Of a DNA stretch of 64,000 bases, positions 1-64,000 are shown piece by piece. Position numbers and translations under genes: made by a program. Origin of the DNA: Bradyrhizobium sp. 141. GTDB taxonomy: Bacteria; Pseudomonadota; Alphaproteobacteria; Rhizobiales; Xanthobacteraceae. The stretch is taken from positions 62,001-126,000 of the forward strand of contig NZ_JADPKR010000115.1 of NCBI RefSeq assembly GCF_023074055.1, given 5' to 3'. The notes below the pieces were generated by a model that was given only the letters and a program-made list of their open reading frames with translations, was not told where the DNA came from and made no database searches. The first letter of the stretch is position 1, and each line of letters starts with the position of its first letter.

Positions 1-192
1 AACTCGTCGCTGGCGGTCGCGATCGGCTATCCTGACCTCGTCTCCGTGTTCGCCGGCACGTCGCTGAGCCAGACCGGGCAGGCGATCGAGATCATCGCCA
101 TGACCATGGGCATCTATCTCCTGATCTCGCTCCTCACCAGCGCCGTCATGAGCGTCTATGGTTGGCGCGTCAGCCGGAGTCTGGGCGCATGA
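1..192 (+). CDS. aapQ: Amino-acid ABC transporter permease, C-terminal fragment
   Basis: The first 63 codons are open from the window edge to a TGA at 190-192, so only the C-terminus of a longer gene is visible. The fragment holds a hydrophobic helix (IIAMTMGIYLLISLLTSAVMS) and the basic end [10 protein letters not shown], as in the last transmembrane helix of a family-3 amino-acid permease. Its stop overlaps the start of the next permease (ATG at 189), indicating translational coupling. The order permease, permease, ATPase matches aapQ-aapM-aapP of rhizobial general L-amino-acid transporters; the symbol rests on this context. Confidence 0.8.
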   Translation, partial: NSSLAVAIGYPDLVSVFAGTSLSQTGQAIEIIAMTMGIYLLISLLTSAVMSVYGWRVSRSLGA

Positions 193-1709
193 GCGATATC
201 GCCTCGAACAGCTTCGTCCGCCAGGACCTCCTCACCGAGCGTCCGGCGCCGGTGAAGACCACGGGCTTTGTCGGGCTGATGCGGACGCGCCTGTTCAACT
301 CGCCGACCAACATCCTGCTCACGATCGTTGGTGCCTTGCTGCTGTGGTTCACCATCATTCCCTCCGTCAGGTTCCTGATGGTGGATGCGGTGTGGAGCGG
401 CAAGGACCGCACTGCTTGCCTCACCGAGAACGCCGGCTTTGCGGTCGGCGCCTGCTGGCCCTACATCCAGGCCAAGCTGCCGCAACTGATCTACGGGTTC
501 TATCCCGAGGCCGAGCGCTGGCGTGTCAATCTCACATTCGTCCTAGCCGTGGTCCTGCTGGTGCCGATGCTCGTTCCCCGGCTGCCGGCGAAGGGGCTGA
601 ATGCCAGCCTGTTCTTCCTCGCCTTTCCGGTGGTCGCCTTCTTCCTGCTGCACGGCGGCGGCATCAAGGGCTTTGGCCTGAGCTGGACGGCTGACCTGCT
701 GCAGCTGTTCGACGACAGCATCGTCAATGCCGGACAGGCTCTACTCACTCTCAGCAAGACCTCGACCGTCGCCCCGCTCTTCTGGATTGTCGGCAATTTC
801 ATCGTGCTGGTCGGCACGGCGATCTATTGGCTGATCTTTCCGCTGACCTGGCTGCGTGACCAACTCCTGGGAACGGGCCAATCGGTCTGGACCGATTTCG
901 CCATCACGGCTGCGATCGTCTCCCTGATCGCCTTCGTTCTCGGCGGCGGCGTTCGCACCGGCGGGCGGGCTCTGGCGTCGAGCGTCGCCACCTTCATTGC
1001 CATCGCCATCGTCATCAAGCTGATGGGGCTCGATCACGGCGGATTGCCCGTTGTGACAACAAATCTGTGGGGCGGCCTTCTGGTGACGCTGGTGGTCTCC
1101 GTCACCGGCATCGTCACCTCTCTGCCGATCGGCATCGCGCTGGCGCTCGGGCGCCGCTCCACAATTCCGCTGATCCGGATATTCTCGATCGCCTTCATCG
1201 AGTTCTGGCGCGGCGTCCCGCTGATCACCGTGCTGTTCTTCGCCACCTACATGCTGCCGCTGTTCCTGCCCGGCAATTTCACCGTCGACGGTCTCGTTCG
1301 TGCGCTGATCGGCATTGCGCTGTTCACGGGCGCCTACCAGGCCGAGAACGTCCGCGGCGGGCTCGCCGCGATCCCGCGCGGGCAGGGCGAGGCGGCCGCA
1401 GCCTTGGGCCTGTCCTGGTGGAAGACGACCTCGCTGATCGTGCTGCCGCAGGCGCTGCGTCACGTCATTCCGAACCTCGTCAACAGCTTCATCTCGCTGT
1501 TCAAGGACACCTCGCTGGTCTCGATCGTGGCCCTGTTCGATCTGTTAGGCTCGCTGCGGGCGTCGTTCTCGGATCCGAAATGGTCGACGCCTTCGACCGC
1601 GTTCACGGGCTTCGCCTTCGCCGGGATCATCTACTTCATCTTCTGCTTTGGAATGTCGCGCTATTCGCTGTTCGTCGAGCATCGTCTCAATGCCCACCGC
1701 CGCAACTGA
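189..1709 (+). CDS. aapM: General L-amino-acid ABC transporter permease (AapM type)
   Basis: Inner-membrane permease of 506 aa. The ATG at 189 was chosen over one at 162 because it gives the ATGA overlap with the preceding gene and the N-terminus [13 protein letters not shown]. An N-terminal helix near residue 40 and a long extended region with further helices, typical of the large Aap permeases, precede the BPD_transp_1 domain from about residue 290. The EAA-type loop that contacts the ATPase ([21 protein letters not shown]) lies near residue 400. The domain ends in [11 protein letters not shown], usual for AapM. It should form the membrane channel with AapQ and import a broad range of amino acids delivered by a periplasmic binding protein encoded upstream of the window. 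Confidence 0.88.
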
Positions 1710-1720
1710 TCGAGCTCATC

Positions 1721-2458
1721 ATGGCTGACCCCATCGTCAAGATTTCCGGCCTCAACAAATGGTACGGCGACTTTCACGTGCTGCGCGACATCGACCTTGC
1801 GGTCGAGAAGGGCGAGCGCATCGTGATCTGCGGGCCCTCGGGCTCCGGCAAGTCGACCTTGATCCGCTGCATCAACGCGCTCGAGGAATTCCAGGAGGGC
1901 GAGATCGTCGTCGACGGCATCGAGCTCGGGCCCAACCTCAAGCATATCGACGCGGTGCGCCGCGAAGTCGGCATGGTGTTCCAGAGCTTCAATCTGTTCC
2001 CGCACCTGACCGTGCTGGACAATTGCACGCTGGCGCCGATCTGGGTGCGCAACATCCCGAAGAAGGACGCCGAGGAGGCCGCGATGAAGTTCCTGGAGCG
2101 GGTCAAGATCCCGCATCAGGCCAACAAGTTTCCGGGGCAGATGTCCGGCGGCCAGCAGCAGCGCGTCGCGATCGCGCGGGCCCTGACGATGAACCCGAAG
2201 GTCATGCTGTTCGACGAGCCCACCTCTGCGCTCGACCCCGAGATGGTCAAGGAGGTGCTGGACACCATGGTGGACCTTGCCGAGGAGGGCATGACCATGC
2301 TGGTCGTCACCCACGAAATGGGCTTTGCCCGCGAGGTCGCCAACCGCGTGGTGTTCATGGACGCCGGCCAGATCATCGAGGCCAACACCCCGAACGAGTT
2401 CTTTGCGGCGCCTCAGCACGCCCGCACAAAGCTGTTCCTGAGCCAGATCCTGCGGTGA
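1721..2458 (+). CDS. aapP: General L-amino-acid ABC transporter ATP-binding protein (AapP type)
   Basis: A 245-aa cytoplasmic ATPase with the start at ATG 1721, 11 bases after aapM. The ABC motifs are intact: Walker [10 protein letters not shown] (about residues 41-49), Q-loop [13 protein letters not shown], signature MSGGQQQR, Walker [15 protein letters not shown] and H-loop VVTHEMGF. Length and motifs match the polar amino-acid (GlnQ/HisP) ATPase subfamily. It is the last gene of the aap operon; the next gene begins about 100 bases on with its own leader. Family assignment is secure; the exact substrate spectrum is inferred from the permease type. Confidence 0.92.
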
Positions 2459-2558
2459 CCACCTGCAATCCGGTGGTCTCGCTGGTCTAACCGACCCGCC
2501 AGCTTGGCACCATCCGAATCAGCTTTGCATCTTTTCGGCCATCCTCCGGAGAGAGACC

Positions 2559-4847
2559 TTGCAAAGCAGTGTCGGCGCGCGCGCATACCAGAATGCGCGA
2601 TTGGCAAAGAAGTTGAGGAAGCAGGCGGACGCCGTCTTGTCCTTCGCGGTCGAGGCACTTGGGCAGGGCAGATTTGCGGAAGCCGAGACGCTCTGCCGCG
2701 AGATACTGAAAGAGGTTCCGGATCATTTCCACGCCACGCACCTGCTCGGGCTGCGCGCGTATGAGGGCGGGCGGCTCGAGGAAGCGCAACAACTGTTCGA
2801 GCGCGCGATTGCGCTTGATCCGCGCTCGCCCGATGCCCATGGCAATCTCGGGGCCGTGTATTTCGATCTCCAGAAATTTCAGGACGCCCGCGCGTGCCAG
2901 GAGAAGGCCATTGCGCTGAAGCCGAGTTGTCCGATCACCCTGACCAATCTCGGCAATACGCTGCTGAACATTGGCCTCGGCGAGCAGGCGATCGGACTGC
3001 ACGAACGCGCCATACGGCTTCGGCCGGACTATGCCGATGCGTTCTGCAATCGTGGCATGGCGGAGCTGATGATCGGCCAGTGCGAGCGCGCCAAGGAGAG
3101 TTTCGATCGAGCCCTCTTGTTTCAGCCGCGGCATGCGGAAGCGCTCGCCGGCAAGGGCATGGTATGCATCGAGCTCCGGCACTACGCAGAGGCGGAAGCC
3201 GCCCTCGCAGCAGGCCTCGCGATCAAGCCGGGTTCACCGAGGATCCTGGCGCAGCGCGGACGGCTGAACTTCGATCTGTACCGGCTGGAGCAGGCGGCAG
3301 CGGACTTCGATGCGGCGCTGGTGCAATCGCCGCGGCTCGAGCTTGCGCTGCGTGGGAAGGCGCAAGTCAATCTTCTGGTGGGGAACACGACGCAAGCGAT
3401 CGCCGCCGTCAAGACCCTGCTCGAGGACAATCCGCGGTCCGATTACGCAATCGTGCTTCTCGGCGCCTGCTATGCGAACCAGGGAGACGTCGCGACGGCG
3501 CTCGAGCATCTCGACGCGGCGCTCGAGATCTCGCCGGATTATGCGGATGCCATCGCACGCAAGATCTTCATCCTGGATTATCTGCCCGAGGCCGATTTCG
3601 CGGTCCAGCAGGCGGCACGAAAATCCTGGTGGGATGCGATCGGCGCCAGATTGCCGCAAAGGAAGCTCGCGCCCCGGCAGTTCGATCCGGACAGGCGGAT
3701 CGTGGTCGGATATGTCGCGTCGGAATTCAGGAACCACTCGGCAGCGTTCGCCTTGTTGCCGGTGCTGCGCCATCATGATCGCGCCCGGTTCGAGATCGTC
3801 TGCTATTCCTGCTGGCCGTTGCAGGATGAGATCACCGAGAGATTCAAGCCTCTCGCGGACGTCTGGGTCGGCGCCGCGGAGCTTTCGGACGACGAGCTGG
3901 CCGATCGTATCCAGGCCGACAAGATCGATATTCTGATCGACGTGTCGGGGCACACGACCGGCAACAGGCTCCCTGTCTTCGCCCGGAAGCCGGCCCCAGT
4001 CCAGGTCACGGGCTTCGGACATGCCACGGGGACGGGCCTTCAGACCATGGACTACGTGCTCGCGGATCCGATCTTCATTCCGGAATCTGCCCGCCATCTG
4101 CTGGCCGAGAAGGTTCACGATCTGCCGTGCCTGATCACGATCGATCCGATCCTGGATGTGCCGCCTTCGGAGCTTCCCATGCTCCGGAACGGCCATGTGA
4201 CCTTCGGCGTCTTCAACCGCATCTACAAGATCTCGGATGAGGCAATCCGGGTGTGGTCGAAAGTGATGCGCGAGGTGGCGGGATCGAAGATCATCATCAA
4301 GCACGGGCTACTCGACGATCCCTTGCTGCGCGACGGCCTGGTCGCGCGGTTCGTGGCCCAGGGCATTGCCGAAGAGAATATCACCTGTCTCGGCTCGACC
4401 TCGCGCCACGAACATCTGCTGGCCTTTGCGAAAGTCGACATCTCTCTCGACACGTTCCCGCAAAATGGCGGCATCAGCACCTGGGAATCCCTCTATGCGG
4501 GCGTTCCGGTCGTCGCCAAGCTCGGCAAGGGCGCCTCGTCGCGCGCTGGCGGATCCATCGTGGCGGCCGTCGGCCTCGACGACTGGGTCGCCGAGAATGA
4601 CGATGGCTATACCTCGATCGCATGCAAATATGCGGCGCAACCCGCTCACCTGGCGAAGTTGCGGGCGGATCTGCCGGCACGGATCGCAGCCTCTCCCGCC
4701 GGCAACGTCGAACGTTACACCCGTGAGGTCGAAGCGGCCTATCGCCGGTTCTGGCACGATCATTGTGCCGCCGCGTCGGAACGCGGCGAGGTGGTGGAGG
4801 CGGGGCAGGCGCCCCGGGAAATCCCGGGGGCGATGGCGGTCCGGTGA
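2559..4847 (+). CDS. TPR protein with SPINDLY/O-GlcNAc-transferase-like domain, copy 1
   Basis: A 762-aa protein starting at TTG 2559, seven bases or fewer after GGAGAGA; the same start and leader recur in the two following copies. About ten tetratricopeptide repeats fill residues 30-370 (for example DAHGNLGAVYFDLQKFQDA). The C-terminal half resembles the GT41 catalytic region: IVVGYVASEFRNHSA carries the His that aligns with the catalytic His of OGT, SKIIIKHGLL a donor-site Lys, and DTFPQNGGISTWESLY the late donor-binding segment. GT41 enzymes attach GlcNAc, fucose or other sugars to Ser/Thr or lipids; the acceptor here is unknown. The end IPGAMAVR is extended relative to copies 2 and 3. Confidence 0.85.
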   Translation: MQSSVGARAYQNARLAKKLRKQADAVLSFAVEALGQGRFAEAETLCREILKEVPDHFHATHLLGLRAYEGGRLEEAQQLFERAIALDPRSPDAHGNLGAVYFDLQKFQDARACQEKAIALKPSCPITLTNLGNTLLNIGLGEQAIGLHERAIRLRPDYADAFCNRGMAELMIGQCERAKESFDRALLFQPRHAEALAGKGMVCIELRHYAEAEAALAAGLAIKPGSPRILAQRGRLNFDLYRLEQAAADFDAALVQSPRLELALRGKAQVNLLVGNTTQAIAAVKTLLEDNPRSDYAIVLLGACYANQGDVATALEHLDAALEISPDYADAIARKIFILDYLPEADFAVQQAARKSWWDAIGARLPQRKLAPRQFDPDRRIVVGYVASEFRNHSAAFALLPVLRHHDRARFEIVCYSCWPLQDEITERFKPLADVWVGAAELSDDELADRIQADKIDILIDVSGHTTGNRLPVFARKPAPVQVTGFGHATGTGLQTMDYVLADPIFIPESARHLLAEKVHDLPCLITIDPILDVPPSELPMLRNGHVTFGVFNRIYKISDEAIRVWSKVMREVAGSKIIIKHGLLDDPLLRDGLVARFVAQGIAEENITCLGSTSRHEHLLAFAKVDISLDTFPQNGGISTWESLYAGVPVVAKLGKGASSRAGGSIVAAVGLDDWVAENDDGYTSIACKYAAQPAHLAKLRADLPARIAASPAGNVERYTREVEAAYRRFWHDHCAAASERGEVVEAGQAPREIPGAMAVR

Positions 4848-4863
4848 CCGGCCGGCCAGGGCT

Positions 4864-4880
4864 GCGAATCAGTTAGACTC
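4864..4880 (+). repeat. Conserved leader element before copy 2
   Basis: The 17-mer GCGAATCAGTTAGACTC lies 29 bases before the TTG start of TPR copy 2. The identical 17-mer precedes copy 3 at 7254-7270, and a diverged form (CGAATCAGCTTTGCAT from 2515) precedes copy 1. After it, all three leaders carry GGCCAT or GGCATC and a CGGAGAGA ribosome binding site. This shows that duplication included the leader; a promoter role is only inferred. Confidence 0.7.
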
Positions 4881-4908
4881 TGCGTAGGGCATCCTCCGGA
4901 GAGACACC

Positions 4909-7152
4909 TTGCAGAGCAGCGGCGGCGGCGCGCGCGCATTCCAGAACGCGCGATTGCAGAAGAAGTTGATGAAGCAGGCCGACGCCGTCATCGCCGCTGC
5001 GGCGAACGCCTATGGCCAGGGTCGATATGCCGAGACCGAGGCGCTGTGCCGTGAAATCCTGAAAGCCCTTCCGGATCATGTCGACGCCATGCACCTGCTC
5101 GGCATGTGCGCCCATGACGGCCGGCGCCTTGAGGAGGCGCAGCAGCTGCTCGAGCGCGTGATTGCGCTCGATCCGCGCCTGCACGATGCCCATAACAACC
5201 TCGCGACCGTGCATTTCGACCTCGGCAATTACCAGGAAGCGCGGCGGTGCCAGGAGAGGGCGATCGCGCTGAAGCCGAACTTCGCGGTCGCACTGACCAA
5301 CCTCGGCAACACGCTGATGCACCTGGGGCTGTACGGGCAGGCGATCGAGCTGCACGAGCGCGCCATCAAGTTGAAGCCGGACTACGCCGATGCGTTCTGC
5401 AATCGCGGCATGATCGAGATATTGCTTGGACAGGTCGAGCGCGCCAAGGAAAGTTTCGATCGCGCCCTGCTGTTCCAGCCGCGCCACGCGGAGGCCATCG
5501 TCGGCAGCGGCATGGTCAGCCTGGAGCTCCGGCACCACGAAGAAGCCGCAGCCAAGTTTGCCATGGCGCTGGCGATCAAGCCCGGCGCGCCCAGGATCCT
5601 GGCCCAGCGGGGACGGCTCAGTTACGAGCTGCAGCGCCTGGAACCGGCGCTTGCGGATTTCGAAGCGGCGCTTGCGGTTTCGCCCAAGCTCGAACTCGCC
5701 CTGCGAGGGAAGGCACAGGTCTGCCTCGTCATGGGAAAGACCGCGCCGGCGATTGCGGCCGCCACCGCCTTGATCGAACAAAATCCGCGCTCGGAAATCG
5801 GATTGGCGCTGATGGGCTTCGCTTTTTCAACCCAGGGAGAGATGGACACCGCGATCGAATATCTCGATCGCGCGCTGGCGGTCCGGCCGGACTACGGGGA
5901 TGCGATCAGGGGAAAGATCTTCTTGCAGGATTACCGCCCCGAGGCCGATTTCGCGGTTCAGCAGGCGGTACGAAAATCCTGGTGGGATGCGATCGGCTCC
6001 AAGCTGCCGCAACGAACGTTGCCGAAGCGGCCGCTCGATCCGGAAAAGCGGATTGTGGTCGGCTATGTCGCGGCCGAATTCCGGCAGCACTCGGCGGGAC
6101 TCACACTCCTGCCGGTACTGCGCCATCATGATCACGCCAAGTTTGAAATCATCTGCTACTATTCCTGGCCCGGAGCGGACGAGTACACCGCCAAGTTCAA
6201 GGAACTGGCGGATGTCTGGGTTGATGCCTGGGGGCTTTCGGACGACGAACTCGCCGATCGCATCCAGGCCGACAATGTCGACATCCTGATCGACGTTTCG
6301 GGCCATACGACCGGCAACCGACTGCAGTGTTTCGCGCGGAAGCCGGCTCCGATCCAGGCCACCGGCTTCGGACACGCGACGGGCACGGGCATGCCGACCA
6401 TGGACTATGTGCTCGCCGACCCCATTTTCATTCCACCGTCGGTCCGGCATTTGTTTCCCGAAAAGATCCACGATCTGCCATGCCTGATTACGATGGAGCC
6501 CGTCACCAATCTGCAGCCTTCCGAGCTGCCGATGCTCCGCAACGGCTACGTCACCTTCGGCGTGTTCAACCGCATCTACAAGCTCTCGGACGATGCGATC
6601 CGTGTGTGGTCGCGCATCATGCGGGAGGTGCCGGGATCGAAGATCATTCTCAAGCACGGATTGCTCGATGATCAGCTGCTGCGCGATAGCCTGGTCGCAC
6701 GCTTCATCGCGCAGGGCATTGCGGAGGAGGACATCACGTGCCTCGGCACCACCTCGCGCGACGACCACCTGATGGCCTTTGACAAGATCGATATTTCCCT
6801 CGACACGTTCCCGCAAAATGGCGGCATCAGCACCTGGGAATCCCTCTACAAGGGCGTTCCCGTCGTCGCCAAGCTCGGCATCGGAGCCTCCTCGCGTGCC
6901 GGCGCCTCCATCGTGGCCGCCGTCGGCCTCGGCGACTGGGTCGCCGAGGATGACGATGGCTATGTCGAGATCGCCCGCAAGTTTGCCTCGCAGCCAGAGC
7001 ATCTGACGAAGTTGCGCGCGGGTTTGCCGGCTCAGATCGCATCCTCGCCCGCCGGCAATGTCGAGATCTACACGCGCGAGCTCGAAGCGGGCTACCGCCA
7101 GTTCTGGCGCGACTATTGTGCTGCCACCGCGGAACCCGGCGAGGTCGCGTAG
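4909..7152 (+). CDS. TPR protein with SPINDLY/O-GlcNAc-transferase-like domain, copy 2
   Basis: A 747-aa paralogue of the preceding gene, 61 bases downstream. It starts at TTG 4909 after CCGGAGAGACACC. The N-terminus LQSSGGGARAFQNARLQKK is nearly that of copies 1 and 3 with one extra Gly. TPRs run from about residue 35 to 365. The GT41-like half keeps the key His (AEFRQHSAGL), the Lys segment (SKIILKHGLL) and DTFPQNGGISTWESLY. It diverges from copies 1 and 3 in some substrate-facing stretches (MEPVTNLQPSELP instead of IDPILDVPPSELP), so the copies may differ in acceptor or donor. Copies 1 and 3 look more alike to each other in this half. Confidence 0.85.
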   Translation: MQSSGGGARAFQNARLQKKLMKQADAVIAAAANAYGQGRYAETEALCREILKALPDHVDAMHLLGMCAHDGRRLEEAQQLLERVIALDPRLHDAHNNLATVHFDLGNYQEARRCQERAIALKPNFAVALTNLGNTLMHLGLYGQAIELHERAIKLKPDYADAFCNRGMIEILLGQVERAKESFDRALLFQPRHAEAIVGSGMVSLELRHHEEAAAKFAMALAIKPGAPRILAQRGRLSYELQRLEPALADFEAALAVSPKLELALRGKAQVCLVMGKTAPAIAAATALIEQNPRSEIGLALMGFAFSTQGEMDTAIEYLDRALAVRPDYGDAIRGKIFLQDYRPEADFAVQQAVRKSWWDAIGSKLPQRTLPKRPLDPEKRIVVGYVAAEFRQHSAGLTLLPVLRHHDHAKFEIICYYSWPGADEYTAKFKELADVWVDAWGLSDDELADRIQADNVDILIDVSGHTTGNRLQCFARKPAPIQATGFGHATGTGMPTMDYVLADPIFIPPSVRHLFPEKIHDLPCLITMEPVTNLQPSELPMLRNGYVTFGVFNRIYKLSDDAIRVWSRIMREVPGSKIILKHGLLDDQLLRDSLVARFIAQGIAEEDITCLGTTSRDDHLMAFDKIDISLDTFPQNGGISTWESLYKGVPVVAKLGIGASSRAGASIVAAVGLGDWVAEDDDGYVEIARKFASQPEHLTKLRAGLPAQIASSPAGNVEIYTRELEAGYRQFWRDYCAATAEPGEVA

Positions 7153-7253
7153 GCGGGGCAGGCGCACCAAGCGATGGCTCGGCCATATCCTGCGGTGATC
7201 CCCGGAATATCCCGGGGGGACCTTCCGGTCCTGCCGAACGGCCGGCTTGGCGC

Positions 7254-7270
7254 GCGAATCAGTTAGACTC
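7254..7270 (+). repeat. Conserved leader element before copy 3
   Basis: Second exact copy of the 17-mer found at 4864-4880, here 27 bases before the TTG start at 7298. It marks the upstream edge of the duplicated unit. The bases between it and the ribosome binding site differ from copy 2, so the 17-mer itself is preferentially conserved. Confidence 0.7.
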
Positions 7271-7297
7271 TCCACGGGCCATTTTCGGAGAGACACC

Positions 7298-9538
7298 TTG
7301 CAGAGCAGCGCCGGCGCGCGCGCATTCCAGAATGCGCGATTGCAGAAGAAAATGAAGAAGCAGGCGGACGCCATCATCTCCGCCGCGGCGAGCGCCTATG
7401 GCCAGGGCAGATATGCGGAGAGCGAGGCGCTCTGCCGCCAGATCGTGCAAGCCGTTCCGGATCATTTCGACGCCACGCACCTGCTCGGCCTGAGCGTGCA
7501 ACAGGGCGCGCGCCTGGAGGAGGCGCAACAACTGCTCGAGCGCGCGATCGCGATCGATCCGCGTTCGCACGAGGCCTACAACAATCTTGCCGCCGTGCAC
7601 TTCGCGCTTCAGAAATTTGAGGCCGCCCGCGCGTGTCAGGAGAAGGCGATCGCGCTGAAGCCGAACTTTCCGCCGGCCCTGACCGGCCTCGGCAATACCT
7701 TGCTCCAGATGAACCTGCCCGAGCAGGCTATCGAGCTGTACGATCGCGCGATCAAGCTGAAGCCCGACTATGCCGATGCGCTCTGCAATCGTGGCCTGGC
7801 CGAGCTGGCGCTGGGCCAGTTCGACCGGGCCAGGCAGAATTTCGAGCGCGCTCTGTTATTTCAGCCGCGTCACGCCGAAGCGCTCGTCGGCAAAGGCGTG
7901 GTCAGCATCGAGCTCAAGCATTACGATGAGGCGGAAGCCGCGCTCGCAGCGGCGCTCGCGCTCAGGCCCGGTTCGGCGAAGGTCCTCGCGCACCGCGGCC
8001 GGCTCAATTTTGCGCTGTCGCGGCCGGAACGAGCGGCCGCGGATTTTGACGCAGCACTTGCGCTTTCGCCCAAGCTCGAAGTGGCCTTGCGGGGGAAGGC
8101 GGAAGTCTCGCTGAGCATGGGCAATACCGCGCAGGCGATCCTGGCCTGCACGGCGTTGCTCGAAGAAAATCCCCGCTCGGCGATCGCGCTCGCGCTGCTG
8201 AGTTCCTGTTTTGCAAACCAGGGAGAGATCGCAGCCGCTATCGAACATCTCGACGCCGCCTTGGCGATCGCGCCGGACGAGCCGGACCTGATCGCGCGGA
8301 AAATCTACTTTCTGGACTTTCTCTCCGACGCGGACTTCGCGGTCCAGCAGGCGGCGCGCAAGTCCTGGTGGGATGCGATCGGCGCCAGATTGCCGCAAAG
8401 GAAGCTCGAGCCCCGGCAGTTCGATCCCGACAGGCGGATCGTGGTCGGTTACGTATCCGCAGAGTTCTGGTACCACTCGGCGGCGTTCGGTCTGTTACCG
8501 GTGCTGCGCCATCATGATCGGGCCAAATTCGAGATCGTCTGCTATTCGTGCTCGCCGACGCGAGACGAGATGACCGCCAAGTTCAAGTCGTTGGCGGACG
8601 TCTGGGTCGACGCCTCGCAACTTTCGGACGACGAGCTGGCCGATCGTATCCAGGCCGACAAGGTCGATATCCTGATCGACGTGTCCGGGCATACCACCGG
8701 CAACAGGCTCCCCGTATTCGCCCGCAAGCCGGCTCCGATCCAGGTCACGGGTTTTGGACACGCCACGGGGACCGGCCTGGAGACCATGGATTACGTGCTC
8801 GCGGATCCGATCTTCATTCCGGAATCGGCCCGCCATCTGCTGGCCGAAAAAGTTCATGATCTGCCGTGCCTGATCACGATCGATCCCATCCTGGATATGC
8901 CCGCTTCGGAGCTTCCCATGCTCCGCAACGGCCATGTGACCTTCGGCGTCTTCAATCGCATCTCCAAAATCTCGGATGAGGCCATCCGGGTGTGGGCGAA
9001 GGTGATGCGCGAGGTGACCGGATCGAAAATCATCATCAAGCATACCCTGCTTGATGATCCGCTGGTGCGGGACGGCCTTCTCGCACGTTTCGTGGCGCAG
9101 GGCGTCGCCGAGGAGAACATCACCTGCCTCGGCTCGACCCCGCGCGCTGAGCATCTGCGGGCCTTTGCGAACGTCGATATTTCGCTCGATACTTTCCCGC
9201 AAAACGGCGGCGTCAGCACCTGGGAATCCCTCTATGGAGGCGTTCCGGTCGTCGCCAAGCTCGGCCACGGCGCCTCGTCGCGCGCCGGCGGCTCCATCGT
9301 GGCTGCCGTCGGTCTCAATGACTGGGTCGCCGAGGATGACGATGGCTATGCCGCGATCGCGTGCAAATACGCGGTGCAGCCCGAGCATCTGGCAAAGTTG
9401 CGTGCAGAGCTGCCGGCCCGGATCGCAGCCTCGCCCGCCGGCAATGTCGAGATCTACACGCGCAGGGTCGAGGAGGGTTATCGCCGGTTCTGGCGCGACC
9501 ATTGTGCCGCAGCCCCGGAACGCGGCGAGGGCGCGTAA
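7298..9538 (+). CDS. TPR protein with SPINDLY/O-GlcNAc-transferase-like domain, copy 3
   Basis: The third tandem paralogue, 746 aa. The reading frame is open further upstream to an ATG-like start at 7247, but that stretch is the conserved leader. The homologous TTG at 7298, placed after CGGAGAGACACC, gives LQSSAGARAFQNARLQKK as in the other copies. About ten TPRs precede the GT41-like domain, which keeps AEFWYHSAAF (catalytic His position), SKIIIKHTLL and DTFPQNGGVSTWESLY. It ends 61 bases before the convergent cysK-like gene, with a stem-loop between them. Confidence 0.85.
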   Translation: MQSSAGARAFQNARLQKKMKKQADAIISAAASAYGQGRYAESEALCRQIVQAVPDHFDATHLLGLSVQQGARLEEAQQLLERAIAIDPRSHEAYNNLAAVHFALQKFEAARACQEKAIALKPNFPPALTGLGNTLLQMNLPEQAIELYDRAIKLKPDYADALCNRGLAELALGQFDRARQNFERALLFQPRHAEALVGKGVVSIELKHYDEAEAALAAALALRPGSAKVLAHRGRLNFALSRPERAAADFDAALALSPKLEVALRGKAEVSLSMGNTAQAILACTALLEENPRSAIALALLSSCFANQGEIAAAIEHLDAALAIAPDEPDLIARKIYFLDFLSDADFAVQQAARKSWWDAIGARLPQRKLEPRQFDPDRRIVVGYVSAEFWYHSAAFGLLPVLRHHDRAKFEIVCYSCSPTRDEMTAKFKSLADVWVDASQLSDDELADRIQADKVDILIDVSGHTTGNRLPVFARKPAPIQVTGFGHATGTGLETMDYVLADPIFIPESARHLLAEKVHDLPCLITIDPILDMPASELPMLRNGHVTFGVFNRISKISDEAIRVWAKVMREVTGSKIIIKHTLLDDPLVRDGLLARFVAQGVAEENITCLGSTPRAEHLRAFANVDISLDTFPQNGGVSTWESLYGGVPVVAKLGHGASSRAGGSIVAAVGLNDWVAEDDDGYAAIACKYAVQPEHLAKLRAELPARIAASPAGNVEIYTRRVEEGYRRFWRDHCAAAPERGEGA

Positions 9539-9570
9539 ACCGGCCTGACCGCGCGGACCCTGTGGACGCG

Positions 9571-9589
9571 CCTCCTCGACCTGAGGAGG
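9571..9589. terminator. Stem-loop between convergent genes
   Basis: CCTCCTC at 9571-9577 pairs perfectly with GAGGAGG at 9583-9589 around a five-base loop. It sits between the third TPR gene and the convergent cysK-like gene, where a shared terminator would be expected. No T-run follows on either strand, so intrinsic termination is uncertain. Confidence 0.4.
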
Positions 9590-9599
9590 CCTGTGACGA

Positions 9600-10634
9600 T
9601 CAGACGAACGGTGGCTTGATGTTGCTGCGCTTCTCCAGCCACTCCGGCACCGGCAGGTTCTTGGCGCGCATGAAATCCGCGTTGAACAGCTTCGACTGAT
9701 AGCGGCTGCCGGAATCGCACAGCACGGTGACGATCGTCTTGCCGGGCCCGAGCTGTTTTGCGAGGCGCATCGCGCCCACGATGTTGATGCCGGTCGAGCC
9801 GCCGAGGCACAGGCCCTCGTGCTGGAGCAGCTCATAGATGGCGCTGACAGCTTCGGCATCGGGAATGAGATAGGCGTCGTCGACCTTCGCGGTCTCGACG
9901 ATCGCGGTCGCGCGGTTGAGGCCGATGCCTTCGGTGATCGAGCCGCCGGGCGTTGCCTTGGCATCGCCCGTCCTGAAATATTCGTACATGCCGGCGCCGT
10001 GCGGATCAGCGCAGGCGATCCGCACGTTCTTGTTCTTCTCCTTCAGATAGCGGCTGATGCCGGCGAGCGTGCCGCCGCTGCCGACCGAGCAGACGAAGCC
10101 TTCGACCTTGCCGCCGGTCTGCTCCCAGATCTCAGGCCCCGTGGATTCGTAATGCGCCTTGGCATTGTCGAGGTTGTTCCACTGGTCTGCGAACAGCACG
10201 CCGTTCTGCTCGGTCTTGCGCAGCTCGTCCGCAAGCCGCCGGCCGACGTGTTGATAATTGTTGGGGTTGGCATAGGGCAGGGCCGGCACCTCGATCAGCT
10301 CTGCGCCGCACAGCTTCAGAAAGTCCTTCTTTTCCTGGCTCTGCGTTTCCGGGATCACGATCAGGGTGCGGTAGCCGCGCGCGCTGGCGACGACCGCCAG
10401 GCCAATGCCGGTATTGCCGGCAGTCGCTTCCACCACGAGACCGCCGGGCTTGAGCTCGCCGCGCTTCTCTGCCTCCAAGATCATCCATTTGCCGGCGCGG
10501 TCCTTGACCGACTGGCCCGGGTTCATGAACTCGGCCTTCCCGAGAATGGTGCAGCCGGTCAGTTCCGAGGCGCGCTTCAGCTTGATCAGCGGGGTGTTGC
10601 CGATGGCTTCGACAACGTCGTTTCGAATGGTCAT
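9600..10634 (-). CDS. cysK: Cysteine synthase A-like PLP enzyme
   Basis: A 344-aa fold-type II PLP enzyme that should make cysteine from O-acetylserine and sulfide. The PLP lysine is in GQSVKDRAGKWMI (about residue 45), followed by the substrate loop TAGNTGIGLA, the phosphate loop GSGGTLAGISRYL and the C-terminal CDSGSRYQSKLF. It is slightly longer than the usual 310-320 aa CysK and has the NPGQSVKDR variant seen in the cysteine synthase/cystathionine beta-synthase group of rhizobia; a related activity such as O-phosphoserine or homocysteine use cannot be excluded. It stands alone, convergent with the TPR cluster. Confidence 0.85.
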   Translation of the reverse strand: MTIRNDVVEAIGNTPLIKLKRASELTGCTILGKAEFMNPGQSVKDRAGKWMILEAEKRGELKPGGLVVEATAGNTGIGLAVVASARGYRTLIVIPETQSQEKKDFLKLCGAELIEVPALPYANPNNYQHVGRRLADELRKTEQNGVLFADQWNNLDNAKAHYESTGPEIWEQTGGKVEGFVCSVGSGGTLAGISRYLKEKNKNVRIACADPHGAGMYEYFRTGDAKATPGGSITEGIGLNRATAIVETAKVDDAYLIPDAEAVSAIYELLQHEGLCLGGSTGINIVGAMRLAKQLGPGKTIVTVLCDSGSRYQSKLFNADFMRAKNLPVPEWLEKRSNIKPPFV

Positions 10635-11274
10635 GTCAGGAAAATCGCTACCAAGGGGGTTGATCTGGCTGGCCAGAACCTAGTGCTTGGGAGGGCAAAG
10701 GGGAAGGCTTTTGCGCTGCGGCGAAACCGGCTGAAACGCCTGTCCACACAGGGACATTCTCGAGCGGCGCGACCGGCGATGATGCGCTTGGCTGCGCGGC
10801 GGGATATCACTAGGAGGAAATGGACTGAACTCCGTTAATGCACGGAAGATGATGGTCGTCACCAGCCGCGTCACGACCGCTTTTTTTCAAGAGCGAGTCG
10901 GGACGACACGTGGATGGTGAGGGCGCGACCGCCCCACGGGGCGCAGCGCGGCCAGATCGAAAAGCCCCGATGTCGGTGTGGCAGCAATATCACATGAAAT
11001 CTTGGTAAGCTTATTCACGTTTCCCATCGTTTCAAAATGAGAGAAATATCTGCAAGACAAGCACCTTTCGCATTTTCATCGATCCGCTTCCGGCGCGTTG
11101 GCCCATCCATCTCGCAACTGCGGGACTGTCCCGCAGTTCAGCACCCGGCTAGTATCGACGTCCAGGTTCCGCAGAAAGCATCGCCGCTGTGAACGAGTTG
11201 TCCAAAGCCCCCCGATCGTCCCGCCGCGAATCGGTTAATCCGGTTGCGCGGCGGCTTGATCTGCCCGGCGGGGG
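10635..11274. other. Intergenic region before the efflux operon
   Basis: This 640-base stretch between the divergent cysK-like gene and the RND operon has no supported coding sequence. It holds an A/T-rich patch around 10985-11060 and the palindrome described at 11116-11138. Promoters for both flanking transcription units should lie here. Confidence 0.6.
11116..11138. promoter_or_regulatory. Perfect palindrome, operator candidate for the RND operon
   Basis: AACTGCGGGA at 11116-11125 is followed by CTG and then its exact reverse complement TCCCGCAGTT at 11129-11138. The size, symmetry and position about 140 bases before the first efflux gene fit the operator of a TetR- or MarR-type repressor, the usual regulators of such pumps. 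No regulator gene is adjacent in the window. Confidence 0.6.
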
Positions 11275-12759
11275 GTGGATGTGACACAGGATGTTCCAGC
11301 GATCGCCATGCGGCGGTCCGAAGGTTCTGCATCCCGGACGCGGCGTGCGGCGCGCTGGCTTGCGGTGTTGTGCCTCGCTGCCGGCTCGGGCGCGTGCGTG
11401 CTGACCCAGGACCTTCCCGATCCCGCGCTCGACGTTCCCACGCAGTACAAATACGCGGGCAAGGGCGATGCGCCGCCGTCATTGGATTGGTGGCGTGGCT
11501 TCCGCTCCGCGGAGCTGACGCAGCTGATGGAAGAGGCGCAGACCGTCAACCTCGACATCGCCGCCGCCGTGTCGCGCATCGTCCAGGCTGACGCCCAGGC
11601 GCGGCAGGCGGGCGCGGCGCTGCTGCCGAGCGTATCGACCGGCGGATCGGAAACCTATTCTCGGACCTCGGGCGCAAGCTCCTCGGGTCTGTCCATCGGC
11701 GGCCGCGAAGTCGTCAACTATTCGGCCTCACTGAGCGCGAGCTATCAGCTCGACTTCTGGGGCCAGAACCGCGACGCGCTGCAGACGGCCGAGGAGACCG
11801 CCAGCGCCAACCGCTTCGATCGCGACACCGTCGCGCTGACGACGCTGGCGGCCGTCGCCAACGCCTATTTCCAGGTGCTGGCCTCGCAGGACCGCATCAG
11901 GACGTCACAGCGCAACATCGCGAGCGCGCAGCGCATCCTCGACGCCGTCAGGGAACGGCGCAAGGCCGGCACCGGCACCGATCTCGACGTCGCCCAGCAG
12001 GAGAGCGTGCTTGCCAACCAGAAGGCCTTGGTGCCGCCGCTGCGCCAGACGCTGGACCAGAACGTCAACGCGCTCGCCGTGCTGGTCTCGCGCCCGCCGG
12101 AGAGCGTGCGCGTGCTTGGCGGCTCCCTGGACCGGGTCGCGATCCCGCGCGTGACGCCCGGCCTGCCGTCGGACCTGCTGACGCAGCGACCCGACATTCG
12201 CCGGCAGGAAGCGCAGCTCGCCTCGGCGACCGCGAACATCGGCAACGCCCGCGCGCAGTTCTTTCCGACCATCCAGCTCACCGGCAATGGCGGCTATCAG
12301 AGCTCGGCGCTGGTCTCGCTGTTCCAGCCGCATGCGGCCTTCTTCCAGCTCGTCGGTAGCGCCACGCAGCCGATCTTCGACGGCGGCAAGATCCTCGGCA
12401 ATTTCGAATTTGCCAAGGCGCGGCAGGACGAGCTGCTCCAGACCTACCGCAAGACCATCGTCCAGGCCTTTGCCGACGTCGACAATGCGCTGTTCTCGAT
12501 CAAGCAGACCACGATCAAGCTGCAATTGCAGCGCGACGTCGTTGTCGCCTCGCGCCGCGCCTTCGATCTGTCCGAGCAGCAATTGCGCGCCGGCACCGCC
12601 GACATCGTGACCGTGCTCAACACTCAACTGACCCTGTTCCAGGCGGAAGACGCGCTGTCACAGGCGCAACTGGCCCGCTTGCTCGCCATCGTCAGCCTGT
12701 ATCAAGCCCTCGGCGGCGGCTGGGAGCCGCGAATGGAGAAACCGGTCAATGCTCTTTAA
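11275..12759 (+). CDS. RND efflux outer-membrane factor, NodT/OprM family lipoprotein
   Basis: A TolC-like outer-membrane channel of 494 aa from GTG 11275; an ATG at 11308 (MRRSEGSASRTRR) would give a more compact signal sequence and is a good alternative. The signal region WLAVLCLAAGSGAC ends in a Cys that may be lipidated, although the lipobox is weak. Two OEP repeats follow: YSASLSASYQLDFWGQ with RAGTGTDLDVAQQES, and LTGNGGYQS with LRAGTADIVTVLNTQ. Its end overlaps the adaptor gene by 11 bases. The order channel, adaptor, pump, pump is common in rhizobial MdtABC-like systems. Confidence 0.87.
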   Translation: MDVTQDVPAIAMRRSEGSASRTRRAARWLAVLCLAAGSGACVLTQDLPDPALDVPTQYKYAGKGDAPPSLDWWRGFRSAELTQLMEEAQTVNLDIAAAVSRIVQADAQARQAGAALLPSVSTGGSETYSRTSGASSSGLSIGGREVVNYSASLSASYQLDFWGQNRDALQTAEETASANRFDRDTVALTTLAAVANAYFQVLASQDRIRTSQRNIASAQRILDAVRERRKAGTGTDLDVAQQESVLANQKALVPPLRQTLDQNVNALAVLVSRPPESVRVLGGSLDRVAIPRVTPGLPSDLLTQRPDIRRQEAQLASATANIGNARAQFFPTIQLTGNGGYQSSALVSLFQPHAAFFQLVGSATQPIFDGGKILGNFEFAKARQDELLQTYRKTIVQAFADVDNALFSIKQTTIKLQLQRDVVVASRRAFDLSEQQLRAGTADIVTVLNTQLTLFQAEDALSQAQLARLLAIVSLYQALGGGWEPRMEKPVNAL

Positions 12760-14140
12760 GCCGGATACGAAGCAGGGCGCGGAAGAGGGGACGGCGAAAA
12801 AATCGCGCGGCCGCGGCTTCGTCATGACCTTGATCACGCTCGCCATCCTCGGCGGGCTCGGTTATCTCGGCTGGATCGCCACGCATCAGCAACAGGCCAA
12901 CAACCGCAACCAGCGGCCCGATCTGCCGGTGCCCGTGTTGGCGGCGAGCCCGCGGGTCCAGGACGTTCCGGTCTATCTCGACGGCGTCGGCGCGATCCGC
13001 GCACTCAACACCGTGACCGTGCGCTCGCAGGTCGACGGCAAGCTGATCGCGGTCAATTTCACCGAGGGACAGGACGTCAAGAAGGGCGACGTGCTCGGCG
13101 AGATCGATCCGGCGATCTACCAGGCGCAATACGACCAGGCGGTCGCCAAGAAGGCGCAGGATCAGGCCCAGCTCGCCAACCAGCGCATCGACCTGACGCG
13201 CTACGAGCAGCTAGCTGCCTCCAATGCCGGCTCCAAGCAGCAGGCGGATACCCAGCGTGCGCTGGTCGCGCAGACCGAGGCGCTGGTCAAGGCCGATCAG
13301 GCTGCGATCGACAACGCGGCGGCGACGCTGAGCTACACCAAGATCGTGGCGCCGCTCTCGGGGCGCGCCGGCCTGCGCCAGGTCGACCAGGGCAACATCA
13401 TCCACGCCTCCGACACCACGGGTCTCGTGGTGATCACGCAGCTGCAGCCGATCGCGGTGTGGTTCAGCCTGCCGCAACAGCAGATCATGCGCGTCAACGC
13501 CGCCGCGGCGAAAGGCGCGCTCGCGGTCGACGTGTTCGGCAATGACGGCATCACCGTGATCGACACCGGCAAGCTCACCGGCATCGACAATCAGGTCGAC
13601 CAGACCACCGGCACGCTCAAGCTCAAGGCGGAATTCCCCAACGCCAGCTACCAGCTCTGGCCGGGCCAGTTCGTCAACGTCCGTCTGAAGGTCGAGACGT
13701 TGACGCAGGCGCTGGTGGTGCCGACATCGGCCGTGCAGCGCGGTCCGATCGGGACCTTCAGCTATGTCATCAGCGAGGACAACGTCGTCTCGGCCAAGCC
13801 CGTGACGGTGACCCAGCAGAACGAGCATGACGCCGTGATCGCAAGCGGCCTGTCGGCAAACGACAAGGTCGTCACAACGGGCTTTGCCAATCTGTCCGAC
13901 GGGTCCAAGGTGATCATCGGCCGCGACGACCAGACCCCGTCGGCTGATCTCGCCCCGCGCAAGCGCTCGCGCGGGCCTGACGCTCAGAAGAAGGATGGTG
14001 CCAAGGAAGGGCAGAAGGACGGACAAGGCAAGGACGGCGAGTTCCGCGCCAAGCGGAAGAGCAGCGAAGGCGACCAGAAGGGACAGACCGGGCCGGCTCC
14101 GGGGCCGGGGGCATCGGGATCTGGAGCCAAGCAGCCATGA
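12749..14140 (+). CDS. RND efflux periplasmic adaptor (MdtA/AcrA-like)
   Basis: A 463-aa membrane-fusion protein that bridges pump and outer-membrane channel. One N-terminal membrane helix (FVMTLITLAILGGLGYLGWIA) is followed by the barrel-sandwich start VYLDGVGAIRALNTVTVRSQ, a coiled-coil hairpin (about residues 125-190) and the beta-barrel and membrane-proximal domains up to about residue 385. The last 75 residues are a Lys/Gly/Pro-rich, probably disordered tail longer than in MdtA. The start overlaps the preceding gene, and the pump gene begins 37 bases downstream. Confidence 0.9.
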   Translation: MLFKPDTKQGAEEGTAKKSRGRGFVMTLITLAILGGLGYLGWIATHQQQANNRNQRPDLPVPVLAASPRVQDVPVYLDGVGAIRALNTVTVRSQVDGKLIAVNFTEGQDVKKGDVLGEIDPAIYQAQYDQAVAKKAQDQAQLANQRIDLTRYEQLAASNAGSKQQADTQRALVAQTEALVKADQAAIDNAAATLSYTKIVAPLSGRAGLRQVDQGNIIHASDTTGLVVITQLQPIAVWFSLPQQQIMRVNAAAAKGALAVDVFGNDGITVIDTGKLTGIDNQVDQTTGTLKLKAEFPNASYQLWPGQFVNVRLKVETLTQALVVPTSAVQRGPIGTFSYVISEDNVVSAKPVTVTQQNEHDAVIASGLSANDKVVTTGFANLSDGSKVIIGRDDQTPSADLAPRKRSRGPDAQKKDGAKEGQKDGQGKDGEFRAKRKSSEGDQKGQTGPAPGPGASGSGAKQP

Positions 14141-14176
14141 TCCCGACAACAGCCGCCTGAGCGGCAGGCAGATCCC

Positions 14177-17100
14177 ATGGGTGTTTCCGAACCCTTCATC
14201 CGACGGCCGATCGCAACTTCGCTGCTCGGCATCGCGCTGCTGATCGGCGGGCTGCTCGGCTATTTCGCGCTGCCGGTCTCGGCGCTGCCGCAGGTCGATT
14301 TCCCGACCGTGCAGGTGACGACGCAGCTTCCCGGCGCGAGCCCCGATGTGATCGCCTCGCTGATCACCGCGCCGCTGGAGCGGCAGCTCGGACAGATCCC
14401 GTCGCTATCGGCGATGAACTCGACCAGCTCGTTCGGCGTCAGCCAGATCTCGCTCCAGTTCGATCTCAACCGCGACATCGACGGCGCGACCCAGGACGTA
14501 CAGGCTGCGATCAACGCCGCGGCCGGCGTGCTGCCCAAGACGCTGCCTTATCCCCCGACTTACGCCAAGGTGAATCCGGCGGACGCGCCGGTGATGACGC
14601 TGGCGCTGCGCTCCGACACCATCTCGCTGCGCGCCATGAGCGACATCGCCGACACGCTTCTGGCGCAACGGCTAAGCCAGATCTCCGGCGTCGGGCGCGT
14701 CTCCGTGCTCGGCGGGCTGAAGCCGGCCGTGCGTATCCAGGCCGATTTGGCACGGCTCGCCGCCTACGGCATCGCCATGGAAGATCTGCGCACCGCAATC
14801 GCCAACGCCAATGTCTCGGGGCCGAAAGGCTCGCTCGACGGCGCGCAGCAATCCTACATCATCGCGGCCAACGACCAGATCGCCGCGGCCGACGCCTACA
14901 AGCCCGTCATCATCGCCTACCGCAACGGTTCGCCCGTCACCATCGCCGACGTCGCACAGATCGTCGATGGCCTTGAGAATGACCGCACCGGCGGCTGGTA
15001 CCAGGGCACGCCGGCCGTCATCATCGACATCCAGCGCCAGCCCGGCGCCAACGTGATCGACGTCGTCAGCCAGATCCGCGCGGAAATCCCCAAGGTGCAG
15101 CGTGCGATCCCGGCCGGCGTCAACCTCACCATCGTCTCCGACCGCACCGTCACCATTCGCGCCTCGGTCCACGACGTGCAGTTCACGCTGATCCTCAGCG
15201 TCGTGCTGGTGACGCTGGTGGTGCTGTTGTTCCTGCGCTCGCTGCGGGCCACCCTGATCGCCGGCGTCGCGCTGCCGCTGTCGCTGATCACGAGCTTCGG
15301 CATCATGTATTTTGCCGGCTTCAGCCTCGACAATCTGTCGCTGATGGCGCTCACGATCGGCACCGGCTTCGTCGTCGACGACGCCATCGTCATGATCGAG
15401 AACATCGTCCGCCACATGGAGAACGGCGACGGCCCGATGGAGGCCTCGCTGAAGGGGGCCAGCGAGATCGGCTTCACCGTGATCTCGCTGACGGTTTCGC
15501 TGATCGCGGTGTTCATCCCGCTGCTGTTCATGTCCGGCCTCGTCGGACGCATGTTCCGCGAATTCGCGCTGACCTTGACGATCGCCGTCGTCACCTCGGC
15601 CGTGGTCTCGCTGACGCTGACGCCGATGATGTGCTCGCGGCTGCTCAAGCACGCCCATGAGGAGCTGGCGGTGCCGGGATTGGCCGCGATCAGCCGCTTC
15701 ATCGACCGCACCGTCGAGGCCTATCATCGGACGCTGCTGTGGGTGCTGGAACGCCAGCGCGCCACGCTGGTCGTGACTTTCGCCACGCTGATTGCGACCC
15801 TCGTGCTTTACGTTGTCGCCCCCAAAGGCTTCCTGCCGCTGCAGGATACCGCCTCGATCACGGCGGTGACGGAAGCCGGGCCCGATGTGTCGTTCGCGGA
15901 GATGCAGAAGCGGCAGGGCGAGGCCGCCGACGCCATCAAGGCCGACCCTGATGTGACAGGTGTGGTCTCGGTCATTGGCGCAGGCTCGGTCAACCCAACC
16001 ACCAATGTCGGGCGTCTTGTCATGACGCTCAAACCTCGTGGCGAGCGGCGTGACGATGTGAGCGTGGTGATCACCCGGCTGAAGGAGAGGGTGGCCAGCA
16101 TCCCCGGCATGACCGTCTATTTCCAGCCAGTGCAGGACGTGCAGATCTCGACCCAGTCGAGCCGTTCGCAATACCAGTATACGCTGACCGGCACCGATGC
16201 GACGCTGGTGTCGGAATGGGCGCGCAAGCTGGTCACGGAGATGCGGCGCGATCCCTTGTTCCGCGACGTCTCCTCCGAGGCGCAGGAGGGCGGTCTGCGG
16301 GCGCAGCTCGACGTCGATCGCACCCGCGCCGGCCAGCTCGGCGTGAGCCTGCAAGGAATCACCGATACGCTCAACGACGCCTTCGCGCAGCGGCAGATCT
16401 CGACCATCTACGGCCAGGCCAACCAGTACCGCGTCGTGCTGGAGGCGCTGCCGATGTATCAGCGCGATCCCTCGATCCTGTCGAAGCTCTATCTGCCGGG
16501 CGCCGCGAGCAGCACCGCCGGCGCGCCCAACGCCCAGGTGCCGCTGTCGGCGGTGGCGACGCTGAAGCGCACCACGGCGCCGCTGGCGATCTCGCACCAG
16601 GCGCAGTTCCCCTCGGTGTCGCTCAGCTTCAACCTCGCGCCGGGCGCCGCGCTCGGCGATGCCGTCGACGCCGTGAAGACGATCGAGACCCGGATCGGCA
16701 TGCCCAACAGCATCGTCGGCGTCTATGCCGGTGATGCCGCCGAATTCGCCAAGGCGCTTGCCGGCCAGCCCTGGCTGCTGCTCGCCGCCGTGATCACGAT
16801 CTACATCGTCCTCGGCGTTCTCTATGAAAGTTACATCCACCCGATCACGATCCTGTCGACGCTGCCTTCGGCCGGCGTCGGGGCGATCCTGGCGCTGGTG
16901 CTGTGCGGGCAGGACCTGTCGGTGATCGGTCTGATCGGCATCATCCTGCTCATGGGCATCGTCAAGAAGAACGCGATCATGATGATCGACTTCGCGCTCG
17001 AGGCCGAGCGCGGGAAGGGGATGTCGCCGAACGAGGCGATCGTGCAGGCCTGCCTGTTGCGCTTCCGCCCGATCATGATGACGACCCTGGCGGCGCTGTT

Positions 17101-17326
17101 CGGCGCGCTGCCGCTGGCGATCGAGAGCGGCACCGGCGCCGAGCTGCGTTTCCCCCTCGGCATCTCCATCATCGGCGGCCTGCTGCTCAGCCAGCTGCTG
17201 ACACTCTACACGACGCCCGTGATCTATCTCGCGCTCGACCGCATCAACCGCCGCCTCGAGCAGGCGCTGCCGCCGGCCGAATCCGGCGGCCCGCCGGTCG
17301 CGGGCGCGACCGAGGGGATGCAGTGA
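14177..17326 (+). CDS. RND multidrug efflux pump subunit, MdtB-like
   Basis: A 1049-aa inner-membrane proton-driven pump. It begins MGVSEPFIRRPIATSLLGIA, the canonical RND start, and has the 12-helix layout with two large periplasmic loops. TM4 carries GTGFVVDDAIVMIENI with the paired Asp residues used for proton relay. The C-terminus has the matching GIVKKNAIMMIDFALE segment. Its TGA overlaps the ATG of the next RND gene. Two different consecutive RND genes are the hallmark of MdtBC heteromultimers, which in E. coli export bile salts, novobiocin and other compounds; the substrate here is not deducible. Confidence 0.92.
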   Translation: MGVSEPFIRRPIATSLLGIALLIGGLLGYFALPVSALPQVDFPTVQVTTQLPGASPDVIASLITAPLERQLGQIPSLSAMNSTSSFGVSQISLQFDLNRDIDGATQDVQAAINAAAGVLPKTLPYPPTYAKVNPADAPVMTLALRSDTISLRAMSDIADTLLAQRLSQISGVGRVSVLGGLKPAVRIQADLARLAAYGIAMEDLRTAIANANVSGPKGSLDGAQQSYIIAANDQIAAADAYKPVIIAYRNGSPVTIADVAQIVDGLENDRTGGWYQGTPAVIIDIQRQPGANVIDVVSQIRAEIPKVQRAIPAGVNLTIVSDRTVTIRASVHDVQFTLILSVVLVTLVVLLFLRSLRATLIAGVALPLSLITSFGIMYFAGFSLDNLSLMALTIGTGFVVDDAIVMIENIVRHMENGDGPMEASLKGASEIGFTVISLTVSLIAVFIPLLFMSGLVGRMFREFALTLTIAVVTSAVVSLTLTPMMCSRLLKHAHEELAVPGLAAISRFIDRTVEAYHRTLLWVLERQRATLVVTFATLIATLVLYVVAPKGFLPLQDTASITAVTEAGPDVSFAEMQKRQGEAADAIKADPDVTGVVSVIGAGSVNPTTNVGRLVMTLKPRGERRDDVSVVITRLKERVASIPGMTVYFQPVQDVQISTQSSRSQYQYTLTGTDATLVSEWARKLVTEMRRDPLFRDVSSEAQEGGLRAQLDVDRTRAGQLGVSLQGITDTLNDAFAQRQISTIYGQANQYRVVLEALPMYQRDPSILSKLYLPGAASSTAGAPNAQVPLSAVATLKRTTAPLAISHQAQFPSVSLSFNLAPGAALGDAVDAVKTIETRIGMPNSIVGVYAGDAAEFAKALAGQPWLLLAAVITIYIVLGVLYESYIHPITILSTLPSAGVGAILALVLCGQDLSVIGLIGIILLMGIVKKNAIMMIDFALEAERGKGMSPNEAIVQACLLRFRPIMMTTLAALFGALPLAIESGTGAELRFPLGISIIGGLLLSQLLTLYTTPVIYLALDRINRRLEQALPPAESGGPPVAGATEGMQ

Positions 17327-20300
17327 TGGCATCGATCTCGGAGCCCTTCATCCGCCGCCCGGTCGCGACCACGCTGCTGTCGATCGGGTTGTTCCTGCTG
17401 GGTGTGGTCGCCTACCAGTTCCTTCCCGTCGCCTCGGTCCCGAACGTCGACTTCCCCGCCATCTTCGTCTCGGCCAGCCGGCCCGGCGCCGACCCGGCCG
17501 TGATGGCGGCGACGGTGGCCTCGCCATTGGAGCGGCGGCTCGGCGAGATATCAGGCATCAACCAGATCACCTCGACCTCGACGCTCGGCTCGACCAGCAT
17601 CCAGCTCCAGTTCGACATCGGCCGCAACATCGACAAGGCCGCGCGCGACGTGCAGGCGGCGATCAACGCCGCGATGGTCGACCTGCCGAGCGACCTGCCG
17701 ACGCTGCCGCGCTTCCGCAAGGCCAACACGGCCGGCGCGCCCGTCTTCGTGCTGGCGCTGACCTCCAAGACGATCTCTTCAGCCGCAATCTACGACGTCG
17801 CCGACAGCGTGCTGGCGCAACGCATCTCGCAAGTGCCGGGGGTCGGCAATGTGATGATCTCCGGCGCCGACCAGCCGGCCGTGCGGGTCCAGCTCAACCC
17901 CGTCGCGCTGTCGAACGCCGGCATCGCCACCGACGACGTCAGGACTGCGATCATCAATGCCAATCCGCTCGGTCCCGTCGGCATCTTCAACGGCGAGCGG
18001 CAGAGCGAGACGCTGTCGCTGAACAAGCAGATGCGCACCGCGAAAGAGTTTCGCGACATCGTCATCAAGAGCTCCAACGGCAATTTCGTGCGGCTCTCCG
18101 ACGTCGCCGACATCGAGGATTCCGTCCGCAACGCCCGTTCGATCGCCTGGTTCAACAAGCAGCCGGCGGTGCTGATCCAGATCGTCAAGCAGGGCGATGC
18201 CAACGTCATCGACACCGTCGACAGGGTGAAGGCGCTGATCCCCGAGCTGAAGCAGTGGATTCCGGCTGGCGTCGAGATTTCGACCCTGGTCGACCGCACC
18301 GGCACGATCCGCGCCAGCGTGCTCGACATGCAATGGACATTGCTGGCGACCGCGATCCTGGTGATGGTCGTGGTGTTCGTGTTCCTGCGCAGGCTGACGC
18401 CGACGATCGCGGCCGGCATCTCGGTGCCACTGGCGCTGGCCGGCACCTGCGCCGGCATGTGGGTCGCGGGCTTCTCGATCGACAATCTCTCGCTGATGGC
18501 GCTCGCGATCTCCGTCGGCTTCGTGGTCGACGACGCCATCGTCATGATCGAGAACATGTATCGCAACCTCGAGCACGGCATGCGGCCGTTCCGGGCGGCG
18601 CAGGAGGGCGCCAAGCAGATCGGCTTCACCGTGGTCTCGATCAGCCTGTCGCTGATCGCGGCGTTCACGCCACTGATCTTCATGGACGGCATCGTCGGCC
18701 GCCTCTTGCGCGAATTCTCGCTGACGCTGACCTTCGCTATCCTGGTTTCGACGCTGGTGTCGCTTACGGTCACACCGATGATCTGCGCCCATTACATCCG
18801 GCAGACCACGTCCGGCACGGCGACGCTGTTCGATCGCATCATCGAGGGCTCGCTGTCGCGCATCGTCGCCTTCTACACCCGAACCTTGCGCACCGTGCTG
18901 GAATTTCCGCTGGCGACGCTGCTGGTGTTCTTCGCCACCATCGGCCTCACCGTGACGCTCTACATCAAGGTCCCCAAAGGCTATTTCCCGACCGACGATT
19001 CCGGCTTCGTGATCGGGGCCACGCGCGCCTCGGCCGACATCTCGTTCCAGTCGATGCTCGGCCTCCAGCAGCGGCTCGCCGACATCGTGATGCAGGATCC
19101 GGCCGTCGCCGGCATCGGCTCGACCGTCGGCGCGGGCGGCGGGCCGGGGGGAGCGACCTCGAACCGCGGCATCATGTATATTAGCCTGAAGCCTCCGGAG
19201 GAACGCGACCACGTCTCGACGCAAGTCGTGATCGACCGTCTCAGGCGCGCGTTGTACCCCGTGCCCGGCATCCGCCTCTTCATGTTTGCCGCCCAGGACG
19301 TCCGTGCCGGCGGTCGGCAGAGCGATTCCGACTACCAGTACACACTGACCAGCACCGACCTCAGCCTGCTGCAGAAGTGGGCTCCGATCGTCGCCAAGCG
19401 CATGGAGAGCGTCGAGGGGATCACCGACATCTCCAGCGACCGCGACCCCGGCGGGCTTCAACTGACCTTGTCGATCGACCGCCAGAAGGCCTCGGCGCTC
19501 GGCGTCAGGGTTCAGGACATCGACAACGCGCTGAACAACGCTTTCTCGCAGCGGCAAATCTCGATCATCTACACCCAGCGCAACCAGTACATGACCGTGC
19601 TGGAGATCGATCCGAAATTCCAGGTCGACCCCTCCAACCTCGAGCGCATCTTCGTCGCGGGCGCGGGCGATGCGCAGGTGCCGCTGTCGGCCGTCGTGCA
19701 CGCGACGCGCGGCCTCGCCGCGCTCGCGGTCTATCACTCGCAGTCATTCCCCTCGACCACGGTGTCGTTCAACCTGCTGCCGGACGTGCAGCTTCAGGCG
19801 GCAACGCAAAACATCCAGCGGGCGGTGGAAGAGCTGCACATGCCCGAGGGCATACGCGGCAGCTTCGACGGCAATGCGGCCGACTTCGCCAAGACCAGCG
19901 GCCGTCAGCCGCTTCTGATCCTCGGCGCGCTGGTGGCCATGTATATCGTGCTCGGGGTGCTCTATGAGAGCCTCGCCCATCCGCTCACGATCATCTCGAC
20001 GCTGCCCTCGGCCGGGCTCGGCGCGCTGCTCGCCCTGCAGCTCACCAACACGCCGCTGACCGTGATCGCCTTCGTCGGCATCATCCTCTTGATCGGCATC
20101 GTCAAGAAGAACGGCATCATGATGGTCGATTTCGCGCTCGATGCCGAACGCCAGCGCGGCCTGTCCTCGGCGGAGGCGATCTTCGAGGCCTGCCAGGCGC
20201 GCTTCCGCCCGATCCTGATGACGACCATGGCGGCGCTGTTCGCCGGCATTCCGCTCGTGGTGGCGACCGGCCCCGGCACGGAGCTGCGTCGTCCGCTCGG

Positions 20301-20430
20301 CATCACCATCATCGGCGGCCTGTTCGTCTCGCAGATCCTGACGCTCTACACCACGCCGGTGATCTACCTGCTGATCGACCGCCTGCGGCGGCGGTCCGCG
20401 CCGCGCCCGCTGGCTGCGCCCGCGGAATAG
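17326..20430 (+). CDS. RND multidrug efflux pump subunit, MdtC-like
   Basis: A 1034-aa partner pump starting at ATG 17326 in a TGATG overlap with the previous gene. It begins MASISEPFIRRPVATTLLSIG and has the TM4 proton-relay motif SVGFVVDDAIVMIENM plus GIVKKNGIMMVDFALD near the end. Length and motif order fit MdtC. As the last gene of the four-gene operon it would assemble with the MdtB-like subunit. The DTW-domain gene follows within about 40 bases, so it may be co-transcribed. Confidence 0.92.
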   Translation: MASISEPFIRRPVATTLLSIGLFLLGVVAYQFLPVASVPNVDFPAIFVSASRPGADPAVMAATVASPLERRLGEISGINQITSTSTLGSTSIQLQFDIGRNIDKAARDVQAAINAAMVDLPSDLPTLPRFRKANTAGAPVFVLALTSKTISSAAIYDVADSVLAQRISQVPGVGNVMISGADQPAVRVQLNPVALSNAGIATDDVRTAIINANPLGPVGIFNGERQSETLSLNKQMRTAKEFRDIVIKSSNGNFVRLSDVADIEDSVRNARSIAWFNKQPAVLIQIVKQGDANVIDTVDRVKALIPELKQWIPAGVEISTLVDRTGTIRASVLDMQWTLLATAILVMVVVFVFLRRLTPTIAAGISVPLALAGTCAGMWVAGFSIDNLSLMALAISVGFVVDDAIVMIENMYRNLEHGMRPFRAAQEGAKQIGFTVVSISLSLIAAFTPLIFMDGIVGRLLREFSLTLTFAILVSTLVSLTVTPMICAHYIRQTTSGTATLFDRIIEGSLSRIVAFYTRTLRTVLEFPLATLLVFFATIGLTVTLYIKVPKGYFPTDDSGFVIGATRASADISFQSMLGLQQRLADIVMQDPAVAGIGSTVGAGGGPGGATSNRGIMYISLKPPEERDHVSTQVVIDRLRRALYPVPGIRLFMFAAQDVRAGGRQSDSDYQYTLTSTDLSLLQKWAPIVAKRMESVEGITDISSDRDPGGLQLTLSIDRQKASALGVRVQDIDNALNNAFSQRQISIIYTQRNQYMTVLEIDPKFQVDPSNLERIFVAGAGDAQVPLSAVVHATRGLAALAVYHSQSFPSTTVSFNLLPDVQLQAATQNIQRAVEELHMPEGIRGSFDGNAADFAKTSGRQPLLILGALVAMYIVLGVLYESLAHPLTIISTLPSAGLGALLALQLTNTPLTVIAFVGIILLIGIVKKNGIMMVDFALDAERQRGLSSAEAIFEACQARFRPILMTTMAALFAGIPLVVATGPGTELRRPLGITIIGGLFVSQILTLYTTPVIYLLIDRLRRRSAPRPLAAPAE

Positions 20431-20467
20431 GTTGTTGAAGCGCCGCATCAAGCGTATAGCGGCCCCC

Positions 20468-21199
20468 ATGTCGAACCCGCCAGATACGGCTGCCGCCGAC
20501 CCGATCCCCGAATGCCCGCATTGCCAGAAGCCGATGCCGCTGTGCATCTGCGACAGCGTCACGCCGATTGAAAATCGGCTCTCGCTCCTGATCCTCCAGC
20601 ACCCGCAGGAGCAGGACAGGGCGCTCGGCACCGCGCGCCTGCTCGCCAGGCATTTCGCCGATGCCGTGGTGCGGGTCGGCCTGTCCTGGCCGAGCCTGTC
20701 CAAGGCGCTGGGACGGCCGGTCGAGAATGCGGCGCGCTGGGCCGTGCTCTATCTCGGCTCGGCGCGTGCGGCCGATCTCGAAGCCGAAGGCGAGATCGTC
20801 GCGCTCAACCGCAAGGGCGAGGTTGCGGACAACCAGCGCGCGATCCTGGGCAAGCTCGAAGGGGTCGTGCTGCTCGACGGCACCTGGAGCCAGGCCAAGG
20901 CACTTTGGTGGCGCAATCCTTGGATGCTCAAATGCCAGCGCGTGATCCTCAACCCGGCGCACCCCTCGCGCTATGGGCGCCTGCGCAAGGAGCCGCGCAG
21001 CGACGGGCTCTCGACCATCGAGGCTGCGGCGACAATTCTCGCCGGCCTGGAGCGGCGTCCCGACATCGCCGACACGCTGCATGCGAGTTTTGAACGGCTG
21101 TTGACACGCTACCGCGAGGTCCAGGCCGAGATGCCGGAATTGGCGCCCAAACCTGCCCCAAAGGGCCGGCGCGACTTCCGGCGGCGCAAACGAGCCTGA
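20468..21199 (+). CDS. DTW-domain protein, probable tRNA-uridine aminocarboxypropyltransferase
   Basis: A 243-aa DTW-domain enzyme. The family (TapT/YfiP in bacteria, DTWD1/2 in mammals) transfers the 3-amino-3-carboxypropyl group of SAM to uridine in tRNA (acp3U). The sequence shows the N-terminal Cys cluster CPHCQKPMPLCIC, the active-site motif DGTWSQAK, and the basic end GRRDFRRRKRA. ATG 20468 was preferred to a TTG at 20432 because the extra 12 residues are basic and uncharacteristic. It directly follows the efflux operon but has no functional tie to it. Confidence 0.82.
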   Translation: MSNPPDTAAADPIPECPHCQKPMPLCICDSVTPIENRLSLLILQHPQEQDRALGTARLLARHFADAVVRVGLSWPSLSKALGRPVENAARWAVLYLGSARAADLEAEGEIVALNRKGEVADNQRAILGKLEGVVLLDGTWSQAKALWWRNPWMLKCQRVILNPAHPSRYGRLRKEPRSDGLSTIEAAATILAGLERRPDIADTLHASFERLLTRYREVQAEMPELAPKPAPKGRRDFRRRKRA

Positions 21200-21397
21200 C
21201 TTCGGCCCACTTCATCTGTACGGTTGATTGCACCGGGAGGCGCGGGCATTTAGAGACCATCGGTCGAAACGGGTCGCGATCTGCTTTCCTGTTGCGGTAG
21301 GGAGAGCGGCAACCGAAGGGGCAGTCGAATTCAGCTCGCGGCGAAGGAAATTCTGGCACAGGCGGCGCGGCCCGATCGCTGGGGCACGCTCGCGCTG

Positions 21398-22114
21398 ATG
21401 GACATTTCGCTGCGCTACCGGCGGACCGTGATCGGCCCGCTCTGGATCACGCTGACGCTCGCTGCGACGATCGCAAGCGTCGGCACGGTCTATGCGGCAC
21501 TGTTCAAGCAGGACATCGGCGCCTTCCTGCCGTCCTTCGCGGTCGGCCTGATCGTCTGGACCCTGATCGCCACGACGCTCCAGGAGGGCTCCAACATCTT
21601 CGTGGCGTCCGGTCAGCTCATCAAGGCGGTGCCGGCGCCGCTGATCGTTCATGTCCTTCAGATGATCGCGCGCAACGTCCTCATCTTCGCGCATCACCTG
21701 GTGATCGTCGTGCTGCTCTACGTCGTGATGCCCTGGCCGCTGCACTGGAACATGCTGCTCGTGGTGCCTGGTTTTGCGATCCTGTTTCTCATGCTGCTCG
21801 GTGGCGCCGTCGCGCTCGGCATGCTCTGCGCGCGTTTTCGCGACATTGGTTCGGCGATCGTCAGCGGCCTGCAGTTCATCTTCTTTCTCACGCCGATCAT
21901 CTGGACCGAGGACAGCGTGCGCGGCACCGCCTTTCACTGGCTGACGTGGGTCAATCCGTTTGCGACGCTGCTCGATCTCGTGCGCCGGCCGCTATTGTCG
22001 CAGCCGACCTCTGCGGAGCAATGGCTGCTGGGGGTGGCCTATGCGATCGTCGTGGTCGTCATCGGCCTCGGCTGCTACGCAAGATATCGCCATCGCGTGG
22101 CGTATTGGCTGTGA
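21398..22114 (+). CDS. ABC-2 type polysaccharide/O-antigen export permease
   Basis: A 238-aa inner-membrane permease of the Wzm/KpsM type with about six helices. MDISLRYRRTVIGPLWITL matches the conserved amphipathic start of ABC-2 polysaccharide permeases, and FFLTPIIWTED is the usual re-entrant segment. Family members normally have 25-35 further residues upstream. Here the frame stays open back to 21254 and encodes a plausible extension (LAAKEILAQAARPDRWGTLALM), but it has no ATG, GTG or TTG. The true start may therefore be rare (an ATT at 21329 follows AAGGGG) or the N-terminus is short. The partner ATPase follows at once. Confidence 0.85.
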   Translation: MDISLRYRRTVIGPLWITLTLAATIASVGTVYAALFKQDIGAFLPSFAVGLIVWTLIATTLQEGSNIFVASGQLIKAVPAPLIVHVLQMIARNVLIFAHHLVIVVLLYVVMPWPLHWNMLLVVPGFAILFLMLLGGAVALGMLCARFRDIGSAIVSGLQFIFFLTPIIWTEDSVRGTAFHWLTWVNPFATLLDLVRRPLLSQPTSAEQWLLGVAYAIVVVVIGLGCYARYRHRVAYWL

Positions 22115-22121
22115 TGCGCCC

Positions 22122-22883
22122 ATGACCGCCACGGCCCACATCGTGCTTCGCGACGTCTCGGTCACATTTCCAGTGCTGTCGTTTCGCGACCGTTCGCTGC
22201 GCAGCCGGTTCGTCAGCGCCGTGACGCTGCGGCGGAAGGCGGCGGTCTCGCACCTCATCACGGCCTTGAACGAGGTCAGCCTCGACATCCGCGCCGGCGA
22301 CCGCCTCGCCATCATCGGCGCCAATGGCGCCGGCAAGACCACGCTGCTGCGGGTTCTCGCCGGCATCTACCATCCGACCGCGGGGAGCATCGACGTGCTC
22401 GGCCGCTGCCTGTCGCTGTTCGATCTGTCGGCCGGCTTCGACGAGGAAGCGACCGGCTACGAGAACATCATGCGGCGCGGCCTCGTGATCGGCGCGCGGC
22501 GCGCCGAGATCGATGCACGTCGCGCGGAGATCGCCGAGTTCAGCGAGCTCGGCGATCGGCTCGATCTGCCGCTGCGCACCTATTCCAGCGGCATGATGCT
22601 GCGCCTGATCTTCGCGGTCGCAACCGCAGTCGAGGGCGAGATCGTGCTGCTCGACGAATGGATCGGCGTCGGCGACCAGCAATTCCGCAAGAAGGCCCGG
22701 CAGCGGTTAGATGAGATCGTCGCCCGCGCCGGCATCCTGGTGCTCGCCTCGCACGACGTCGAGCTGATCAAGAGCACCTGCAACCGGGCAATCCTGCTGG
22801 AGCAGGGGCGGATCGCGGCGGCCGGCACGACCGAGGAGATTCTCGGCCGTTATCTCGGCGGGCCGGGCGGGGCGAAGGCCTAG
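22122..22883 (+). CDS. ABC polysaccharide/O-antigen export ATPase (Wzt/KpsT-like)
   Basis: A 253-aa ATPase starting at ATG 22122, seven bases after the permease stop. Walker A is GANGAGKTT, the signature is the YSSGMMLRL form typical of polysaccharide exporters rather than LSGGQ, and Walker B is EIVLLDEWIGVGD. The basic N-terminal stretch RDRSLRSRFVSAVTLRRK is also usual for this subfamily. There is no C-terminal carbohydrate-binding domain of the Wzt O9a type, so export is probably of an undecaprenyl-linked or lipid-linked glycan without terminal modification recognition. Confidence 0.88.
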   Translation: MTATAHIVLRDVSVTFPVLSFRDRSLRSRFVSAVTLRRKAAVSHLITALNEVSLDIRAGDRLAIIGANGAGKTTLLRVLAGIYHPTAGSIDVLGRCLSLFDLSAGFDEEATGYENIMRRGLVIGARRAEIDARRAEIAEFSELGDRLDLPLRTYSSGMMLRLIFAVATAVEGEIVLLDEWIGVGDQQFRKKARQRLDEIVARAGILVLASHDVELIKSTCNRAILLEQGRIAAAGTTEEILGRYLGGPGGAKA

Positions 22884-22981
22884 CGCTTCAAGTCGGCATC
22901 AAGCCGCTGAAAGTCGTCGGGAAAGTCGGACGAAGGCGGTTGCCTAAACCCTGCATCCCCTATATTGCTCCGCCCTTACGG

Positions 22982-23055
22982 GGCCACGTGGCGGAGTGGT
23001 TACGCAACGGTCTGCAAAACCGTGTACACCAGTTCAATTCTGGTCGTGGCCTCCA
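22982..23055 (+). tRNA. tRNA-Cys (GCA)
   Basis: GGCCACG at 22982-22988 pairs with CGTGGCC at 23045-23051, followed by T and an encoded CCA. The anticodon stem ACGGT/ACCGT (23007-23011 and 23019-23023) encloses CTGCAAA, giving anticodon GCA at 23014-23016. The T arm has the GTTCAATTC loop. All arms are intact. Confidence 0.96.
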
Positions 23056-23256
23056 TTACAAATCCCTGATCTTTCAGCAAAATTCGATCTCGGCGCAGGT
23101 TCCGCCGATCTTGTGCGGCCATCCGCCGAGGTGCGAGGCGGCCAGGTCACCGGGGTTGCGCGGTGGCGTGCTGGAAACGCCCGATTCGCGCCCGCTGGCA
23201 TAGAGTTCGCATCTGCGAAGTGATGCGGCTTTTATCAACGAGCGCTGGAGCACCCC

Positions 23257-23403
23257 GTGGGCGACATCGTCCGATTTGTCCCGAAAACCGAGCTGGAGCG
23301 GACTCGCCTCATCCGTGAGGCCCGCGCGATCTATGACAGCATCTTTCCAGCGGCCGCACCCGACCGGGCGCCGCAGGATGGCGAGGATCGCGTCAAGACC
23401 TGA
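23257..23403 (+). CDS. Small conserved hypothetical protein
   Basis: A 48-aa ORF from GTG 23257 (VGDIVRFVPKTELERTRLI...) to TGA 23401-23403, with GGAG seven bases before the start. It is charged and probably helical, with no signal peptide or recognisable domain. It lies alone after tRNA-Cys. The upstream signal and absence of rare codons favour a real gene; function unknown. Confidence 0.6.
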   Translation: MGDIVRFVPKTELERTRLIREARAIYDSIFPAAAPDRAPQDGEDRVKT

Positions 23404-23484
23404 TCGTGGTTGCGCCGGGTTTCCGTTACAGCCCTAGCAAAACGCCCGCGAGGCGGGCGCTTCGATCAGCGGCGAAGGCAGCCT

Positions 23485-23682
23485 TCAGCAGGCCGCGTAC
23501 CAGCCGTCGGGAAACGGCAGGAGCGGCCAGGCGCCCTCATTGTCATTGGCCGCATTGGGTGTCGCGTCAAAACTCCACGAGCGGGACACGAACTCCTGCT
23601 CCGGCGCGGCGGCGAAATCTTCAATGACCATGGCGTCCCGGACGGCATCCAGCAGCAGGTTGAATTCGGCTTCGCTTCTCAT
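23485..23682 (-). CDS. Small hypothetical protein
   Basis: A 65-aa protein on the minus strand. ATG at 23680-23682 gives MRSEAEFNLLLDAVRDAMVIEDF and is preceded by GAGGG; a start ten codons upstream (23712) lacks this signal. The C-terminus PNAANDNEGAWPLLPFPDGWYAAC has the AANDN pattern frequent in short bradyrhizobial hypotheticals. No domain is recognised. Confidence 0.55.
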   Translation of the reverse strand: MRSEAEFNLLLDAVRDAMVIEDFAAAPEQEFVSRSWSFDATPNAANDNEGAWPLLPFPDGWYAAC

Positions 23683-23844
23683 CGCACCCTCGCAGAACGC
23701 GGATGGGCGCAATGTCGCAAAGCCGGTTTGTTACCCGATTGATCCGATCGTTCGCATTTTAACGATCCGGCGATCGGGTCCCAATTGGTTAGCGATTTCT
23801 AAAAATCCCCTTGGGAATCCTAGGTTCCTCCGCTGCGCCGGCAG

Positions 23845-23860
23845 TGTGAAAGAGATCACA
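23845..23860. promoter_or_regulatory. CRP-type binding site candidate
   Basis: TGTGA at 23845-23849, six bases AAGAGA, then TCACA at 23856-23860: a perfect match to the core of the CRP/FNR-superfamily consensus TGTGA-N6-TCACA. It lies 82 bases before the start of the small secreted Cys-rich protein gene at 23942, a reasonable activator position. Which regulator binds it in this organism is unknown. Confidence 0.5.
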
Positions 23861-23941
23861 TCCTGAGCGGTTTATTTCTCCTACCCCTTCGCACACCGAC
23901 CAATGCGGGCCGGGCGGGGCAGGGCAGACAGGAGACTGGTC

Positions 23942-24202
23942 ATGAAGGCGAGGTTCTTGCGGTTTGCGGGTGTGAAGAGCCGGGCGCGCCGCGCCTCGAC
24001 GGTGGGGCTCTTCCTGACAATGTTCGCCTCCGCCGCCCACGCGCAGGGGACGGCGGAGCAGCGCCGGGCCTGCACGCCAGACGTCTACCGGCTCTGCGCC
24101 GGCGAAATCCCCAACGTCCGCGCCATCACGGCGTGCCTGCGGCGCAACCGCTCGAGCCTGAGCGAGGCATGCCGCAGCGTGTTCGATCAGGCCGGCGGCT
24201 GA
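23942..24202 (+). CDS. Small secreted cysteine-containing protein
   Basis: An 86-aa protein from ATG 23942, preceded by AGGAGA. The in-frame start at 23903 was rejected as it lacks a ribosome binding site. A basic N-terminus and hydrophobic stretch (STVGLFLTMFASAAHAQG) form a signal peptide with cleavage after AHA. The mature part has four Cys (RRACTPDVYRLCAGEIP...ACLRR...EACRSVF) in the Cys-rich repeat spacing seen in small alphaproteobacterial periplasmic proteins. A CRP-type box lies upstream. Function unknown. Confidence 0.68.
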   Translation: MKARFLRFAGVKSRARRASTVGLFLTMFASAAHAQGTAEQRRACTPDVYRLCAGEIPNVRAITACLRRNRSSLSEACRSVFDQAGG

Positions 24203-24474
24203 ATGAGCAGCCTGTGGATTTGTGCGCAGCAAGTCGCCCGACCCGCTGGCGATTCAGCGATATCGGCCCTGTGGATATGCTGCGGACAGGCTGTGGAGGG
24301 GCCGAGCTGCGCCGCTGCGAACAGTTTCTGTGCAGCCGTTTGCCCAAATGCCGGGCGCAGTCCATCCAATTTTTTGTACGTCCGCGGACAAGCTTTTCGT
24401 GGCGCACTCCCGCACGCTTCCTCCCGATCGTTGGACCATGGCAAGCGCCATGACATTTCGGAGGAACTGGCGAG

Positions 24475-25395
24475 ATGGAGAAATCGGTTTGGCCCCGGGC
24501 GCGGCGGGAATCGGCGCGCGCATCATTGCCCCGGCGCAAGCTTGTACTCGGCGCCGCCGTTGCGTTCGGTCTCGTCGCCGGCGCACCGCTGAGCGCGCAG
24601 GCCGCAGCGCCCGCCGCCTGCGCCGCGCTCCAGGAGAAATACCCGGACTGGAAGGGCAAGACGCTGGTCAACGCCATCAACCCGCACACCCCGGGCTATG
24701 AGACCATCGATCCCAAGAATCCCAGTAAGTACATCGGCTTCGATATCGATCTCGGTGAGGCCATCGGCGAATGTCTCGGCTTCAAGCTGACGTACAAGGC
24801 GGTGACCTTCGCAGCGCTGCTGACAACGCTCGCGGCCGGCCAGGCCGACATCGTCATCTCCGACATCTATGCGACCAAAGAGCGCGCCAAGGCGGCCGAC
24901 TTCATCACCTATTCGAAAGTGTTCGACGGCGTGCTCGTAGCGAAGGGCAATCCCAAGGGCATCAACGGCATCAACTTGTCGCTGTGCGGCGCGGCCGCCG
25001 CCGAGAACACGGGTTATGTCGAGGTGCCCCTGATCCAGGCGTTGATGCCGGAGTGCAAGAAGGCCGGCAAGCCCGAGCCGACCATCCAGCTCTACGACAA
25101 CAACGCCAACTGCATCCAGGCGATCCTCGCCGGCCGCGCTGACACCTACGTCAACGACGTCAACACCGTCGACAGCGCGGTGAAGGCCTATCCGGACAAG
25201 CTGGAGAAGGCGGTCGCGGTGACGATCCCGTATTCGGTGGGCATCGCCGTGCCCAAGAACAAGCCGAAGTTCCGCGATGCCGTGCTCGCAGCGCTGATCG
25301 AGGTGCAGAAGGCCGGCACCCACATGGAGCTTCTGAAGAAGCATGGGCTCGATGTGAACAACTTCATGGAACCGGACATTCTCACGGCCGACTGA
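24475..25395 (+). CDS. ABC transporter substrate-binding protein, family 3
   Basis: A 306-aa periplasmic binding protein, start ATG 24475 behind CGGAGGAA. The leader has PRRKLVLGAAVAFGLVAG and the cleavage-like AQAAAPA, with a twin Arg that might direct Tat export. The mature domain shows the family-3 signature (YIGFDIDLGEAIGECLGF, ADIVISDIYATKERAKAADF, AGRADTYVNDVNTVD). Proteins of this family bind polar amino acids or related small nitrogen compounds. Its stop overlaps the start of the permease-ATPase fusion (TGATG). The neighbouring amidases suggest that the ligand may be an amide or amino-acid derivative, which is inference. Confidence 0.87.
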   Translation: MEKSVWPRARRESARASLPRRKLVLGAAVAFGLVAGAPLSAQAAAPAACAALQEKYPDWKGKTLVNAINPHTPGYETIDPKNPSKYIGFDIDLGEAIGECLGFKLTYKAVTFAALLTTLAAGQADIVISDIYATKERAKAADFITYSKVFDGVLVAKGNPKGINGINLSLCGAAAAENTGYVEVPLIQALMPECKKAGKPEPTIQLYDNNANCIQAILAGRADTYVNDVNTVDSAVKAYPDKLEKAVAVTIPYSVGIAVPKNKPKFRDAVLAALIEVQKAGTHMELLKKHGLDVNNFMEPDILTAD

Positions 25396-27017
25396 TGTCG
25401 CTGTTCCTCCACTATTTGAGCATGCCGTATCTGCTCGAGGGCATCGAGCTCACCCTCGAGGTGACTGCCCTCGGGCTCGGCGGCGGATTGATCCTCGGAT
25501 TGATCCTCGCCGGCATGCAGCTCTCCCGCTTCTGGCCCCTGGCGGCGATCGCCAGGGCCTACACCGTGATCTTCCGCGGCACGCCGCTGATCCTTCAGAT
25601 GGTGTTCGCCTACGACGCGCTGCCGCATATCGGCTTCAAGCTGCCGGCGGTGCTCGCCGCCGGCCTCGCGCTGGCCTGCAACGAGGCGCCGTTCATCGCG
25701 GAGATGCTGCGCGCCGGCGTGCTCGGCGTCGACCGCGGGCAACTGACGGCGGGGCAGGCGCTCGGCATGACGCCGTCCGTGCTGATGCGCCGGGTCATCG
25801 CGCCGCAGGCGATCCGCACCATGATCCCGGCCTTCGGCAATGAAGCGGTGAGCGCGCTGAAGAATTCCTCACTCGCCTCCGTGGTCGCGGTGCAGGAGCT
25901 GACCTTGCGCTCGACGCAGCTGGCGTCCTCGACCTTCGACTTCTTCTCGATCTTCTTCGCTTCGGGTCTGTTGTATCTGGTGCTGACCTTTGCCATCAGC
26001 GTGATCCAGCTGTTCGTTGAATGGCTGCTCGATCTCGACCGTGCCAAGGGTCGCCAGCGCAAGCTGGCGGATTATCTGCCCTGGCGCCGCGTCGATCTCG
26101 GTACCAAGCGCGAACTTGCGGAAGCGACAGCCGATGCGCCTGAGCCGGTGAAGGCCGAGCTTGTGGATACACCGGCGCTTGCTCTGACGCACGACGAGCG
26201 CGCCCGCCGCGCCGCCACGATCGCGCGCAACAACATCGCGGTCGAGACCAGGGATCTCAGCAAGAGCTACGGCCCACAAAAGGTGCTGGACGGTCTCGAC
26301 CTCACCGTGCGCGTCGGCGAGGTGGTCGCGCTGCTCGGTCCCAGCGGCTCCGGCAAGAGCACGCTGCTCCGCTGCATCAACCATCTCGAAAGCTGGGAGT
26401 CCGGCACCGTCCGCGTCGGCGGACGACGCCTCGGCTTTGGCGAGAACGGCAAGCCGCTATCGCCCCGCGACCTCGCCAATGAGCGCGCCAGTGTCGGCGT
26501 CGGCATGGTGTTCCAGCAGTTCAATCTGTTCGCGCATCTCTCGGCCAAGGAGAACATCGCCGGTCCTTTGCGCTGGGTCCACGGCATGACCCGGATCGAC
26601 GCCGACCGCCGCGCCAACGAGCTGCTCGACCGGGTCGGATTGTCGCATCGCGCCGATGCGCTGCCGCGGCATCTCTCCGGCGGCCAGCAGCAGCGCGTTG
26701 CCATCGCCCGCGCGCTTGCACCCAATCCGAGTGTGCTGCTGCTGGACGAACCGACCTCGGCGCTCGATCCCGAATTGGTCAACGAGGTGCTGGAGGTGAT
26801 CCGGCGCCTCGCCATCGACGACGGCCTCACCATGATCATCTCGACGCACCAGATCCGCTTTGCCGACGAAGTGGCCGACCGCGTCGCATTCTTGAGTGGT
26901 GGGACGATCATCGAGGAGGGGCCCGCGCACGAGGTGCTCTCCAACCCCCGCAATCCGCTGACGGCGCGATTCCTCAGTGTGATGGAAGCCGACAAGACTC
27001 CGGAGGCGGTGCGATGA
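25395..27017 (+). CDS. ABC transporter permease fused to ATP-binding protein
   Basis: A 540-aa single-chain transporter core. Residues 1-220 form a His/Glu/Gln-type permease (LLEGIELTLEVTALGLGGGL, EAA-like loop AGQALGMTPSVLMRRVIAPQ, about five helices). A charged linker of roughly 60 residues follows, then a complete ATPase: Walker [10 protein letters not shown] near residue 317, LSGGQQQR signature, Walker [14 protein letters not shown] and H-loop STHQIRF. These functions are usually on separate chains, as in the aap operon at the window start. It overlaps the binding-protein gene by the TGATG start/stop and precedes the amidase by 43 bases. Confidence 0.88.
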   Translation: MSLFLHYLSMPYLLEGIELTLEVTALGLGGGLILGLILAGMQLSRFWPLAAIARAYTVIFRGTPLILQMVFAYDALPHIGFKLPAVLAAGLALACNEAPFIAEMLRAGVLGVDRGQLTAGQALGMTPSVLMRRVIAPQAIRTMIPAFGNEAVSALKNSSLASVVAVQELTLRSTQLASSTFDFFSIFFASGLLYLVLTFAISVIQLFVEWLLDLDRAKGRQRKLADYLPWRRVDLGTKRELAEATADAPEPVKAELVDTPALALTHDERARRAATIARNNIAVETRDLSKSYGPQKVLDGLDLTVRVGEVVALLGPSGSGKSTLLRCINHLESWESGTVRVGGRRLGFGENGKPLSPRDLANERASVGVGMVFQQFNLFAHLSAKENIAGPLRWVHGMTRIDADRRANELLDRVGLSHRADALPRHLSGGQQQRVAIARALAPNPSVLLLDEPTSALDPELVNEVLEVIRRLAIDDGLTMIISTHQIRFADEVADRVAFLSGGTIIEEGPAHEVLSNPRNPLTARFLSVMEADKTPEAVR

Positions 27018-27060
27018 GCGGCGCCTCCACAAGGTTGAAGACTCCCGAAGAGGCCACCTC

Positions 27061-28302
27061 ATGAAGCATGTCACCCTGCCGGTTTCGCCGAAAACCGTCC
27101 ACTGGGGCTATTTCTCCAAGATAGTCACGCCGGCCCTGACGCTGCGCTCCGGGGATCGCGCCACCATCGAGACACTGACCCATCACGCCAATGACGATTA
27201 CGAGCGCATGATCCAGGGCGACCCCGGCGCCGAAAGCGTGTTCCAGTGGACTCGCGAGCACAAGGCCGTGGCGCGCCGCGGCTCCGGCCCTGTCGAGGGC
27301 CCCTTCGTCCGCGGCGCAGGCGAGGGGATCGGCGTGCATCTGCTCACCGGACCGGTCGCGATCGAAGGCGCCGAGCCCGGCGATATCCTGGAAGTGCGCA
27401 TTCTCGACATCCGGCCACGGCCGAGCTGCAGCGCCTGCCATGCCGGCCGCTGCTTCGGCTCCAATGTCGCAGCGAACTGGGGCTTTCACTATCACGACTT
27501 GATCGAGGAGCCGAAGCCGCGCGAGGTCATCACCATCTTCGAGCTCGACACCTCCGGCGAGCCCCACGCAAAGGCCGTCTACAATTACGTCTGGACGCCG
27601 CAGACCGACCCTGACGGCATCGTGCATCCGACCATCGACTATCCCGGCGTGCGCGTGGACCCCGCCACCATCAAGAAGCGCGAGAACATCCTCTCCAGCG
27701 TGAAGGTGCCGGCGCGGCTGCATTTCGGCACGATGGGCCTCGCACCGTCGGAGGCCGATTTCGTCAGCTCGATTCCGCCGAGCTACACCGGCGGCAACAT
27801 CGACGATTGGCGCATCGGCAAGGGCGCGCGGATGTTCTATCCGGTCGCGGTCCCAGGCGCCTATTTCTCGGTCGGCGATCCCCATGCTGCCCAGGGCGAC
27901 AGCGAGCTCGGCGGCACCGCGATCGAGACCTCGCTGACCGGCGATTTCGAATTTATCCTGCACAAGAAGGCCGACCTTGCCGGCACCAGTCTCGAAGGCC
28001 TCGACCATCCCATGCTGGAGACCGACCACGCCTGGTCATTCTACGGCTTCACTTATCCGAACTATCTCGCCGCGCTCGGCGCCGATGCGCAAACCGAGAT
28101 TGCCAATCGTTCCAGTCTCGACCGTGCGATGCGTGATGCGTTCAGAAAACTCCGCCGGTTTCTGATGACCGTGCATGGCCTCAGCGAGGACGAGGCGATC
28201 TCGCTGATGTCGGTCGGCGCCGATTTCGGCGTGACTCAGGTTGTCGACGCCAATTGGGGCGTCCACGGCACGATCCGCAAGAACGTCTTCCGGTGCGACT
28301 AA
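27061..28302 (+). CDS. Acetamidase/formamidase family protein
   Basis: A 413-aa FmdA/AmdA family hydrolase predicted to release ammonia from formamide, acetamide or a similar short amide. Family hallmarks include VHWGYFS, SGDRATIETLTHHANDD, GDILEVRILDI, FVSSIPPSYTGGNIDDWR and VGDPHAAQGDSELGGTAIE. A Cys-rich insert CSACHAGRC near residue 125 is absent in the related domain of the next gene. The C-terminus (LSEDEAISLMSVGADFGVTQVVDANWGVHG) is complete. It sits in a probable operon after the ABC transporter and before the AraC fusion, so the transported compound is likely its substrate or product source. Confidence 0.87.
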   Translation: MKHVTLPVSPKTVHWGYFSKIVTPALTLRSGDRATIETLTHHANDDYERMIQGDPGAESVFQWTREHKAVARRGSGPVEGPFVRGAGEGIGVHLLTGPVAIEGAEPGDILEVRILDIRPRPSCSACHAGRCFGSNVAANWGFHYHDLIEEPKPREVITIFELDTSGEPHAKAVYNYVWTPQTDPDGIVHPTIDYPGVRVDPATIKKRENILSSVKVPARLHFGTMGLAPSEADFVSSIPPSYTGGNIDDWRIGKGARMFYPVAVPGAYFSVGDPHAAQGDSELGGTAIETSLTGDFEFILHKKADLAGTSLEGLDHPMLETDHAWSFYGFTYPNYLAALGADAQTEIANRSSLDRAMRDAFRKLRRFLMTVHGLSEDEAISLMSVGADFGVTQVVDANWGVHGTIRKNVFRCD

Positions 28303-28337
28303 TGCATTGAGACGCTGTCTGTTTTTGGGATGAGCAC

Positions 28338-30767
28338 GTGACAAGCGGAGACCATTTGTGGCCCGTCGCAGCGACGGACGACCGCGTGCGTTTGGCACAG
28401 AGGTTGCTTCGATCGACCGCAATCTGGGTCGATCCGATGAGCTTTCGCCCGTTCACGAGCGAGTCCTACGCGCAAGACGACCGCCCCGAAGCCTGGCGGG
28501 ACGTGCTGGCGGCGGTCGGCCTGCAGCCGGCAGGCGGGCCTTCCTTCTTCGACGGGCACGCTACCGCCTCCCATCGTCATGCCGCAGGTGTCGCGCTAAC
28601 GCGCATGGCCGCGGGCGCGCAGAGTGTTGGTCCCCTCCCGCAGGCGAATGAAGACCTTCCGATCGCGCTGATGCCGGTTGATGATGGCATGGTGCTGAAG
28701 AGCGCCGGCGGACACCGCATCGTTCCGGTCGGTCATCTCGTGCTGCTGCCGCGCAGCGGGGACTGGAGCATCGTGTTCCAGCGCGACATGCGCGCCATTG
28801 TGCTGTCCCTGACATCGGAGGCGCTGCGCGGGCGCCTCTCGGGCAAGCCACGGCTCGGCGAGCCGCGCGTCGTTCCACCCGGCGGCTTTGCCGACGTGTT
28901 CTCGCGCTTGCTGGACGCGACCGCGCGCACGCTCGACACATTGAGCGATGCCGAATGGAGTTCGCTCGCGCAGTCGCTTGTCGATCTTCTCCTGACGCTC
29001 GCGCATCAGCTGGCGGCGTCGAGTTCCGATGCTGGATCCAGTGCGACGCAGACTGCGCTGCTGCACCGGATCTGCCAGACCATCGAGCGTCGCCTCGACG
29101 ACCCCGATCTGGTGCCGGCGCGTGTCGCCCAAGCCGAGGGCATTTCCGAGCGTTACTTGCAAAAGTTGTTCGAAACGGTCGGCGACAATTTCACCCATTA
29201 CGTTCGCGAGCGACGTCTTCAGCGGGCCTGGGCCGACCTATCCAATCCGACCGAGGCGCATCGCTCGATTTCGGAGATCGCTTACGCCTATGGCTTTGGC
29301 GACTCCGCGCATTTCAGCCGCGTCTTCCGCCATCGCTTCGGCCTGCCGCCGCGCGAGTTTCGCCAGCAGGAGGCGGAACGGGCGGCTGCACAGCACGGGG
29401 TCGCCGGACAGCGCGGCTGGCCGCAAGAGGCACTGGCGCAATTGCGTGCACATCAGGGCGTGGAGGCGCGCAGCAGTGTCGCCCGTACCGGCGCCGAGGA
29501 GCGGCCTTCAGCGGAGCGTAGGCATCACCATCTCCCGGTCGAAGCCAGCCGCGTTCATTGGGGCTATTTCAGCCGCTCGCTGCCGCCGCAGATTGAGATC
29601 GCGTCGGGCGACAGCGTCACCATCGAGACGCTGACGCAGCACGCCTCCGACGATCCCGCGTTGATGATCGCCGGCGATGCCGCCGCAGAAAGCGTGTTCG
29701 GCTGGACACGGGACAAGAAGAACGTCGACCGCCGCGGCGCAGGGCCCATGGATGCGAGCGTGTTCGGCCGCGGTGCCGGCGAGGGGTTTGGCGTCCACAT
29801 CTGCACCGGACCCGTCGCTGTAAAGGATGCCCAGCCAGGTGACGTGCTGGAGGTGCGCATCCTCGACATCGTGCCGCGCGCGAGCCGCAATCCGAAGCAT
29901 GCGGGCCGTGTATTCGGTTCCTCTGTCGCGGCGTGGTGGGGCTATCACTACAACGAGTTTCTCGGCGGTCCCAAGCCGCGCGAAGTCGTCACGATCTATG
30001 AGATATTCGATGACGCCGAGGTACCGCACGCCCGCGCGCTCTATTCCTACCGCTGGGTGCCGCAGACCGATCCCTTCGGCGTCGTGCACACAACCTACGA
30101 CTATCCCGGCGTTCCCGTCGCACCCGCCACGATCAAGCGTCGCCATGCCGTGCTCGACGGCGTCAAGATTCCCCTGCGTCCGCATTTCGGCGTGATCGCG
30201 GTGGCGCCGCGCGAGGTCGATTTCGTCGATTCGGTGCCGCCATCCTATTTCGGCGGCAATCTGGACAATTGGCGGCTGGGGAAGGGGGCAACCGTCTATC
30301 TTCCGGTCTCCGTTCCCGGCGCGTTGCTGTCGGTCGGGGATCCTCATGCCGCACAGGGCGATGGCGAATTGAGCGGTACCGCGATCGAATGCTCGATGAC
30401 CGGCACCTTCGAGGTGATCCTGCACAAGAAGGCCGATCTCGCCGGCCGTCCTTTCGCCGACCTCTCTTATCCCCTGATCGAGACCGAGAGCGACTGGGTC
30501 CTGACCGGCTTCAGCCACCCCAACTATCTCGCGGAATTCGGCGCGCAGGGGCAGAGCGAGGTCTACGCCAAGTCCTCGCTCGACCTCGCCATGAAAGACG
30601 CTTTTCGCAAGATGCGGCGCTTCCTGATGAACGTCAAAGGCCTCAGCGAAGACGAGGCGATCTCGCTGATGTCGGCCGCCGTCGATTTCGGCGTAACGCA
30701 GGTGGTCGATGGCAATTGGGGCGTGCATGCCATCATCAGCAAGAGCCTGTTTCAGAACGGACCTTGA
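28338..30767 (+). CDS. AraC-family regulator fused to an acetamidase/formamidase domain
   Basis: One uninterrupted frame of 809 codons joins two complete proteins. Residues about 34-235 resemble the N-terminal ligand-binding part of an AraC regulator (SFRPFTSESYAQDDRPEAWRD onward). Residues about 245-345 hold both helix-turn-helix units (ARVAQAEGISERYLQKLFE and ISEIAYAYGFGDSAHFSRVF). A 45-residue linker leads to a full FmdA/AmdA domain from about residue 394 (VHWGYFSRSLPPQIE) to the C-terminus, closely similar to the preceding gene. Start GTG 28338 is 35 bases after that gene; ATG 28437 (MSFRPF) is a plausible alternative. A self-contained amide sensor-regulator is inferred. Confidence 0.85.
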   Translation: MTSGDHLWPVAATDDRVRLAQRLLRSTAIWVDPMSFRPFTSESYAQDDRPEAWRDVLAAVGLQPAGGPSFFDGHATASHRHAAGVALTRMAAGAQSVGPLPQANEDLPIALMPVDDGMVLKSAGGHRIVPVGHLVLLPRSGDWSIVFQRDMRAIVLSLTSEALRGRLSGKPRLGEPRVVPPGGFADVFSRLLDATARTLDTLSDAEWSSLAQSLVDLLLTLAHQLAASSSDAGSSATQTALLHRICQTIERRLDDPDLVPARVAQAEGISERYLQKLFETVGDNFTHYVRERRLQRAWADLSNPTEAHRSISEIAYAYGFGDSAHFSRVFRHRFGLPPREFRQQEAERAAAQHGVAGQRGWPQEALAQLRAHQGVEARSSVARTGAEERPSAERRHHHLPVEASRVHWGYFSRSLPPQIEIASGDSVTIETLTQHASDDPALMIAGDAAAESVFGWTRDKKNVDRRGAGPMDASVFGRGAGEGFGVHICTGPVAVKDAQPGDVLEVRILDIVPRASRNPKHAGRVFGSSVAAWWGYHYNEFLGGPKPREVVTIYEIFDDAEVPHARALYSYRWVPQTDPFGVVHTTYDYPGVPVAPATIKRRHAVLDGVKIPLRPHFGVIAVAPREVDFVDSVPPSYFGGNLDNWRLGKGATVYLPVSVPGALLSVGDPHAAQGDGELSGTAIECSMTGTFEVILHKKADLAGRPFADLSYPLIETESDWVLTGFSHPNYLAEFGAQGQSEVYAKSSLDLAMKDAFRKMRRFLMNVKGLSEDEAISLMSAAVDFGVTQVVDGNWGVHAIISKSLFQNGP

Positions 30768-30780
30768 CAAGGACACTCAA

Positions 30781-31164
30781 GTGAAATTCCACATGATCAG
30801 CGGCGGACCGAAGCCGGTCGCGCCCTTCAGCCACGCCGTCGAAACCGACGGATTTGTCTTTGTGACCGGCCAGATGCCGGACACGCCGCAAGCGCCGGGC
30901 GTCTTGCCCGACGGCATCGTCGCGCAGACCCGCGCGGTGATGGAGAATTTGAAGCTGGTTTTGGCCGGCCTCGATCTCGGCCTCGAACACGTCGTCATGA
31001 CGCGCATTTATCTGACGCGCTTCAAGGACGACTACGCTGCGATGAACGAGACCTATCGCATGTACTTCGCGCCCGGTCGGCTGCCGGCCCGTACCTGTGT
31101 TGGCGTCACCGGGCTCGCCTATGACGCACTGATCGAGATCGACCTGGTGTGCCGTCGGCCGTGA
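30781..31164 (+). CDS. RidA family protein (YjgF/YER057c/UK114)
   Basis: A 127-aa RidA-like protein from GTG 30781, with AAGGA about eight bases upstream and 13 bases after the fusion gene. RidA trimers hydrolyse reactive enamine/imine intermediates from amino-acid metabolism to ketoacids and ammonia. VTGQMPDTP, the LPARTCVGV segment with the conserved carboxylate-binding Arg, and the closing LIEIDLVCRRP fit the family. Its place at the end of an amide/amino-acid cluster suggests it clears intermediates of that pathway or acts as a dedicated deaminase. Confidence 0.87.
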   Translation: MKFHMISGGPKPVAPFSHAVETDGFVFVTGQMPDTPQAPGVLPDGIVAQTRAVMENLKLVLAGLDLGLEHVVMTRIYLTRFKDDYAAMNETYRMYFAPGRLPARTCVGVTGLAYDALIEIDLVCRRP

Positions 31165-31325
31165 GAGCACGAAGTGATGCGCTGCAGAGCCGGGGCGCAT
31201 GTTGCCGCGATCCGTCCGGCACTGTGATCTAGGGGTGAACGCCCGGCTTGAACGCGCGCCCCGACCACGGCGACCAATAGATAGAGTGCACAAGGATCAG
31301 CGGAACGTGATCGCATCTCCTCTTC

Positions 31326-31350
31326 CTAAAGCACCAAAATGGTGCTTTAG
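31326..31350. promoter_or_regulatory. Palindrome matching the NtrC-site consensus
   Basis: CTAAAGCACCA at 31326-31336 and its exact complement TGGTGCTTTAG at 31340-31350 flank AAA. The core GCACCAAAATGGTGC (31331-31345) equals the classical NtrC binding sequence. A third half-like TGCTTT follows at 31351-31356. The palindrome ends eight bases before the ATG at 31359, with no Shine-Dalgarno between, so it probably lies in a promoter of a nearly leaderless transcript or acts as a repressor site. No sigma-54 promoter was recognised nearby. Confidence 0.6.
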
Positions 31351-31358
31351 TGCTTTCC

Positions 31359-32513
31359 ATGAGCCAGTCGCCCCGAAACGCGCCGTCCGCGCTGCGTTAC
31401 AGGCTTGCCCCTGATCCGGCCGCCAAGGCCGCGCTGGAGGCGACGTTCAGGGCTTATGACCGCATGATGGAGATCCTCGATGAGGTCGCGCGGAGCCACA
31501 ATGTCGGTTCCAACGTCGTGCTGCTGCATGCCCATGCCTATGACCCGATCCGCAAACAGACCGCGCTGCCGTCGCGCCTGGTGACGCTGGGTCTGCGTGA
31601 CCGCGCCGAATATCGCGCGGCGCAGGGCCGTCGTCTGCCGCTCGACGACAAGCTCGCCAAGATCAAGGGCCCGGCCACCATTTCGATTGCGACCGTGCAA
31701 GGGCGCTTCAGCGTGCCGTTCGACTATGCCGGCTATGCCGAGGGCTGGGGGCAAAGCGTGCCCGCGCGCCTGATCCGCACCGATGACGGTTTCGAAGTTC
31801 ACTACGGCGTCACGCCGAACAGTCTACCAGAGGAGGAGAACGCTATGGATACCATCGCTGCCGCTCCCGAAAATTTCCTGTCCCGGGTCGGGCGCCTGAT
31901 CGCCGGGATCGCCTATGACGCGATCGAGCAGGCGGAAGGCAAGAACAAGCTTGGGGTGGTCGGACAGGCCATCCGCGAGATCGAGCGTGCCGAGAGCGAG
32001 GCGCGCGACGCGCTCGCCGCTGCGCGTGCCGAGGAATACCGCCTCAACGCGCGCCGCACCGAGATCGAGCGCGAGATGGCCGATCTCGCGCCCAAGATCG
32101 AAGGGGCGATCATCGACGGGCGCGACGACCTCGCCCGCGCCGGCATCGCGCGGCAGATGGATCTGGAGGCGCAGTTCGAGGTGCTGTCCCGCGCCATCGA
32201 CGAGAACAACGAGAAGATCGAGCAATGCGTCACTTCGCTGCGTGCCGTGCTGTCGGCACTTCAGGACGCCGAACAGCGCCGCGCCGATCTCGAAAAGAGT
32301 GAGGCGGCCGCAAGCCATCAGGCTTCGACGTCGCCCCGCAAACAGGGCGGCAGCTCTGCGGCGGCGAAGGCGCTGCGGGCGGGCAGGGCGGTGGCGCGGG
32401 CCACCGGCGTGCCGCCGGGCATCCCGTATTCGAGCGACATCGACGAGCTCAGCACGCTCCATCGCGACAAGGAAATTGCGGCGAGGCTGGCGCGGCTGAA
32501 GTCACGCTCCTGA
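31359..32513 (+). CDS. PspA/IM30-like protein with N-terminal TnpB-WED-like domain
   Basis: A 384-aa frame from ATG 31359 (GTG 31350 possible) contains two modules. Residues 1-155 resemble the start of TnpB/IS1341 proteins: ALRYRLAPDPAAKAALEATF like the HTH_OrfB helix, then ISIATVQGRFSVPF and ARLIRTDDGFEVHYGV like the WED beta-barrel. No RuvC nuclease follows. From residue 163 (MDTIAAAPENFLSRVG) to the end the protein is a charged, largely coiled-coil PspA/IM30-like domain of 222 residues, the length of E. coli PspA. AGGAGGAG and an ATG at 31845 mark that boundary, so a short PspA form may also be made. It precedes YqiJ- and flotillin-like genes. Confidence 0.72.
   Translation: MSQSPRNAPSALRYRLAPDPAAKAALEATFRAYDRMMEILDEVARSHNVGSNVVLLHAHAYDPIRKQTALPSRLVTLGLRDRAEYRAAQGRRLPLDDKLAKIKGPATISIATVQGRFSVPFDYAGYAEGWGQSVPARLIRTDDGFEVHYGVTPNSLPEEENAMDTIAAAPENFLSRVGRLIAGIAYDAIEQAEGKNKLGVVGQAIREIERAESEARDALAAARAEEYRLNARRTEIEREMADLAPKIEGAIIDGRDDLARAGIARQMDLEAQFEVLSRAIDENNEKIEQCVTSLRAVLSALQDAEQRRADLEKSEAAASHQASTSPRKQGGSSAAAKALRAGRAVARATGVPPGIPYSSDIDELSTLHRDKEIAARLARLKSRS
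31831..31838 (+). promoter_or_regulatory. Strong internal ribosome binding site
   Basis: AGGAGGAG lies six bases before an in-frame ATG at 31845, exactly where the PspA-like domain begins. It is a better signal than anything before the first start of this gene. Translation from here gives a 222-aa protein ending at 32513. Confidence 0.6.
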
Positions 32514-32523
32514 GTACCGTGTC

Positions 32524-33183
32524 ATGAGCGCTCTGCTCGAACACGTCATGTCGCCGGAGGTCAGGCCGTTCGCGATCGCGGCGGCCATGATCCTCATCGT
32601 CGGCTCGATCGAGGTGGTCTCGATGCTGGTCGGGGCCTCCTTGAGCGAGATGCTCGGCACCAACATCGACTTTGGTCATCCCAGCGACAATGGCGTGATC
32701 AACGCCATCTCCTGGATCAATGTCGGCGGCGTGCCGCTGCTGATCTTCCTGCTGCTGCTGCTCGGCGCCTTCTCCATCACCGGCTTCCTGATCCAGGACA
32801 TCGCGCGGATGGTGGCCGGTCCCTTGCCGGCGACGGTCGCCTCGGTCGGGGCCGTCGTGGTGTCGGTTCCGCTGGTCCGCGCCGCCAGCAGGGCCATCGC
32901 GCGGGTCATTCCCAAGGATGAAAGCTATGCCGTCGGCTTAGGGGATCTCGTCGGCCGCATCGGCGAGGTCGTCATCGGCCCGCTCGACCAGGGGCCGCCC
33001 GGCCGCGTCAGCGTCGCCGATATCCACGGCAACCGCCATTTCGTCTGGGCGGTCGCCGCGCCGTCGTCATCACCCCTGCCGCAGGGAACCATGGTCCTGC
33101 TGGTCGACCGCGACGGCACCCGCTTCGTCGCAGTGAAGGCCGACGATGAACTTAAGCCGTCCAAGCCACCTCTAAGCAGCTAG
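32524..33183 (+). CDS. YqiJ-like membrane protein with OB-fold (NfeD-related)
   Basis: A 219-aa inner-membrane protein starting ten bases after the PspA-like gene. Three hydrophobic segments (AIAAAMILIVGSIEVVSMLVG, the VPLLIFLLLLLGAFSITGFLI region and VASVGAVVVSVPLVRA) precede a C-terminal beta-rich domain (GLGDLVGRIGEVVIG...GTMVLLVDRDGTRFVAV) of the OB-fold type. This matches YqiJ, which accompanies flotillin YqiK in E. coli. The probable role is membrane-domain organisation or envelope-stress response together with its neighbours. Confidence 0.8.
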   Translation: MSALLEHVMSPEVRPFAIAAAMILIVGSIEVVSMLVGASLSEMLGTNIDFGHPSDNGVINAISWINVGGVPLLIFLLLLLGAFSITGFLIQDIARMVAGPLPATVASVGAVVVSVPLVRAASRAIARVIPKDESYAVGLGDLVGRIGEVVIGPLDQGPPGRVSVADIHGNRHFVWAVAAPSSSPLPQGTMVLLVDRDGTRFVAVKADDELKPSKPPLSS

Positions 33184-33206
33184 CAGTTCATTCATTGGAG
33201 AAAGTC

Positions 33207-34907
33207 ATGTTCGACATCGCAGTCCCGGCCATGATCGGCGTCGCGCTGATCGTCGTCCTCGGGATCGTCTTCACCATCCTCTACAAACGGGCCACGCGTG
33301 ACGAAGCCTTCGTGCGCACCGGACTCGGTGGCAAGAAGGTCGTGCTCGACGGCGGCGCCATGATCCTGCCGATCTTCCACTCCTATGCCAGCGTCAATCT
33401 GAAGACGCTGCGGCTTACCGTGGAACGCAAGGAGCGGGAATCCCTGATCACCAGGGACCGCCTGCGCGTCGACATCGTTGCCGAGTTCTATGTACGCGTC
33501 CGCCCCGACGATGAGAGTATCGCACTTGCGAGCCAGACGCTGGGTGCGCTGACCAATGACGCCGAAGCCCTGCGCAACCAGGTCGAGGCGAAATTCGTCG
33601 ACGGCCTGCGCTCGGTGGCGGCGACCATGAGCATCCTCGAACTCCAGGAGAAGCGCTCGGACTTCGTCAAGCATGTGCAGGCTACAGTCGAGTCCGACGT
33701 CAAATCCAACGGCCTCGAGCTTGAATCCGTGTCGCTCACTAAGCTCGACCAGACCGACGTCAAGTTCTTCAACCCGGAAAACTTCTTCGACGCCGAGGGC
33801 CTGACCCAATTGAAGACCGTCACCGAGACCCGCCGGCGCGACCGCAATGCCATTGTGCGCGACAACGAGGTGGCGATTGCGCAAAAGGACCTCGAGGCGC
33901 GCCAGCAGACCCTCGGGATCGAACGGACCAAGAAGGAGGCCGAGCTCTCCCAGGAGCGCGACATCGCCAACAAGACCGCGAGCACCCGGGCCGAGGTCGC
34001 GACCGCCACGCAGACCGCGCGCCTCACCGAGGAAAATGCCCGCATCGACACCGACCGAGCCGTTGCCGAGAAGGAGGCCGGCGCCAAGCAGGTCAAGGAA
34101 ACCGCGGTGATCGAGTCGGATCTGGCGATCAACAAGCGCAAAACCGACGCTCAGCGCGAGATCCAAATCGCCACGCAGGAGAACGAGATCCAGATCGCTG
34201 CCAAGAGCAAAGAGACCTCGGAAGCCGTCACCGAAGCCAAGACCGCCGAAGCGCTCGCCGTTTCCGCCGAGGAAAAGGTCGTCACCGCGCGCGCCGTCGA
34301 GGTGGCCGATCGTGCCCGTCTCACTCAGGTGCTGGCCGCGCGCACCGAGGCCGAACGCAAATCGACCGAGCTGATCGTTGCGGCCGAGGCCGAGAAGAAG
34401 GCCTCGCTCGATCGCGCCGAGGCTGTGAAGACGCTGGCCACCGCGGAGGCCGAGTCCAACAAGATCAAGGCCGTCGGCGTCCGCAACATCGGTGAGGCCG
34501 AGGCCGCCGTCATCACCATGAAGAACGAGGCGCAGAACAAGCTCGGCAGCAACGTCATCGACTTCGAGATCGCCAAGAAGCGGATCGAGACGATGCCGTC
34601 GGCGCTGGCCGAGATGGTCAAGCCCATCGCCAACCTCAAGGACGTCCGCATCCTGCACACCGGCGGCGCGTTCGGCGGCAACGGGGCCGGCGGAGGCAAT
34701 GTCGGCTTCGGCGAAGGACTCGCCGGCGAGCTGCTCAAGGTGCACGCGCTGCGTCCGATGATCGACGAGATCCTGCGCCAGAGCGGCTTTGCGCCGGGCG
34801 ATGATCCCGTGCAGGCGCTGGTCGGCGCCGTGACCGGGAAGAGCAACGGCGCCGCTGTGCCGGCGCCGGCCCCGGCGCCGGAGAGGACAAACGCCGCCGA
34901 TCTATGA
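33207..34907 (+). CDS. Flotillin family protein (YqiK-like)
   Basis: A 566-aa flotillin. ATG 33207 follows TTGGAGAAAGTC with good spacing; a TTG at 33195 is within that signal. The N-terminal membrane helix (AVPAMIGVALIVVLGIVFTILY) is followed by the SPFH/PHB domain (FVRTGLGGKKVVLDGGAMILPIFH onward) to about residue 200, then a long Ala/Glu/Lys heptad-rich coiled coil rich in EAE and KEA repeats to about residue 455, and a Gly-rich C-terminus. Flotillins scaffold ordered membrane domains. The gene order PspA-like, YqiJ, YqiK is a recognised association. Confidence 0.88.
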   Translation: MFDIAVPAMIGVALIVVLGIVFTILYKRATRDEAFVRTGLGGKKVVLDGGAMILPIFHSYASVNLKTLRLTVERKERESLITRDRLRVDIVAEFYVRVRPDDESIALASQTLGALTNDAEALRNQVEAKFVDGLRSVAATMSILELQEKRSDFVKHVQATVESDVKSNGLELESVSLTKLDQTDVKFFNPENFFDAEGLTQLKTVTETRRRDRNAIVRDNEVAIAQKDLEARQQTLGIERTKKEAELSQERDIANKTASTRAEVATATQTARLTEENARIDTDRAVAEKEAGAKQVKETAVIESDLAINKRKTDAQREIQIATQENEIQIAAKSKETSEAVTEAKTAEALAVSAEEKVVTARAVEVADRARLTQVLAARTEAERKSTELIVAAEAEKKASLDRAEAVKTLATAEAESNKIKAVGVRNIGEAEAAVITMKNEAQNKLGSNVIDFEIAKKRIETMPSALAEMVKPIANLKDVRILHTGGAFGGNGAGGGNVGFGEGLAGELLKVHALRPMIDEILRQSGFAPGDDPVQALVGAVTGKSNGAAVPAPAPAPERTNAADL

Positions 34908-35114
34908 ATGCCCGTTCATTGCTGCGGAGAATTCGAAACGATAAACAGGCTGGGCGCGTCTCGCGTCGCGCAACGTCCCGGAGTGCAGATCGATCGTGTC
35001 CTGAACCTTTCGATCGCGCTCCGGACGTGTCTCGAGGCAACGCCTTTTGTTGCCGCGGCGCCTGCGCCGATCGACGCCAGGCGCTGAGGCCTGTTTCGAT
35101 CGGAGGATTTTCAA

Positions 35115-35483
35115 ATGAAGTATTTTCTGTCTGGATTGATCGCGATCGGTCTTTCGATCGCCACCATGCCGTCGTTCGCGGCCGACGCCCGCAACGTCAC
35201 CGTCGTCAACGAGACCGGCTATGCCATCAAATTCCTGGGCTTCAACGCGCCGGACGATGGCCTGGACGAGTGGGACAACGAGCTTGAGAAGGTGTTGCAG
35301 AACCAGGCCAGCACCTATGTCGAGTTCGACGAGGACGACGAGGGCTGTATCTGGAACGTCCGGGTCGACTGGCAGAGCTACGACGAAGCCGTGCTGTGGA
35401 AGAACGTCAACCTCTGCAAGGTGACAGCGCTTCGGTTGCGCTACGATTCCGGCACCAAGACCACCTCGTTTCTCGCGGAATAG
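35115..35483 (+). CDS. Secreted hypothetical protein
   Basis: A 122-aa exported protein. ATG 35115 lies behind GGAGGATT. The signal peptide MKYFLSGLIAIGLSIATMPSFA is cut before ADARN. The mature part is acidic and beta-rich (NVTVVNETGYAIKFLGFN, then DEDDEGCIWNVRVDW) with two Cys that could form a disulfide. The motif VVNxTGYxI recalls small periplasmic proteins of unknown role in Rhizobiales. It is monocistronic, with a hairpin 20 bases after the stop. Confidence 0.7.
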   Translation: MKYFLSGLIAIGLSIATMPSFAADARNVTVVNETGYAIKFLGFNAPDDGLDEWDNELEKVLQNQASTYVEFDEDDEGCIWNVRVDWQSYDEAVLWKNVNLCKVTALRLRYDSGTKTTSFLAE

Positions 35484-35503
35484 CGATTGGCCGTTACGGC
35501 CCG

Positions 35504-35530
35504 GAGGAGGGGCCGCTCGGGCCCTTCCTC
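35504..35530 (+). terminator. Stem-loop after the secreted-protein gene
   Basis: GAGGAGGGGCC at 35504-35514 pairs with GGCCCTTCCTC at 35520-35530, with one G-T pair and a five-base loop. It follows the stop at 35483 by 20 bases and precedes tRNA-Asn. No clear T-run, so the terminator role is tentative. Confidence 0.45.
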
Positions 35531-35619
35531 AAGCACGTTGCGGATGATGACGAATTCGTCTTTGCAAGCGCAAGCGGCTTTGTTATACGCAGCCGCGCGC
35601 GAACGACTGGTTCGCCTTT

Positions 35620-35694
35620 TCCTCGGTAGCTCAGCGGTAGAGCATCCGACTGTTAATCGGATGGTCGCTGGTTCGAATCCAGCCCGGGGAGCCA
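35620..35694 (+). tRNA. tRNA-Asn (GTT)
   Basis: TCCTCGG at 35620-35626 pairs with CCGGGGA at 35684-35690 (one G-T), then G and encoded CCA. The anticodon stem TCCGA/TCGGA encloses CTGTTAA with anticodon GTT at 35652-35654. D and T arms are normal (GGTTCGAATCC). Confidence 0.96.
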
Positions 35695-35908
35695 AATTCT
35701 ACCGCAAATTCAACGAGTTGTGATCGTGCCCTCAGGTGACGCGCGACCTCGTTGCGTTGAATTCCGAGCAGTGCGTCCACGATCCCTGGCTGGAATCGCA
35801 GTCAAGCAGATGTGTGCATGGGCGCCGTCGCGCCATGCGGGGGGCGCCAAATCGACTCAATTGAAATCGAGCTTTGCAACTGCCGGATTTTTACGGAGCT
35901 GATTCCCA

Positions 35909-36082
35909 ATGCCAGACATCCAGGTCGACCACATGGCCCCCTCGATTCTGCCGGCCGACATTCCCGAGCTCAGCGACGACGAATGCCTCGCCTGTCTGGC
36001 GCGTGCGGTCGAGACACCCGAGTCGGCGCGGCTGGACGAGGTCGCCGCTCTGATCGGCCGCCTCGCTGTGGCGATCGAGTAA
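35909..36082 (+). CDS. Small acidic hypothetical protein
   Basis: A 57-aa ORF, ATG 35909 to TAA 36080-36082, with GGAGC nine bases before the start. The product (MPDIQVDHMAPSILPADIPE...) is acidic and helical and has two Cys spaced CLAC. No domain is recognised. It lies between tRNA-Asn and the methyltransferase-like gene. Confidence 0.5.
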   Translation: MPDIQVDHMAPSILPADIPELSDDECLACLARAVETPESARLDEVAALIGRLAVAIE

Positions 36083-36113
36083 TCCGTTCCGGCCCCTGAT
36101 GCGGTAAGATGCG

Positions 36114-36168
36114 GAAGCCTTGGTCGCGAAGCCTTGGCAGCGAAGCCTTGGCCCGAGGCCTTGGCCGC
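36114..36168. repeat. Four tandem copies of a 13-14-base unit
   Basis: GAAGCCTTGGTCGC, GAAGCCTTGGCAGC, GAAGCCTTGGCCC and GAGGCCTTGGCCGC follow one another without gaps. The array sits 94 bases before the methyltransferase-like start. It may be a local slippage product; a regulatory role is possible but not shown. Confidence 0.75.
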
Positions 36169-36261
36169 ACAGGCTAACGGCCGTGTTGCGTTTTGACCGG
36201 GCATGTTCCAAAGATGCCGCCAACTTTGGTTCGCGGCATCGCCGCATTGCAGGGTCCGCAA

Positions 36262-36924
36262 ATGTCCGGTTTTTCGACCGCGCGCCTCAAAATGGTCGAT
36301 GGCCAGGTGCGCACCAGTGACGTCACTGACCGTCGTGTTCTCGATGCCATGCTTACGGTTCCGCGCGAGGCCTTCGTGCCGGCCGGCCGCCAGGCGCTGG
36401 CCTATCTCGATCTCGACCTCGACGTGAGCGAGGGCGCAGCCAAGCGCTTCCTGATCAAGCCGCAGCTGACCGGCAAGCTGCTTCAGGCCGCCGAAATCGG
36501 CGAGGGCGACAACGTGCTGGTGGTCGGCTGTGCCACGGGATATCTCGCGGCGCTGACAGCCAAGCTGGCGCGCCAGGTCACCGCAACGGAATGCGATTCG
36601 GCCCTGGCCGCGAAGGCCAAGGACGCCTTCGCTGCCCTGGGGCTCGCCAATGTGACCTGCAAGGCCGCAGCCTGCACCGAAGGCGATCCTTCCGCCGCCC
36701 CCTATGACGTGATTATCCTCAATGGCGCTGCCGAGTTGACGCCGGAGGCGCTGCTCGGGCAGCTGAAGGAGGGCGGGCGTCTGGTGGGGGTTTCGGCCGA
36801 ATCCAGGCCGCCCCGGGCCATGATCGTGACCCATACCCACGGGGAATTCGGCCATCGAACCCTGTTCGACGCCGCCGCCCCGGTCCTTCCCGGGCTGGTG
36901 CGGGCTGCCGCCTTCGTCTTCTGA
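36262..36924 (+). CDS. Protein-L-isoaspartate O-methyltransferase-like protein
   Basis: A 220-aa class I SAM methyltransferase of the PCMT family. ATG 36262 (MSGFSTARLKMVDGQVR) was preferred to 36193 because family members begin here with this sequence. VPREAFVP and the SAM loop VLVVGCATGYLAALTAKLA (about residues 80-98) are visible; the usual VGTGSGY is altered to VGCATGY and the later active-site region is reduced, so repair activity is not certain. In Rhizobiales this gene often precedes tolC, as here. Confidence 0.8.
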   Translation: MSGFSTARLKMVDGQVRTSDVTDRRVLDAMLTVPREAFVPAGRQALAYLDLDLDVSEGAAKRFLIKPQLTGKLLQAAEIGEGDNVLVVGCATGYLAALTAKLARQVTATECDSALAAKAKDAFAALGLANVTCKAAACTEGDPSAAPYDVIILNGAAELTPEALLGQLKEGGRLVGVSAESRPPRAMIVTHTHGEFGHRTLFDAAAPVLPGLVRAAAFVF

Positions 36925-37110
36925 CGGCGCAAAGCCCGTTAAAATCCCGTTCTGAATCAGAAGTGTGGCCGGGATGCTGCACGTGAAGAGTTTCCACCGA
37001 GAACTACTCTGGGGTGGTTCCGTCGCGCTTGACCGCGTCCTATGTTGCAGCGGGGCAGCGACTCCACTCGTAGACGGTACCCAGCTCGCGGGCACGAGGT
37101 GGGCGTTAGA

Positions 37111-38514
37111 ATGAACGGAATTTTTGGGATGCATGGGGTGAAGCTCTTCACCGGAGCTGCAGTTTCGGTCCTGCTGCTGTCGCTAGCCGGGCCGGTGCCT
37201 GCCTTGGCGGATACGATCGAGTCCGCGCTGGTGCGCGCCTATCAGAATAATCCGCAGCTCAACGCACAGCGCGCCCAGGTGCGCTCGACTGACGAAAACG
37301 TGCCGCAGGCCTTGTCCGGATATCGCCCGAAGGTCTCGCTGACGGCGAGCGGTGGTTACCAGTACTCGGACTTCAAGAGTGCCTCCACCAGCGATCCGGT
37401 CAACGGCAAAGGCTATCCCCGAAGCGCAAGTCTGACTGCTTCCCAGACACTCTATAACGGCAACCAGACCGCCAACCGGACGCGCGCCGCGGAGAGTCAG
37501 GTTTCCGGCTCTCGCGAAGCGCTGCGCAGCCTCGATCAAAGCGTACTGCTCCAGGCCGCCACGACCTACATGGATTATCTGCGTGACTCGGCCACGCTCG
37601 AAGTTCAGCGCAGCAACGTGCGGGTGCTCGAGCAGACGCTCAAGCAGACCCGTGACCGCTTCAATGTCGGCGAAGTGACACGCACCGACGTTGCGCAATC
37701 GGAAGCACAGCTGGCGGCCGGCAGGACGCAGGCCCTTACCGCGGAAGCAAATCTCACCACGACCCGCGCGAACTTCCGCCGCATCATCGGCAACGAGCCG
37801 ACCAACCTTGCACCCGGCTCGCCTGTCGATCGTTTCCTGCCCGCGACGCTCGCCGCCGCAGTCGAGCTCGGCCTCGTCGAGCATCCCAACGTCACGGCCG
37901 CAATGTTCGGCATCGACGTCAATTTCTTGCAGGTCAAGGTCGCCGAGGGCGCTCTGCTGCCGACGGTCTCCCTGCAAGCGGCTGTCAGCCAGTCCTACGA
38001 ACAGTCTTTGATTCAGTACCGCTCGTTCAACGCATCCGCGATCGCGCAGGTCTCGGTGCCGATTTATCAGGGTGGTGGCGAATATGCGCTCATCCGCCAG
38101 TCCAAGGAAAACCTGGCGCAGCAGCGTCTCAACCTCGAGACGACGCGGGACCAGACCCGTGCGACCGTTGTGCAATGGTGGGGTTCGTTGCAGGCCGGCA
38201 AGGCGCAGGTGCAGTCCGCGCAGGCGCAGGTGACGGCATCCGAGATCGCGCTGAACGGCGTGCGCGAAGAAGCCAAGGCCGGTCAGCGTACCACCCTCGA
38301 CGTGCTCAACGCGCAGCAGGCGCTGGTCAATGCGCGCGTGGCGCTGGTGACCGCGCAGCACGACCGGGTCGTTGCATCCTATAACGTCCTTGCTGCCGTC
38401 GGCCGTCTGGCGCCGCAGGTTCTCGGCCTTGGGACCACGGTTTATGATCCCAGCGTTCACTACCATCAGGTCCGCGACAGCTGGGCCGGCGTGCGTACGC
38501 CTGACGGGCGCTGA
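37111..38514 (+). CDS. tolC: TolC family outer-membrane channel
   Basis: A 467-aa type I secretion/efflux outer-membrane protein. ATG 37111 was chosen (an upstream in-frame start at 37042 adds basic non-signal sequence). The signal peptide ends LAGPVPALA before DTIESALVRAYQNNPQLNAQRA, the classic TolC start. Two structural repeats are visible, each with an RFNVGEVTRTDVAQSEAQLA- or EAKAGQRTTLDVLNAQQALV-type helix, and the end holds LGLGTTVYDPSVHY. This general TolC serves several translocators, unlike the dedicated factor at 11275. Confidence 0.88.
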   Translation: MNGIFGMHGVKLFTGAAVSVLLLSLAGPVPALADTIESALVRAYQNNPQLNAQRAQVRSTDENVPQALSGYRPKVSLTASGGYQYSDFKSASTSDPVNGKGYPRSASLTASQTLYNGNQTANRTRAAESQVSGSREALRSLDQSVLLQAATTYMDYLRDSATLEVQRSNVRVLEQTLKQTRDRFNVGEVTRTDVAQSEAQLAAGRTQALTAEANLTTTRANFRRIIGNEPTNLAPGSPVDRFLPATLAAAVELGLVEHPNVTAAMFGIDVNFLQVKVAEGALLPTVSLQAAVSQSYEQSLIQYRSFNASAIAQVSVPIYQGGGEYALIRQSKENLAQQRLNLETTRDQTRATVVQWWGSLQAGKAQVQSAQAQVTASEIALNGVREEAKAGQRTTLDVLNAQQALVNARVALVTAQHDRVVASYNVLAAVGRLAPQVLGLGTTVYDPSVHYHQVRDSWAGVRTPDGR

Positions 38515-38819
38515 TTCCCCGTAGTCATCCGGTCGGCCTCGCGAACAGCCGAGGCCGATCGGTGCTTTGCTTGCAATCATCAAAATCCCTGACATAGCCT
38601 TGCCAAGACAGTGCGGGTCGATTCGCCCCGCGTTGATGCCGTATGCGTAAAGCTTGAGTGCCGGGGGCAGGGGCGCACCGCTGCACGTTGAGCCGTGATC
38701 TGGGGACAAGTCGGGCTGCCGCGACGAAAATGTCGGGCCGCTCGTTGCGGAACCGGCCAATCCTGTCGTGCTTGGTGTAAAACAGCGCATGCGAGGGCGT
38801 TGATGATGTGGAGTCGGAG
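38515..38819. other. Intergenic region between tolC and popZ
   Basis: About 300 bases with no supported gene. It holds the hairpin at 38529-38562 after tolC; the remainder should carry the promoter of the popZ-like gene. Confidence 0.6.
38529..38562 (+). terminator. Likely terminator of tolC
   Basis: CCGGTCGGCCTCG (38529-38541) pairs with CGAGGCCGATCGG (38550-38562), 13 pairs with one G-T, around an eight-base loop, 15 bases after the tolC stop. It is followed by TGCTTTGCTTG, a weak T-rich tail. Confidence 0.6.
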
Positions 38820-39596
38820 ATGACGCAGCCTGCAAAGGTCACAGAACCCTCGATGGAGGAGATTCTGGCCTCGATCCGGCGCATCATTGCCGACGATGAG
38901 GCCAAGCCGCCGCCGGCTGAAACCGCCAAGCCCGAGAAAGCCGCGGCCCCCGCCGCGCCGCCAAAGCCGCAGGCGATGAACGACATTCCGCCATCCAAGG
39001 TCGCTCCCGCCGCCGCCAAGCCTGTCGCCGAGAAGCCCGTGCCGACACCGGCTGCAAAGCCCACTCCAGCGCCGCCACCCGCGCCTGCGGCGGATGCGTC
39101 CAACAACCAGGACGACATCGACGCGCTGCTGGCGGGGCTCGATGCGGCCACGCCTGCGCCCGAGGTCCGCGCGCCCGAGCCCGAGCCGGAGCCTGAACCG
39201 GACGTGCTCGAATTGACCGACGAGATGGCGATGGATCCGACGCCGCCTCCGCCGCCACCGAGCTTCCGCAAGGTCGAGCCGCGCGACGATCTCGAATTCG
39301 CCGAATCGCCTCCGCCGCGTCCAACGCCGCCACCGTCCTACGCGCCGGTGAACTTCGATTCCCCGCCGCTGCCGCCGCAGCAGCCGATGCTCGCGCAATC
39401 GACGGTCTCGGCGGTCGAATCCGCCTTCAACTCCCTGGCCCATACGGTGCTCAGCAGCAATGCGCGGACGCTGGAGGATCTGGTCAAGGAGATGCTGCGT
39501 CCGATGCTGAAATCCTGGCTCGATGACAACCTTCCGGGCCTGGTTGAACGCATCGTGAAGGCCGAAATCGAGCGGGTCTCGCGCGGCGGCCGCTGA
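38820..39596 (+). CDS. popZ: PopZ-like polar organising protein (DUF2497)
   Basis: A 258-aa protein with ATG 38820 six bases after TGGAG (GTG 38808 is an alternative). The N-terminal helix MEEILASIRRIIADDE and the C-terminal helices LEDLVKEMLRPMLKSWLDDNLPGLVERIVKAEIERV are the conserved parts of PopZ, separated by about 170 residues of Pro/Ala/Glu-rich disordered linker. PopZ forms polar condensates that tether ParB-parS and recruit cell-cycle regulators in alphaproteobacteria. Its position just before valS is conserved in the order. Confidence 0.85.
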   Translation: MTQPAKVTEPSMEEILASIRRIIADDEAKPPPAETAKPEKAAAPAAPPKPQAMNDIPPSKVAPAAAKPVAEKPVPTPAAKPTPAPPPAPAADASNNQDDIDALLAGLDAATPAPEVRAPEPEPEPEPDVLELTDEMAMDPTPPPPPPSFRKVEPRDDLEFAESPPPRPTPPPSYAPVNFDSPPLPPQQPMLAQSTVSAVESAFNSLAHTVLSSNARTLEDLVKEMLRPMLKSWLDDNLPGLVERIVKAEIERVSRGGR

Positions 39597-39723
39597 GACG
39601 GGCGGTTCGGCCCCGATATAGCCCTGCTCCCAGGGCATATTCGGCCTGCGGACCGGGCCGAATGCCCTTTGCCGCTGAGCTTCCCGTTGACTTGACCCGC
39701 ACACGCGGCTTTCTAGCAGCCCC

Positions 39724-42600
39724 ATGATCGAGAAAAATTACCAGCCCGCCGATATCGAAGCCCGCATGTCCGTGGTGTGGGAGGACAGCCTTGCCTTCAA
39801 GGCCGGTCGCCCCGACCGCCGCGACGCCGTGCCTTTTACCATCGTGATCCCGCCACCGAACGTGACGGGCTCGCTGCACATGGGCCATGCCCTCAACAAC
39901 ACGCTGCAGGACATCCTGTGCCGGTTCGAGCGCATGCGCGGTCGCGACGTGCTCTGGCAGCCCGGCACCGACCATGCCGGCATCGCCACCCAGATGGTGG
40001 TTGAGCGGCAGCTGATGGAGCGCCAGCAGCCCGGCCGCCGCGAGATGGGCCGCGAGAAATTCCTGGAGCGGGTCTGGCAGTGGAAAGCCGAGAGCGGCGA
40101 CACCATCATCAACCAGCTCAAGCGGCTCGGCGCCTCCTGCGACTGGTCGCGCGAGCGCTTCACCATGGACGAGGGCCTGTCGAAAGCCGTCGTCAAGGTG
40201 TTCGTCGAGCTGCACCGCGAGGGACTGATCTACAAGGACAAGCGGCTGGTGAACTGGGACACCAAGCTCTTGACCGCGATCTCCGATCTCGAGGTGCAGC
40301 AGACCGAGGTGAAGGGCCACCTCTGGTATCTGCGCTACCCGATCGAGGGCAAGACGTTCAATCCCGAGGATCCCTCGAGCTTCATCGTCGTAGCCACCAC
40401 GCGTCCCGAGACCATGCTCGGCGATACCGGCGTTGCCGTGCATCCCGAGGATGAGCGCTATCAGAAGCTCATCGGCAAGAACGTGATCCTGCCGCTGGTC
40501 GGCCGCAAGATTGCGATCGTCGCCGACGACTATTCCGATCCGGAAAAGGGCTCGGGCGCGGTGAAGATAACGCCGGCGCACGACTTCAACGATTTCGAGG
40601 TAGGTAACCGCCACGGCCTGCGCCGCATCAGCGTGATCGACAGGGAAGGCTGTCTCGATCTCGTCGACAACGAGGACTATCTGCGCGACCTTCCGGAAGG
40701 CGCCGGGCAATTCGCCGAGGAATTTCACAAGGTCGACCGCTTCGCCGCGCGCAAGCGCCTCGTCGAACGGCTGGACTCGTTCGGCTTCGTCGAGCGGATC
40801 GAGCCGCACACCAACATGGTGCCGCATGGCGATCGCTCCGGCACCGTGATCGAGCCGTATCTGACCGACCAGTGGTACGTCGACGCCAAGACGATGGCCA
40901 AGCCCGCGATCGCAGCGGTGCGTTCGGGCGAAACGTCGTTCGTGCCCAAGAACTGGGAAAAGACCTATTTCGAATGGATGGAGAACATCCAGCCCTGGTG
41001 CATCTCGCGCCAGCTTTGGTGGGGCCATCAGATCCCGGCCTGGTACGGCCCTGACGGCAAGGTGTTCGTCGCCGAGACCGAGGAGGAGGCCGTCAGCCAC
41101 GCGCTCGGCTATTATGTCGAGCAGGAGGTCATCACGGCCGAGCAGGGTCGCGAGATGGCGCTCGACCGCAACAAGCGCGAAGGCTTCATCACCCGCGACG
41201 AGGACGTGCTCGACACCTGGTTCTCCTCGGCGCTGTGGCCGTTTTCGACGCTCGGCTGGCCGGAAGACGCCCCCGAGGTGCAGCGCTACTACCCGACCAA
41301 CGCGCTGGTGACCGGCTTCGACATCATCTTCTTCTGGGTCGCCCGCATGATGATGATGGGCCTGCACTTCATGAAGGAGGTGCCGTTCTCGACCATCTAC
41401 ATCCACGCCCTCGTCCGTGACGAGAAAGGCGCCAAGATGTCGAAGTCGAAGGGCAACGTCATCGATCCGCTCAACCTGATCGAGGAATACGGCGCGGATG
41501 CGCTGCGCTTCACGCTGGCCGCGATGGCGGCGCAGGGGCGCGACATCAAGCTCGCCACCAGCCGCGTCGAGGGCTATCGCAATTTCGCGACGAAGCTCTG
41601 GAATGCGTCCCGCTTTGCGGAAATGAACCACTGCGCCGTGCCTGAAGGCTTCGAGCCGGCGAAGGCGAAGGAGACGCTGAACCGCTGGATCGCGCATGAG
41701 AGCGCGCACACCACGCGCGAGGTGACCGAGGCGATCGAAGCCTATCGCTTCAACGACGCGGCAGGCGCGATCTATCGCTTCGTCTGGAACGTCTATTGCG
41801 ACTGGTATGTCGAGCTCGCCAAGCCCGTGCTGCTTGGTCCGGACAGTCCCGCCAAGGACGAGACCCGCGCCATGGTCGCCTGGGCGCGCGACGAGATCCT
41901 GAAGTTGCTTCACCCCTTCATGCCCTTCATCACCGAAGAGCTGTGGGAAGTCACGGCGAAGCGCGACGGCCTGCTCGCACTGGCGTCGTGGCCGCTGAAG
42001 TCGGCCGCGCCGACACCGGAGCAGCTTGCGATGCTGGCTGCGACGACGGGGGCGACCGATCCGCTCGTCTCGCCCGCTTGGATACTGCCGATCTTCGACC
42101 ATGCCGACTTCAGCGATCCCAAGGCGGAAGCCGAGATCGGCTGGGTGATCGACCTGGTCACGCAGATCCGTTCGGTGCGCGCCGAGATGAACATCCCGCC
42201 GGCGACGCTGACGGCGCTGGTGCTTGCGGGCGCATCGACTGAAACGAGGGAGCGCGCGCCGCGCTGGACCGACGTCATCAAGCGCATGGCACGGCTGTCG
42301 GACATCTCCTTCGCCGACCGTGCGCCCGACGGCGCGGTCCAATTGCTCGTGCGCGGCGAGGTGGCCGCGCTGCCGCTCAAGGGCGTGATCGACGTCGCCG
42401 CCGAGCGCACGCGTCTCGACAAGGAGATCGGCAAGGCCGACGCCGACATCAAGCGCGCCGAGTCCAAGTTGGCGAACGAGAAATTCGTCGCCAACGCGGC
42501 CGAAGAGGTCGTCGAGGAGGAGCGCGAAAAGCGCGAGGCCGCGCTGGCCCGCAAGGCCAAGCTGCTCGAAGCCATGGAGCGGCTGAAGCAGGCGTCCTAA
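39724..42600 (+). CDS. valS: Valyl-tRNA synthetase
   Basis: A 958-aa class I synthetase that charges tRNA-Val. The ATP-binding signatures are PPPNVTGSLHMGH (HMGH at residues 52-55) and KMSKS in GAKMSKSKGNVIDP (about residue 571). The CP1 editing domain with ATTRPETMLGDTGVAVHP lies between, and the anticodon-binding domain and C-terminal coiled-coil arm (AAERTRLDKEIGKADADIKRAESKLA) complete the enzyme. Length is normal for the family. An interspersed palindromic element follows the stop directly. Confidence 0.97.
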   Translation: MIEKNYQPADIEARMSVVWEDSLAFKAGRPDRRDAVPFTIVIPPPNVTGSLHMGHALNNTLQDILCRFERMRGRDVLWQPGTDHAGIATQMVVERQLMERQQPGRREMGREKFLERVWQWKAESGDTIINQLKRLGASCDWSRERFTMDEGLSKAVVKVFVELHREGLIYKDKRLVNWDTKLLTAISDLEVQQTEVKGHLWYLRYPIEGKTFNPEDPSSFIVVATTRPETMLGDTGVAVHPEDERYQKLIGKNVILPLVGRKIAIVADDYSDPEKGSGAVKITPAHDFNDFEVGNRHGLRRISVIDREGCLDLVDNEDYLRDLPEGAGQFAEEFHKVDRFAARKRLVERLDSFGFVERIEPHTNMVPHGDRSGTVIEPYLTDQWYVDAKTMAKPAIAAVRSGETSFVPKNWEKTYFEWMENIQPWCISRQLWWGHQIPAWYGPDGKVFVAETEEEAVSHALGYYVEQEVITAEQGREMALDRNKREGFITRDEDVLDTWFSSALWPFSTLGWPEDAPEVQRYYPTNALVTGFDIIFFWVARMMMMGLHFMKEVPFSTIYIHALVRDEKGAKMSKSKGNVIDPLNLIEEYGADALRFTLAAMAAQGRDIKLATSRVEGYRNFATKLWNASRFAEMNHCAVPEGFEPAKAKETLNRWIAHESAHTTREVTEAIEAYRFNDAAGAIYRFVWNVYCDWYVELAKPVLLGPDSPAKDETRAMVAWARDEILKLLHPFMPFITEELWEVTAKRDGLLALASWPLKSAAPTPEQLAMLAATTGATDPLVSPAWILPIFDHADFSDPKAEAEIGWVIDLVTQIRSVRAEMNIPPATLTALVLAGASTETRERAPRWTDVIKRMARLSDISFADRAPDGAVQLLVRGEVAALPLKGVIDVAAERTRLDKEIGKADADIKRAESKLANEKFVANAAEEVVEEEREKREAALARKAKLLEAMERLKQAS

Positions 42601-42601
42601 A

Positions 42602-42693
42602 GCGTTTTCGAGCGAAGTGGATACCGGTTCGCGTAAAGAAAACGCGTCAAGACAAGAATCCGGAGCCCGTTCCGATTTCATCGGAATGGGCTC
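42602..42693. repeat. Two-hairpin intergenic palindromic element (RIME-like)
   Basis: GCGTTTTC at 42602-42609 pairs with GAAAACGC at 42638-42645, and GAGCCCGTTCCGAT at 42663-42676 pairs with ATCGGAATGGGCTC at 42680-42693 (one mismatch). The layout and the inner sequence CGAGCGAAGTGGATACCGG match the interspersed mosaic elements common between genes in Rhizobiales. It lies between the convergent valS and glycosylase genes and could terminate both. Confidence 0.75.
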
Positions 42694-42698
42694 TGTCC

Positions 42699-43301
42699 CT
42701 ATTTCGGGAATGGCTTGCTGAGAAACTTCGAGCCTCTGACGCCGTAACGCCAGGGCAGCTCGACCGCCTTGGTGATGCCGATCCGGATGCCGGTCGCGAC
42801 CTCAACGTCCTCGGTGCGCGCATGCAGCGCGATTGGCGGCCGGTCCAGCGGCAGGGCGTTGTGCGCAATGGTGATGCCGAGCGCTTCGGTCAGCTTGCCC
42901 GGGCCCGAGCACAGCGCCTGCAAATCCTGGAGATGGCGGCGGCGGCGCATCGCGGCCAATCCATGGGTCGGCTCCAGCGCGCGGATCAGCACAGCACTGG
43001 CCGAGCCTTCCTCCTCGCAGACGAAATTGACGCACCAATGGATGCCGTAGGAGCGGTAGACATAGGCAAAGCCGGGCGGGCCGAACATGATCTGGTTCCG
43101 CGGCGTCGGGCCGTTGTAGGAGTGCGCCGCCGGCTCGGTATGATGATAGGCCTCGACCTCCACAATGATCCCGCCGACGCCGTCCACCAGCATCGTGGCG
43201 CCTATCAGGTCGTGAGCGACCTCGCGGACGTTGCGATCGAAAAAGCTGCGCTTCAGCGCTTTGCCGAGCCGCGGTGGTGAAGTCTTCGGGATTGGAGCCA
43301 T
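42699..43301 (-). CDS. 3-methyladenine (alkyladenine) DNA glycosylase, AAG/MPG family
   Basis: A 200-aa base-excision repair glycosylase. The family pattern is clear: [18 protein letters not shown], the catalytic Glu and neighbouring segment [48 protein letters not shown] and [11 protein letters not shown]. It removes alkylated purines such as 3-methyladenine. The gene is convergent with valS; its promoter lies in the 130 bases shared with the divergent lipA. Confidence 0.93.
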
Positions 43302-43431
43302 TCGAGGTGAGAATCGCTTGAGAACAGAGCAGGATATTGCCCATATCTGCCATGTTCCCTGAAGCGGTGCGAGCCGGGTTGCGATGCCTGGCGAGACCGA
43401 CTAGGTAGGACCTGAACAGACCGGACACCCC

Positions 43432-44388
43432 ATGGTCGTTATTGTCGATACCATCTCGAACCCGCTGCGCCCGCGCCACCCCGAAAAGGTGAACCGGCCC
43501 GATTCCGCTTCCCCGCCGAAGCCGGACTGGATCCGCGTGCGCGCGCCCAACACCCGCGGCTATGCCGACACCCGCAATATCGTGCGGTCCAACGGCCTGC
43601 ACACGGTGTGTGAGGAGGCGGGCTGCCCGAACATCGGCGAGTGCTGGGACAAGAAGCACGCCACCTTCATGATCATGGGTGACACCTGCACCCGCGCCTG
43701 CGCCTTCTGTAACGTCAAGACCGGCCTGCCGAATGCGCTGGACGCAGCCGAGCCTGAGAATGTCGCCGAGGCGACGGCCAAGCTCGGCCTTGCCCATGTC
43801 GTCATCACCTCGGTCGACCGCGACGACCTCACTGATGGCGGCGCCCAGCATTTCGCGGAGACGATCCGCGCCATCCGCGCTGCGTGCCCTTCGACCACGA
43901 TCGAGATCCTGACGCCCGACTTCTTGCGCAAGGAAGGCGCGCTCGAAATCGTCGTCGCGGCGAAGCCCGACGTCTTCAACCACAATCTCGAGACGGTGCC
44001 GTCGCGCTATCTCACGGTGCGGCCCGGCGCGCGCTACTTCCATTCGATCCGGCTGTTGCAGCGGGTCAAGGAGCTCGATCCTACCATCTTCACCAAGTCC
44101 GGCATCATGGTGGGTCTCGGTGAAGAGCGGCACGAGGTGCAGCAGGTGATGGACGATCTGCGCTCGGCCGAGGTCGATTTCCTGACCATCGGGCAGTATC
44201 TCCAGCCGACCCGCAAGCACCACGCCGTCATGCGCTATGTGCCGCCGGACGAGTTCGCCTCTTACGAAAAGGTCGCCTACACCAAGGGCTTCCTGATGGT
44301 GTCGGCGAGCCCGCTCACCCGCTCGTCACATCATGCCGGCGAGGATTTCGCGAGACTGAAGGCCGCGCGGGCCGCGACCGCCCGCTGA
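43432..44388 (+). CDS. lipA: Lipoyl synthase
   Basis: A 318-aa radical-SAM enzyme inserting two sulfurs into protein-bound octanoate. The auxiliary cluster cysteines are in [12 protein letters not shown], the radical-SAM motif is CTRACAFC, and the third auxiliary ligand Ser is in [12 protein letters not shown] at the end. The order [20 protein letters not shown] and [13 protein letters not shown] is typical. The COQ10-like gene follows within seven bases, an arrangement usual in alphaproteobacteria. Confidence 0.96.
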
Positions 44389-44394
44389 ACCGCC

Positions 44395-44865
44395 ATGCCC
44401 AAATTTTCGAGCAAGCGCCGTGTCAATCACAGCGCCTCCGAGATGTTCGATCTGGTCGCCGACATCGAGCGCTACCCGGAGTTCGTGCCGCTGTGCAGCG
44501 CGTTGAAGGTGCGCCAGCGGATGGCCAAGCCCGACGGCACCGAGGTGCTGATCGCCGACATGACGGTGTCGTTCAAGCTGGTCAAGGAGTCCTTCACCAG
44601 CCGGGTGAGCCTCGACCGCGCCAATTTGAAGATTCTCGTCGAGTACCTGCAAGGTCCCTTCAGTAATCTCGAAAACCGCTGGACGTTCGAGCCCAAAGGT
44701 GAGGGCGTCTGCGACGTCGGTTTCTTCCTGTCCTACGAGTTCAGGAGCCGCATGCTGGCGTTGCTGATGGGCTCGATGTTCGATGCCGCCTTCGCGCGAT
44801 TCTCGACGGCGTTCGAAAAGCGGGCGGATGCGATCTACGGGCGGCCGAAGCTGGCGTCGTCGTAG
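44395..44865 (+). CDS. COQ10-like START-domain protein (RatA family)
   Basis: A 156-aa single-domain polyketide-cyclase/START protein. SASEMFDLVADIERYPEFVPLC is the family signature, and NLENRWTFEPKGEGVCDVGFFLSYEF forms the later strands. Mitochondrial COQ10 binds ubiquinone and supports its respiratory use; the E. coli homologue RatA was described as a ribosome-association toxin. The COQ10 role is more likely here given the alphaproteobacterial context. It is co-transcribed with lipA. Confidence 0.88.
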   Translation: MPKFSSKRRVNHSASEMFDLVADIERYPEFVPLCSALKVRQRMAKPDGTEVLIADMTVSFKLVKESFTSRVSLDRANLKILVEYLQGPFSNLENRWTFEPKGEGVCDVGFFLSYEFRSRMLALLMGSMFDAAFARFSTAFEKRADAIYGRPKLASS

Positions 44866-44877
44866 TCTATCCTGGCT

Positions 44878-45006
44878 CTCGTGTCCCGGACGCGGTGCAG
44901 CGCGTAGCGCTGCTCCGCAGAGCCGGGACCCAGAGTGCCGCAAAGCATGGGCCCCGGCTCTGCAGCGCACCGCTTAAGGAGCGCTGCGCTGCGTCCGGGG
45001 CACGAG
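44878..45006. repeat. Long palindromic intergenic repeat
   Basis: CTCGTGTCCCGGACGC at 44878-44893 matches the reverse complement of GCGTCCGGGGCACGAG at 44991-45006 except for one base. The interior holds further nested complementary pieces (GCAGAGCCGGGACCC and GGGCCCCGGCTCTGC). It fills the gap between two convergent genes and resembles the interspersed repeats of bradyrhizobial genomes. Confidence 0.75.
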
Positions 45007-45015
45007 CGTCACCCT

Positions 45016-45831
45016 TCAATCCACAGCCTTCACCACATCCGGCGGCTGCGAGGCGTAGTAGGCCGCGGCCTGCTCGATCTCCTGGGGCGTCATCGCGCGG
45101 GCGATGTTGCGCATCTGCTGGCTGATGTCGTTGCGGCGCTCGCCTGAGGCAAACGCCTGGAGCTGCGCCTTCATGTAGGCCTCGGACTGCCCCTCCAGCC
45201 ACGGGCTGCCGGTCTTGTTGTCGAGACTGCCATGGCAGGCACCGCAGGGCGCGATCCCACGCATCGGCGCGCCGTAGATGACGATGCTGGGTTTCGGCAG
45301 TTGCGGTGTCGGGTGATAGGCCGGAAGCCGCGGCAGATAGGCGTAATAATTCGAGAGATCCGCGATCTCCTGATCGGTCAGGTTGACCGCAAACGGCGAC
45401 ATCACGGCATTGGTGCGCGCACCCGAGCGGAAATCGTGCAGCTCCTTGTAGATCACGGCCGCATACTGGCCGGCGAGATTGGGCGAGTCCGCGCGGCTGA
45501 TGCCGGTCGGGCCGTGGCAGATGGCGCAACGCTGCGCGAGCGTCGCGCCGCGGCCGATCGCCTCCTGGCTCGGGCGTGACAGCGTATTCGAGGTGAGCAC
45601 GACCCCGGACAGCCGTTTGGCCTGCTCGGGCGCCGTGACGCTGGCGGCACGCTGCGGCACGCCGGCAGCGCTACAGATCGCGTCCCAGACATTGGCGAAT
45701 TGCACCCAGGGCTGCGCGAACGGCAGCACGATGAAGCCGGCAATCGCGGTCACGATCAGGATCGCAGCGGTGATGCCGACCCCTCGCGTGAAATGCGGAT
45801 TGCTGAAAGTGAAGAGGTCGCGCGTGCTCAT
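45016..45831 (-). CDS. Di-haem cytochrome c, membrane-anchored
   Basis: A 271-aa protein with an N-terminal membrane helix (GVGITAAILIVTAIAGFIVLP) and two haem c sites, CAICH and CGACH, arranged as a c4-like tandem (GATLAQRCAICHGPTG... and MRGIAPCGACHGSLDNK). The start ATG at 45829-45831 overlaps the TGA of the oxidase subunit I gene, so it belongs to the oxidase operon as its last gene. It should deliver electrons to the CuA site of the oxidase from the periplasmic side. Confidence 0.85.
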   Translation of the reverse strand: MSTRDLFTFSNPHFTRGVGITAAILIVTAIAGFIVLPFAQPWVQFANVWDAICSAAGVPQRAASVTAPEQAKRLSGVVLTSNTLSRPSQEAIGRGATLAQRCAICHGPTGISRADSPNLAGQYAAVIYKELHDFRSGARTNAVMSPFAVNLTDQEIADLSNYYAYLPRLPAYHPTPQLPKPSIVIYGAPMRGIAPCGACHGSLDNKTGSPWLEGQSEAYMKAQLQAFASGERRNDISQQMRNIARAMTPQEIEQAAAYYASQPPDVVKAVD

Positions 45832-47453
45832 CACTGCGCTCCCACATAGACGGCCGGCACCGATGTGCCCTCGGTCAGCGCCAACGTCAGGATCGGGTAG
45901 CCGTAATTGGTGAGGGTGAGGGCAATCATCAGCGCCACCCACAATGCATGCGTATTGAGCGCGACGGGCACCGTCTTCGGTTCGTGCACGGCGAGCGCAA
46001 AGCGATAGGGACCGGCTTCGGCCTGCGGCGCGCGCATGCCGCGGGCCAGGATGACGATGAATATGATTCCCGAGGCCAGCAGGACGAAGCCGCCGATCGC
46101 CGAGAGGGTGACGGAAAGCGACTGTGGCGCGATCGCGGGATCGCCGAAATCGAAATAGGCCATGCGGCGCGGCATGCCCAGGATGCCGACCCAGTGCCAC
46201 GGGAAGGTCGTGACGATCATGCCGACGAACCACAGCCAGAGCTGGGTGCGCATCAGGCGGACATCGATCAGCTCGCGTCCCGTCAGATGCGGCCACAGAT
46301 CATAGGCGATCGCAAAATACATGATCACGATGGCGCCGCCGAAGATCAGATGGAAATGGCCGGTGATCCACTGCGTGTTGTGGATCGACGCATCGAGCTG
46401 ATAACTCATGTTGATGAGGCCGCCGGCCCCGCCGAAGCCGAGCATGACGAAGGAGAACGCCAGCGCCAGCATCATCGGATTGTCCCAGGGCAGGGCCCTG
46501 ATCCAGCCGAACATGCCGCGCCCACCACGCAGCCGCGCCGCGATCTCGACGGAAGCGCAGATCGTGAACACGGTCAGCAGCGTCGGCAGTGCCACCAGCG
46601 CCGTGAAGGCCGAGTGGATGAACTTGAAGCCGGCGCCGACTTGCGGATCAGCGAAGGTGTGATGCATGCCGATCGGCATCGCCACCACCAGGAACAGGAT
46701 GAAGGAGATTCGCGCCATGCTGTCGGAATAGACCCGGCCGCCGATCGCACGCGGCACGATGGTGTAATAGGCGATGTAGGTCGGCATCAGCCAGAAATAG
46801 ACGATGGCGTGCAGCGTCCAGGAGAAGAACACGCGGGCGAGGCCGGCATCGATCGTGCTCTTCAGCCCCGCCGCGACCGGGATGATCTGCAACAGCAACT
46901 CGAGCGCGGCCCCGACCGCAGTCCAGGCCCACAAGTAAGAACCCGCGACGTTGGCGAACATCGCCAGCGGCACCGGCGCGCCGGGATGGGCCTTTCGCCA
47001 GACGCGCAGATTGATCGACATCAGCGCGACCCAGAACCACGAGCCGACCACGACCAGCACGACGCCGAGATAGTAGAAGACGTTGCCGATCAGCGGCGGA
47101 TAGAAAGTGTAGAGCACCGAGGCCCGGCCCAGTGCGATCGGGATCACCGCCATGATGCTGCCGGCGACGATCAGCCAGAAACCAGCCCAGGCCCAGCGCA
47201 CGCCGACCAGACGCTGCTGCAGCGCGGACTCACTGATGGCGTAGCCGAATCCCATCGCGACCAGGGTCGGGAAGACGTAGCCCATCACTGTGCCGTGCGC
47301 GGTCAGCGAGCGGTAATAGAGCTCGGGATTGGATAGCCATGTGCCGATCGGGCTGCGGATGAACATCTGCCAGGCGCCGAGCGTGAGCGCGATGCCGAAC
47401 ACGGCGAAGGCCAGCCAGAAATGGGCGAGGATGAGCTTCCTATTGACCAACAC
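45831..47453 (-). CDS. Cytochrome oxidase subunit I, B-type (ba3-like)
   Basis: A 540-aa haem-copper oxidase catalytic subunit with about 13 helices, starting at GTG 47453. Haem and CuB ligands are visible: TAHGTVMGY, HAIVYFWLMPTY with the CuB His and cross-linked Tyr, the HH pair in IGMHHTFADP, and GHFHLIFG. HxIVYFWLxPxY is diagnostic of the B family (Thermus ba3), distinct from the A-type HPEVYIL; here Pro after the His is replaced by Ala. B-type enzymes have high oxygen affinity and only one proton channel. Confidence 0.9.
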   Translation of the reverse strand: MLVNRKLILAHFWLAFAVFGIALTLGAWQMFIRSPIGTWLSNPELYYRSLTAHGTVMGYVFPTLVAMGFGYAISESALQQRLVGVRWAWAGFWLIVAGSIMAVIPIALGRASVLYTFYPPLIGNVFYYLGVVLVVVGSWFWVALMSINLRVWRKAHPGAPVPLAMFANVAGSYLWAWTAVGAALELLLQIIPVAAGLKSTIDAGLARVFFSWTLHAIVYFWLMPTYIAYYTIVPRAIGGRVYSDSMARISFILFLVVAMPIGMHHTFADPQVGAGFKFIHSAFTALVALPTLLTVFTICASVEIAARLRGGRGMFGWIRALPWDNPMMLALAFSFVMLGFGGAGGLINMSYQLDASIHNTQWITGHFHLIFGGAIVIMYFAIAYDLWPHLTGRELIDVRLMRTQLWLWFVGMIVTTFPWHWVGILGMPRRMAYFDFGDPAIAPQSLSVTLSAIGGFVLLASGIIFIVILARGMRAPQAEAGPYRFALAVHEPKTVPVALNTHALWVALMIALTLTNYGYPILTLALTEGTSVPAVYVGAQ

Positions 47454-48003
47454 AGCTCAGCCTCCCGCCACCCTTCGCACGACCCTCGAATTCGGTCTTG
47501 TCGATCACCTTGACCTTGCCCCACATGCCCTCGTGACCAAAACTGCAAAACTCCTGGCAGGGCATCAGGTAGTCGCCGGTCCGCGTAAAGCGCATGAGCT
47601 GCTCGGAAATGTATCCGGGCACCAGCATGGTGTTGACGTTGGTGCCCTGGATCAGGATGCCATGCACGACGTCGGCGCTGGTGGCACGCAGCGTAATCGG
47701 CGTGTCCACGGGCACCACGATGCAGGCCGGCGTGAAGGAATATTGCTGGCCGATCGCGCGCACCGTCACGTTGCCGTTGGCCTCCAGCACGCTGCCGAGA
47801 TTGCTCTCGACGAATTCGCCGGACAGATGCAGGCGCGAGGGATCGGTGATCTCCACGCGCGGCTGCGGCATGGTCGCGCGATGGATGCCGGCGAACGCCG
47901 CCAGCAGCGCCATCATCACGATGATGACGACCGCAATGGTGGCCCAGCGCCGCTCGATTCGGGCCGCGACCTCGGCGCTGCCATGGGTGTCCTCTGCGCT
48001 CAT
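47440..48003 (-). CDS. Cytochrome oxidase subunit II, CuA-containing
   Basis: A 187-aa subunit with one N-terminal helix (WATIAVVIIVMMALLAAFAGI) and a periplasmic cupredoxin domain. The CuA ligands are the His in VVHGILI and the cluster CQEFCSFGHEGM. It is short like ba3 subunit II. The gene overlaps subunit I by 14 bases and its ATG (48001-48003) overlaps the stop of the small subunit gene. It accepts electrons from cytochrome c and passes them to subunit I. Confidence 0.9.
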   Translation of the reverse strand: MSAEDTHGSAEVAARIERRWATIAVVIIVMMALLAAFAGIHRATMPQPRVEITDPSRLHLSGEFVESNLGSVLEANGNVTVRAIGQQYSFTPACIVVPVDTPITLRATSADVVHGILIQGTNVNTMLVPGYISEQLMRFTRTGDYLMPCQEFCSFGHEGMWGKVKVIDKTEFEGRAKGGGRLSCVGQ

Positions 48004-48176
48004 TGCAGCGGCCCGCGCGGCAAGAACACGAACAGGTAAAACGCGAGCCACATCGCGACCACGCAGGCCGTGGCGATGCCGGCGAGCACGATCGCGCCGG
48101 AGGGCCCTTGCGCTACGACCTCCTCGACGGCCTGGTCGGCGGCAGCTGGGCTGGTCGGCGGGTCGGAATTGATCAT
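48000..48176 (-). CDS. Small single-helix oxidase-associated subunit
   Basis: A 58-aa protein (MINSDPPTSPAAADQ...) with one hydrophobic helix, GAIVLAGIATACVVAMWLAFYLFVFLP. ATG at 48174-48176; its TGA overlaps the start of subunit II. The size and position match the small helix subunit (IIa type) of ba3 oxidases, which replaces the missing first helix of subunit II. Function is inferred from position. Confidence 0.75.
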   Translation of the reverse strand: MINSDPPTSPAAADQAVEEVVAQGPSGAIVLAGIATACVVAMWLAFYLFVFLPRGPLQ

Positions 48177-48184
48177 GGCGTGTC

Positions 48185-49426
48185 TCAATGCAGCGGTGCG
48201 GAGCGCAGCTCGTTGGCCTCGCGGGCCGAGACCGGCGTGCCGCGATTGCCCCAGGCGGTGCGGATGTAGGAGACGACGGCGGCGACCTCGTTGTCGGAGA
48301 GGAGGCCTGCGAAAGGCGGCATGCCGTAGGGCATGGGATTGCCCTTGGTGCCCGGCGGATAGCCGCCATTGAGCACCATGCGGATCGGATTGACCGCCGA
48401 CTGCATCTCGATCGACTGGTTGTTGGCGAGCGGCGGCCAGTGCGGCGGCTTGCCTTCGCCCTGCGTGCCATGACAGCTCGCGCAACTCTTGTCGTAGACG
48501 GACTTGCCGAGGCTGATCAGCAAGCTGCTCTCGGTGGTCGGTAGCGTCGAGCTCGGCGGCGGAGGTGGCGATGGTTCTGAGATGCCCTTGAGGTAGACAG
48601 CCATGGCCCTGGTGTCCGCGTCATCAAGATATTGCAGGCTGTTGTGCACGACCTCCGCCATCGGGCCGTAGACGACGCCGCGCATGGAGACGCCGGTCTG
48701 GAGCAGGTCGGTGATGTCCTTGATGCTCCAATCGCCTAGCCCGGCCTCGCGATTGGAGGTCAGCGAGGGGGCGTACCAGTTCTGCATCGGGATCAGGCCG
48801 CCTTTGAAAGCGTCCGATTGCGAGGTGCCGCCGAGCGCGTTGATCGGCGAATGGCACATGCTGCAATGACCGAGGCCCTCGACCAGATAGGCGCCGCGAT
48901 TCCATTCGGCCGATTTCGCAGGATCAGGCTTGAACTCGCCCTCACGGAAGTACAGCGTGCGCCAGCCGAGGATGAGCTGGCGGTTGTCATAGGGGAAGCG
49001 CAGCTCGTGCGGCTTGTTCTTCTGGATGACCGGCGGGATCGAGCGCAAGTACGCGAAGATCGCGTCGCTGTCGGCGCGCGTGACCTTGGTGTAGGACGCA
49101 AACGGCATCGCCGGATAGATCAGCCCGCCGTCCGGGAAACGGCCGCTGTGCATGGTCTTGTAGAAGTCGTCCGCGCTCCACTTGCCGATCCCGGTCGCAG
49201 GATCCGGCGTGATGTTGGAGGTGTAGAGGGTGCCGAACGGCGTCGGCATGGCGCGGCCGCCGGCGAACAAATGGCCTTCCGCCGCGGTGTGGCAGGCGGT
49301 GCAATCGCCGGCGCGGGCGAGATATTCGCCGCGCGCGACGACGTCGCTGTTTTTGTCCTGCGCCTGTGCCGCCGTCGTCAGCGCGGCGAGGGCGAGAAGC
49401 GTGATCGACAGTTTCGAGCCCATCAT
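48185..49426 (-). CDS. Tri-haem cytochrome c (alcohol-dehydrogenase cytochrome subunit type)
   Basis: A 413-aa exported protein with signal peptide MMGSKLSITLLALAALTTAAQA and three haem c sites: CTACH (residues 42-46), CSMCH (188-192) and CASCH (315-319). The fold order and segments such as GTLYTSNITPDPATGIGKW match the cytochrome subunit of membrane-bound alcohol or gluconate dehydrogenases, but no dehydrogenase is nearby. Placed eight bases before the small subunit gene, it probably links the quinol pool or a periplasmic dehydrogenase to this oxidase. The second ATG (49423) has better spacing to GAGG. Confidence 0.85.
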   Translation of the reverse strand: MMGSKLSITLLALAALTTAAQAQDKNSDVVARGEYLARAGDCTACHTAAEGHLFAGGRAMPTPFGTLYTSNITPDPATGIGKWSADDFYKTMHSGRFPDGGLIYPAMPFASYTKVTRADSDAIFAYLRSIPPVIQKNKPHELRFPYDNRQLILGWRTLYFREGEFKPDPAKSAEWNRGAYLVEGLGHCSMCHSPINALGGTSQSDAFKGGLIPMQNWYAPSLTSNREAGLGDWSIKDITDLLQTGVSMRGVVYGPMAEVVHNSLQYLDDADTRAMAVYLKGISEPSPPPPPSSTLPTTESSLLISLGKSVYDKSCASCHGTQGEGKPPHWPPLANNQSIEMQSAVNPIRMVLNGGYPPGTKGNPMPYGMPPFAGLLSDNEVAAVVSYIRTAWGNRGTPVSAREANELRSAPLH

Positions 49427-49434
49427 CCGCCTCG

Positions 49435-50202
49435 TCAGTTGGGCTGGCTGCCGCAGCCGAATGGCAGCGCGTAGGTGCCTTTCGGCACGGGAGCAGGGTT
49501 CGCGGGCGCCGGCCGCGTCGCGAGCCACGCGGCAACCGCGGTGACATCGGCCTCGGTCAGATGCCCGGCGACGAGCTGCATGCAATCGGGCGCTTTCGCC
49601 GTGCGGTTGCCGTAGCGCCAGGCGCCGAGCTGGGCGCTGACATAGGCGGCGCGGAGACCGAGCAGACCGGGAATGCCGGGCTGCATGCCCGTGAGGCCGG
49701 GACCATGACAGCTGACGCAGGCCGGAATGCTACGATCGGCGTCGCCGCTGGTCGCGAGCAACTCGCCCTGCGCGAGGACTTCCTTGCTGACCTCGCTCGG
49801 GGCAGGCTGCGGTAGCGGAGGGTGCTCGCTGGCAAAATATGCTGCCATCGCCTCCAGATACGGATCCGGCAGAAATTCCAGCAGATAGTTCATCGGCGGG
49901 TATTTGCGCCGGCCGCTGCGGAAGGCGAGGAGCTGATTGTAGAGATAACCGGCCGGCTTGCCGGCAAGCCGCGGGAAATAGACGTCGTTGGTGCCTTCGC
50001 CCTTGTTGCCATGACAGGGCGTGCACGCCTCCACCCGCGCCGCCATCGTGTCGGGCGGCTGGTTGGCCGTTTGTGCGGCCGCGCCATCCATGGCGGCCAA
50101 GGTGGCAATGGCGAAGGCCAGGGCAGGGTAGCGAGCGAACACTTTCGTCGCCCTCCAGAAAGCAGGACCGGGTTGATTCCTGGCCACAACATACTGCTCC
50201 AT
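49435..50202 (-). CDS. Di-haem cytochrome c (c4-like), first gene of the oxidase operon
   Basis: A 255-aa protein with two haem sites, CTPCH and CVSCH, in a c4-type tandem (VEACTPCHGNKGEGTND and IPACVSCHGPGLTG). ATG at 50200-50202 gives MEQYVVARNQPG with a signal-like stretch ALAFAIATLAAMDGAAAQ; a start at 50292 would add 30 uncharacteristic residues. No clear Shine-Dalgarno is seen. A possible electron shuttle to the oxidase encoded downstream. Confidence 0.83.
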   Translation of the reverse strand: MEQYVVARNQPGPAFWRATKVFARYPALAFAIATLAAMDGAAAQTANQPPDTMAARVEACTPCHGNKGEGTNDVYFPRLAGKPAGYLYNQLLAFRSGRRKYPPMNYLLEFLPDPYLEAMAAYFASEHPPLPQPAPSEVSKEVLAQGELLATSGDADRSIPACVSCHGPGLTGMQPGIPGLLGLRAAYVSAQLGAWRYGNRTAKAPDCMQLVAGHLTEADVTAVAAWLATRPAPANPAPVPKGTYALPFGCGSQPN

Positions 50203-50646
50203 TATTGCGCCAATATAGCTGCGCGCAAGCGCCGAAGGGATCAACGACGTTTGGTCGCGGCTTTGCAATGCAATGACGATCCATTTCGACAAATTTTGCG
50301 AGTTTTTTGAAAAGCAAACATAAGTTTGCAGTCTCGCGGCTCATCTCGCCCGAGATTTGCTTGATCTCATCACCCTCTTTGTCAGAGGGTGCAGGGAAGA
50401 CCGGATGCCGGCTGGGCACCAGCGGTCCACTGTGCGAAGGTTGCGCTACAAGAGGCTGCACAGCGGCATACAGGTGAAGCCAAACAACCGGCCTTCCCTG
50501 CGCAGGGGAAAATAAAGATCCGTATGGAATAGTAGAGAACCATATGGAATGACCAACTCGTTGATCAGACGAAGTTTACTGCCATATGATGCCATCGGCA
50601 TTCCTCCGCATTCCCACACACCATTGGGACAAAACCGGGGACACAC
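50203..50646. other. Divergent intergenic region, boundary of accessory DNA
   Basis: No supported gene. It separates the oxidase operon (minus) from the integrase (plus) and contains an A/T-rich tract around 50280-50330, likely the oxidase promoter, and the hairpin at 50371-50391. The composition drops in GC relative to both sides, consistent with an insertion boundary. Confidence 0.55.
50371..50391. repeat. Perfect 8-base inverted repeat
   Basis: CACCCTCT (50371-50378), loop TTGTC, AGAGGGTG (50384-50391). Located between the oxidase operon and the integrase. It could be a terminator, a regulatory site or part of an attachment region; nothing discriminates. Confidence 0.5.
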
Positions 50647-51897
50647 ATGGCACGCAAGGTTCGTCACAGCGCCCTCGAAAGCCGCAGCGCGCGTCTGAAG
50701 TTGCAGGTTCGCCGGAAGCCATATCCCGGCCCGTCATTGGCGCGAGGCGTCTCGCTGCTCTACCGGCGTAATCGTACCAATGGCGCATGGGTGGTGAAAT
50801 CGAGCAACGGTCATGGTGCCTACTGGACCAAGCGCATCGCCGATGCCGACGACTTCGCGGACTCTGACGGCAAAGACGTCATGACGTTCTTCCAGGCGCA
50901 GGACGCCGCGAAACGTTTGGCGCGCGGCGATCATGGCACCGGCGATAATGCACCCGTCACCGTGGACGGCGCTCTCACCGCCTATGAAGGCGATCTCAAA
51001 GCGCGCAGCGCCAACCCCTACAACGCACAATGGCCTCGCGTGCACCTCACATCCGTGCTGCTCGCCAAACCAGTCGCCCTGGTCACCTCGAATGAGTGGC
51101 AGAAATGGCGCGATGGCCTGCTGACCAAGATGGCGCGTTCGACAGTCAATCGACTCTCCGGCTGCCTGTGCGCTGCGCTGGAGCTGGCTGCACAGCACGA
51201 TCAGCGCATTCAGAATAAGCGTGCGTGGGACGTTGGTCTCGCCGGCCTGCCGGATGCGCAGGAAGCCCGCAACGTCGTCCTCTCTGATCAGAAAGTGCGG
51301 GAATTCGTCGTCACCGCCTATGGGCTGGATGACAAGTTGGGGCTGCTGACTGATACGCTGGCGATCACAGGCGCGCGGCCAAGCCAAGCCGTGCGCCTGC
51401 GCGTTGCCGATCTGGACGCCCATCCAGTGCGGCCGAAACTGTCGATGCCGAAATCAGCCAAAGGCGGCGGACGCAATCGCGCCAAGAAGAAAGTCGAGCG
51501 CTACAGCGTGCCCATCACGGCGCAGCTCGCGACCAAGCTGAAGGAGTCGGCGAAAGGTCGCGATGGCGATGCGCCGCTGCTCTTGCAGAGCGACGGCAGC
51601 CCCTGGGGCGATAATCCCGGCCAGACCTATCATCGGCAGATCGACAAGATCGTCACTGCGATCGGACTCGACCCTGCCGTTGTGACGATCTACGCCCTGA
51701 GACATTCGAGCATCGTGCGAATGCTCTTGCAGAACATTCCGATCAGACTGGTGGCATCGCTGCACAACACCAGCGTCGCGATGATCGAGCGAACGTACTC
51801 GAAGTTCATCACCGAGCACGGCGACGACATCTCCCGCAGGGCGCTGCTGCAGGACGAGCCGCCGAGCGGCGCGAAGATCGTAGCGCTGGCGAGTTGA
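50647..51897 (+). CDS. Tyrosine recombinase/integrase
   Basis: A 416-aa phage-type integrase. The catalytic half shows TGARPSQAVRLRVADL (first Arg, with Q instead of the usual Glu), a Lys-bearing beta-hairpin region, YALRHSSIVRML (box II with Tyr in place of the first His), SLHNTSVAMIE and the nucleophile Tyr384 in RTYSKF. The N-terminal part has a SAM-like core-binding domain (VTVDGALTAYEGDLKARSANP). It probably mobilises the element that follows; no tRNA gene lies directly upstream, so the attachment site is unclear. Confidence 0.87.
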   Translation: MARKVRHSALESRSARLKLQVRRKPYPGPSLARGVSLLYRRNRTNGAWVVKSSNGHGAYWTKRIADADDFADSDGKDVMTFFQAQDAAKRLARGDHGTGDNAPVTVDGALTAYEGDLKARSANPYNAQWPRVHLTSVLLAKPVALVTSNEWQKWRDGLLTKMARSTVNRLSGCLCAALELAAQHDQRIQNKRAWDVGLAGLPDAQEARNVVLSDQKVREFVVTAYGLDDKLGLLTDTLAITGARPSQAVRLRVADLDAHPVRPKLSMPKSAKGGGRNRAKKKVERYSVPITAQLATKLKESAKGRDGDAPLLLQSDGSPWGDNPGQTYHRQIDKIVTAIGLDPAVVTIYALRHSSIVRMLLQNIPIRLVASLHNTSVAMIERTYSKFITEHGDDISRRALLQDEPPSGAKIVALAS

Positions 51898-52146
51898 TCG
51901 GCTGAGTCTGTTCGTCAGTGGACGAGCAACGTTGTCCTGTAACGGTTGTCATCCAACAGTTGGCCACCAACGTCAGCGGATAGTTGGTGACAAACATTAG
52001 TTGTTGGCGCCCTCTAGCCGGCGACGCCGGGACTGCTTGTCATCTTGCGTCAACTTGATCACTGAAGATACATGGAGTTCGCGTGGCAACGCGCTGCGGC
52101 TCTCTGCGTTGTTGAACCAGGATATTCGGAAGTGTCGGTGCAAGCT

Positions 52147-52878
52147 ATGCCTAAACGTGAGAACCCGGCCGGCAGTCGGCGGTCACCACGCGCAGCATCG
52201 CGCGTTGGAGCGGTGCCACACCGTTCGGCTGGCGCGACAAGCGTCGTGCCATTTACTGCTCTCTCCGAAGAAAAATGGCAGGCAATTCGTTCGACCTGCA
52301 CTCATACGTCCCAGGGCATCGATTTGCGCAGAGAGACCGACCAGATCGGTCAAGCTTATTGGGCGGCGCGGGCCACCAGGGAGATGTGGCTCAAGAAATT
52401 GCAGGGGAAAAAACCGGCAAAGCAGCGGGAAAAAATCCACAAGGCATTGCTGTCAGTGCGCCAGTCCCAGAAGGCGTTGGCGGGAGTGCTGGCGGACGGC
52501 CTGCTCGATGACGACTTTGTCCACCCCGATTTCGAGACGCCGGAGTACCGACTTGAGGCGTGGCTTTCTGATTACGATTTGTGGGTTCACCCGTTTGCCG
52601 GCAAGAACGACCCTATCAAGGCGGAACTGGTATCGCGATTGATCGGCCTCTGGAAGAAGTCTGGCGGGGCGCTGCGCTGGTCGAGGAAGAAGGACGATGC
52701 CGGCACGCCCTATGCTCCTGTTGTCGATTTTCTCACAGTCACGCTCAACGCCATCCTCGGCACGGCGTTCACGCCATCTGGCGTTGCTAAAATGATCGAC
52801 CGCCATCGAGGAGAACGCCTGGGATATAATCCCTGGCTCATGTACGCGGTGCATCGGCGAATCACCCGAGACATGTGA
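52147..52878 (+). CDS. Unknown protein of the integrated element
   Basis: A 243-aa protein from ATG 52147 (MPKRENPAGSRRSPR); the frame is open to an ATG at 52072. The N-terminal 50 residues are basic and low in structure. The rest is mixed alpha-helical (LSDYDLWVHPF, LRWSRKKDDAGTPYAPVVDFLTVTLNAILG, TPSGVAKMIDRHRGE). I recognise no catalytic motif. Proteins with this GGxLRWSRKK...VDFL pattern occur in rhizobial mobile DNA as hypotheticals. It sits between integrase and excisionase, a cargo position. Confidence 0.6.
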   Translation: MPKRENPAGSRRSPRAASRVGAVPHRSAGATSVVPFTALSEEKWQAIRSTCTHTSQGIDLRRETDQIGQAYWAARATREMWLKKLQGKKPAKQREKIHKALLSVRQSQKALAGVLADGLLDDDFVHPDFETPEYRLEAWLSDYDLWVHPFAGKNDPIKAELVSRLIGLWKKSGGALRWSRKKDDAGTPYAPVVDFLTVTLNAILGTAFTPSGVAKMIDRHRGERLGYNPWLMYAVHRRITRDM

Positions 52879-53073
52879 TCGCTGGCGGAGTCTGCCGCCA
52901 CGGGGACCGAGGGCGAGTGTCGCATCGTGACGACAAGAGCCTGGAGCCGCTGTGAGATTGGCGACTTCCCCTATCAATCCTGAACTAACATCGATCGTAG
53001 CACTCTACGAAGCAGATAGACCGCGCTCTATTGCCTCCTACACGCCACCACACGAGTAGGAGCACACACAGCT

Positions 53074-53319
53074 ATGGCCCCCCCCGAAGTCACCGGCCGG
53101 AAGACCGCACGGCGCGACGTCGCAGACGACGCAGATGCGTTTACAGTGAAGGAATTCTGCGCGCGCCACCGCATCTCCGTGCAGCTCTTCTACAAGAACC
53201 GCAAGCAGATGCCGCGCACGATCAATGTCGGCACGCGCGTCCTGATCAGCAAGGAAGCCGCCGCTGCGTGGCGTCGCATGCGCGAGCGGGCGGCGCAAGC
53301 CGCTGAGCGCGCGGCCTAG
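53074..53319 (+). CDS. AlpA/excisionase-like DNA-binding protein
   Basis: An 81-aa protein with a winged-helix MerR/AlpA-type core: AFTVKEFCARHRISVQLFYKNRKQMPRTINVGTRVLISKEAAAAWRRMRE. VxEFxxRxxIS and the R-x-L-I-x-xEAxxxW end are the AlpA pattern. Such proteins act as excisionases or regulators of the integrase in phages and satellites. The start ATG 53074 follows GGAGC at 53059-53063. Confidence 0.75.
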   Translation: MAPPEVTGRKTARRDVADDADAFTVKEFCARHRISVQLFYKNRKQMPRTINVGTRVLISKEAAAAWRRMRERAAQAAERAA

Positions 53320-53378
53320 CCGCAGAAAAGGCGGCCCGCCAGCCGCCCTCTCCAATCCCTCTCACGGAATCTCTTTAG

Positions 53379-54086
53379 ATGTTTGTCAGCAATACCAGCG
53401 CGCTCACGGGCGTGCAAGCCGGCCGCAACTTCCCCGAGCCGGAGACCGCCGTCTCGTTCTTCGCTCCCCTGGCGGAGTACAGTTACGATCTGGTTGTGAT
53501 CGACCCGCCCTGGCCGTTTTCGACCTGGAGTGCGGCCGGGCAAAGCAAGTCGGCATCGAAGCACTATCGCATCATGACGCTTGCCGACGTCATGGCATTG
53601 CCCGTTCGCGGCCTGTTGAAAGATCACGCCGTTGTCCTGCTCTGGGCAACCGGCGCGATGCTCGCGCAGGCGGTCGCGGTCATGGAGGCGTGGGGGATCA
53701 CCTACAAGACTGAGCTTGCCTGGCGCAAGGTCACGCGCAACGGCAAGGTGCGCATGGGCTGCGGGTTCTGGGCGCGCACCATGCATGAGCCTGTCCTGCT
53801 GGGCACGGTTGGCAAGCCGAGCAAGTTCACGCTGCCGTCCTGCTTTGACGGAATCGCGCGCGAGCACAGCCGCAAGCCTGACGAGTTTTACCGCATGATC
53901 ACGGAGCGGACGCCCGGCTTGCGCCGCGCGGACGTGTTTGCGCGTGAGCAGCGTGATGGCTGGGATGCCTGGGGCGATGAGGTTGGCAAATTCTCGTCGG
54001 CGGACAGCCGCACCGAGCGCAACGCGATTCCCAAGCGTGACCGCGCAGAGGCAGGCCGCGAGCAGGCGGAGGCGTGCGATGCATGA
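53379..54086 (+). CDS. MT-A70 family adenine methyltransferase
   Basis: A 235-aa SAM-dependent N6-adenine methyltransferase of the MT-A70 family. DPPWPF (catalytic DPPW at about residues 45-48) and the later FWARTMHEPVLLGTVG and HSRKPDEFYRMI segments are characteristic. Phage and satellite homologues methylate DNA to evade restriction or mark replication. Its stop overlaps the start of the primase-VapE gene by eight bases, indicating a replication operon. Confidence 0.87.
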   Translation: MFVSNTSALTGVQAGRNFPEPETAVSFFAPLAEYSYDLVVIDPPWPFSTWSAAGQSKSASKHYRIMTLADVMALPVRGLLKDHAVVLLWATGAMLAQAVAVMEAWGITYKTELAWRKVTRNGKVRMGCGFWARTMHEPVLLGTVGKPSKFTLPSCFDGIAREHSRKPDEFYRMITERTPGLRRADVFAREQRDGWDAWGDEVGKFSSADSRTERNAIPKRDRAEAGREQAEACDA

Positions 54087-56526
54087 TCGCACCCGGCCTT
54101 CGCTGGAACAGGCCATCGACTTCCTGATGCTGCTGCGCCCTGACGGGCCGTGGCAGTTGTCTGCGATCAATCCGAACGTCAATAACGACATTAAGACCAT
54201 CACCGCGACGACCGCCGACCAGGCGCGCGTGTTCCTCAATCGCTATAACGGCAACCACAATCTCTACTACGCGCCCAATCCGGTGCGGATCAAGGACAAG
54301 AAGGCAGCGAAGACGGACGTCAGCGCGATCGAATTTCTGCCCGGCGATCTCGACCCGCACGAGGGTGAAGCGCCCGAGGCCGCGAAGGCCCGCTTTCTCA
54401 CGGCGCTGAAATCGTTTGAGCCCACGCCGATGTTTGTGGTCGATAGCGGCAACGGCGTGCAGGTGCTGTGGCGTCTCGACCAGCCGATCCCGCTGCCCGA
54501 TCCGGTCATGGTCATCGATGGCGATGGCAAGACGAAGCCGGCTCTCTCGCCGGAAGCGCAAGCCATCGTTGCCGATGCCGAAGCCCGTTCCAAGGCGGCG
54601 ATGGAGAAATTGGATAGCGTCGCCGGAACGCAGAACATCGACCGCATCCTGCGCTTGCCTGGCACCAAGAATCTGCCGACCAAGGCGAAGATCAAGAAGG
54701 GCCGCAAGGCATGCGAGTCGAGCCTGCTCGCCTATAACGAGCTTGCTGAGTGCAAGCTGGATGACTTTCCGATCGGCCCCGGCAGCAAGGCTGGTAGCTC
54801 CGGGGACAGCACGAGCAGCAACGCTGGTAGCAGCAACAACACCGGCAGCGCCAGTCCGACGAGCAGCAACGCGAGCGGCACCAGCAGCATAGATTGGGCC
54901 GTTATCGAGAAACATCGCGGCTGGCTGAAGAGCGCCGCCGATCTGCTTCCCGACTTCAGCGCCAAGGGCAAGGCGATCGTCGGGCATTCCGGCAATCTCA
55001 AGGACCTCAATTTCGATCTCCAGCACGCCGGCGCCCTTGTCAAGCCGTACCAGAGCTGGAGCGAGGTGTCCCTTGCGCTTGCCGCCATCTTCAAATCCGA
55101 TGGTCGCTACAGCAATGAGCAGATCGCGGCGGCATTGCTGTGCGACCTGGAATGCAATCAGCACATCAAGAACCAATCGAACAAGCGGCGAGCCATCGAA
55201 CGCCTGATCCTGCGGTCACACGCCCCAGCGTCGGGCAAGGTACAACGGGCAGACATGCCCGACTGGCGCGAAAAAACGGAAGGCGGCTCGCCGCTGCCCA
55301 GCATGCACAACGCACGCCTTGCCATCACTGCGCTCGGCATCGCGTGCAGCTACAACATCTTCCACAACAAGTTTTTGTTTGGCTTCAAGGAAGACGCCAC
55401 ACGCCACGCCCTCGAACAATTTTTTGGCGAAGTGACCGACAACGGCGTCATCGCGCTGCGGCAGATGATGTCGGATACCTTTGGGCTTGATTTTCACGAC
55501 AAGTACACGCGCGATGCCGTGATCTCGCTCGCGCTGGAGCATTGCTTCGACCCCGTTGTCGATATGCTTGCGCAAGCCGAGGCGAACTGGGATGGCGTCA
55601 AGCGACTGGACCGCATGGCGGTGGAATACTTCAACTGCGAGGACACCAAGCTCAACGCCGCCTTCATGCGGAAAACGATGATCGCAGCAACGGCTCGCGC
55701 CCGCAAGCCCGGCTGCAAGTTCGACAATATCACCGTGTTGGAAAGCGCCGAAGGCTTCAACAAGTCTACCGCGATCCGCGTGCTCGCCGGTGACGAGAAT
55801 TTCTCCGACGAGAGCATTATCGGCAAGGAGAGCCGCGAGGTCCAGGAGCAACTCGCTGGGGTCTGGCTTCACGAGAACGCCGAACTCGCGGGCATGCAAA
55901 AGAAGGAAGTCGAAAAAATCAAGAACTACGCATCGAAGCAGGTGGACCGCGCACGCCCCGCGTATGGTCATTTCAACAAGTTGCAACCGCGTCGCTCAGT
56001 CGAATTTGGCACCACCAATTCGGCCGAATACCTGCAATCGCAGACCGGCAATCGGCGGTTCTGGCCGCTGCGGGTTCTCAAGAGCATCGACATCGAGAAA
56101 CTGCGGCGCGACCGGTTGCAGTTGTGGGGCGAGGCGGCGCGCTATCAGAGCCAAGGCGAAAGCCTGGTGCTCGATGAGGCGCTGTGGGGCGAGGCCGGCA
56201 TCGAGCAGGAGGCCCGCCGCATCACTGATCCCTGGGAGGACGTGCTCCGCGACATGCCGAAAGTAGCTGCTGTCCGTGAGTTCAAGGACGGCTACTGGCG
56301 AGAGGAGGACGTGCAGATCATTTATCGCGATGACGAAGCTGGTGAAGACCGCGTCGCCGCAGCAGACCTCCTGGAATATCTCCTCAAGATTCCGCCGGGC
56401 GCCCAGCAGACCGGGCATTCGATGCGGTTGTCTGCCGTGATGCGCAAGCTGGGCTGGGATCGTCCCGACAACGGCAACCTGACGATCGGCGACAAGCGGG
56501 TGAAGGGCTACTTCAGACGCTCATGA
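54079..56526 (+). CDS. RepB-like primase fused to VapE helicase-type ATPase
   Basis: An 815-aa replication protein starting at ATG 54079 (MHDRTRPSLEQ); a longer frame from 53938 is rejected as it overlaps the methyltransferase. Residues 1-210 form an AEP/RepB-type primase with PGDLDPHEGE and DSGNGVQVLWRL. A Ser/Gly/Asn-rich linker (residues about 235-275) leads to the VapE ATPase: Walker A-like EGFNKSTAIRVLAG, VWLHENAEL as Walker B region and FGTTNSAEYLQ...TGNRRFWPL as sensor and arginine finger. Such proteins initiate replication of excised satellites and phages. Confidence 0.85.
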   Translation: MHDRTRPSLEQAIDFLMLLRPDGPWQLSAINPNVNNDIKTITATTADQARVFLNRYNGNHNLYYAPNPVRIKDKKAAKTDVSAIEFLPGDLDPHEGEAPEAAKARFLTALKSFEPTPMFVVDSGNGVQVLWRLDQPIPLPDPVMVIDGDGKTKPALSPEAQAIVADAEARSKAAMEKLDSVAGTQNIDRILRLPGTKNLPTKAKIKKGRKACESSLLAYNELAECKLDDFPIGPGSKAGSSGDSTSSNAGSSNNTGSASPTSSNASGTSSIDWAVIEKHRGWLKSAADLLPDFSAKGKAIVGHSGNLKDLNFDLQHAGALVKPYQSWSEVSLALAAIFKSDGRYSNEQIAAALLCDLECNQHIKNQSNKRRAIERLILRSHAPASGKVQRADMPDWREKTEGGSPLPSMHNARLAITALGIACSYNIFHNKFLFGFKEDATRHALEQFFGEVTDNGVIALRQMMSDTFGLDFHDKYTRDAVISLALEHCFDPVVDMLAQAEANWDGVKRLDRMAVEYFNCEDTKLNAAFMRKTMIAATARARKPGCKFDNITVLESAEGFNKSTAIRVLAGDENFSDESIIGKESREVQEQLAGVWLHENAELAGMQKKEVEKIKNYASKQVDRARPAYGHFNKLQPRRSVEFGTTNSAEYLQSQTGNRRFWPLRVLKSIDIEKLRRDRLQLWGEAARYQSQGESLVLDEALWGEAGIEQEARRITDPWEDVLRDMPKVAAVREFKDGYWREEDVQIIYRDDEAGEDRVAAADLLEYLLKIPPGAQQTGHSMRLSAVMRKLGWDRPDNGNLTIGDKRVKGYFRRS

Positions 56527-56969
56527 AGCCAACAGCTATGCACTTTCGGCATGAGACGCGGACGACCTGGACGACCAGGGACGACGAGGATGGGCATTTC
56601 CTACTTGCTCCAGGATGTGCTGCCCGGCAGGCGGCACGCGACAGCGCCATGGTGCGTGTCTGGAGAACTCTTCTCAACAGGTCATCCAGGTCATCCAGGT
56701 CGTCCTTATGGCTCTCTGCACAGCGTTTTTCTCGCAAGCGGCTGGTCGTCCGTTTTCGGGGGACTTGGTCGGCCAAGCCGTCCTCTGGGTCGTTGGAGGG
56801 CGCTGACAGCAATGCTGCCCCAGGGGGGCGCCCCGCTCCATGGGGGGTGCACTCGAAACGGCCTGCAAAGCCCCGATTACCGCACGGGCTCGTCCGTTTG
56901 CACTGGGATCAGATTCCGAGAAGGGGGTTGCCCATCGTGACGGCATTTAGCCCACGGGGGGCACCGTGA
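56523..56969 (+). CDS. Possible coupled ORF after VapE
   Basis: A 148-codon frame whose ATG (56523) overlaps the VapE stop in ATGA, and whose TGA (56967-56969) overlaps the GTG of the next gene, so it is framed exactly by coupled starts. The predicted product is Arg/Ser/Trp-rich (TRTTWTTRDDEDGHF, then SSRSSRSSL) and has no known domain. It contains the imperfect inverted repeat at 56560-56705, which may be the real functional element. Coding status is doubtful. Confidence 0.35.
   Translation: MKPTAMHFRHETRTTWTTRDDEDGHFLLAPGCAARQAARDSAMVRVWRTLLNRSSRSSRSSLWLSAQRFSRKRLVVRFRGTWSAKPSSGSLEGADSNAAPGGRPAPWGVHSKRPAKPRLPHGLVRLHWDQIPRRGLPIVTAFSPRGAP
56560..56705. repeat. Imperfect inverted repeat with CATCCAGGT units
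   Basis: The arm at 56560-56585 (GGACGACCTGGACGACCAGG...) is complementary to the arm at 56680-56705, which carries two tandem TCATCCAGG units followed by TCGTCC. About 20 of the 26 positions pair. It lies just after the primase-VapE gene, where an origin or replication-protein binding region could be; that is speculation. Confidence 0.55.
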
Positions 56970-57211
56970 AAACCAAGGCGAAGGCGCACCCTGCACCGAC
57001 GGCCGCCGCCCAGCGCATGCGGGAACACCGCGCGCGCAAGGCAACCGGCGCGACGCGAATCGCCTTTGATGTCGACGGGGACGACAAAGATTGGCTTCGC
57101 AGCCAGGGCGTGCTGCGGGAGTGGGACGAGGACAATGGACTTGCACTGGCCCAAGCCTTGAAGCTGGCGCTGCAGAAACTGCATCGCAAGTTACAGCGTA
57201 ACGAAGGTTGA
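56966..57211 (+). CDS. Small basic protein, possibly DNA-binding
   Basis: An 81-aa protein from GTG 56966. The N-terminal half is Lys/Arg/Ala-rich (AAQRMREHRARKATGATRIAFDVDG), followed by an acidic and a helical part (LALAQALKLALQKLHRKLQ). The pattern RMREHRARK resembles short ribbon-helix-helix-like proteins of mobile elements, but no family can be named. It belongs to the element's downstream gene run. Confidence 0.55.
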   Translation: MKTKAKAHPAPTAAAQRMREHRARKATGATRIAFDVDGDDKDWLRSQGVLREWDEDNGLALAQALKLALQKLHRKLQRNEG

Positions 57212-57262
57212 GATCGTGATCTGCTATTTGAAGGTCGACTTCGAAATGAAGAGGGGGCGACA

Positions 57263-57529
57263 ATGGTCGTCAGGCTAGCAGCGAGTGAAGTGGAAACAGG
57301 TCGCCGTTTGGTTGCCCGCAAGATGGCCCGTTCGGTGGTTCGCATTTTGCCGGAAGCCGATGATCTGGTTGCAATCAATCGGATAGCCAAGCAAATCCGC
57401 GAGCTGCTCTGGCACCGCGATGATCCTGACAGCATGCGCGCGTGTCGCGCGCTGATCCGCGAGCAAGCCCAGCTGTCGCTTGCGTATGAGCGACGCCATG
57501 GGAAAGCACCCAACATCGAGCGCGTGTAA
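57263..57529 (+). CDS. Hypothetical protein of the element
   Basis: An 88-aa helical, Arg-rich protein (MVVRLAASEVETGRRLVARK...). ATG 57263 has GAGGGGG 9-15 bases upstream. Its TAA abuts the next start (ATG 57530) directly. No domain recognised. Confidence 0.55.
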   Translation: MVVRLAASEVETGRRLVARKMARSVVRILPEADDLVAINRIAKQIRELLWHRDDPDSMRACRALIREQAQLSLAYERRHGKAPNIERV

Positions 57530-57865
57530 ATGACGGACATCCCAACTCCCGAAGAGCGCCGTGCGATCGAAGCCAGGGTGTCGCCCCAGCGGCGAGCCGA
57601 GATCGAAGGCCTCGTCAAATCGCTGGCACCGGTGATCGGCGATTTCGTACTGGCAGCAATCACGCCGCTGAAAGAGCGGCTCAAAGAACTCGAATCGCGC
57701 CCGACACTGCGGTACTTGGGCATTTGGGATGTATCGCGGACGTATCCGCCGGGGTCCTTCGTGACGCATGCGGGTTCAGTTTGGCATACCGAGACGGAAA
57801 GCACCGGCGTTCGGCCGGGTGAAAGCGGATTCTGGCGACTGGCTGTGAAGCGTGGAACAAAATGA
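57530..57865 (+). CDS. Phage-type protein with carbohydrate-binding-like C-terminus
   Basis: A 111-aa protein. The C-terminal 50 residues (LRYLGIWDVSRTYPPGSFVTHAGSVWHT...GFWRLAVKRG) match the short aromatic-rich CBM5/12-like module (GxWdxxxxYxxGdxVtxxGsxWxa) found at the ends of phage tail or head-decoration proteins. The N-terminal 60 residues are helical (EERRAIEARVSPQRRAEIEGLVKSL). It suggests phage ancestry of this run. Its TGA overlaps the next ATG. Confidence 0.7.
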   Translation: MTDIPTPEERRAIEARVSPQRRAEIEGLVKSLAPVIGDFVLAAITPLKERLKELESRPTLRYLGIWDVSRTYPPGSFVTHAGSVWHTETESTGVRPGESGFWRLAVKRGTK

Positions 57866-58089
57866 CTTTAGATGAAGCAAACGCCGAGTTGTGCCGCCAT
57901 CGCGATCTTGCGCTCACGGCCTATGCGCACCGTCTGCTCGCTCAAGGTGCCGACATTCACGGCGAACAGTTTCGTGCGGACTTGTCGAAATACGCCACCG
58001 AGCTGGAGGCGTGGCGGAGCAAAGCTATGGAGGGCTTGCGGCAGTTTGTCCAGGCGATGATGGAGCGGCCGGGCGCGACGTTGCACTGA
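57862..58089 (+). CDS. Small helical hypothetical protein
   Basis: A 75-aa helical protein (MTLDEANAELCRHRDLALTAYAHRLL...), with ATG 57862 in ATGA overlap with the preceding gene. No domain recognised. It is the last gene of the tightly packed element run. Confidence 0.55.
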   Translation: MTLDEANAELCRHRDLALTAYAHRLLAQGADIHGEQFRADLSKYATELEAWRSKAMEGLRQFVQAMMERPGATLH

Positions 58090-58171
58090 CTTGCCGACTA
58101 GCTTACCGAGTTTCTGTTGGCGTTTTGAGGAGCGCTGTAGGACTTTTGGGATCAATTTGCATCGATCGGTC

Positions 58172-58423
58172 TCACTCGCGGGCCACCACCCTCGCCGTTG
58201 TCGCAATCAGCGCGCCCTCGGAGAATGGGGGTTGTGAAACCGTGTGCTGTTGGAGAAGCCATCGGCGATCACGTTCGCGGCGCGCCCTGAACAGGTCGAG
58301 GCACTTCTTGGAGCAAAGCGCGGTTCGCCAGGAGTAATAACGGATCAGGCCAAACTTCCCGCCACACATAGCACAGTTCTTCGCTGCGGAACGGCACTCC
58401 GCGTATTCCAAGCTATCGCACAT
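58172..58423 (-). CDS. Small zinc-finger-like hypothetical protein
   Basis: An 83-aa protein. ATG at 58421-58423 has a perfect AAAGGAGG five bases upstream, so the longer frame starting at 58483 is rejected. Four cysteines, CAMCGGKFGLIRYYSWRTALCSKKC, form a treble-clef-like zinc site, followed by a basic helix LDLFRARRERDRRWL. This is a frequent bradyrhizobial hypothetical type; a regulatory nucleic-acid binding role is possible. Confidence 0.72.
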   Translation of the reverse strand: MCDSLEYAECRSAAKNCAMCGGKFGLIRYYSWRTALCSKKCLDLFRARRERDRRWLLQQHTVSQPPFSEGALIATTARVVARE

Positions 58424-58622
58424 GCTGCCTCCTTTGGGCGGGTGGGGTTCTTGGAATCCAGCCGCGCAACACTTCTTCGGCACCGTGACCCCACTTTTGT
58501 TGGATTCGTCAGGAAGGTCGCTCGTTCAAGAGTTACTCAGCAAAAAAACTCTACTCAGTTCACCAGGAAAATTCTTGTGAGTTTGAGCCAGAAATTTTGG
58601 ATTTCGTGCTGCTGAGGCACTC

Positions 58623-59663
58623 TCACCTCACGGAGTTGGAGGCCCGGAACTCTCGGGGTGTCAGACCTGTCCAATTGGTAAAGGCGTGAGTAAACGAACT
58701 GACCTCACGATACCCCAAGAGCCACGCGATCTCCGAGATTGGCAATTGCTCTTCGCGCAAGTAGTGCCTGGCTAACGCCTGTCGCAGATCGGTAAGTACC
58801 GCCGAGAACGTTGCGCCCTCTTCTGACAATGCCCGAGCGAACGTGCGGCGGCTCATGCCAAGGCGCCGGGCAACTTCAAGCACATTGCCTTTGCCGTTGG
58901 GGAGTAGTTGGGCGAGCTGATCTTCGACTTGGGATCGGATGCTGGCGCGCAGTTTTTTACGCTGACCGAGCGCTTCATCGGCATATTTGAGCAATAGCTT
59001 GTTCAGATGGACTTCAGCGCCGATAACCGGCAAAGAGCCGATCGACTTTGGAAAAAGAATCTCGTCCGTGTCGGCCGCATAAGTGATCATACACCCTAGA
59101 TGGGTTCGCACATCGTTCGGTATATGCGTTCTCAGATGCCTTAATTTGACCTGCCTCGGTGCGACTCTACCGCCGGTTAGCGCTCGACAGATGCGCAGCA
59201 AGGTGACAAGCCAAAACTCTGTGTGGTGGCGATCGGTGCCACGATCCAAGGTCGGGTATTCAAGCCCTATCGTGACAGCGGTGTTGATAGAAAGGCGTAT
59301 CCGAATGCCTTCATTATTGATTGCACAATAGCGCTCCGCGCTTCGAAGCGCATCGACGAGCCGATCGGATGACGCCATGACATAGTACACCAACCCGATT
59401 TCGCCCAGTTCAAACTCCTGAGCCAGGCGAAATCCAAAATATTCGTCGTGCAGCTCAGTGGCAGCAAGCTCGAGTATCTTGATTTGCGACTCCGCTTTCA
59501 CGCGGCAGTCGAGATTCTCAATACCATGAATTGCTAGACCTGCATCCGCCAGAACTGGCTTTAAGTCTTTGCCCGCCTTCCGTAGCCGAGCGCAGGCGAG
59601 CCGGGCTATTCCTCCGGTAGCAGTTGGTATCGAGGAAAGGCGGCCCGTAAGCTTCTTGCGCAT
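58623..59663 (-). CDS. AraC-family transcriptional regulator (OruR/ArgR-like)
   Basis: A 346-aa regulator with an N-terminal Arabinose_bd-type domain (ILELAATELHDEYFGFRLAQEFELGEIGLVYYVMASS) and a C-terminal AraC HTH pair: VLEVARRLGMSRRTFARALSEEGATF and ISEIAWLLGYREVSSFTHAFTNWTGLTPREFR. Members regulate nearby catabolic genes, but no catabolic gene is adjacent. A perfect FixK/FNR box lies about 145 bases upstream of its start. Confidence 0.88.
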   Translation of the reverse strand: MRKKLTGRLSSIPTATGGIARLACARLRKAGKDLKPVLADAGLAIHGIENLDCRVKAESQIKILELAATELHDEYFGFRLAQEFELGEIGLVYYVMASSDRLVDALRSAERYCAINNEGIRIRLSINTAVTIGLEYPTLDRGTDRHHTEFWLVTLLRICRALTGGRVAPRQVKLRHLRTHIPNDVRTHLGCMITYAADTDEILFPKSIGSLPVIGAEVHLNKLLLKYADEALGQRKKLRASIRSQVEDQLAQLLPNGKGNVLEVARRLGMSRRTFARALSEEGATFSAVLTDLRQALARHYLREEQLPISEIAWLLGYREVSSFTHAFTNWTGLTPREFRASNSVR

Positions 59664-59805
59664 CGAGCCCTCTCATCTTTCAAACGGGCAATGGCCTGAA
59701 ACCACATTATTTGGATCGGCCAGAGGATGGCGCAGTTGGTTTGCGCGCGGCTGTCAAGTTTCACAGCGCTAGCACGATGCGGTAAGCTGAAGGTCAGCGT
59801 TGCCG

Positions 59806-59819
59806 TTGATCTAGATCAA
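59806..59819. promoter_or_regulatory. FixK/FNR-type box
   Basis: TTGATCTAGATCAA: the perfect palindromic consensus TTGAT-N4-ATCAA bound by FixK and FNR regulators under low oxygen. It lies 143 bases before the AraC gene start (minus strand). On the plus strand no supported gene follows, so its target is either the AraC gene or a lost gene. Confidence 0.65.
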
Positions 59820-59931
59820 TCTTCGACTCTCACACCCGTACAACGGCAACGTCGGAACTCGCTACGGAGCTACTGACGACCAAATCGATGTCGTGTTGTG
59901 CGGATCTGACTGTAGGCTCATGCGTTTAGGA

Positions 59932-60021
59932 CTACATCCCGAACAACACCCAGACCATCGCGACTAACAAACTGACAAACCAAACAATTGAAGCCAAGAA
60001 CAACCAGTCGCTTCCCGTCAT
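59932..60021 (-). CDS. Possible 29-aa membrane peptide
   Basis: ATG at 60019-60021 to TAG at 59932-59934 encodes MTGSDWLFLASIVWFVSLL and ten more residues, nearly all one hydrophobic helix. No Shine-Dalgarno is visible. Short membrane peptides of this form occur in Rhizobiales, but this call is weak. Confidence 0.35.
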   Translation of the reverse strand: MTGSDWLFLASIVWFVSLLVAMVWVLFGM

Positions 60022-60615
60022 GATGATGAGTGCGTTTAGTATCGCTGCCGCTTTTTGTCTTACTTGCATGGTGCCTGGCGCTCTAGCGGACAACGCCAAG
60101 CAAGTCCTGCTATCAGGTGCCAACAAATTGGGAATTTGGGCCAGCCGAGCCGACAGACTCTTTCCGTTTCGGCCGGTCAGAGGGCGACACGGCCGACTAA
60201 GACGGATAAAAGGGGTCCTGCTTCCTAGCGTCGATCAGAAGGACAGTGCAGAAAATGAACAGCGCCCAACGCTCCGTAAGATTACGGCGCGCGGGCCAAC
60301 TTCGCCTTCCGGATGGTTCGGATCGAGCGTGCGTGATGGCTAAGAACGCTATCGTGGACCTGGGAAGCGATTTCGGCCTGGGGGCTCAAGAGGGGCGTTT
60401 GGAGTCCCTGTTCGCCCATCGCGTCGGTTGGCGCCTGCAGCGGCAGGTCTGAAGCCGGGAGTAGAGCCGACGTCATCGCCTCCGGTGCAGATCGGCCGTT
60501 GAGGTCCGCTGTTAGTGACTCGGGCGAGCCTCCCTTACCGACGCTTTAGGGCGGCGTGGGCTGGCGATGCTGATCTTCCAGCAGCGCGGAAGCGAGCGCC
60601 AGCAAGCTCTGCTCG

Positions 60616-61221
60616 TCATAGCTCGCGCTCCATCGCTGGATGCTTGCGGTTCTTCACTTTGATCCAATAGCGACAGCGACCGCCCTCATAAGGACGATCG
60701 CGCCGCTTGGACACCAGTCCCTCAAGCCCGATGTTGCAGGCCGCTCGAAACAGATCAGGCCCAAGCTCACCGCGCTCGAAGGGATTGACGAACACACCTT
60801 CAGGACGCCGCGCCAACAGGCGCTCCAAGTTCGCCTTCCGCATCGACAAGGGGAGCAAGCGAAGGTCGTCACCGCCTTCGGCCAGAATATCGAACGCACA
60901 GAACTGCACTTCGTGATCGTGCTTGCGCGAGTGCAGCGCGTTGAAATCGGAGACACCATCGACGCCGAGCACGACCGCCTCGCCGTCGAGCACGAACTGC
61001 TTCTGGCGGACCTTACGCGCGGCTTCCACGATCCACGGATAACGGCTGGCCCAGTTGTAGCCGCCACGGGTGATCAGGCGCACGCGGTCGCCATCGCGCT
61101 CCAGGCGGAGGCGGTACCCATCGTATTTTACTTCATGAAGCCAATCGGCGCCGTTCGGGACTGCAATGCCCTTGGTCGGCAGGCAAAACTCAAATGAACG
61201 GCATGCGAGAAGAATAGGCAT
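60616..61221 (-). CDS. Short ATP-dependent DNA ligase
   Basis: A 201-aa protein with the nucleotidyltransferase core of ATP-dependent ligases. Motif I is EVKYDGYRL (adenylated Lys in KYDG), followed by RLITRGGYNW (motif Ia), FVLDGEAVVL (motif III), FDILAEGG, GLEGLVSKRRDRPY (motif IV) and RYWIKVKN (motif V). No OB-fold follows. Start MPILLACRSFEF (61221) was preferred to 61266. Stand-alone ligase cores of this size are common in Bradyrhizobium and relate to the LigD ligase domain; partners may supply missing parts. Confidence 0.8.
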   Translation of the reverse strand: MPILLACRSFEFCLPTKGIAVPNGADWLHEVKYDGYRLRLERDGDRVRLITRGGYNWASRYPWIVEAARKVRQKQFVLDGEAVVLGVDGVSDFNALHSRKHDHEVQFCAFDILAEGGDDLRLLPLSMRKANLERLLARRPEGVFVNPFERGELGPDLFRAACNIGLEGLVSKRRDRPYEGGRCRYWIKVKNRKHPAMEREL

Positions 61222-61222
61222 T

Positions 61223-61500
61223 CGCGGCCTGTTTGCCAGATGTGGAGCTTGGGCAACCGGCCACAAGCTGGCGGGCTGCTCTACGGCCTTGGCGGCAGAT
61301 CAGGTTCAGTTTCGCTACCGGTGCTCCACGGATAGCTTGCTCCACTGCCGATGCGAGCACAGCAAGGTTTTCGGCCAATCTGGCAAACACAACTCGCGCT
61401 TCTTGGGATTAGACGCCAGGTCGCGAATAAGGGCGCACTCCGCCGCGTCTCGCTGGAGCTTCTCTAGCTGGGCCTGCATGTCCTTCATCTGCGGCCTCAA
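61223..61500 (-). pseudogene. Frameshifted small coiled-coil hypothetical gene
   Basis: One frame from 61500 encodes MQAQLEKLQRDAAECALIRDLASNPKKREL and then runs into unrelated sequence. The natural continuation FARLAENLAVLASAVEQAI is present in another frame starting near 61390. The two halves join if two bases (TG) in GAGTTGTGTTTGCC near 61388-61394 are removed. Intact proteins with AAECALIRDLA...KRELFxRLAxHLxxLAxxVExA are frequent in Rhizobiales. The downstream end is approximate. Confidence 0.6.
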
Positions 61501-61984
61501 TGTTCCGGCGTCGGAACATTACAAATACTTGTTCCTGGTCACAAGTGAACACAGCGATAGCGCTCAATGGGACTAGCGTGCGATCACATGGCGCCTTCTC
61601 ACGCGCCAGCCGTCGGACCGCTTGGCCCCCGTACTTGTCCCCTCCAGCCCCCAGGGGTCAGGCTGGCCCGATGGGGGCTTTGCGCAATGTCAAAGTGAGA
61701 GCCTGGCATCTCGGGCAGTGGCATAAGAGGTCCGGTATCAAGGGTAGATCGGACCTGCCGTATGGGAGCGCCCGACCGCCGCTTTTGCCCCTGGCTGTGT
61801 TTGCACACAACCAAGAGACCCATTGCGGACCCCAGGGGTTACCCTGAAAGAGCGAGATTTGATCGGCAGCGTTCAAAGGAGCAGATGAACGACCCGTCGT
61901 GGCAGTCGGCCAGGAACCCATCTACTCGCATTTGCTTAAACAGTTAGATACGAACGCTCTTTGCTATGGTTGACGGAGCCGACA
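61501..61984. other. Gene-poor region with a short direct repeat
   Basis: No supported gene. The 10-mer CCCCAGGGGT occurs at 61649-61658 and 61830-61839. Open frames on both strands here overlap each other and lack initiation signals. Probably degraded accessory DNA. Confidence 0.5.
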
Positions 61985-62977
61985 ATGAGCTCCGTAGACG
62001 TCGTTGTTCCCTGCTTCCGGTACGGGCACTTCCTGCGAGAGTGCGTCGAGAGCGTTTTGACGCAATCCGGTCCCGAATTGCGTGTGCTCATCATCGATGA
62101 CGCGTCGCCCGACAATACTGCGGAAGTTGCGCAAGAGTTGGTTGGCTCCGATGCCCGCGCCAATTTCCGAAGGCACACCTCGAATCAAGGTCTCATTGCT
62201 ACCGCCAACGAAGGTATCGCCTGGGTGAGAGCCGACTACATGCTTCTGCTGTCTGCGGACGATTACCTGCTGCCCGGTGCCCTCAAGAGATCGGCCGATC
62301 TGATGGACGATCATCCTTCTGTCGCTTTCACCTTCGGAAGCGCGGTTGTCCTGGATCAACGGGGGGAGCGTTCGCGCCGCAAAACAGGTGTGGGATCGAG
62401 AACCCACGTTTTGTCTGGACTTGATTTCATTAAACTTAGCGGCGCAAGAAACATTGTGCTGTCACCGACCGTAGTGGTTCGCACGAGCCTGCAGAAAAGA
62501 GTGGGCGGGTATTTGGCTGACTTGCCCTACGCCTCTGATATGGAAATGTGGTTGCGGCTCGCCGCGCACGGCGACGTGGGGGTCATTGCTGCTGATCAAG
62601 CGGTGTATCGATCGCACTCGGCCAATATGTCAAGTGAGCCTTCGCGGGAGCAAGACCTGCTCCAACGCAAGGCGGCGATTGAACACTTCCTGAATAGTTG
62701 CGCCGCTAGGTTGACGAACGCTGATGATCTTCGTGCCTGGTTGATCCACATGTTGGCGCTTGAAGCGATCGGCTGCGCAAGCGCTGCCTTCAACGAAGGA
62801 GCGATGGAAAGCTCAGCGCGCCTTTCTAAGCTTGCGGTGAGTATCGATGCGAGCGTTCAAGGAACGCGTCGGTGGTGGTTTCTCGCCTGCAAGAAGGCTC
62901 TTGGGTTGCGAGCATGGCTGCTGGTGCGGCCCTCAGTTGAGTGGTTTAGATCTATCTTCCAGAACGAGCGCCGCTGA
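61985..62977 (+). CDS. Glycosyltransferase family 2 protein
   Basis: A 330-aa GT-A enzyme. ATG 61985 (MSSVDVVVPCFRYG) was preferred to TTG 61961. Hallmarks are VDVVVPCFRYGHFLRECVES, VLIIDDASPDNTAE, NQGLIATANEGI and the metal-binding LLLSADDYLLPGAL (DxD-like ADD), followed by the acceptor-side LPYASDMEMWLRLAAHG. It transfers a sugar from a nucleotide donor, probably to a surface glycan. It is isolated, with no other glycan genes nearby. Confidence 0.87.
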   Translation: MSSVDVVVPCFRYGHFLRECVESVLTQSGPELRVLIIDDASPDNTAEVAQELVGSDARANFRRHTSNQGLIATANEGIAWVRADYMLLLSADDYLLPGALKRSADLMDDHPSVAFTFGSAVVLDQRGERSRRKTGVGSRTHVLSGLDFIKLSGARNIVLSPTVVVRTSLQKRVGGYLADLPYASDMEMWLRLAAHGDVGVIAADQAVYRSHSANMSSEPSREQDLLQRKAAIEHFLNSCAARLTNADDLRAWLIHMLALEAIGCASAAFNEGAMESSARLSKLAVSIDASVQGTRRWWFLACKKALGLRAWLLVRPSVEWFRSIFQNERR

Positions 62978-63123
62978 ATCTGCTAAAGCGACTGGGGCGT
63001 CATTTCAGCTTTTGGCCCATCGCGCCAATACTTGCATGTCTCCTCTTGCGCCGCTCTTCGGGGCTAAGCAGACATTGTGGTGCAAGTTCTAGCGAACGCA
63101 CTGCCGCACCCAGTAGCCGCCGC

Positions 63124-63303
63124 TCACCCGTATCCACTGGCGCGGGCTCGGCGGGGCTCTTTGATGATCGGCCATCCATGAATGTCGATGTTGGTTGGCG
63201 CGGTGATGCCGCGCCAAAAGACAGCATTCGCTTCGGAGGAATGGACGACCAAAGCTCCGGCGATGCAGGTAACGGCTATGCAGCACAGCAGGAAACGACT
63301 CAT
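63124..63303 (-). CDS. Small secreted hypothetical protein
   Basis: A 59-aa protein from ATG 63301-63303. MSRFLLCCIAVTCIAGALVV and the following HSSEANA form a signal peptide with cleavage after ANA, leaving a short mature peptide (VFWRGITAPTNIDIHGWP...). The pattern MxRFLLxxxA...SEANAV is frequent in small bradyrhizobial exported proteins. No function known. Confidence 0.6.
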   Translation of the reverse strand: MSRFLLCCIAVTCIAGALVVHSSEANAVFWRGITAPTNIDIHGWPIIKEPRRARASGYG

Positions 63304-63526
63304 TTGTCTGATCCCGGTGAGACGCCTTTGCCGATGCTATCCGAGGTCCGGGATTGGGCCAAGGCACCGAAATTTCAGTTGTACGTCAACCTTGGCGTTC
63401 GGGATGACGCCGTCGCCGGCGTTGCACTGCGGAACTGAATTGACTCGACGCCGTCCCAGAAAGGGAATTCACTGGTTCCATCGATGAAGACATCCGGTTG
63501 CACTCCAATACTGGAGGAGCCGTAGC

Positions 63527-63670
63527 GTGATCATCAGAGAACTCCATTTCGACATGTATTCGATCCTGGCGCGCATCCGTTTTGCCATCGCGCTGGTCGG
63601 TGGCGCACTACTGATCGCCCTCGGTTACCAGCATCTACTTTATGAAAGAACGCGCTCGTACAGCGCATGA
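63527..63670 (+). CDS. Tiny membrane protein, first of a coupled pair
   Basis: A 47-aa ORF from GTG 63527 with GGAGGAG eight bases upstream. The product (VIIRELHFDMYSILARIRF...) has one helix, FAIALVGGALLIALGYQHLLY. Its TGA overlaps the ATG of the next small ORF. Unknown function. Confidence 0.55.
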   Translation: MIIRELHFDMYSILARIRFAIALVGGALLIALGYQHLLYERTRSYSA

Positions 63671-63771
63671 TGTTGGGCACCATGCCTAGAGAGATCGCCA
63701 TAGCGCTCTGGTCCCTAGCCGCCGCCTGCATAGTGGCGTTCAGCGTTGCCGCGCTCGTATCCCCGCATTAG
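63667..63771 (+). CDS. Tiny membrane protein, second of a coupled pair
   Basis: A 34-aa ORF from ATG 63667 in ATGA overlap with the preceding ORF. One hydrophobic helix (IALWSLAAACIVAFSVAALV) makes up most of it. Coupling and the shared membrane character support the pair being real; function unknown. Confidence 0.45.
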   Translation: MMLGTMPREIAIALWSLAAACIVAFSVAALVSPH

Positions 63772-63903
63772 CAGTGCTGAAGGCTTGGCACGATCTGCGC
63801 CGGATAGGGTGCGGTAATCGGCAACACCAAAGGATCAGGAGGCACGGCGGAGAGGTATAACCGGCCTCTACGCGACACTTAGTTAATTTTTCGGGAGGTT
63901 CGC

Positions 63904-64000
63904 GTGCGGACTGTCGTCCTACTTATTGGGCTATGGCTACTGATCAACGTTTTGTTTGTTGTGATCACGATGCCCCCTCGCAGGCCACGCTTGCCGTCTC
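63904..64000 (+). CDS. Partial small membrane protein at window end
   Basis: GTG 63904 after GGGAGG opens a frame (VRTVVLLIGLWLLINVLFVV..) that runs past the window edge. The visible 32 residues are one membrane helix followed by a basic Pro/Arg-rich stretch. The remainder is outside the window. Confidence 0.5.
   Translation, partial: MRTVVLLIGLWLLINVLFVVITMPPRRPRLPS

What the first reader, a model, noticed from the sequence alone, without database searches (positions are those of the whole stretch)
31359..32513. PspA-like protein with an N-terminal domain resembling the WED region of TnpB
The first ~155 residues have the order seen in TnpB/IS1341 proteins: RYRLxPxPAAKAAL helix, LPSRLVTLGLRDRAEYR, then ISIATVQGRFSVPF and ARLIRTDDGFEVHYGV. 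Instead of the RuvC nuclease comes a PspA/IM30 coiled coil. A nucleic-acid-binding module from a transposon-encoded RNA-guided nuclease joined to a membrane-stress effector, beside YqiJ and flotillin, would be a new domesticated arrangement. It could sense RNA, recruit PspA to nucleoid or act in defence.
Basis: inference. Interest (0 to 1): 0.75.

Follow-up and report, generated by a model that had tools for sequence, protein, structure and literature searches.

The report
TnpB recognition lobe fused to PspA
In Bradyrhizobium and related bacteria, the front half of a transposon's RNA-guided DNA cutter, without its cutting half, has been built into a membrane-protection protein, and the same gene also seems able to make the protection protein on its own.

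Summary
The 384-aa protein at 31359-32513 joins a 160-aa N-domain to a PspA/IM30 domain, in an operon with yqiJ and flotillin. The N-domain is a complete TnpB recognition lobe (WED+REC): a family HMM recovers TnpBs chosen by their RuvC half (8 of 13, best 1.1e-19), and its AlphaFold model aligns with TnpB/Cas12/Fanzor in all 50 entries shown. RuvC and zinc finger are absent; no guide RNA was seen. The sampled lobes form one clade under purifying selection.

Not in the finding: (1) a conserved in-frame Shine-Dalgarno and ATG (Met163) start PspA inside the gene, so it probably makes long and short products. (2) A covarying dyad lies just upstream; of 23 same-genus genomes, the 15 with the lobe each have it once, the 8 without never. 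(3) Related operons without the lobe have a different small gene in its place (6 of 7).

Best mechanism: a guide-free TnpB lobe serving as the operon's own DNA-binding regulator. This is inferred; the lobe's lost positive charge argues against it.

The parts
31326..31350 (.). Dyad: 11-bp arms 31326-31336 and 31340-31350 around a 3-nt loop. Candidate operator, or leader hairpin if transcribed.
   Evidence: Exact pattern match 31328-31349; arms; covariation in 17 relatives; 6 or 7 of 7 arm pairs in 94 of 101 distinct upstream stretches; as RNA -18.3 kcal/mol, z -4.43.
31350..31356 (+). Third half-site GTGCTTT next to the dyad.
   Evidence: Sequence; in several relatives the left arm pairs best with this copy.
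31359..32513 (+). TnpB lobe-PspA fusion gene, 384 aa (long product; GTG 31350 is an alternative start).
   Evidence: lobe and PspA start in one open frame in 110 of 110 loci surveyed.
31386..31817 (+). TnpB-derived recognition lobe (WED-REC-WED), about residues 10-153.
   Evidence: AlphaFold2 pLDDT 84.6, pTM 0.82.
31831..31836 (+). Internal Shine-Dalgarno AGGAGG, 8 nt before ATG.
   Evidence: least synonymous variation of 376 four-codon windows over the codons PEEE.
31845..32513 (+). PspA/IM30 domain, with its own start at Met163 (predicted short product, 222 aa).
   Evidence: Pfam PspA_IM30; full-length model matches Vipp1 7o3w (E 1.0e-5) and PspA 4whe (E 3.1e-4).
32524..33183 (+). yqiJ (OB-fold membrane protein), second gene of the operon.
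33195..34907 (+). Flotillin/band-7 gene (yqiK-like), third gene of the operon.

Best explanation
A TnpB recognition lobe (WED+REC; no RuvC, no zinc finger, no guide RNA seen) was captured in an alphaproteobacterial ancestor, probably once, as the first gene of a pspA-yqiJ-flotillin operon and fused in frame to pspA; pspA kept its own ribosome-binding site and start. Shown by sequence and model: the homology, the fold, the fusion, the conserved operon, the conserved internal SD/ATG and the covarying dyad. Inferred: the gene makes a long product (lobe-PspA) and a more abundant short PspA that co-polymerise as an ESCRT-III-like membrane scaffold with YqiJ and flotillin. The lobe keeps the kind of cleft in which TnpB reads the short TAM duplex and uses it, without a guide, to bind the dyad at the operon's start and repress it; when membrane stress draws PspA to the membrane, the lobe leaves the dyad and the operon is switched on. 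Step by step: homology to the TnpB lobe 0.97, two products 0.8, lobe as DNA-binding autoregulator about 0.4.
For: Homology. One clade (FastTree support 1.000, 20 lobes against 15 TnpB halves) and purifying selection (median dN/dS of 300 random pairs from 70 distinct genes: 0.099 for the lobe, 0.102 for PspA). Two products: anti-SD match of 5 nt or more at 3-12 nt before the PspA ATG in 44 of 49 distinct genes, against 10 of 275 other in-frame Met codons (5.9% of all 19,015 other codons); 6 nt or more in 30 of 49 against 0 of 275 (1.7% of all codons). The SD is written by different peptides (PEEENAM, PEEKTM, QKETTM, AEGEHTM). Autoregulator: the dyad covaries; of 23 same-genus genomes the 15 with the lobe each have the exact dyad once, directly upstream of it, and the 8 without have none. 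In 17 of 22 representatives from other genera it lies in the spacer of TTGAAA-N17/18 and a TAT- or TAA-like hexamer, with an ATG 6-7 nt further on in 16 of the 17. In operons without the lobe another small protein gene abuts or overlaps pspA in 6 of 7, with its own repeated half-sites upstream by eye. In ISDra2 TnpB the TAM duplex is bound in the WED/REC cleft, while the omegaRNA scaffold sits on WED and RuvC (passages). Basic positions 65, 98 and 116 of TnpB are kept.
Against: The lobes have lost positive charge: mean net charge -0.9 per 100 residues in 20 lobes against +3.2 in 15 TnpB N-halves (two haloarchaeal TnpBs are negative too, and the alphaproteobacterial Rhodovastum TnpB has only +1). 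Where 8 of 14 TnpB halves have R at position 77 and 10 of 14 have K/R at 81, the five lobes aligned have L and D (L013 has N at 81). No binding was measured. The replaced gene looks ribbon-helix-helix-like only by eye; Pfam and PDB profiles do not confirm it. No sigma-70-like promoter was found in the window, nor a convincing one around the dyad in the seven same-genus representatives except L016. The dyad could be bound by a regulator encoded elsewhere or act as an RNA hairpin; one of its covariation measures is ordinary (pairs changed on both sides: 2, reached by 57 of 500 shuffles). L196 has the fusion but only a poor dyad, and four relatives pair only 5 of 7.
Confidence: 0.42

Rival explanations
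1. The lobe has lost nucleic-acid binding and serves as a protein module, for example a cap, spacer or docking site that limits or positions the PspA polymer next to YqiJ and flotillin. The internal start keeps the ratio of capped to plain PspA.
For: Net charge near zero or negative; L77/D81 in place of the R/K of many related TnpBs; lobe and PspA kept in one frame in 110 of 110 loci surveyed, which suggests a role inside the polymer.
Against: The dyad that goes with this operon is then left to an unknown regulator. Basic positions shared with TnpB are kept (R65, K/R98, K/R103, R116 in the five lobes of A5).
Confidence: 0.33
2. The lobe binds RNA: the dyad is a leader hairpin that the lobe recognises to adjust translation of the long form, or the lobe senses RNA released by stress.
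For: The window hairpin is stable (-18.3 kcal/mol, z -4.43) and the dyad covaries, with three G-U cells. It ends 8 nt before the ATG, and I see no strong SD before the long form in the 24 upstream stretches printed.
Against: In 17 of 22 representatives from other genera the dyad sits between promoter-like hexamers whose end is mostly 6-7 nt before the ATG, which would leave it untranscribed. Charge loss.
Confidence: 0.15
3. The protein is still RNA-guided, using a guide RNA encoded elsewhere, as TldRs do.
For: WED contacts part of the omegaRNA in ISDra2 TnpB (passages).
Against: The RuvC half, which shares the RNA contact, is absent. No Rfam family reached its gathering score at 30500-35500 (Rfam may not cover omegaRNAs). 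No guided_TnpB match in the own genome.
Confidence: 0.03
4. The resemblance is convergent or the domain belongs to another family, for example a CesT/Tir-like chaperone as in other PspA operons.
For: CesT/Tir genes are known partners of PspA with YqiJ and flotillin (section 19 of PMC11237479). The lobe profile alone does not reach ISDra2-type TnpBs (hhalign probability 5%), Foldseek gives no E-value of 0.001 or better, and no single sequence passes a Pfam cut-off.
Against:: one TnpB subtype links the two with strong statistics. Foldseek's first 18 rows are all TnpB/Cas12/Fanzor-type.
Confidence: 0.02

Closest known systems
TnpB (the subtype of the Rhodovastum, Parageobacillus and Allomeiothermus proteins)
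   Same: The whole pre-RuvC half aligns collinearly: hhalign 7-165 to 1-181, probability 99.5, E 3.7e-21.
   Different: No RuvC, no zinc finger, no guide RNA seen; fused to PspA; kept in one host operon; charge mostly lost.
TldR, TnpB-like nuclease-dead repressors (Wiegand 2024, not held; described in passages of PMC13418256)
   Same: TnpB parts domesticated beside non-transposon genes; transcription control, here only proposed.
   Different: TldRs keep an inactivated RuvC domain and guide RNA binding; here the whole RuvC half is gone and no guide is known.
PspA with YqiJ/YuaF, flotillin and CesT/Tir partner (PMC11237479, section 19)
   Same: PspA, YqiJ-like and band-7/flotillin genes together, with a small partner gene linked to PspA.
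   Different: The partner is a TnpB lobe, and it is fused to PspA. The paper's main text does not contain the words TnpB, RuvC, transposase or Bradyrhizobium.
Unnamed gene of about 170 aa before pspA in other alphaproteobacterial operons (A6)
   Same: Same position, abutting or overlapping pspA; yqiJ and flotillin in the same locus.
   Different: Different sequence, separate gene, different upstream repeats.

Membership tests
TnpB (RNA-guided nuclease) | WED+REC recognition lobe | tested here: met
TnpB (RNA-guided nuclease) | RuvC domain with catalytic D/E/D | tested here: not met
   The sequence after residue 160 is PspA. So it is derived from TnpB but is not a TnpB.
TnpB (RNA-guided nuclease) | CCCC zinc-finger (TNB) domain | tested here: not met
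   The 384-aa translation contains one cysteine.
TnpB (RNA-guided nuclease) | omegaRNA overlapping the 3' end of the gene | tested here: inconclusive
   No Rfam match reached its gathering score at 30500-35500; Rfam coverage of omegaRNAs is uncertain.
TldR | RuvC present but inactivated | tested here: not met
   RuvC is absent altogether.
TldR | Guide RNA cassette adjacent | tested here: inconclusive
   Only the Rfam scan was made.
PspA/IM30 (ESCRT-III-like) | PspA_IM30 coiled coil over its cut-off | tested here: met
   46.2 bits, cut-off 33.9; Vipp1/PspA fold matches.
PspA/IM30 (ESCRT-III-like) | Membrane binding and rod or ring assembly | not testable with these tools
   Needs purified protein.
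PspA-YqiJ-flotillin operon | yqiJ and flotillin directly downstream on the same strand | tested here: met
   87 of 110 loci pass both checks; 21 end too early to test flotillin or both; 2 fall outside my offset windows: L191, whose flotillin frame opens early, and one that the script did not print.
CesT/Tir partner of PspA | CesT/Tir fold | tested here: inconclusive
   Only the general fold searches; no direct comparison with a CesT/Tir profile or structure was made.

The most novel reading that the evidence does not exclude
A TnpB recognition lobe works without any guide RNA or nuclease as a sequence reader that represses its own operon, and is wired by fusion to an ESCRT-III-type membrane scaffold. 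One gene thus makes both the stress sensor-repressor (long form) and the membrane repair polymer (short form).
Probability: 0.35. Interest if true: 0.95.

Novelty: new variant of a known kind. Interest (0 to 1): 0.8.

Why it matters
The TnpB exaptations met in the papers seen or recalled here (Cas12, Fanzor, TldR) keep the guide RNA and at least a dead RuvC. Here only the recognition lobe survives, so it offers a direct test of whether that lobe alone can read nucleic acid. It also links the RNA-guided nuclease world to the PspA/ESCRT-III membrane stress response and suggests a self-contained stress circuit that can be tested in a laboratory Bradyrhizobium. Searches for TnpB with flotillin (0 papers), TnpB with PspA (1 paper, unrelated by its listing) and related terms showed no earlier description in the titles, abstracts and passages seen; subscription papers and preprints are largely not covered.

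Tried and rejected
Single-sequence searches: Pfam and PHROGs give no significant hit for the N-domain. In NCBIfam the window's N-domain gives none; among the 13 members of A2 the best were ABC_BMP_B6 (2 members, E 0.0014) and HAD-SF-IIB-MPGP (4 members, E 0.0091), taken as chance. PDB by sequence gives only sticholysins, best E 0.069, taken as chance. Lobe profile A1 and mixed profile A5 against PDB sequences: no hits. Lobe alone against ISDra2-type TnpBs by hhalign: not significant (5%); with the intermediate TnpB subtype in the profile: 92.7%. Classical pseudomonadotal TnpB loci (L119, L125-L153) give no ORF above the lobe HMM's inclusion threshold. Phage collection: 4 weak records, none over 40% of the query. 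Rfam: one sub-threshold CRISPR-repeat match on the other strand. CesT/Tir: I saw no such entry among the rows shown, which excludes nothing. Defence: PADLOC matches in the coiled coil only. RHH identity of the replaced gene: not confirmed. Full-length AlphaFold model: pLDDT 69.5, pTM 0.39, so the placement of the lobe on PspA is not interpretable.

Limits of the controls: the HMM was built from 10 sequences because identical row names collapsed 13 rows of A2 to 6 (plus 4 added). The 7 proteins were found by similarity to the lobe itself. The 13 were picked by hand for diversity from the 80 rows listed, whose RuvC queries came from two TnpBs; one search is the cleanest test. The 110 loci include repeat fetches of the same species, and L023-L088 were found with the full-length protein, so the fused frame is partly selected there. 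In one search the Met was moved to the second one in the MEENM and MEQKMM genes. In one search the four-codon window PEEE ranks 1 of 376, but the five-codon window PEEEN only 9 of 375, and some other Glu codons are as constant. In one search two lobes were cut short by the script. The promoter scan takes the best pair per stretch and has no shuffled control (for L162 alone: 2 found, shuffles 0.2). The 17 dyads were picked by hand from the representatives; identical copies, L190 and L196 were left out. In one search two of the seven low stretches (L018, L191) are misplaced windows of my script; their dyads appear.

Full report
OBSERVATION. Residues 174-332 match PspA_IM30 (46.2 bits, cut-off 33.9); the next genes are YqiJ and flotillin.

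IS THE N-DOMAIN FROM TnpB? A single sequence gives only a hint (HTH_OrfB_IS605, E 0.21). tblastn of a diverged family member on 72,556 plasmids matched 22 records: 11 are the PspA-fused family, and of the other 11, five are annotated TnpB or transposase, two are TnpB-like pieces annotated hypothetical, and four are unrelated; all non-family E-values are weak, best 1e-3. A family HMM scores all 7 TnpB-type proteins among those above the inclusion threshold, best 1.4e-17, and none of 147 decoys. Because these were found by similarity to the lobe, I took TnpBs by their RuvC half: 8 of 13 pass, best the alphaproteobacterial Rhodovastum TnpB at 1.1e-19 (set size fixed at 1000). The misses are Meiothermus taiwanensis, a Haloterrigena fragment, a truncated Acidithiobacillus protein, Acaryochloris and Streptomyces vietnamensis. 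Among 806 ORFs of the fetched loci, all 16 above inclusion are TnpBs or, by position and sequence, TnpB remnants. Searching 398 whole genomes with the A2 profile, 10 genomes match at E 0.001 or better: 9 carry the fusion family, and the tenth (G817, E 1.9e-7) is a TnpB already marked by guided_TnpB. Profile-profile alignment spans the whole pre-RuvC region (7-165 to 1-181, probability 99.5, E 3.7e-21). Against ISDra2-type TnpBs the lobe profile alone is not significant and needs this intermediate subtype.

FOLD. AlphaFold2 with 29 sequences: pLDDT 84.6, pTM 0.82. Foldseek: no hit at E 0.001 or better, but the first 18 rows are all Cas12/TnpB/Fanzor-type, best 7wju at 7.9e-3 and TnpB 8h1j at 8.4e-3. 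VIA-align: the 50 entries shown are all of this superfamily; ISDra2 TnpB 8exa has Z 10.3, 141 residues, rmsd 3.8, model 7-157 to TnpB 2-179. In ISDra2 TnpB, WED is 1-12 and 117-176 and REC is 13-116 (passages of PMC10097598), so the domain is the complete recognition lobe and nothing of the nuclease lobe.

FAMILY. The lobe was found in 21 of 60 relatives. In the order, 37 of 397 genomes give some match at E 0.1 or better, of which 24 are below 1e-30, in open frames of 369-519 aa. It was found in 6 of 385 genomes of the class, and the only match outside the class was the G817 TnpB. It also sits on plasmids of Agrobacterium, Rhizobium, Shinella and Bosea. In 110 of 110 loci surveyed lobe and PspA share one open frame. 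Twenty lobes form one clade with support 1.000 against 15 TnpB halves. Among 70 distinct clade-I genes the median dN/dS (300 random pairs) is 0.099 for the lobe and 0.102 for PspA. One same-genus genome (G410) holds a decayed copy. The own genome has no guided_TnpB match.

INTERNAL START. Directly before the PspA Met163 lies AGAGGAGGAGAACGCT-ATG. An anti-SD match of at least 5 nt at 3-12 nt spacing is present in 44 of 49 distinct genes against 10 of 275 other in-frame Mets and 5.9% of all other codons; at least 6 nt in 30 of 49 against 0 of 275 and 1.7%. The peptides that encode it differ between families. In clade I the PEEE codons have the least synonymous variation of 376 four-codon windows, though the five-codon window with the next Asn ranks 9 of 375. 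Selection thus seems to act on the ribosome-binding site as well as on the fusion. Of the five exceptions, three (L183, L185, L190) show only AAAGAG there and two (L180, L192) a 4-nt match.

DYAD. AAAGCAC-N7-GTGCTTT lies just before the start. Of 23 same-genus genomes, the 15 with the lobe each have the exact dyad once, directly upstream of it, and the 8 without have none; of 14 other genomes, one (G042, which has no lobe) has a match. Over 101 distinct upstream stretches, 72 have the exact arms and 94 pair 6 or 7 of 7 positions. It covaries in 17 hand-picked dyads: 93.3% of cells paired and 6 cells changed on both sides (each 0 of 500 shuffles as high), though the number of pairs changed on both sides (2) is reached by 57 of 500. 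In 17 of 22 representatives from other genera it lies between TTGAAA and, after 17-18 nt, a TAT- or TAA-like hexamer; 14 of these score at least 9 of 12, and in 16 an ATG follows after 6-7 nt. The window itself shows no such promoter. As RNA the window copy is a stable hairpin.

WHAT STANDS THERE OTHERWISE. Seven alphaproteobacterial loci have this kind of PspA with yqiJ and flotillin but no lobe. In six, a gene of about 170 aa abuts or overlaps pspA, with a shared N-terminus (invariant SVR and TPS.K.R) that looks ribbon-helix-helix-like to me; no profile confirms this. Repeated GCATACA-like half-sites can be seen upstream of several of them (by eye). In the seventh (L235) no upstream gene was found.

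MECHANISM. The recognition lobe is the part of TnpB whose WED/REC cleft binds the short TAM duplex. A lobe kept without nuclease, first in its operon, next to a dyad that comes and goes with it, in the place of another small protein, is best explained as a DNA-binding autoregulator tied to PspA; a stress-induced pull of PspA to the membrane would release it. Against this stand the charge loss (-0.9 against +3.2 per 100 residues) and L77/D81 where 8 and 10 of 14 TnpB halves have R and K/R. I put this at about 0.4, a pure protein module at 0.33 and RNA binding at 0.15.

KNOWN OR NEW. TldRs are domesticated TnpBs with a dead RuvC domain and a guide RNA (passages of PMC13418256); this protein has no RuvC and no guide was seen. 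The PspA review (passages and section 19 of PMC11237479) describes CesT/Tir-PspA with YqiJ and flotillin but not TnpB. I rate it a new variant of the PspA-YqiJ-flotillin system with a partner of wholly unexpected origin.

Noticed in passing
L156:2381-2911 (Thermobacillus composti plasmid NC_019898): A 176-aa 'hypothetical' protein is a TnpB recognition lobe alone with a non-RuvC tail; either a decayed tnpB or a second use of the bare lobe.
   Followed up: partly
L158:2513-3538 (Allomeiothermus plasmid pMESIL01): A tnpB apparently broken into two annotated hypothetical pieces.
   Followed up: no
L113 (genome G410): Decayed lobe-PspA gene: lobe split over two frames, most of PspA apparently deleted.
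   Followed up: no
window 28338-30767: AraC-type regulator fused in frame to an acetamidase/formamidase (809 aa), beside a second formamidase gene at 27061-28302.
   Followed up: no
window 25395-27017: Amino-acid ABC transporter permease and ATPase fused in one 540-aa protein.
   Followed up: no
L047 (JAUEPE010000003.1, labelled Frankia sp. RB7): Carries the gene at 95% identity to the window's; the record is probably mislabelled or contaminated.
   Followed up: no
L233, L234, L243-L246: Uncharacterised gene family of about 170 aa before pspA with SVR...TPS.K.R N-terminus and its own upstream repeats; candidate regulator of PspA-YqiJ-flotillin operons.
   Followed up: partly
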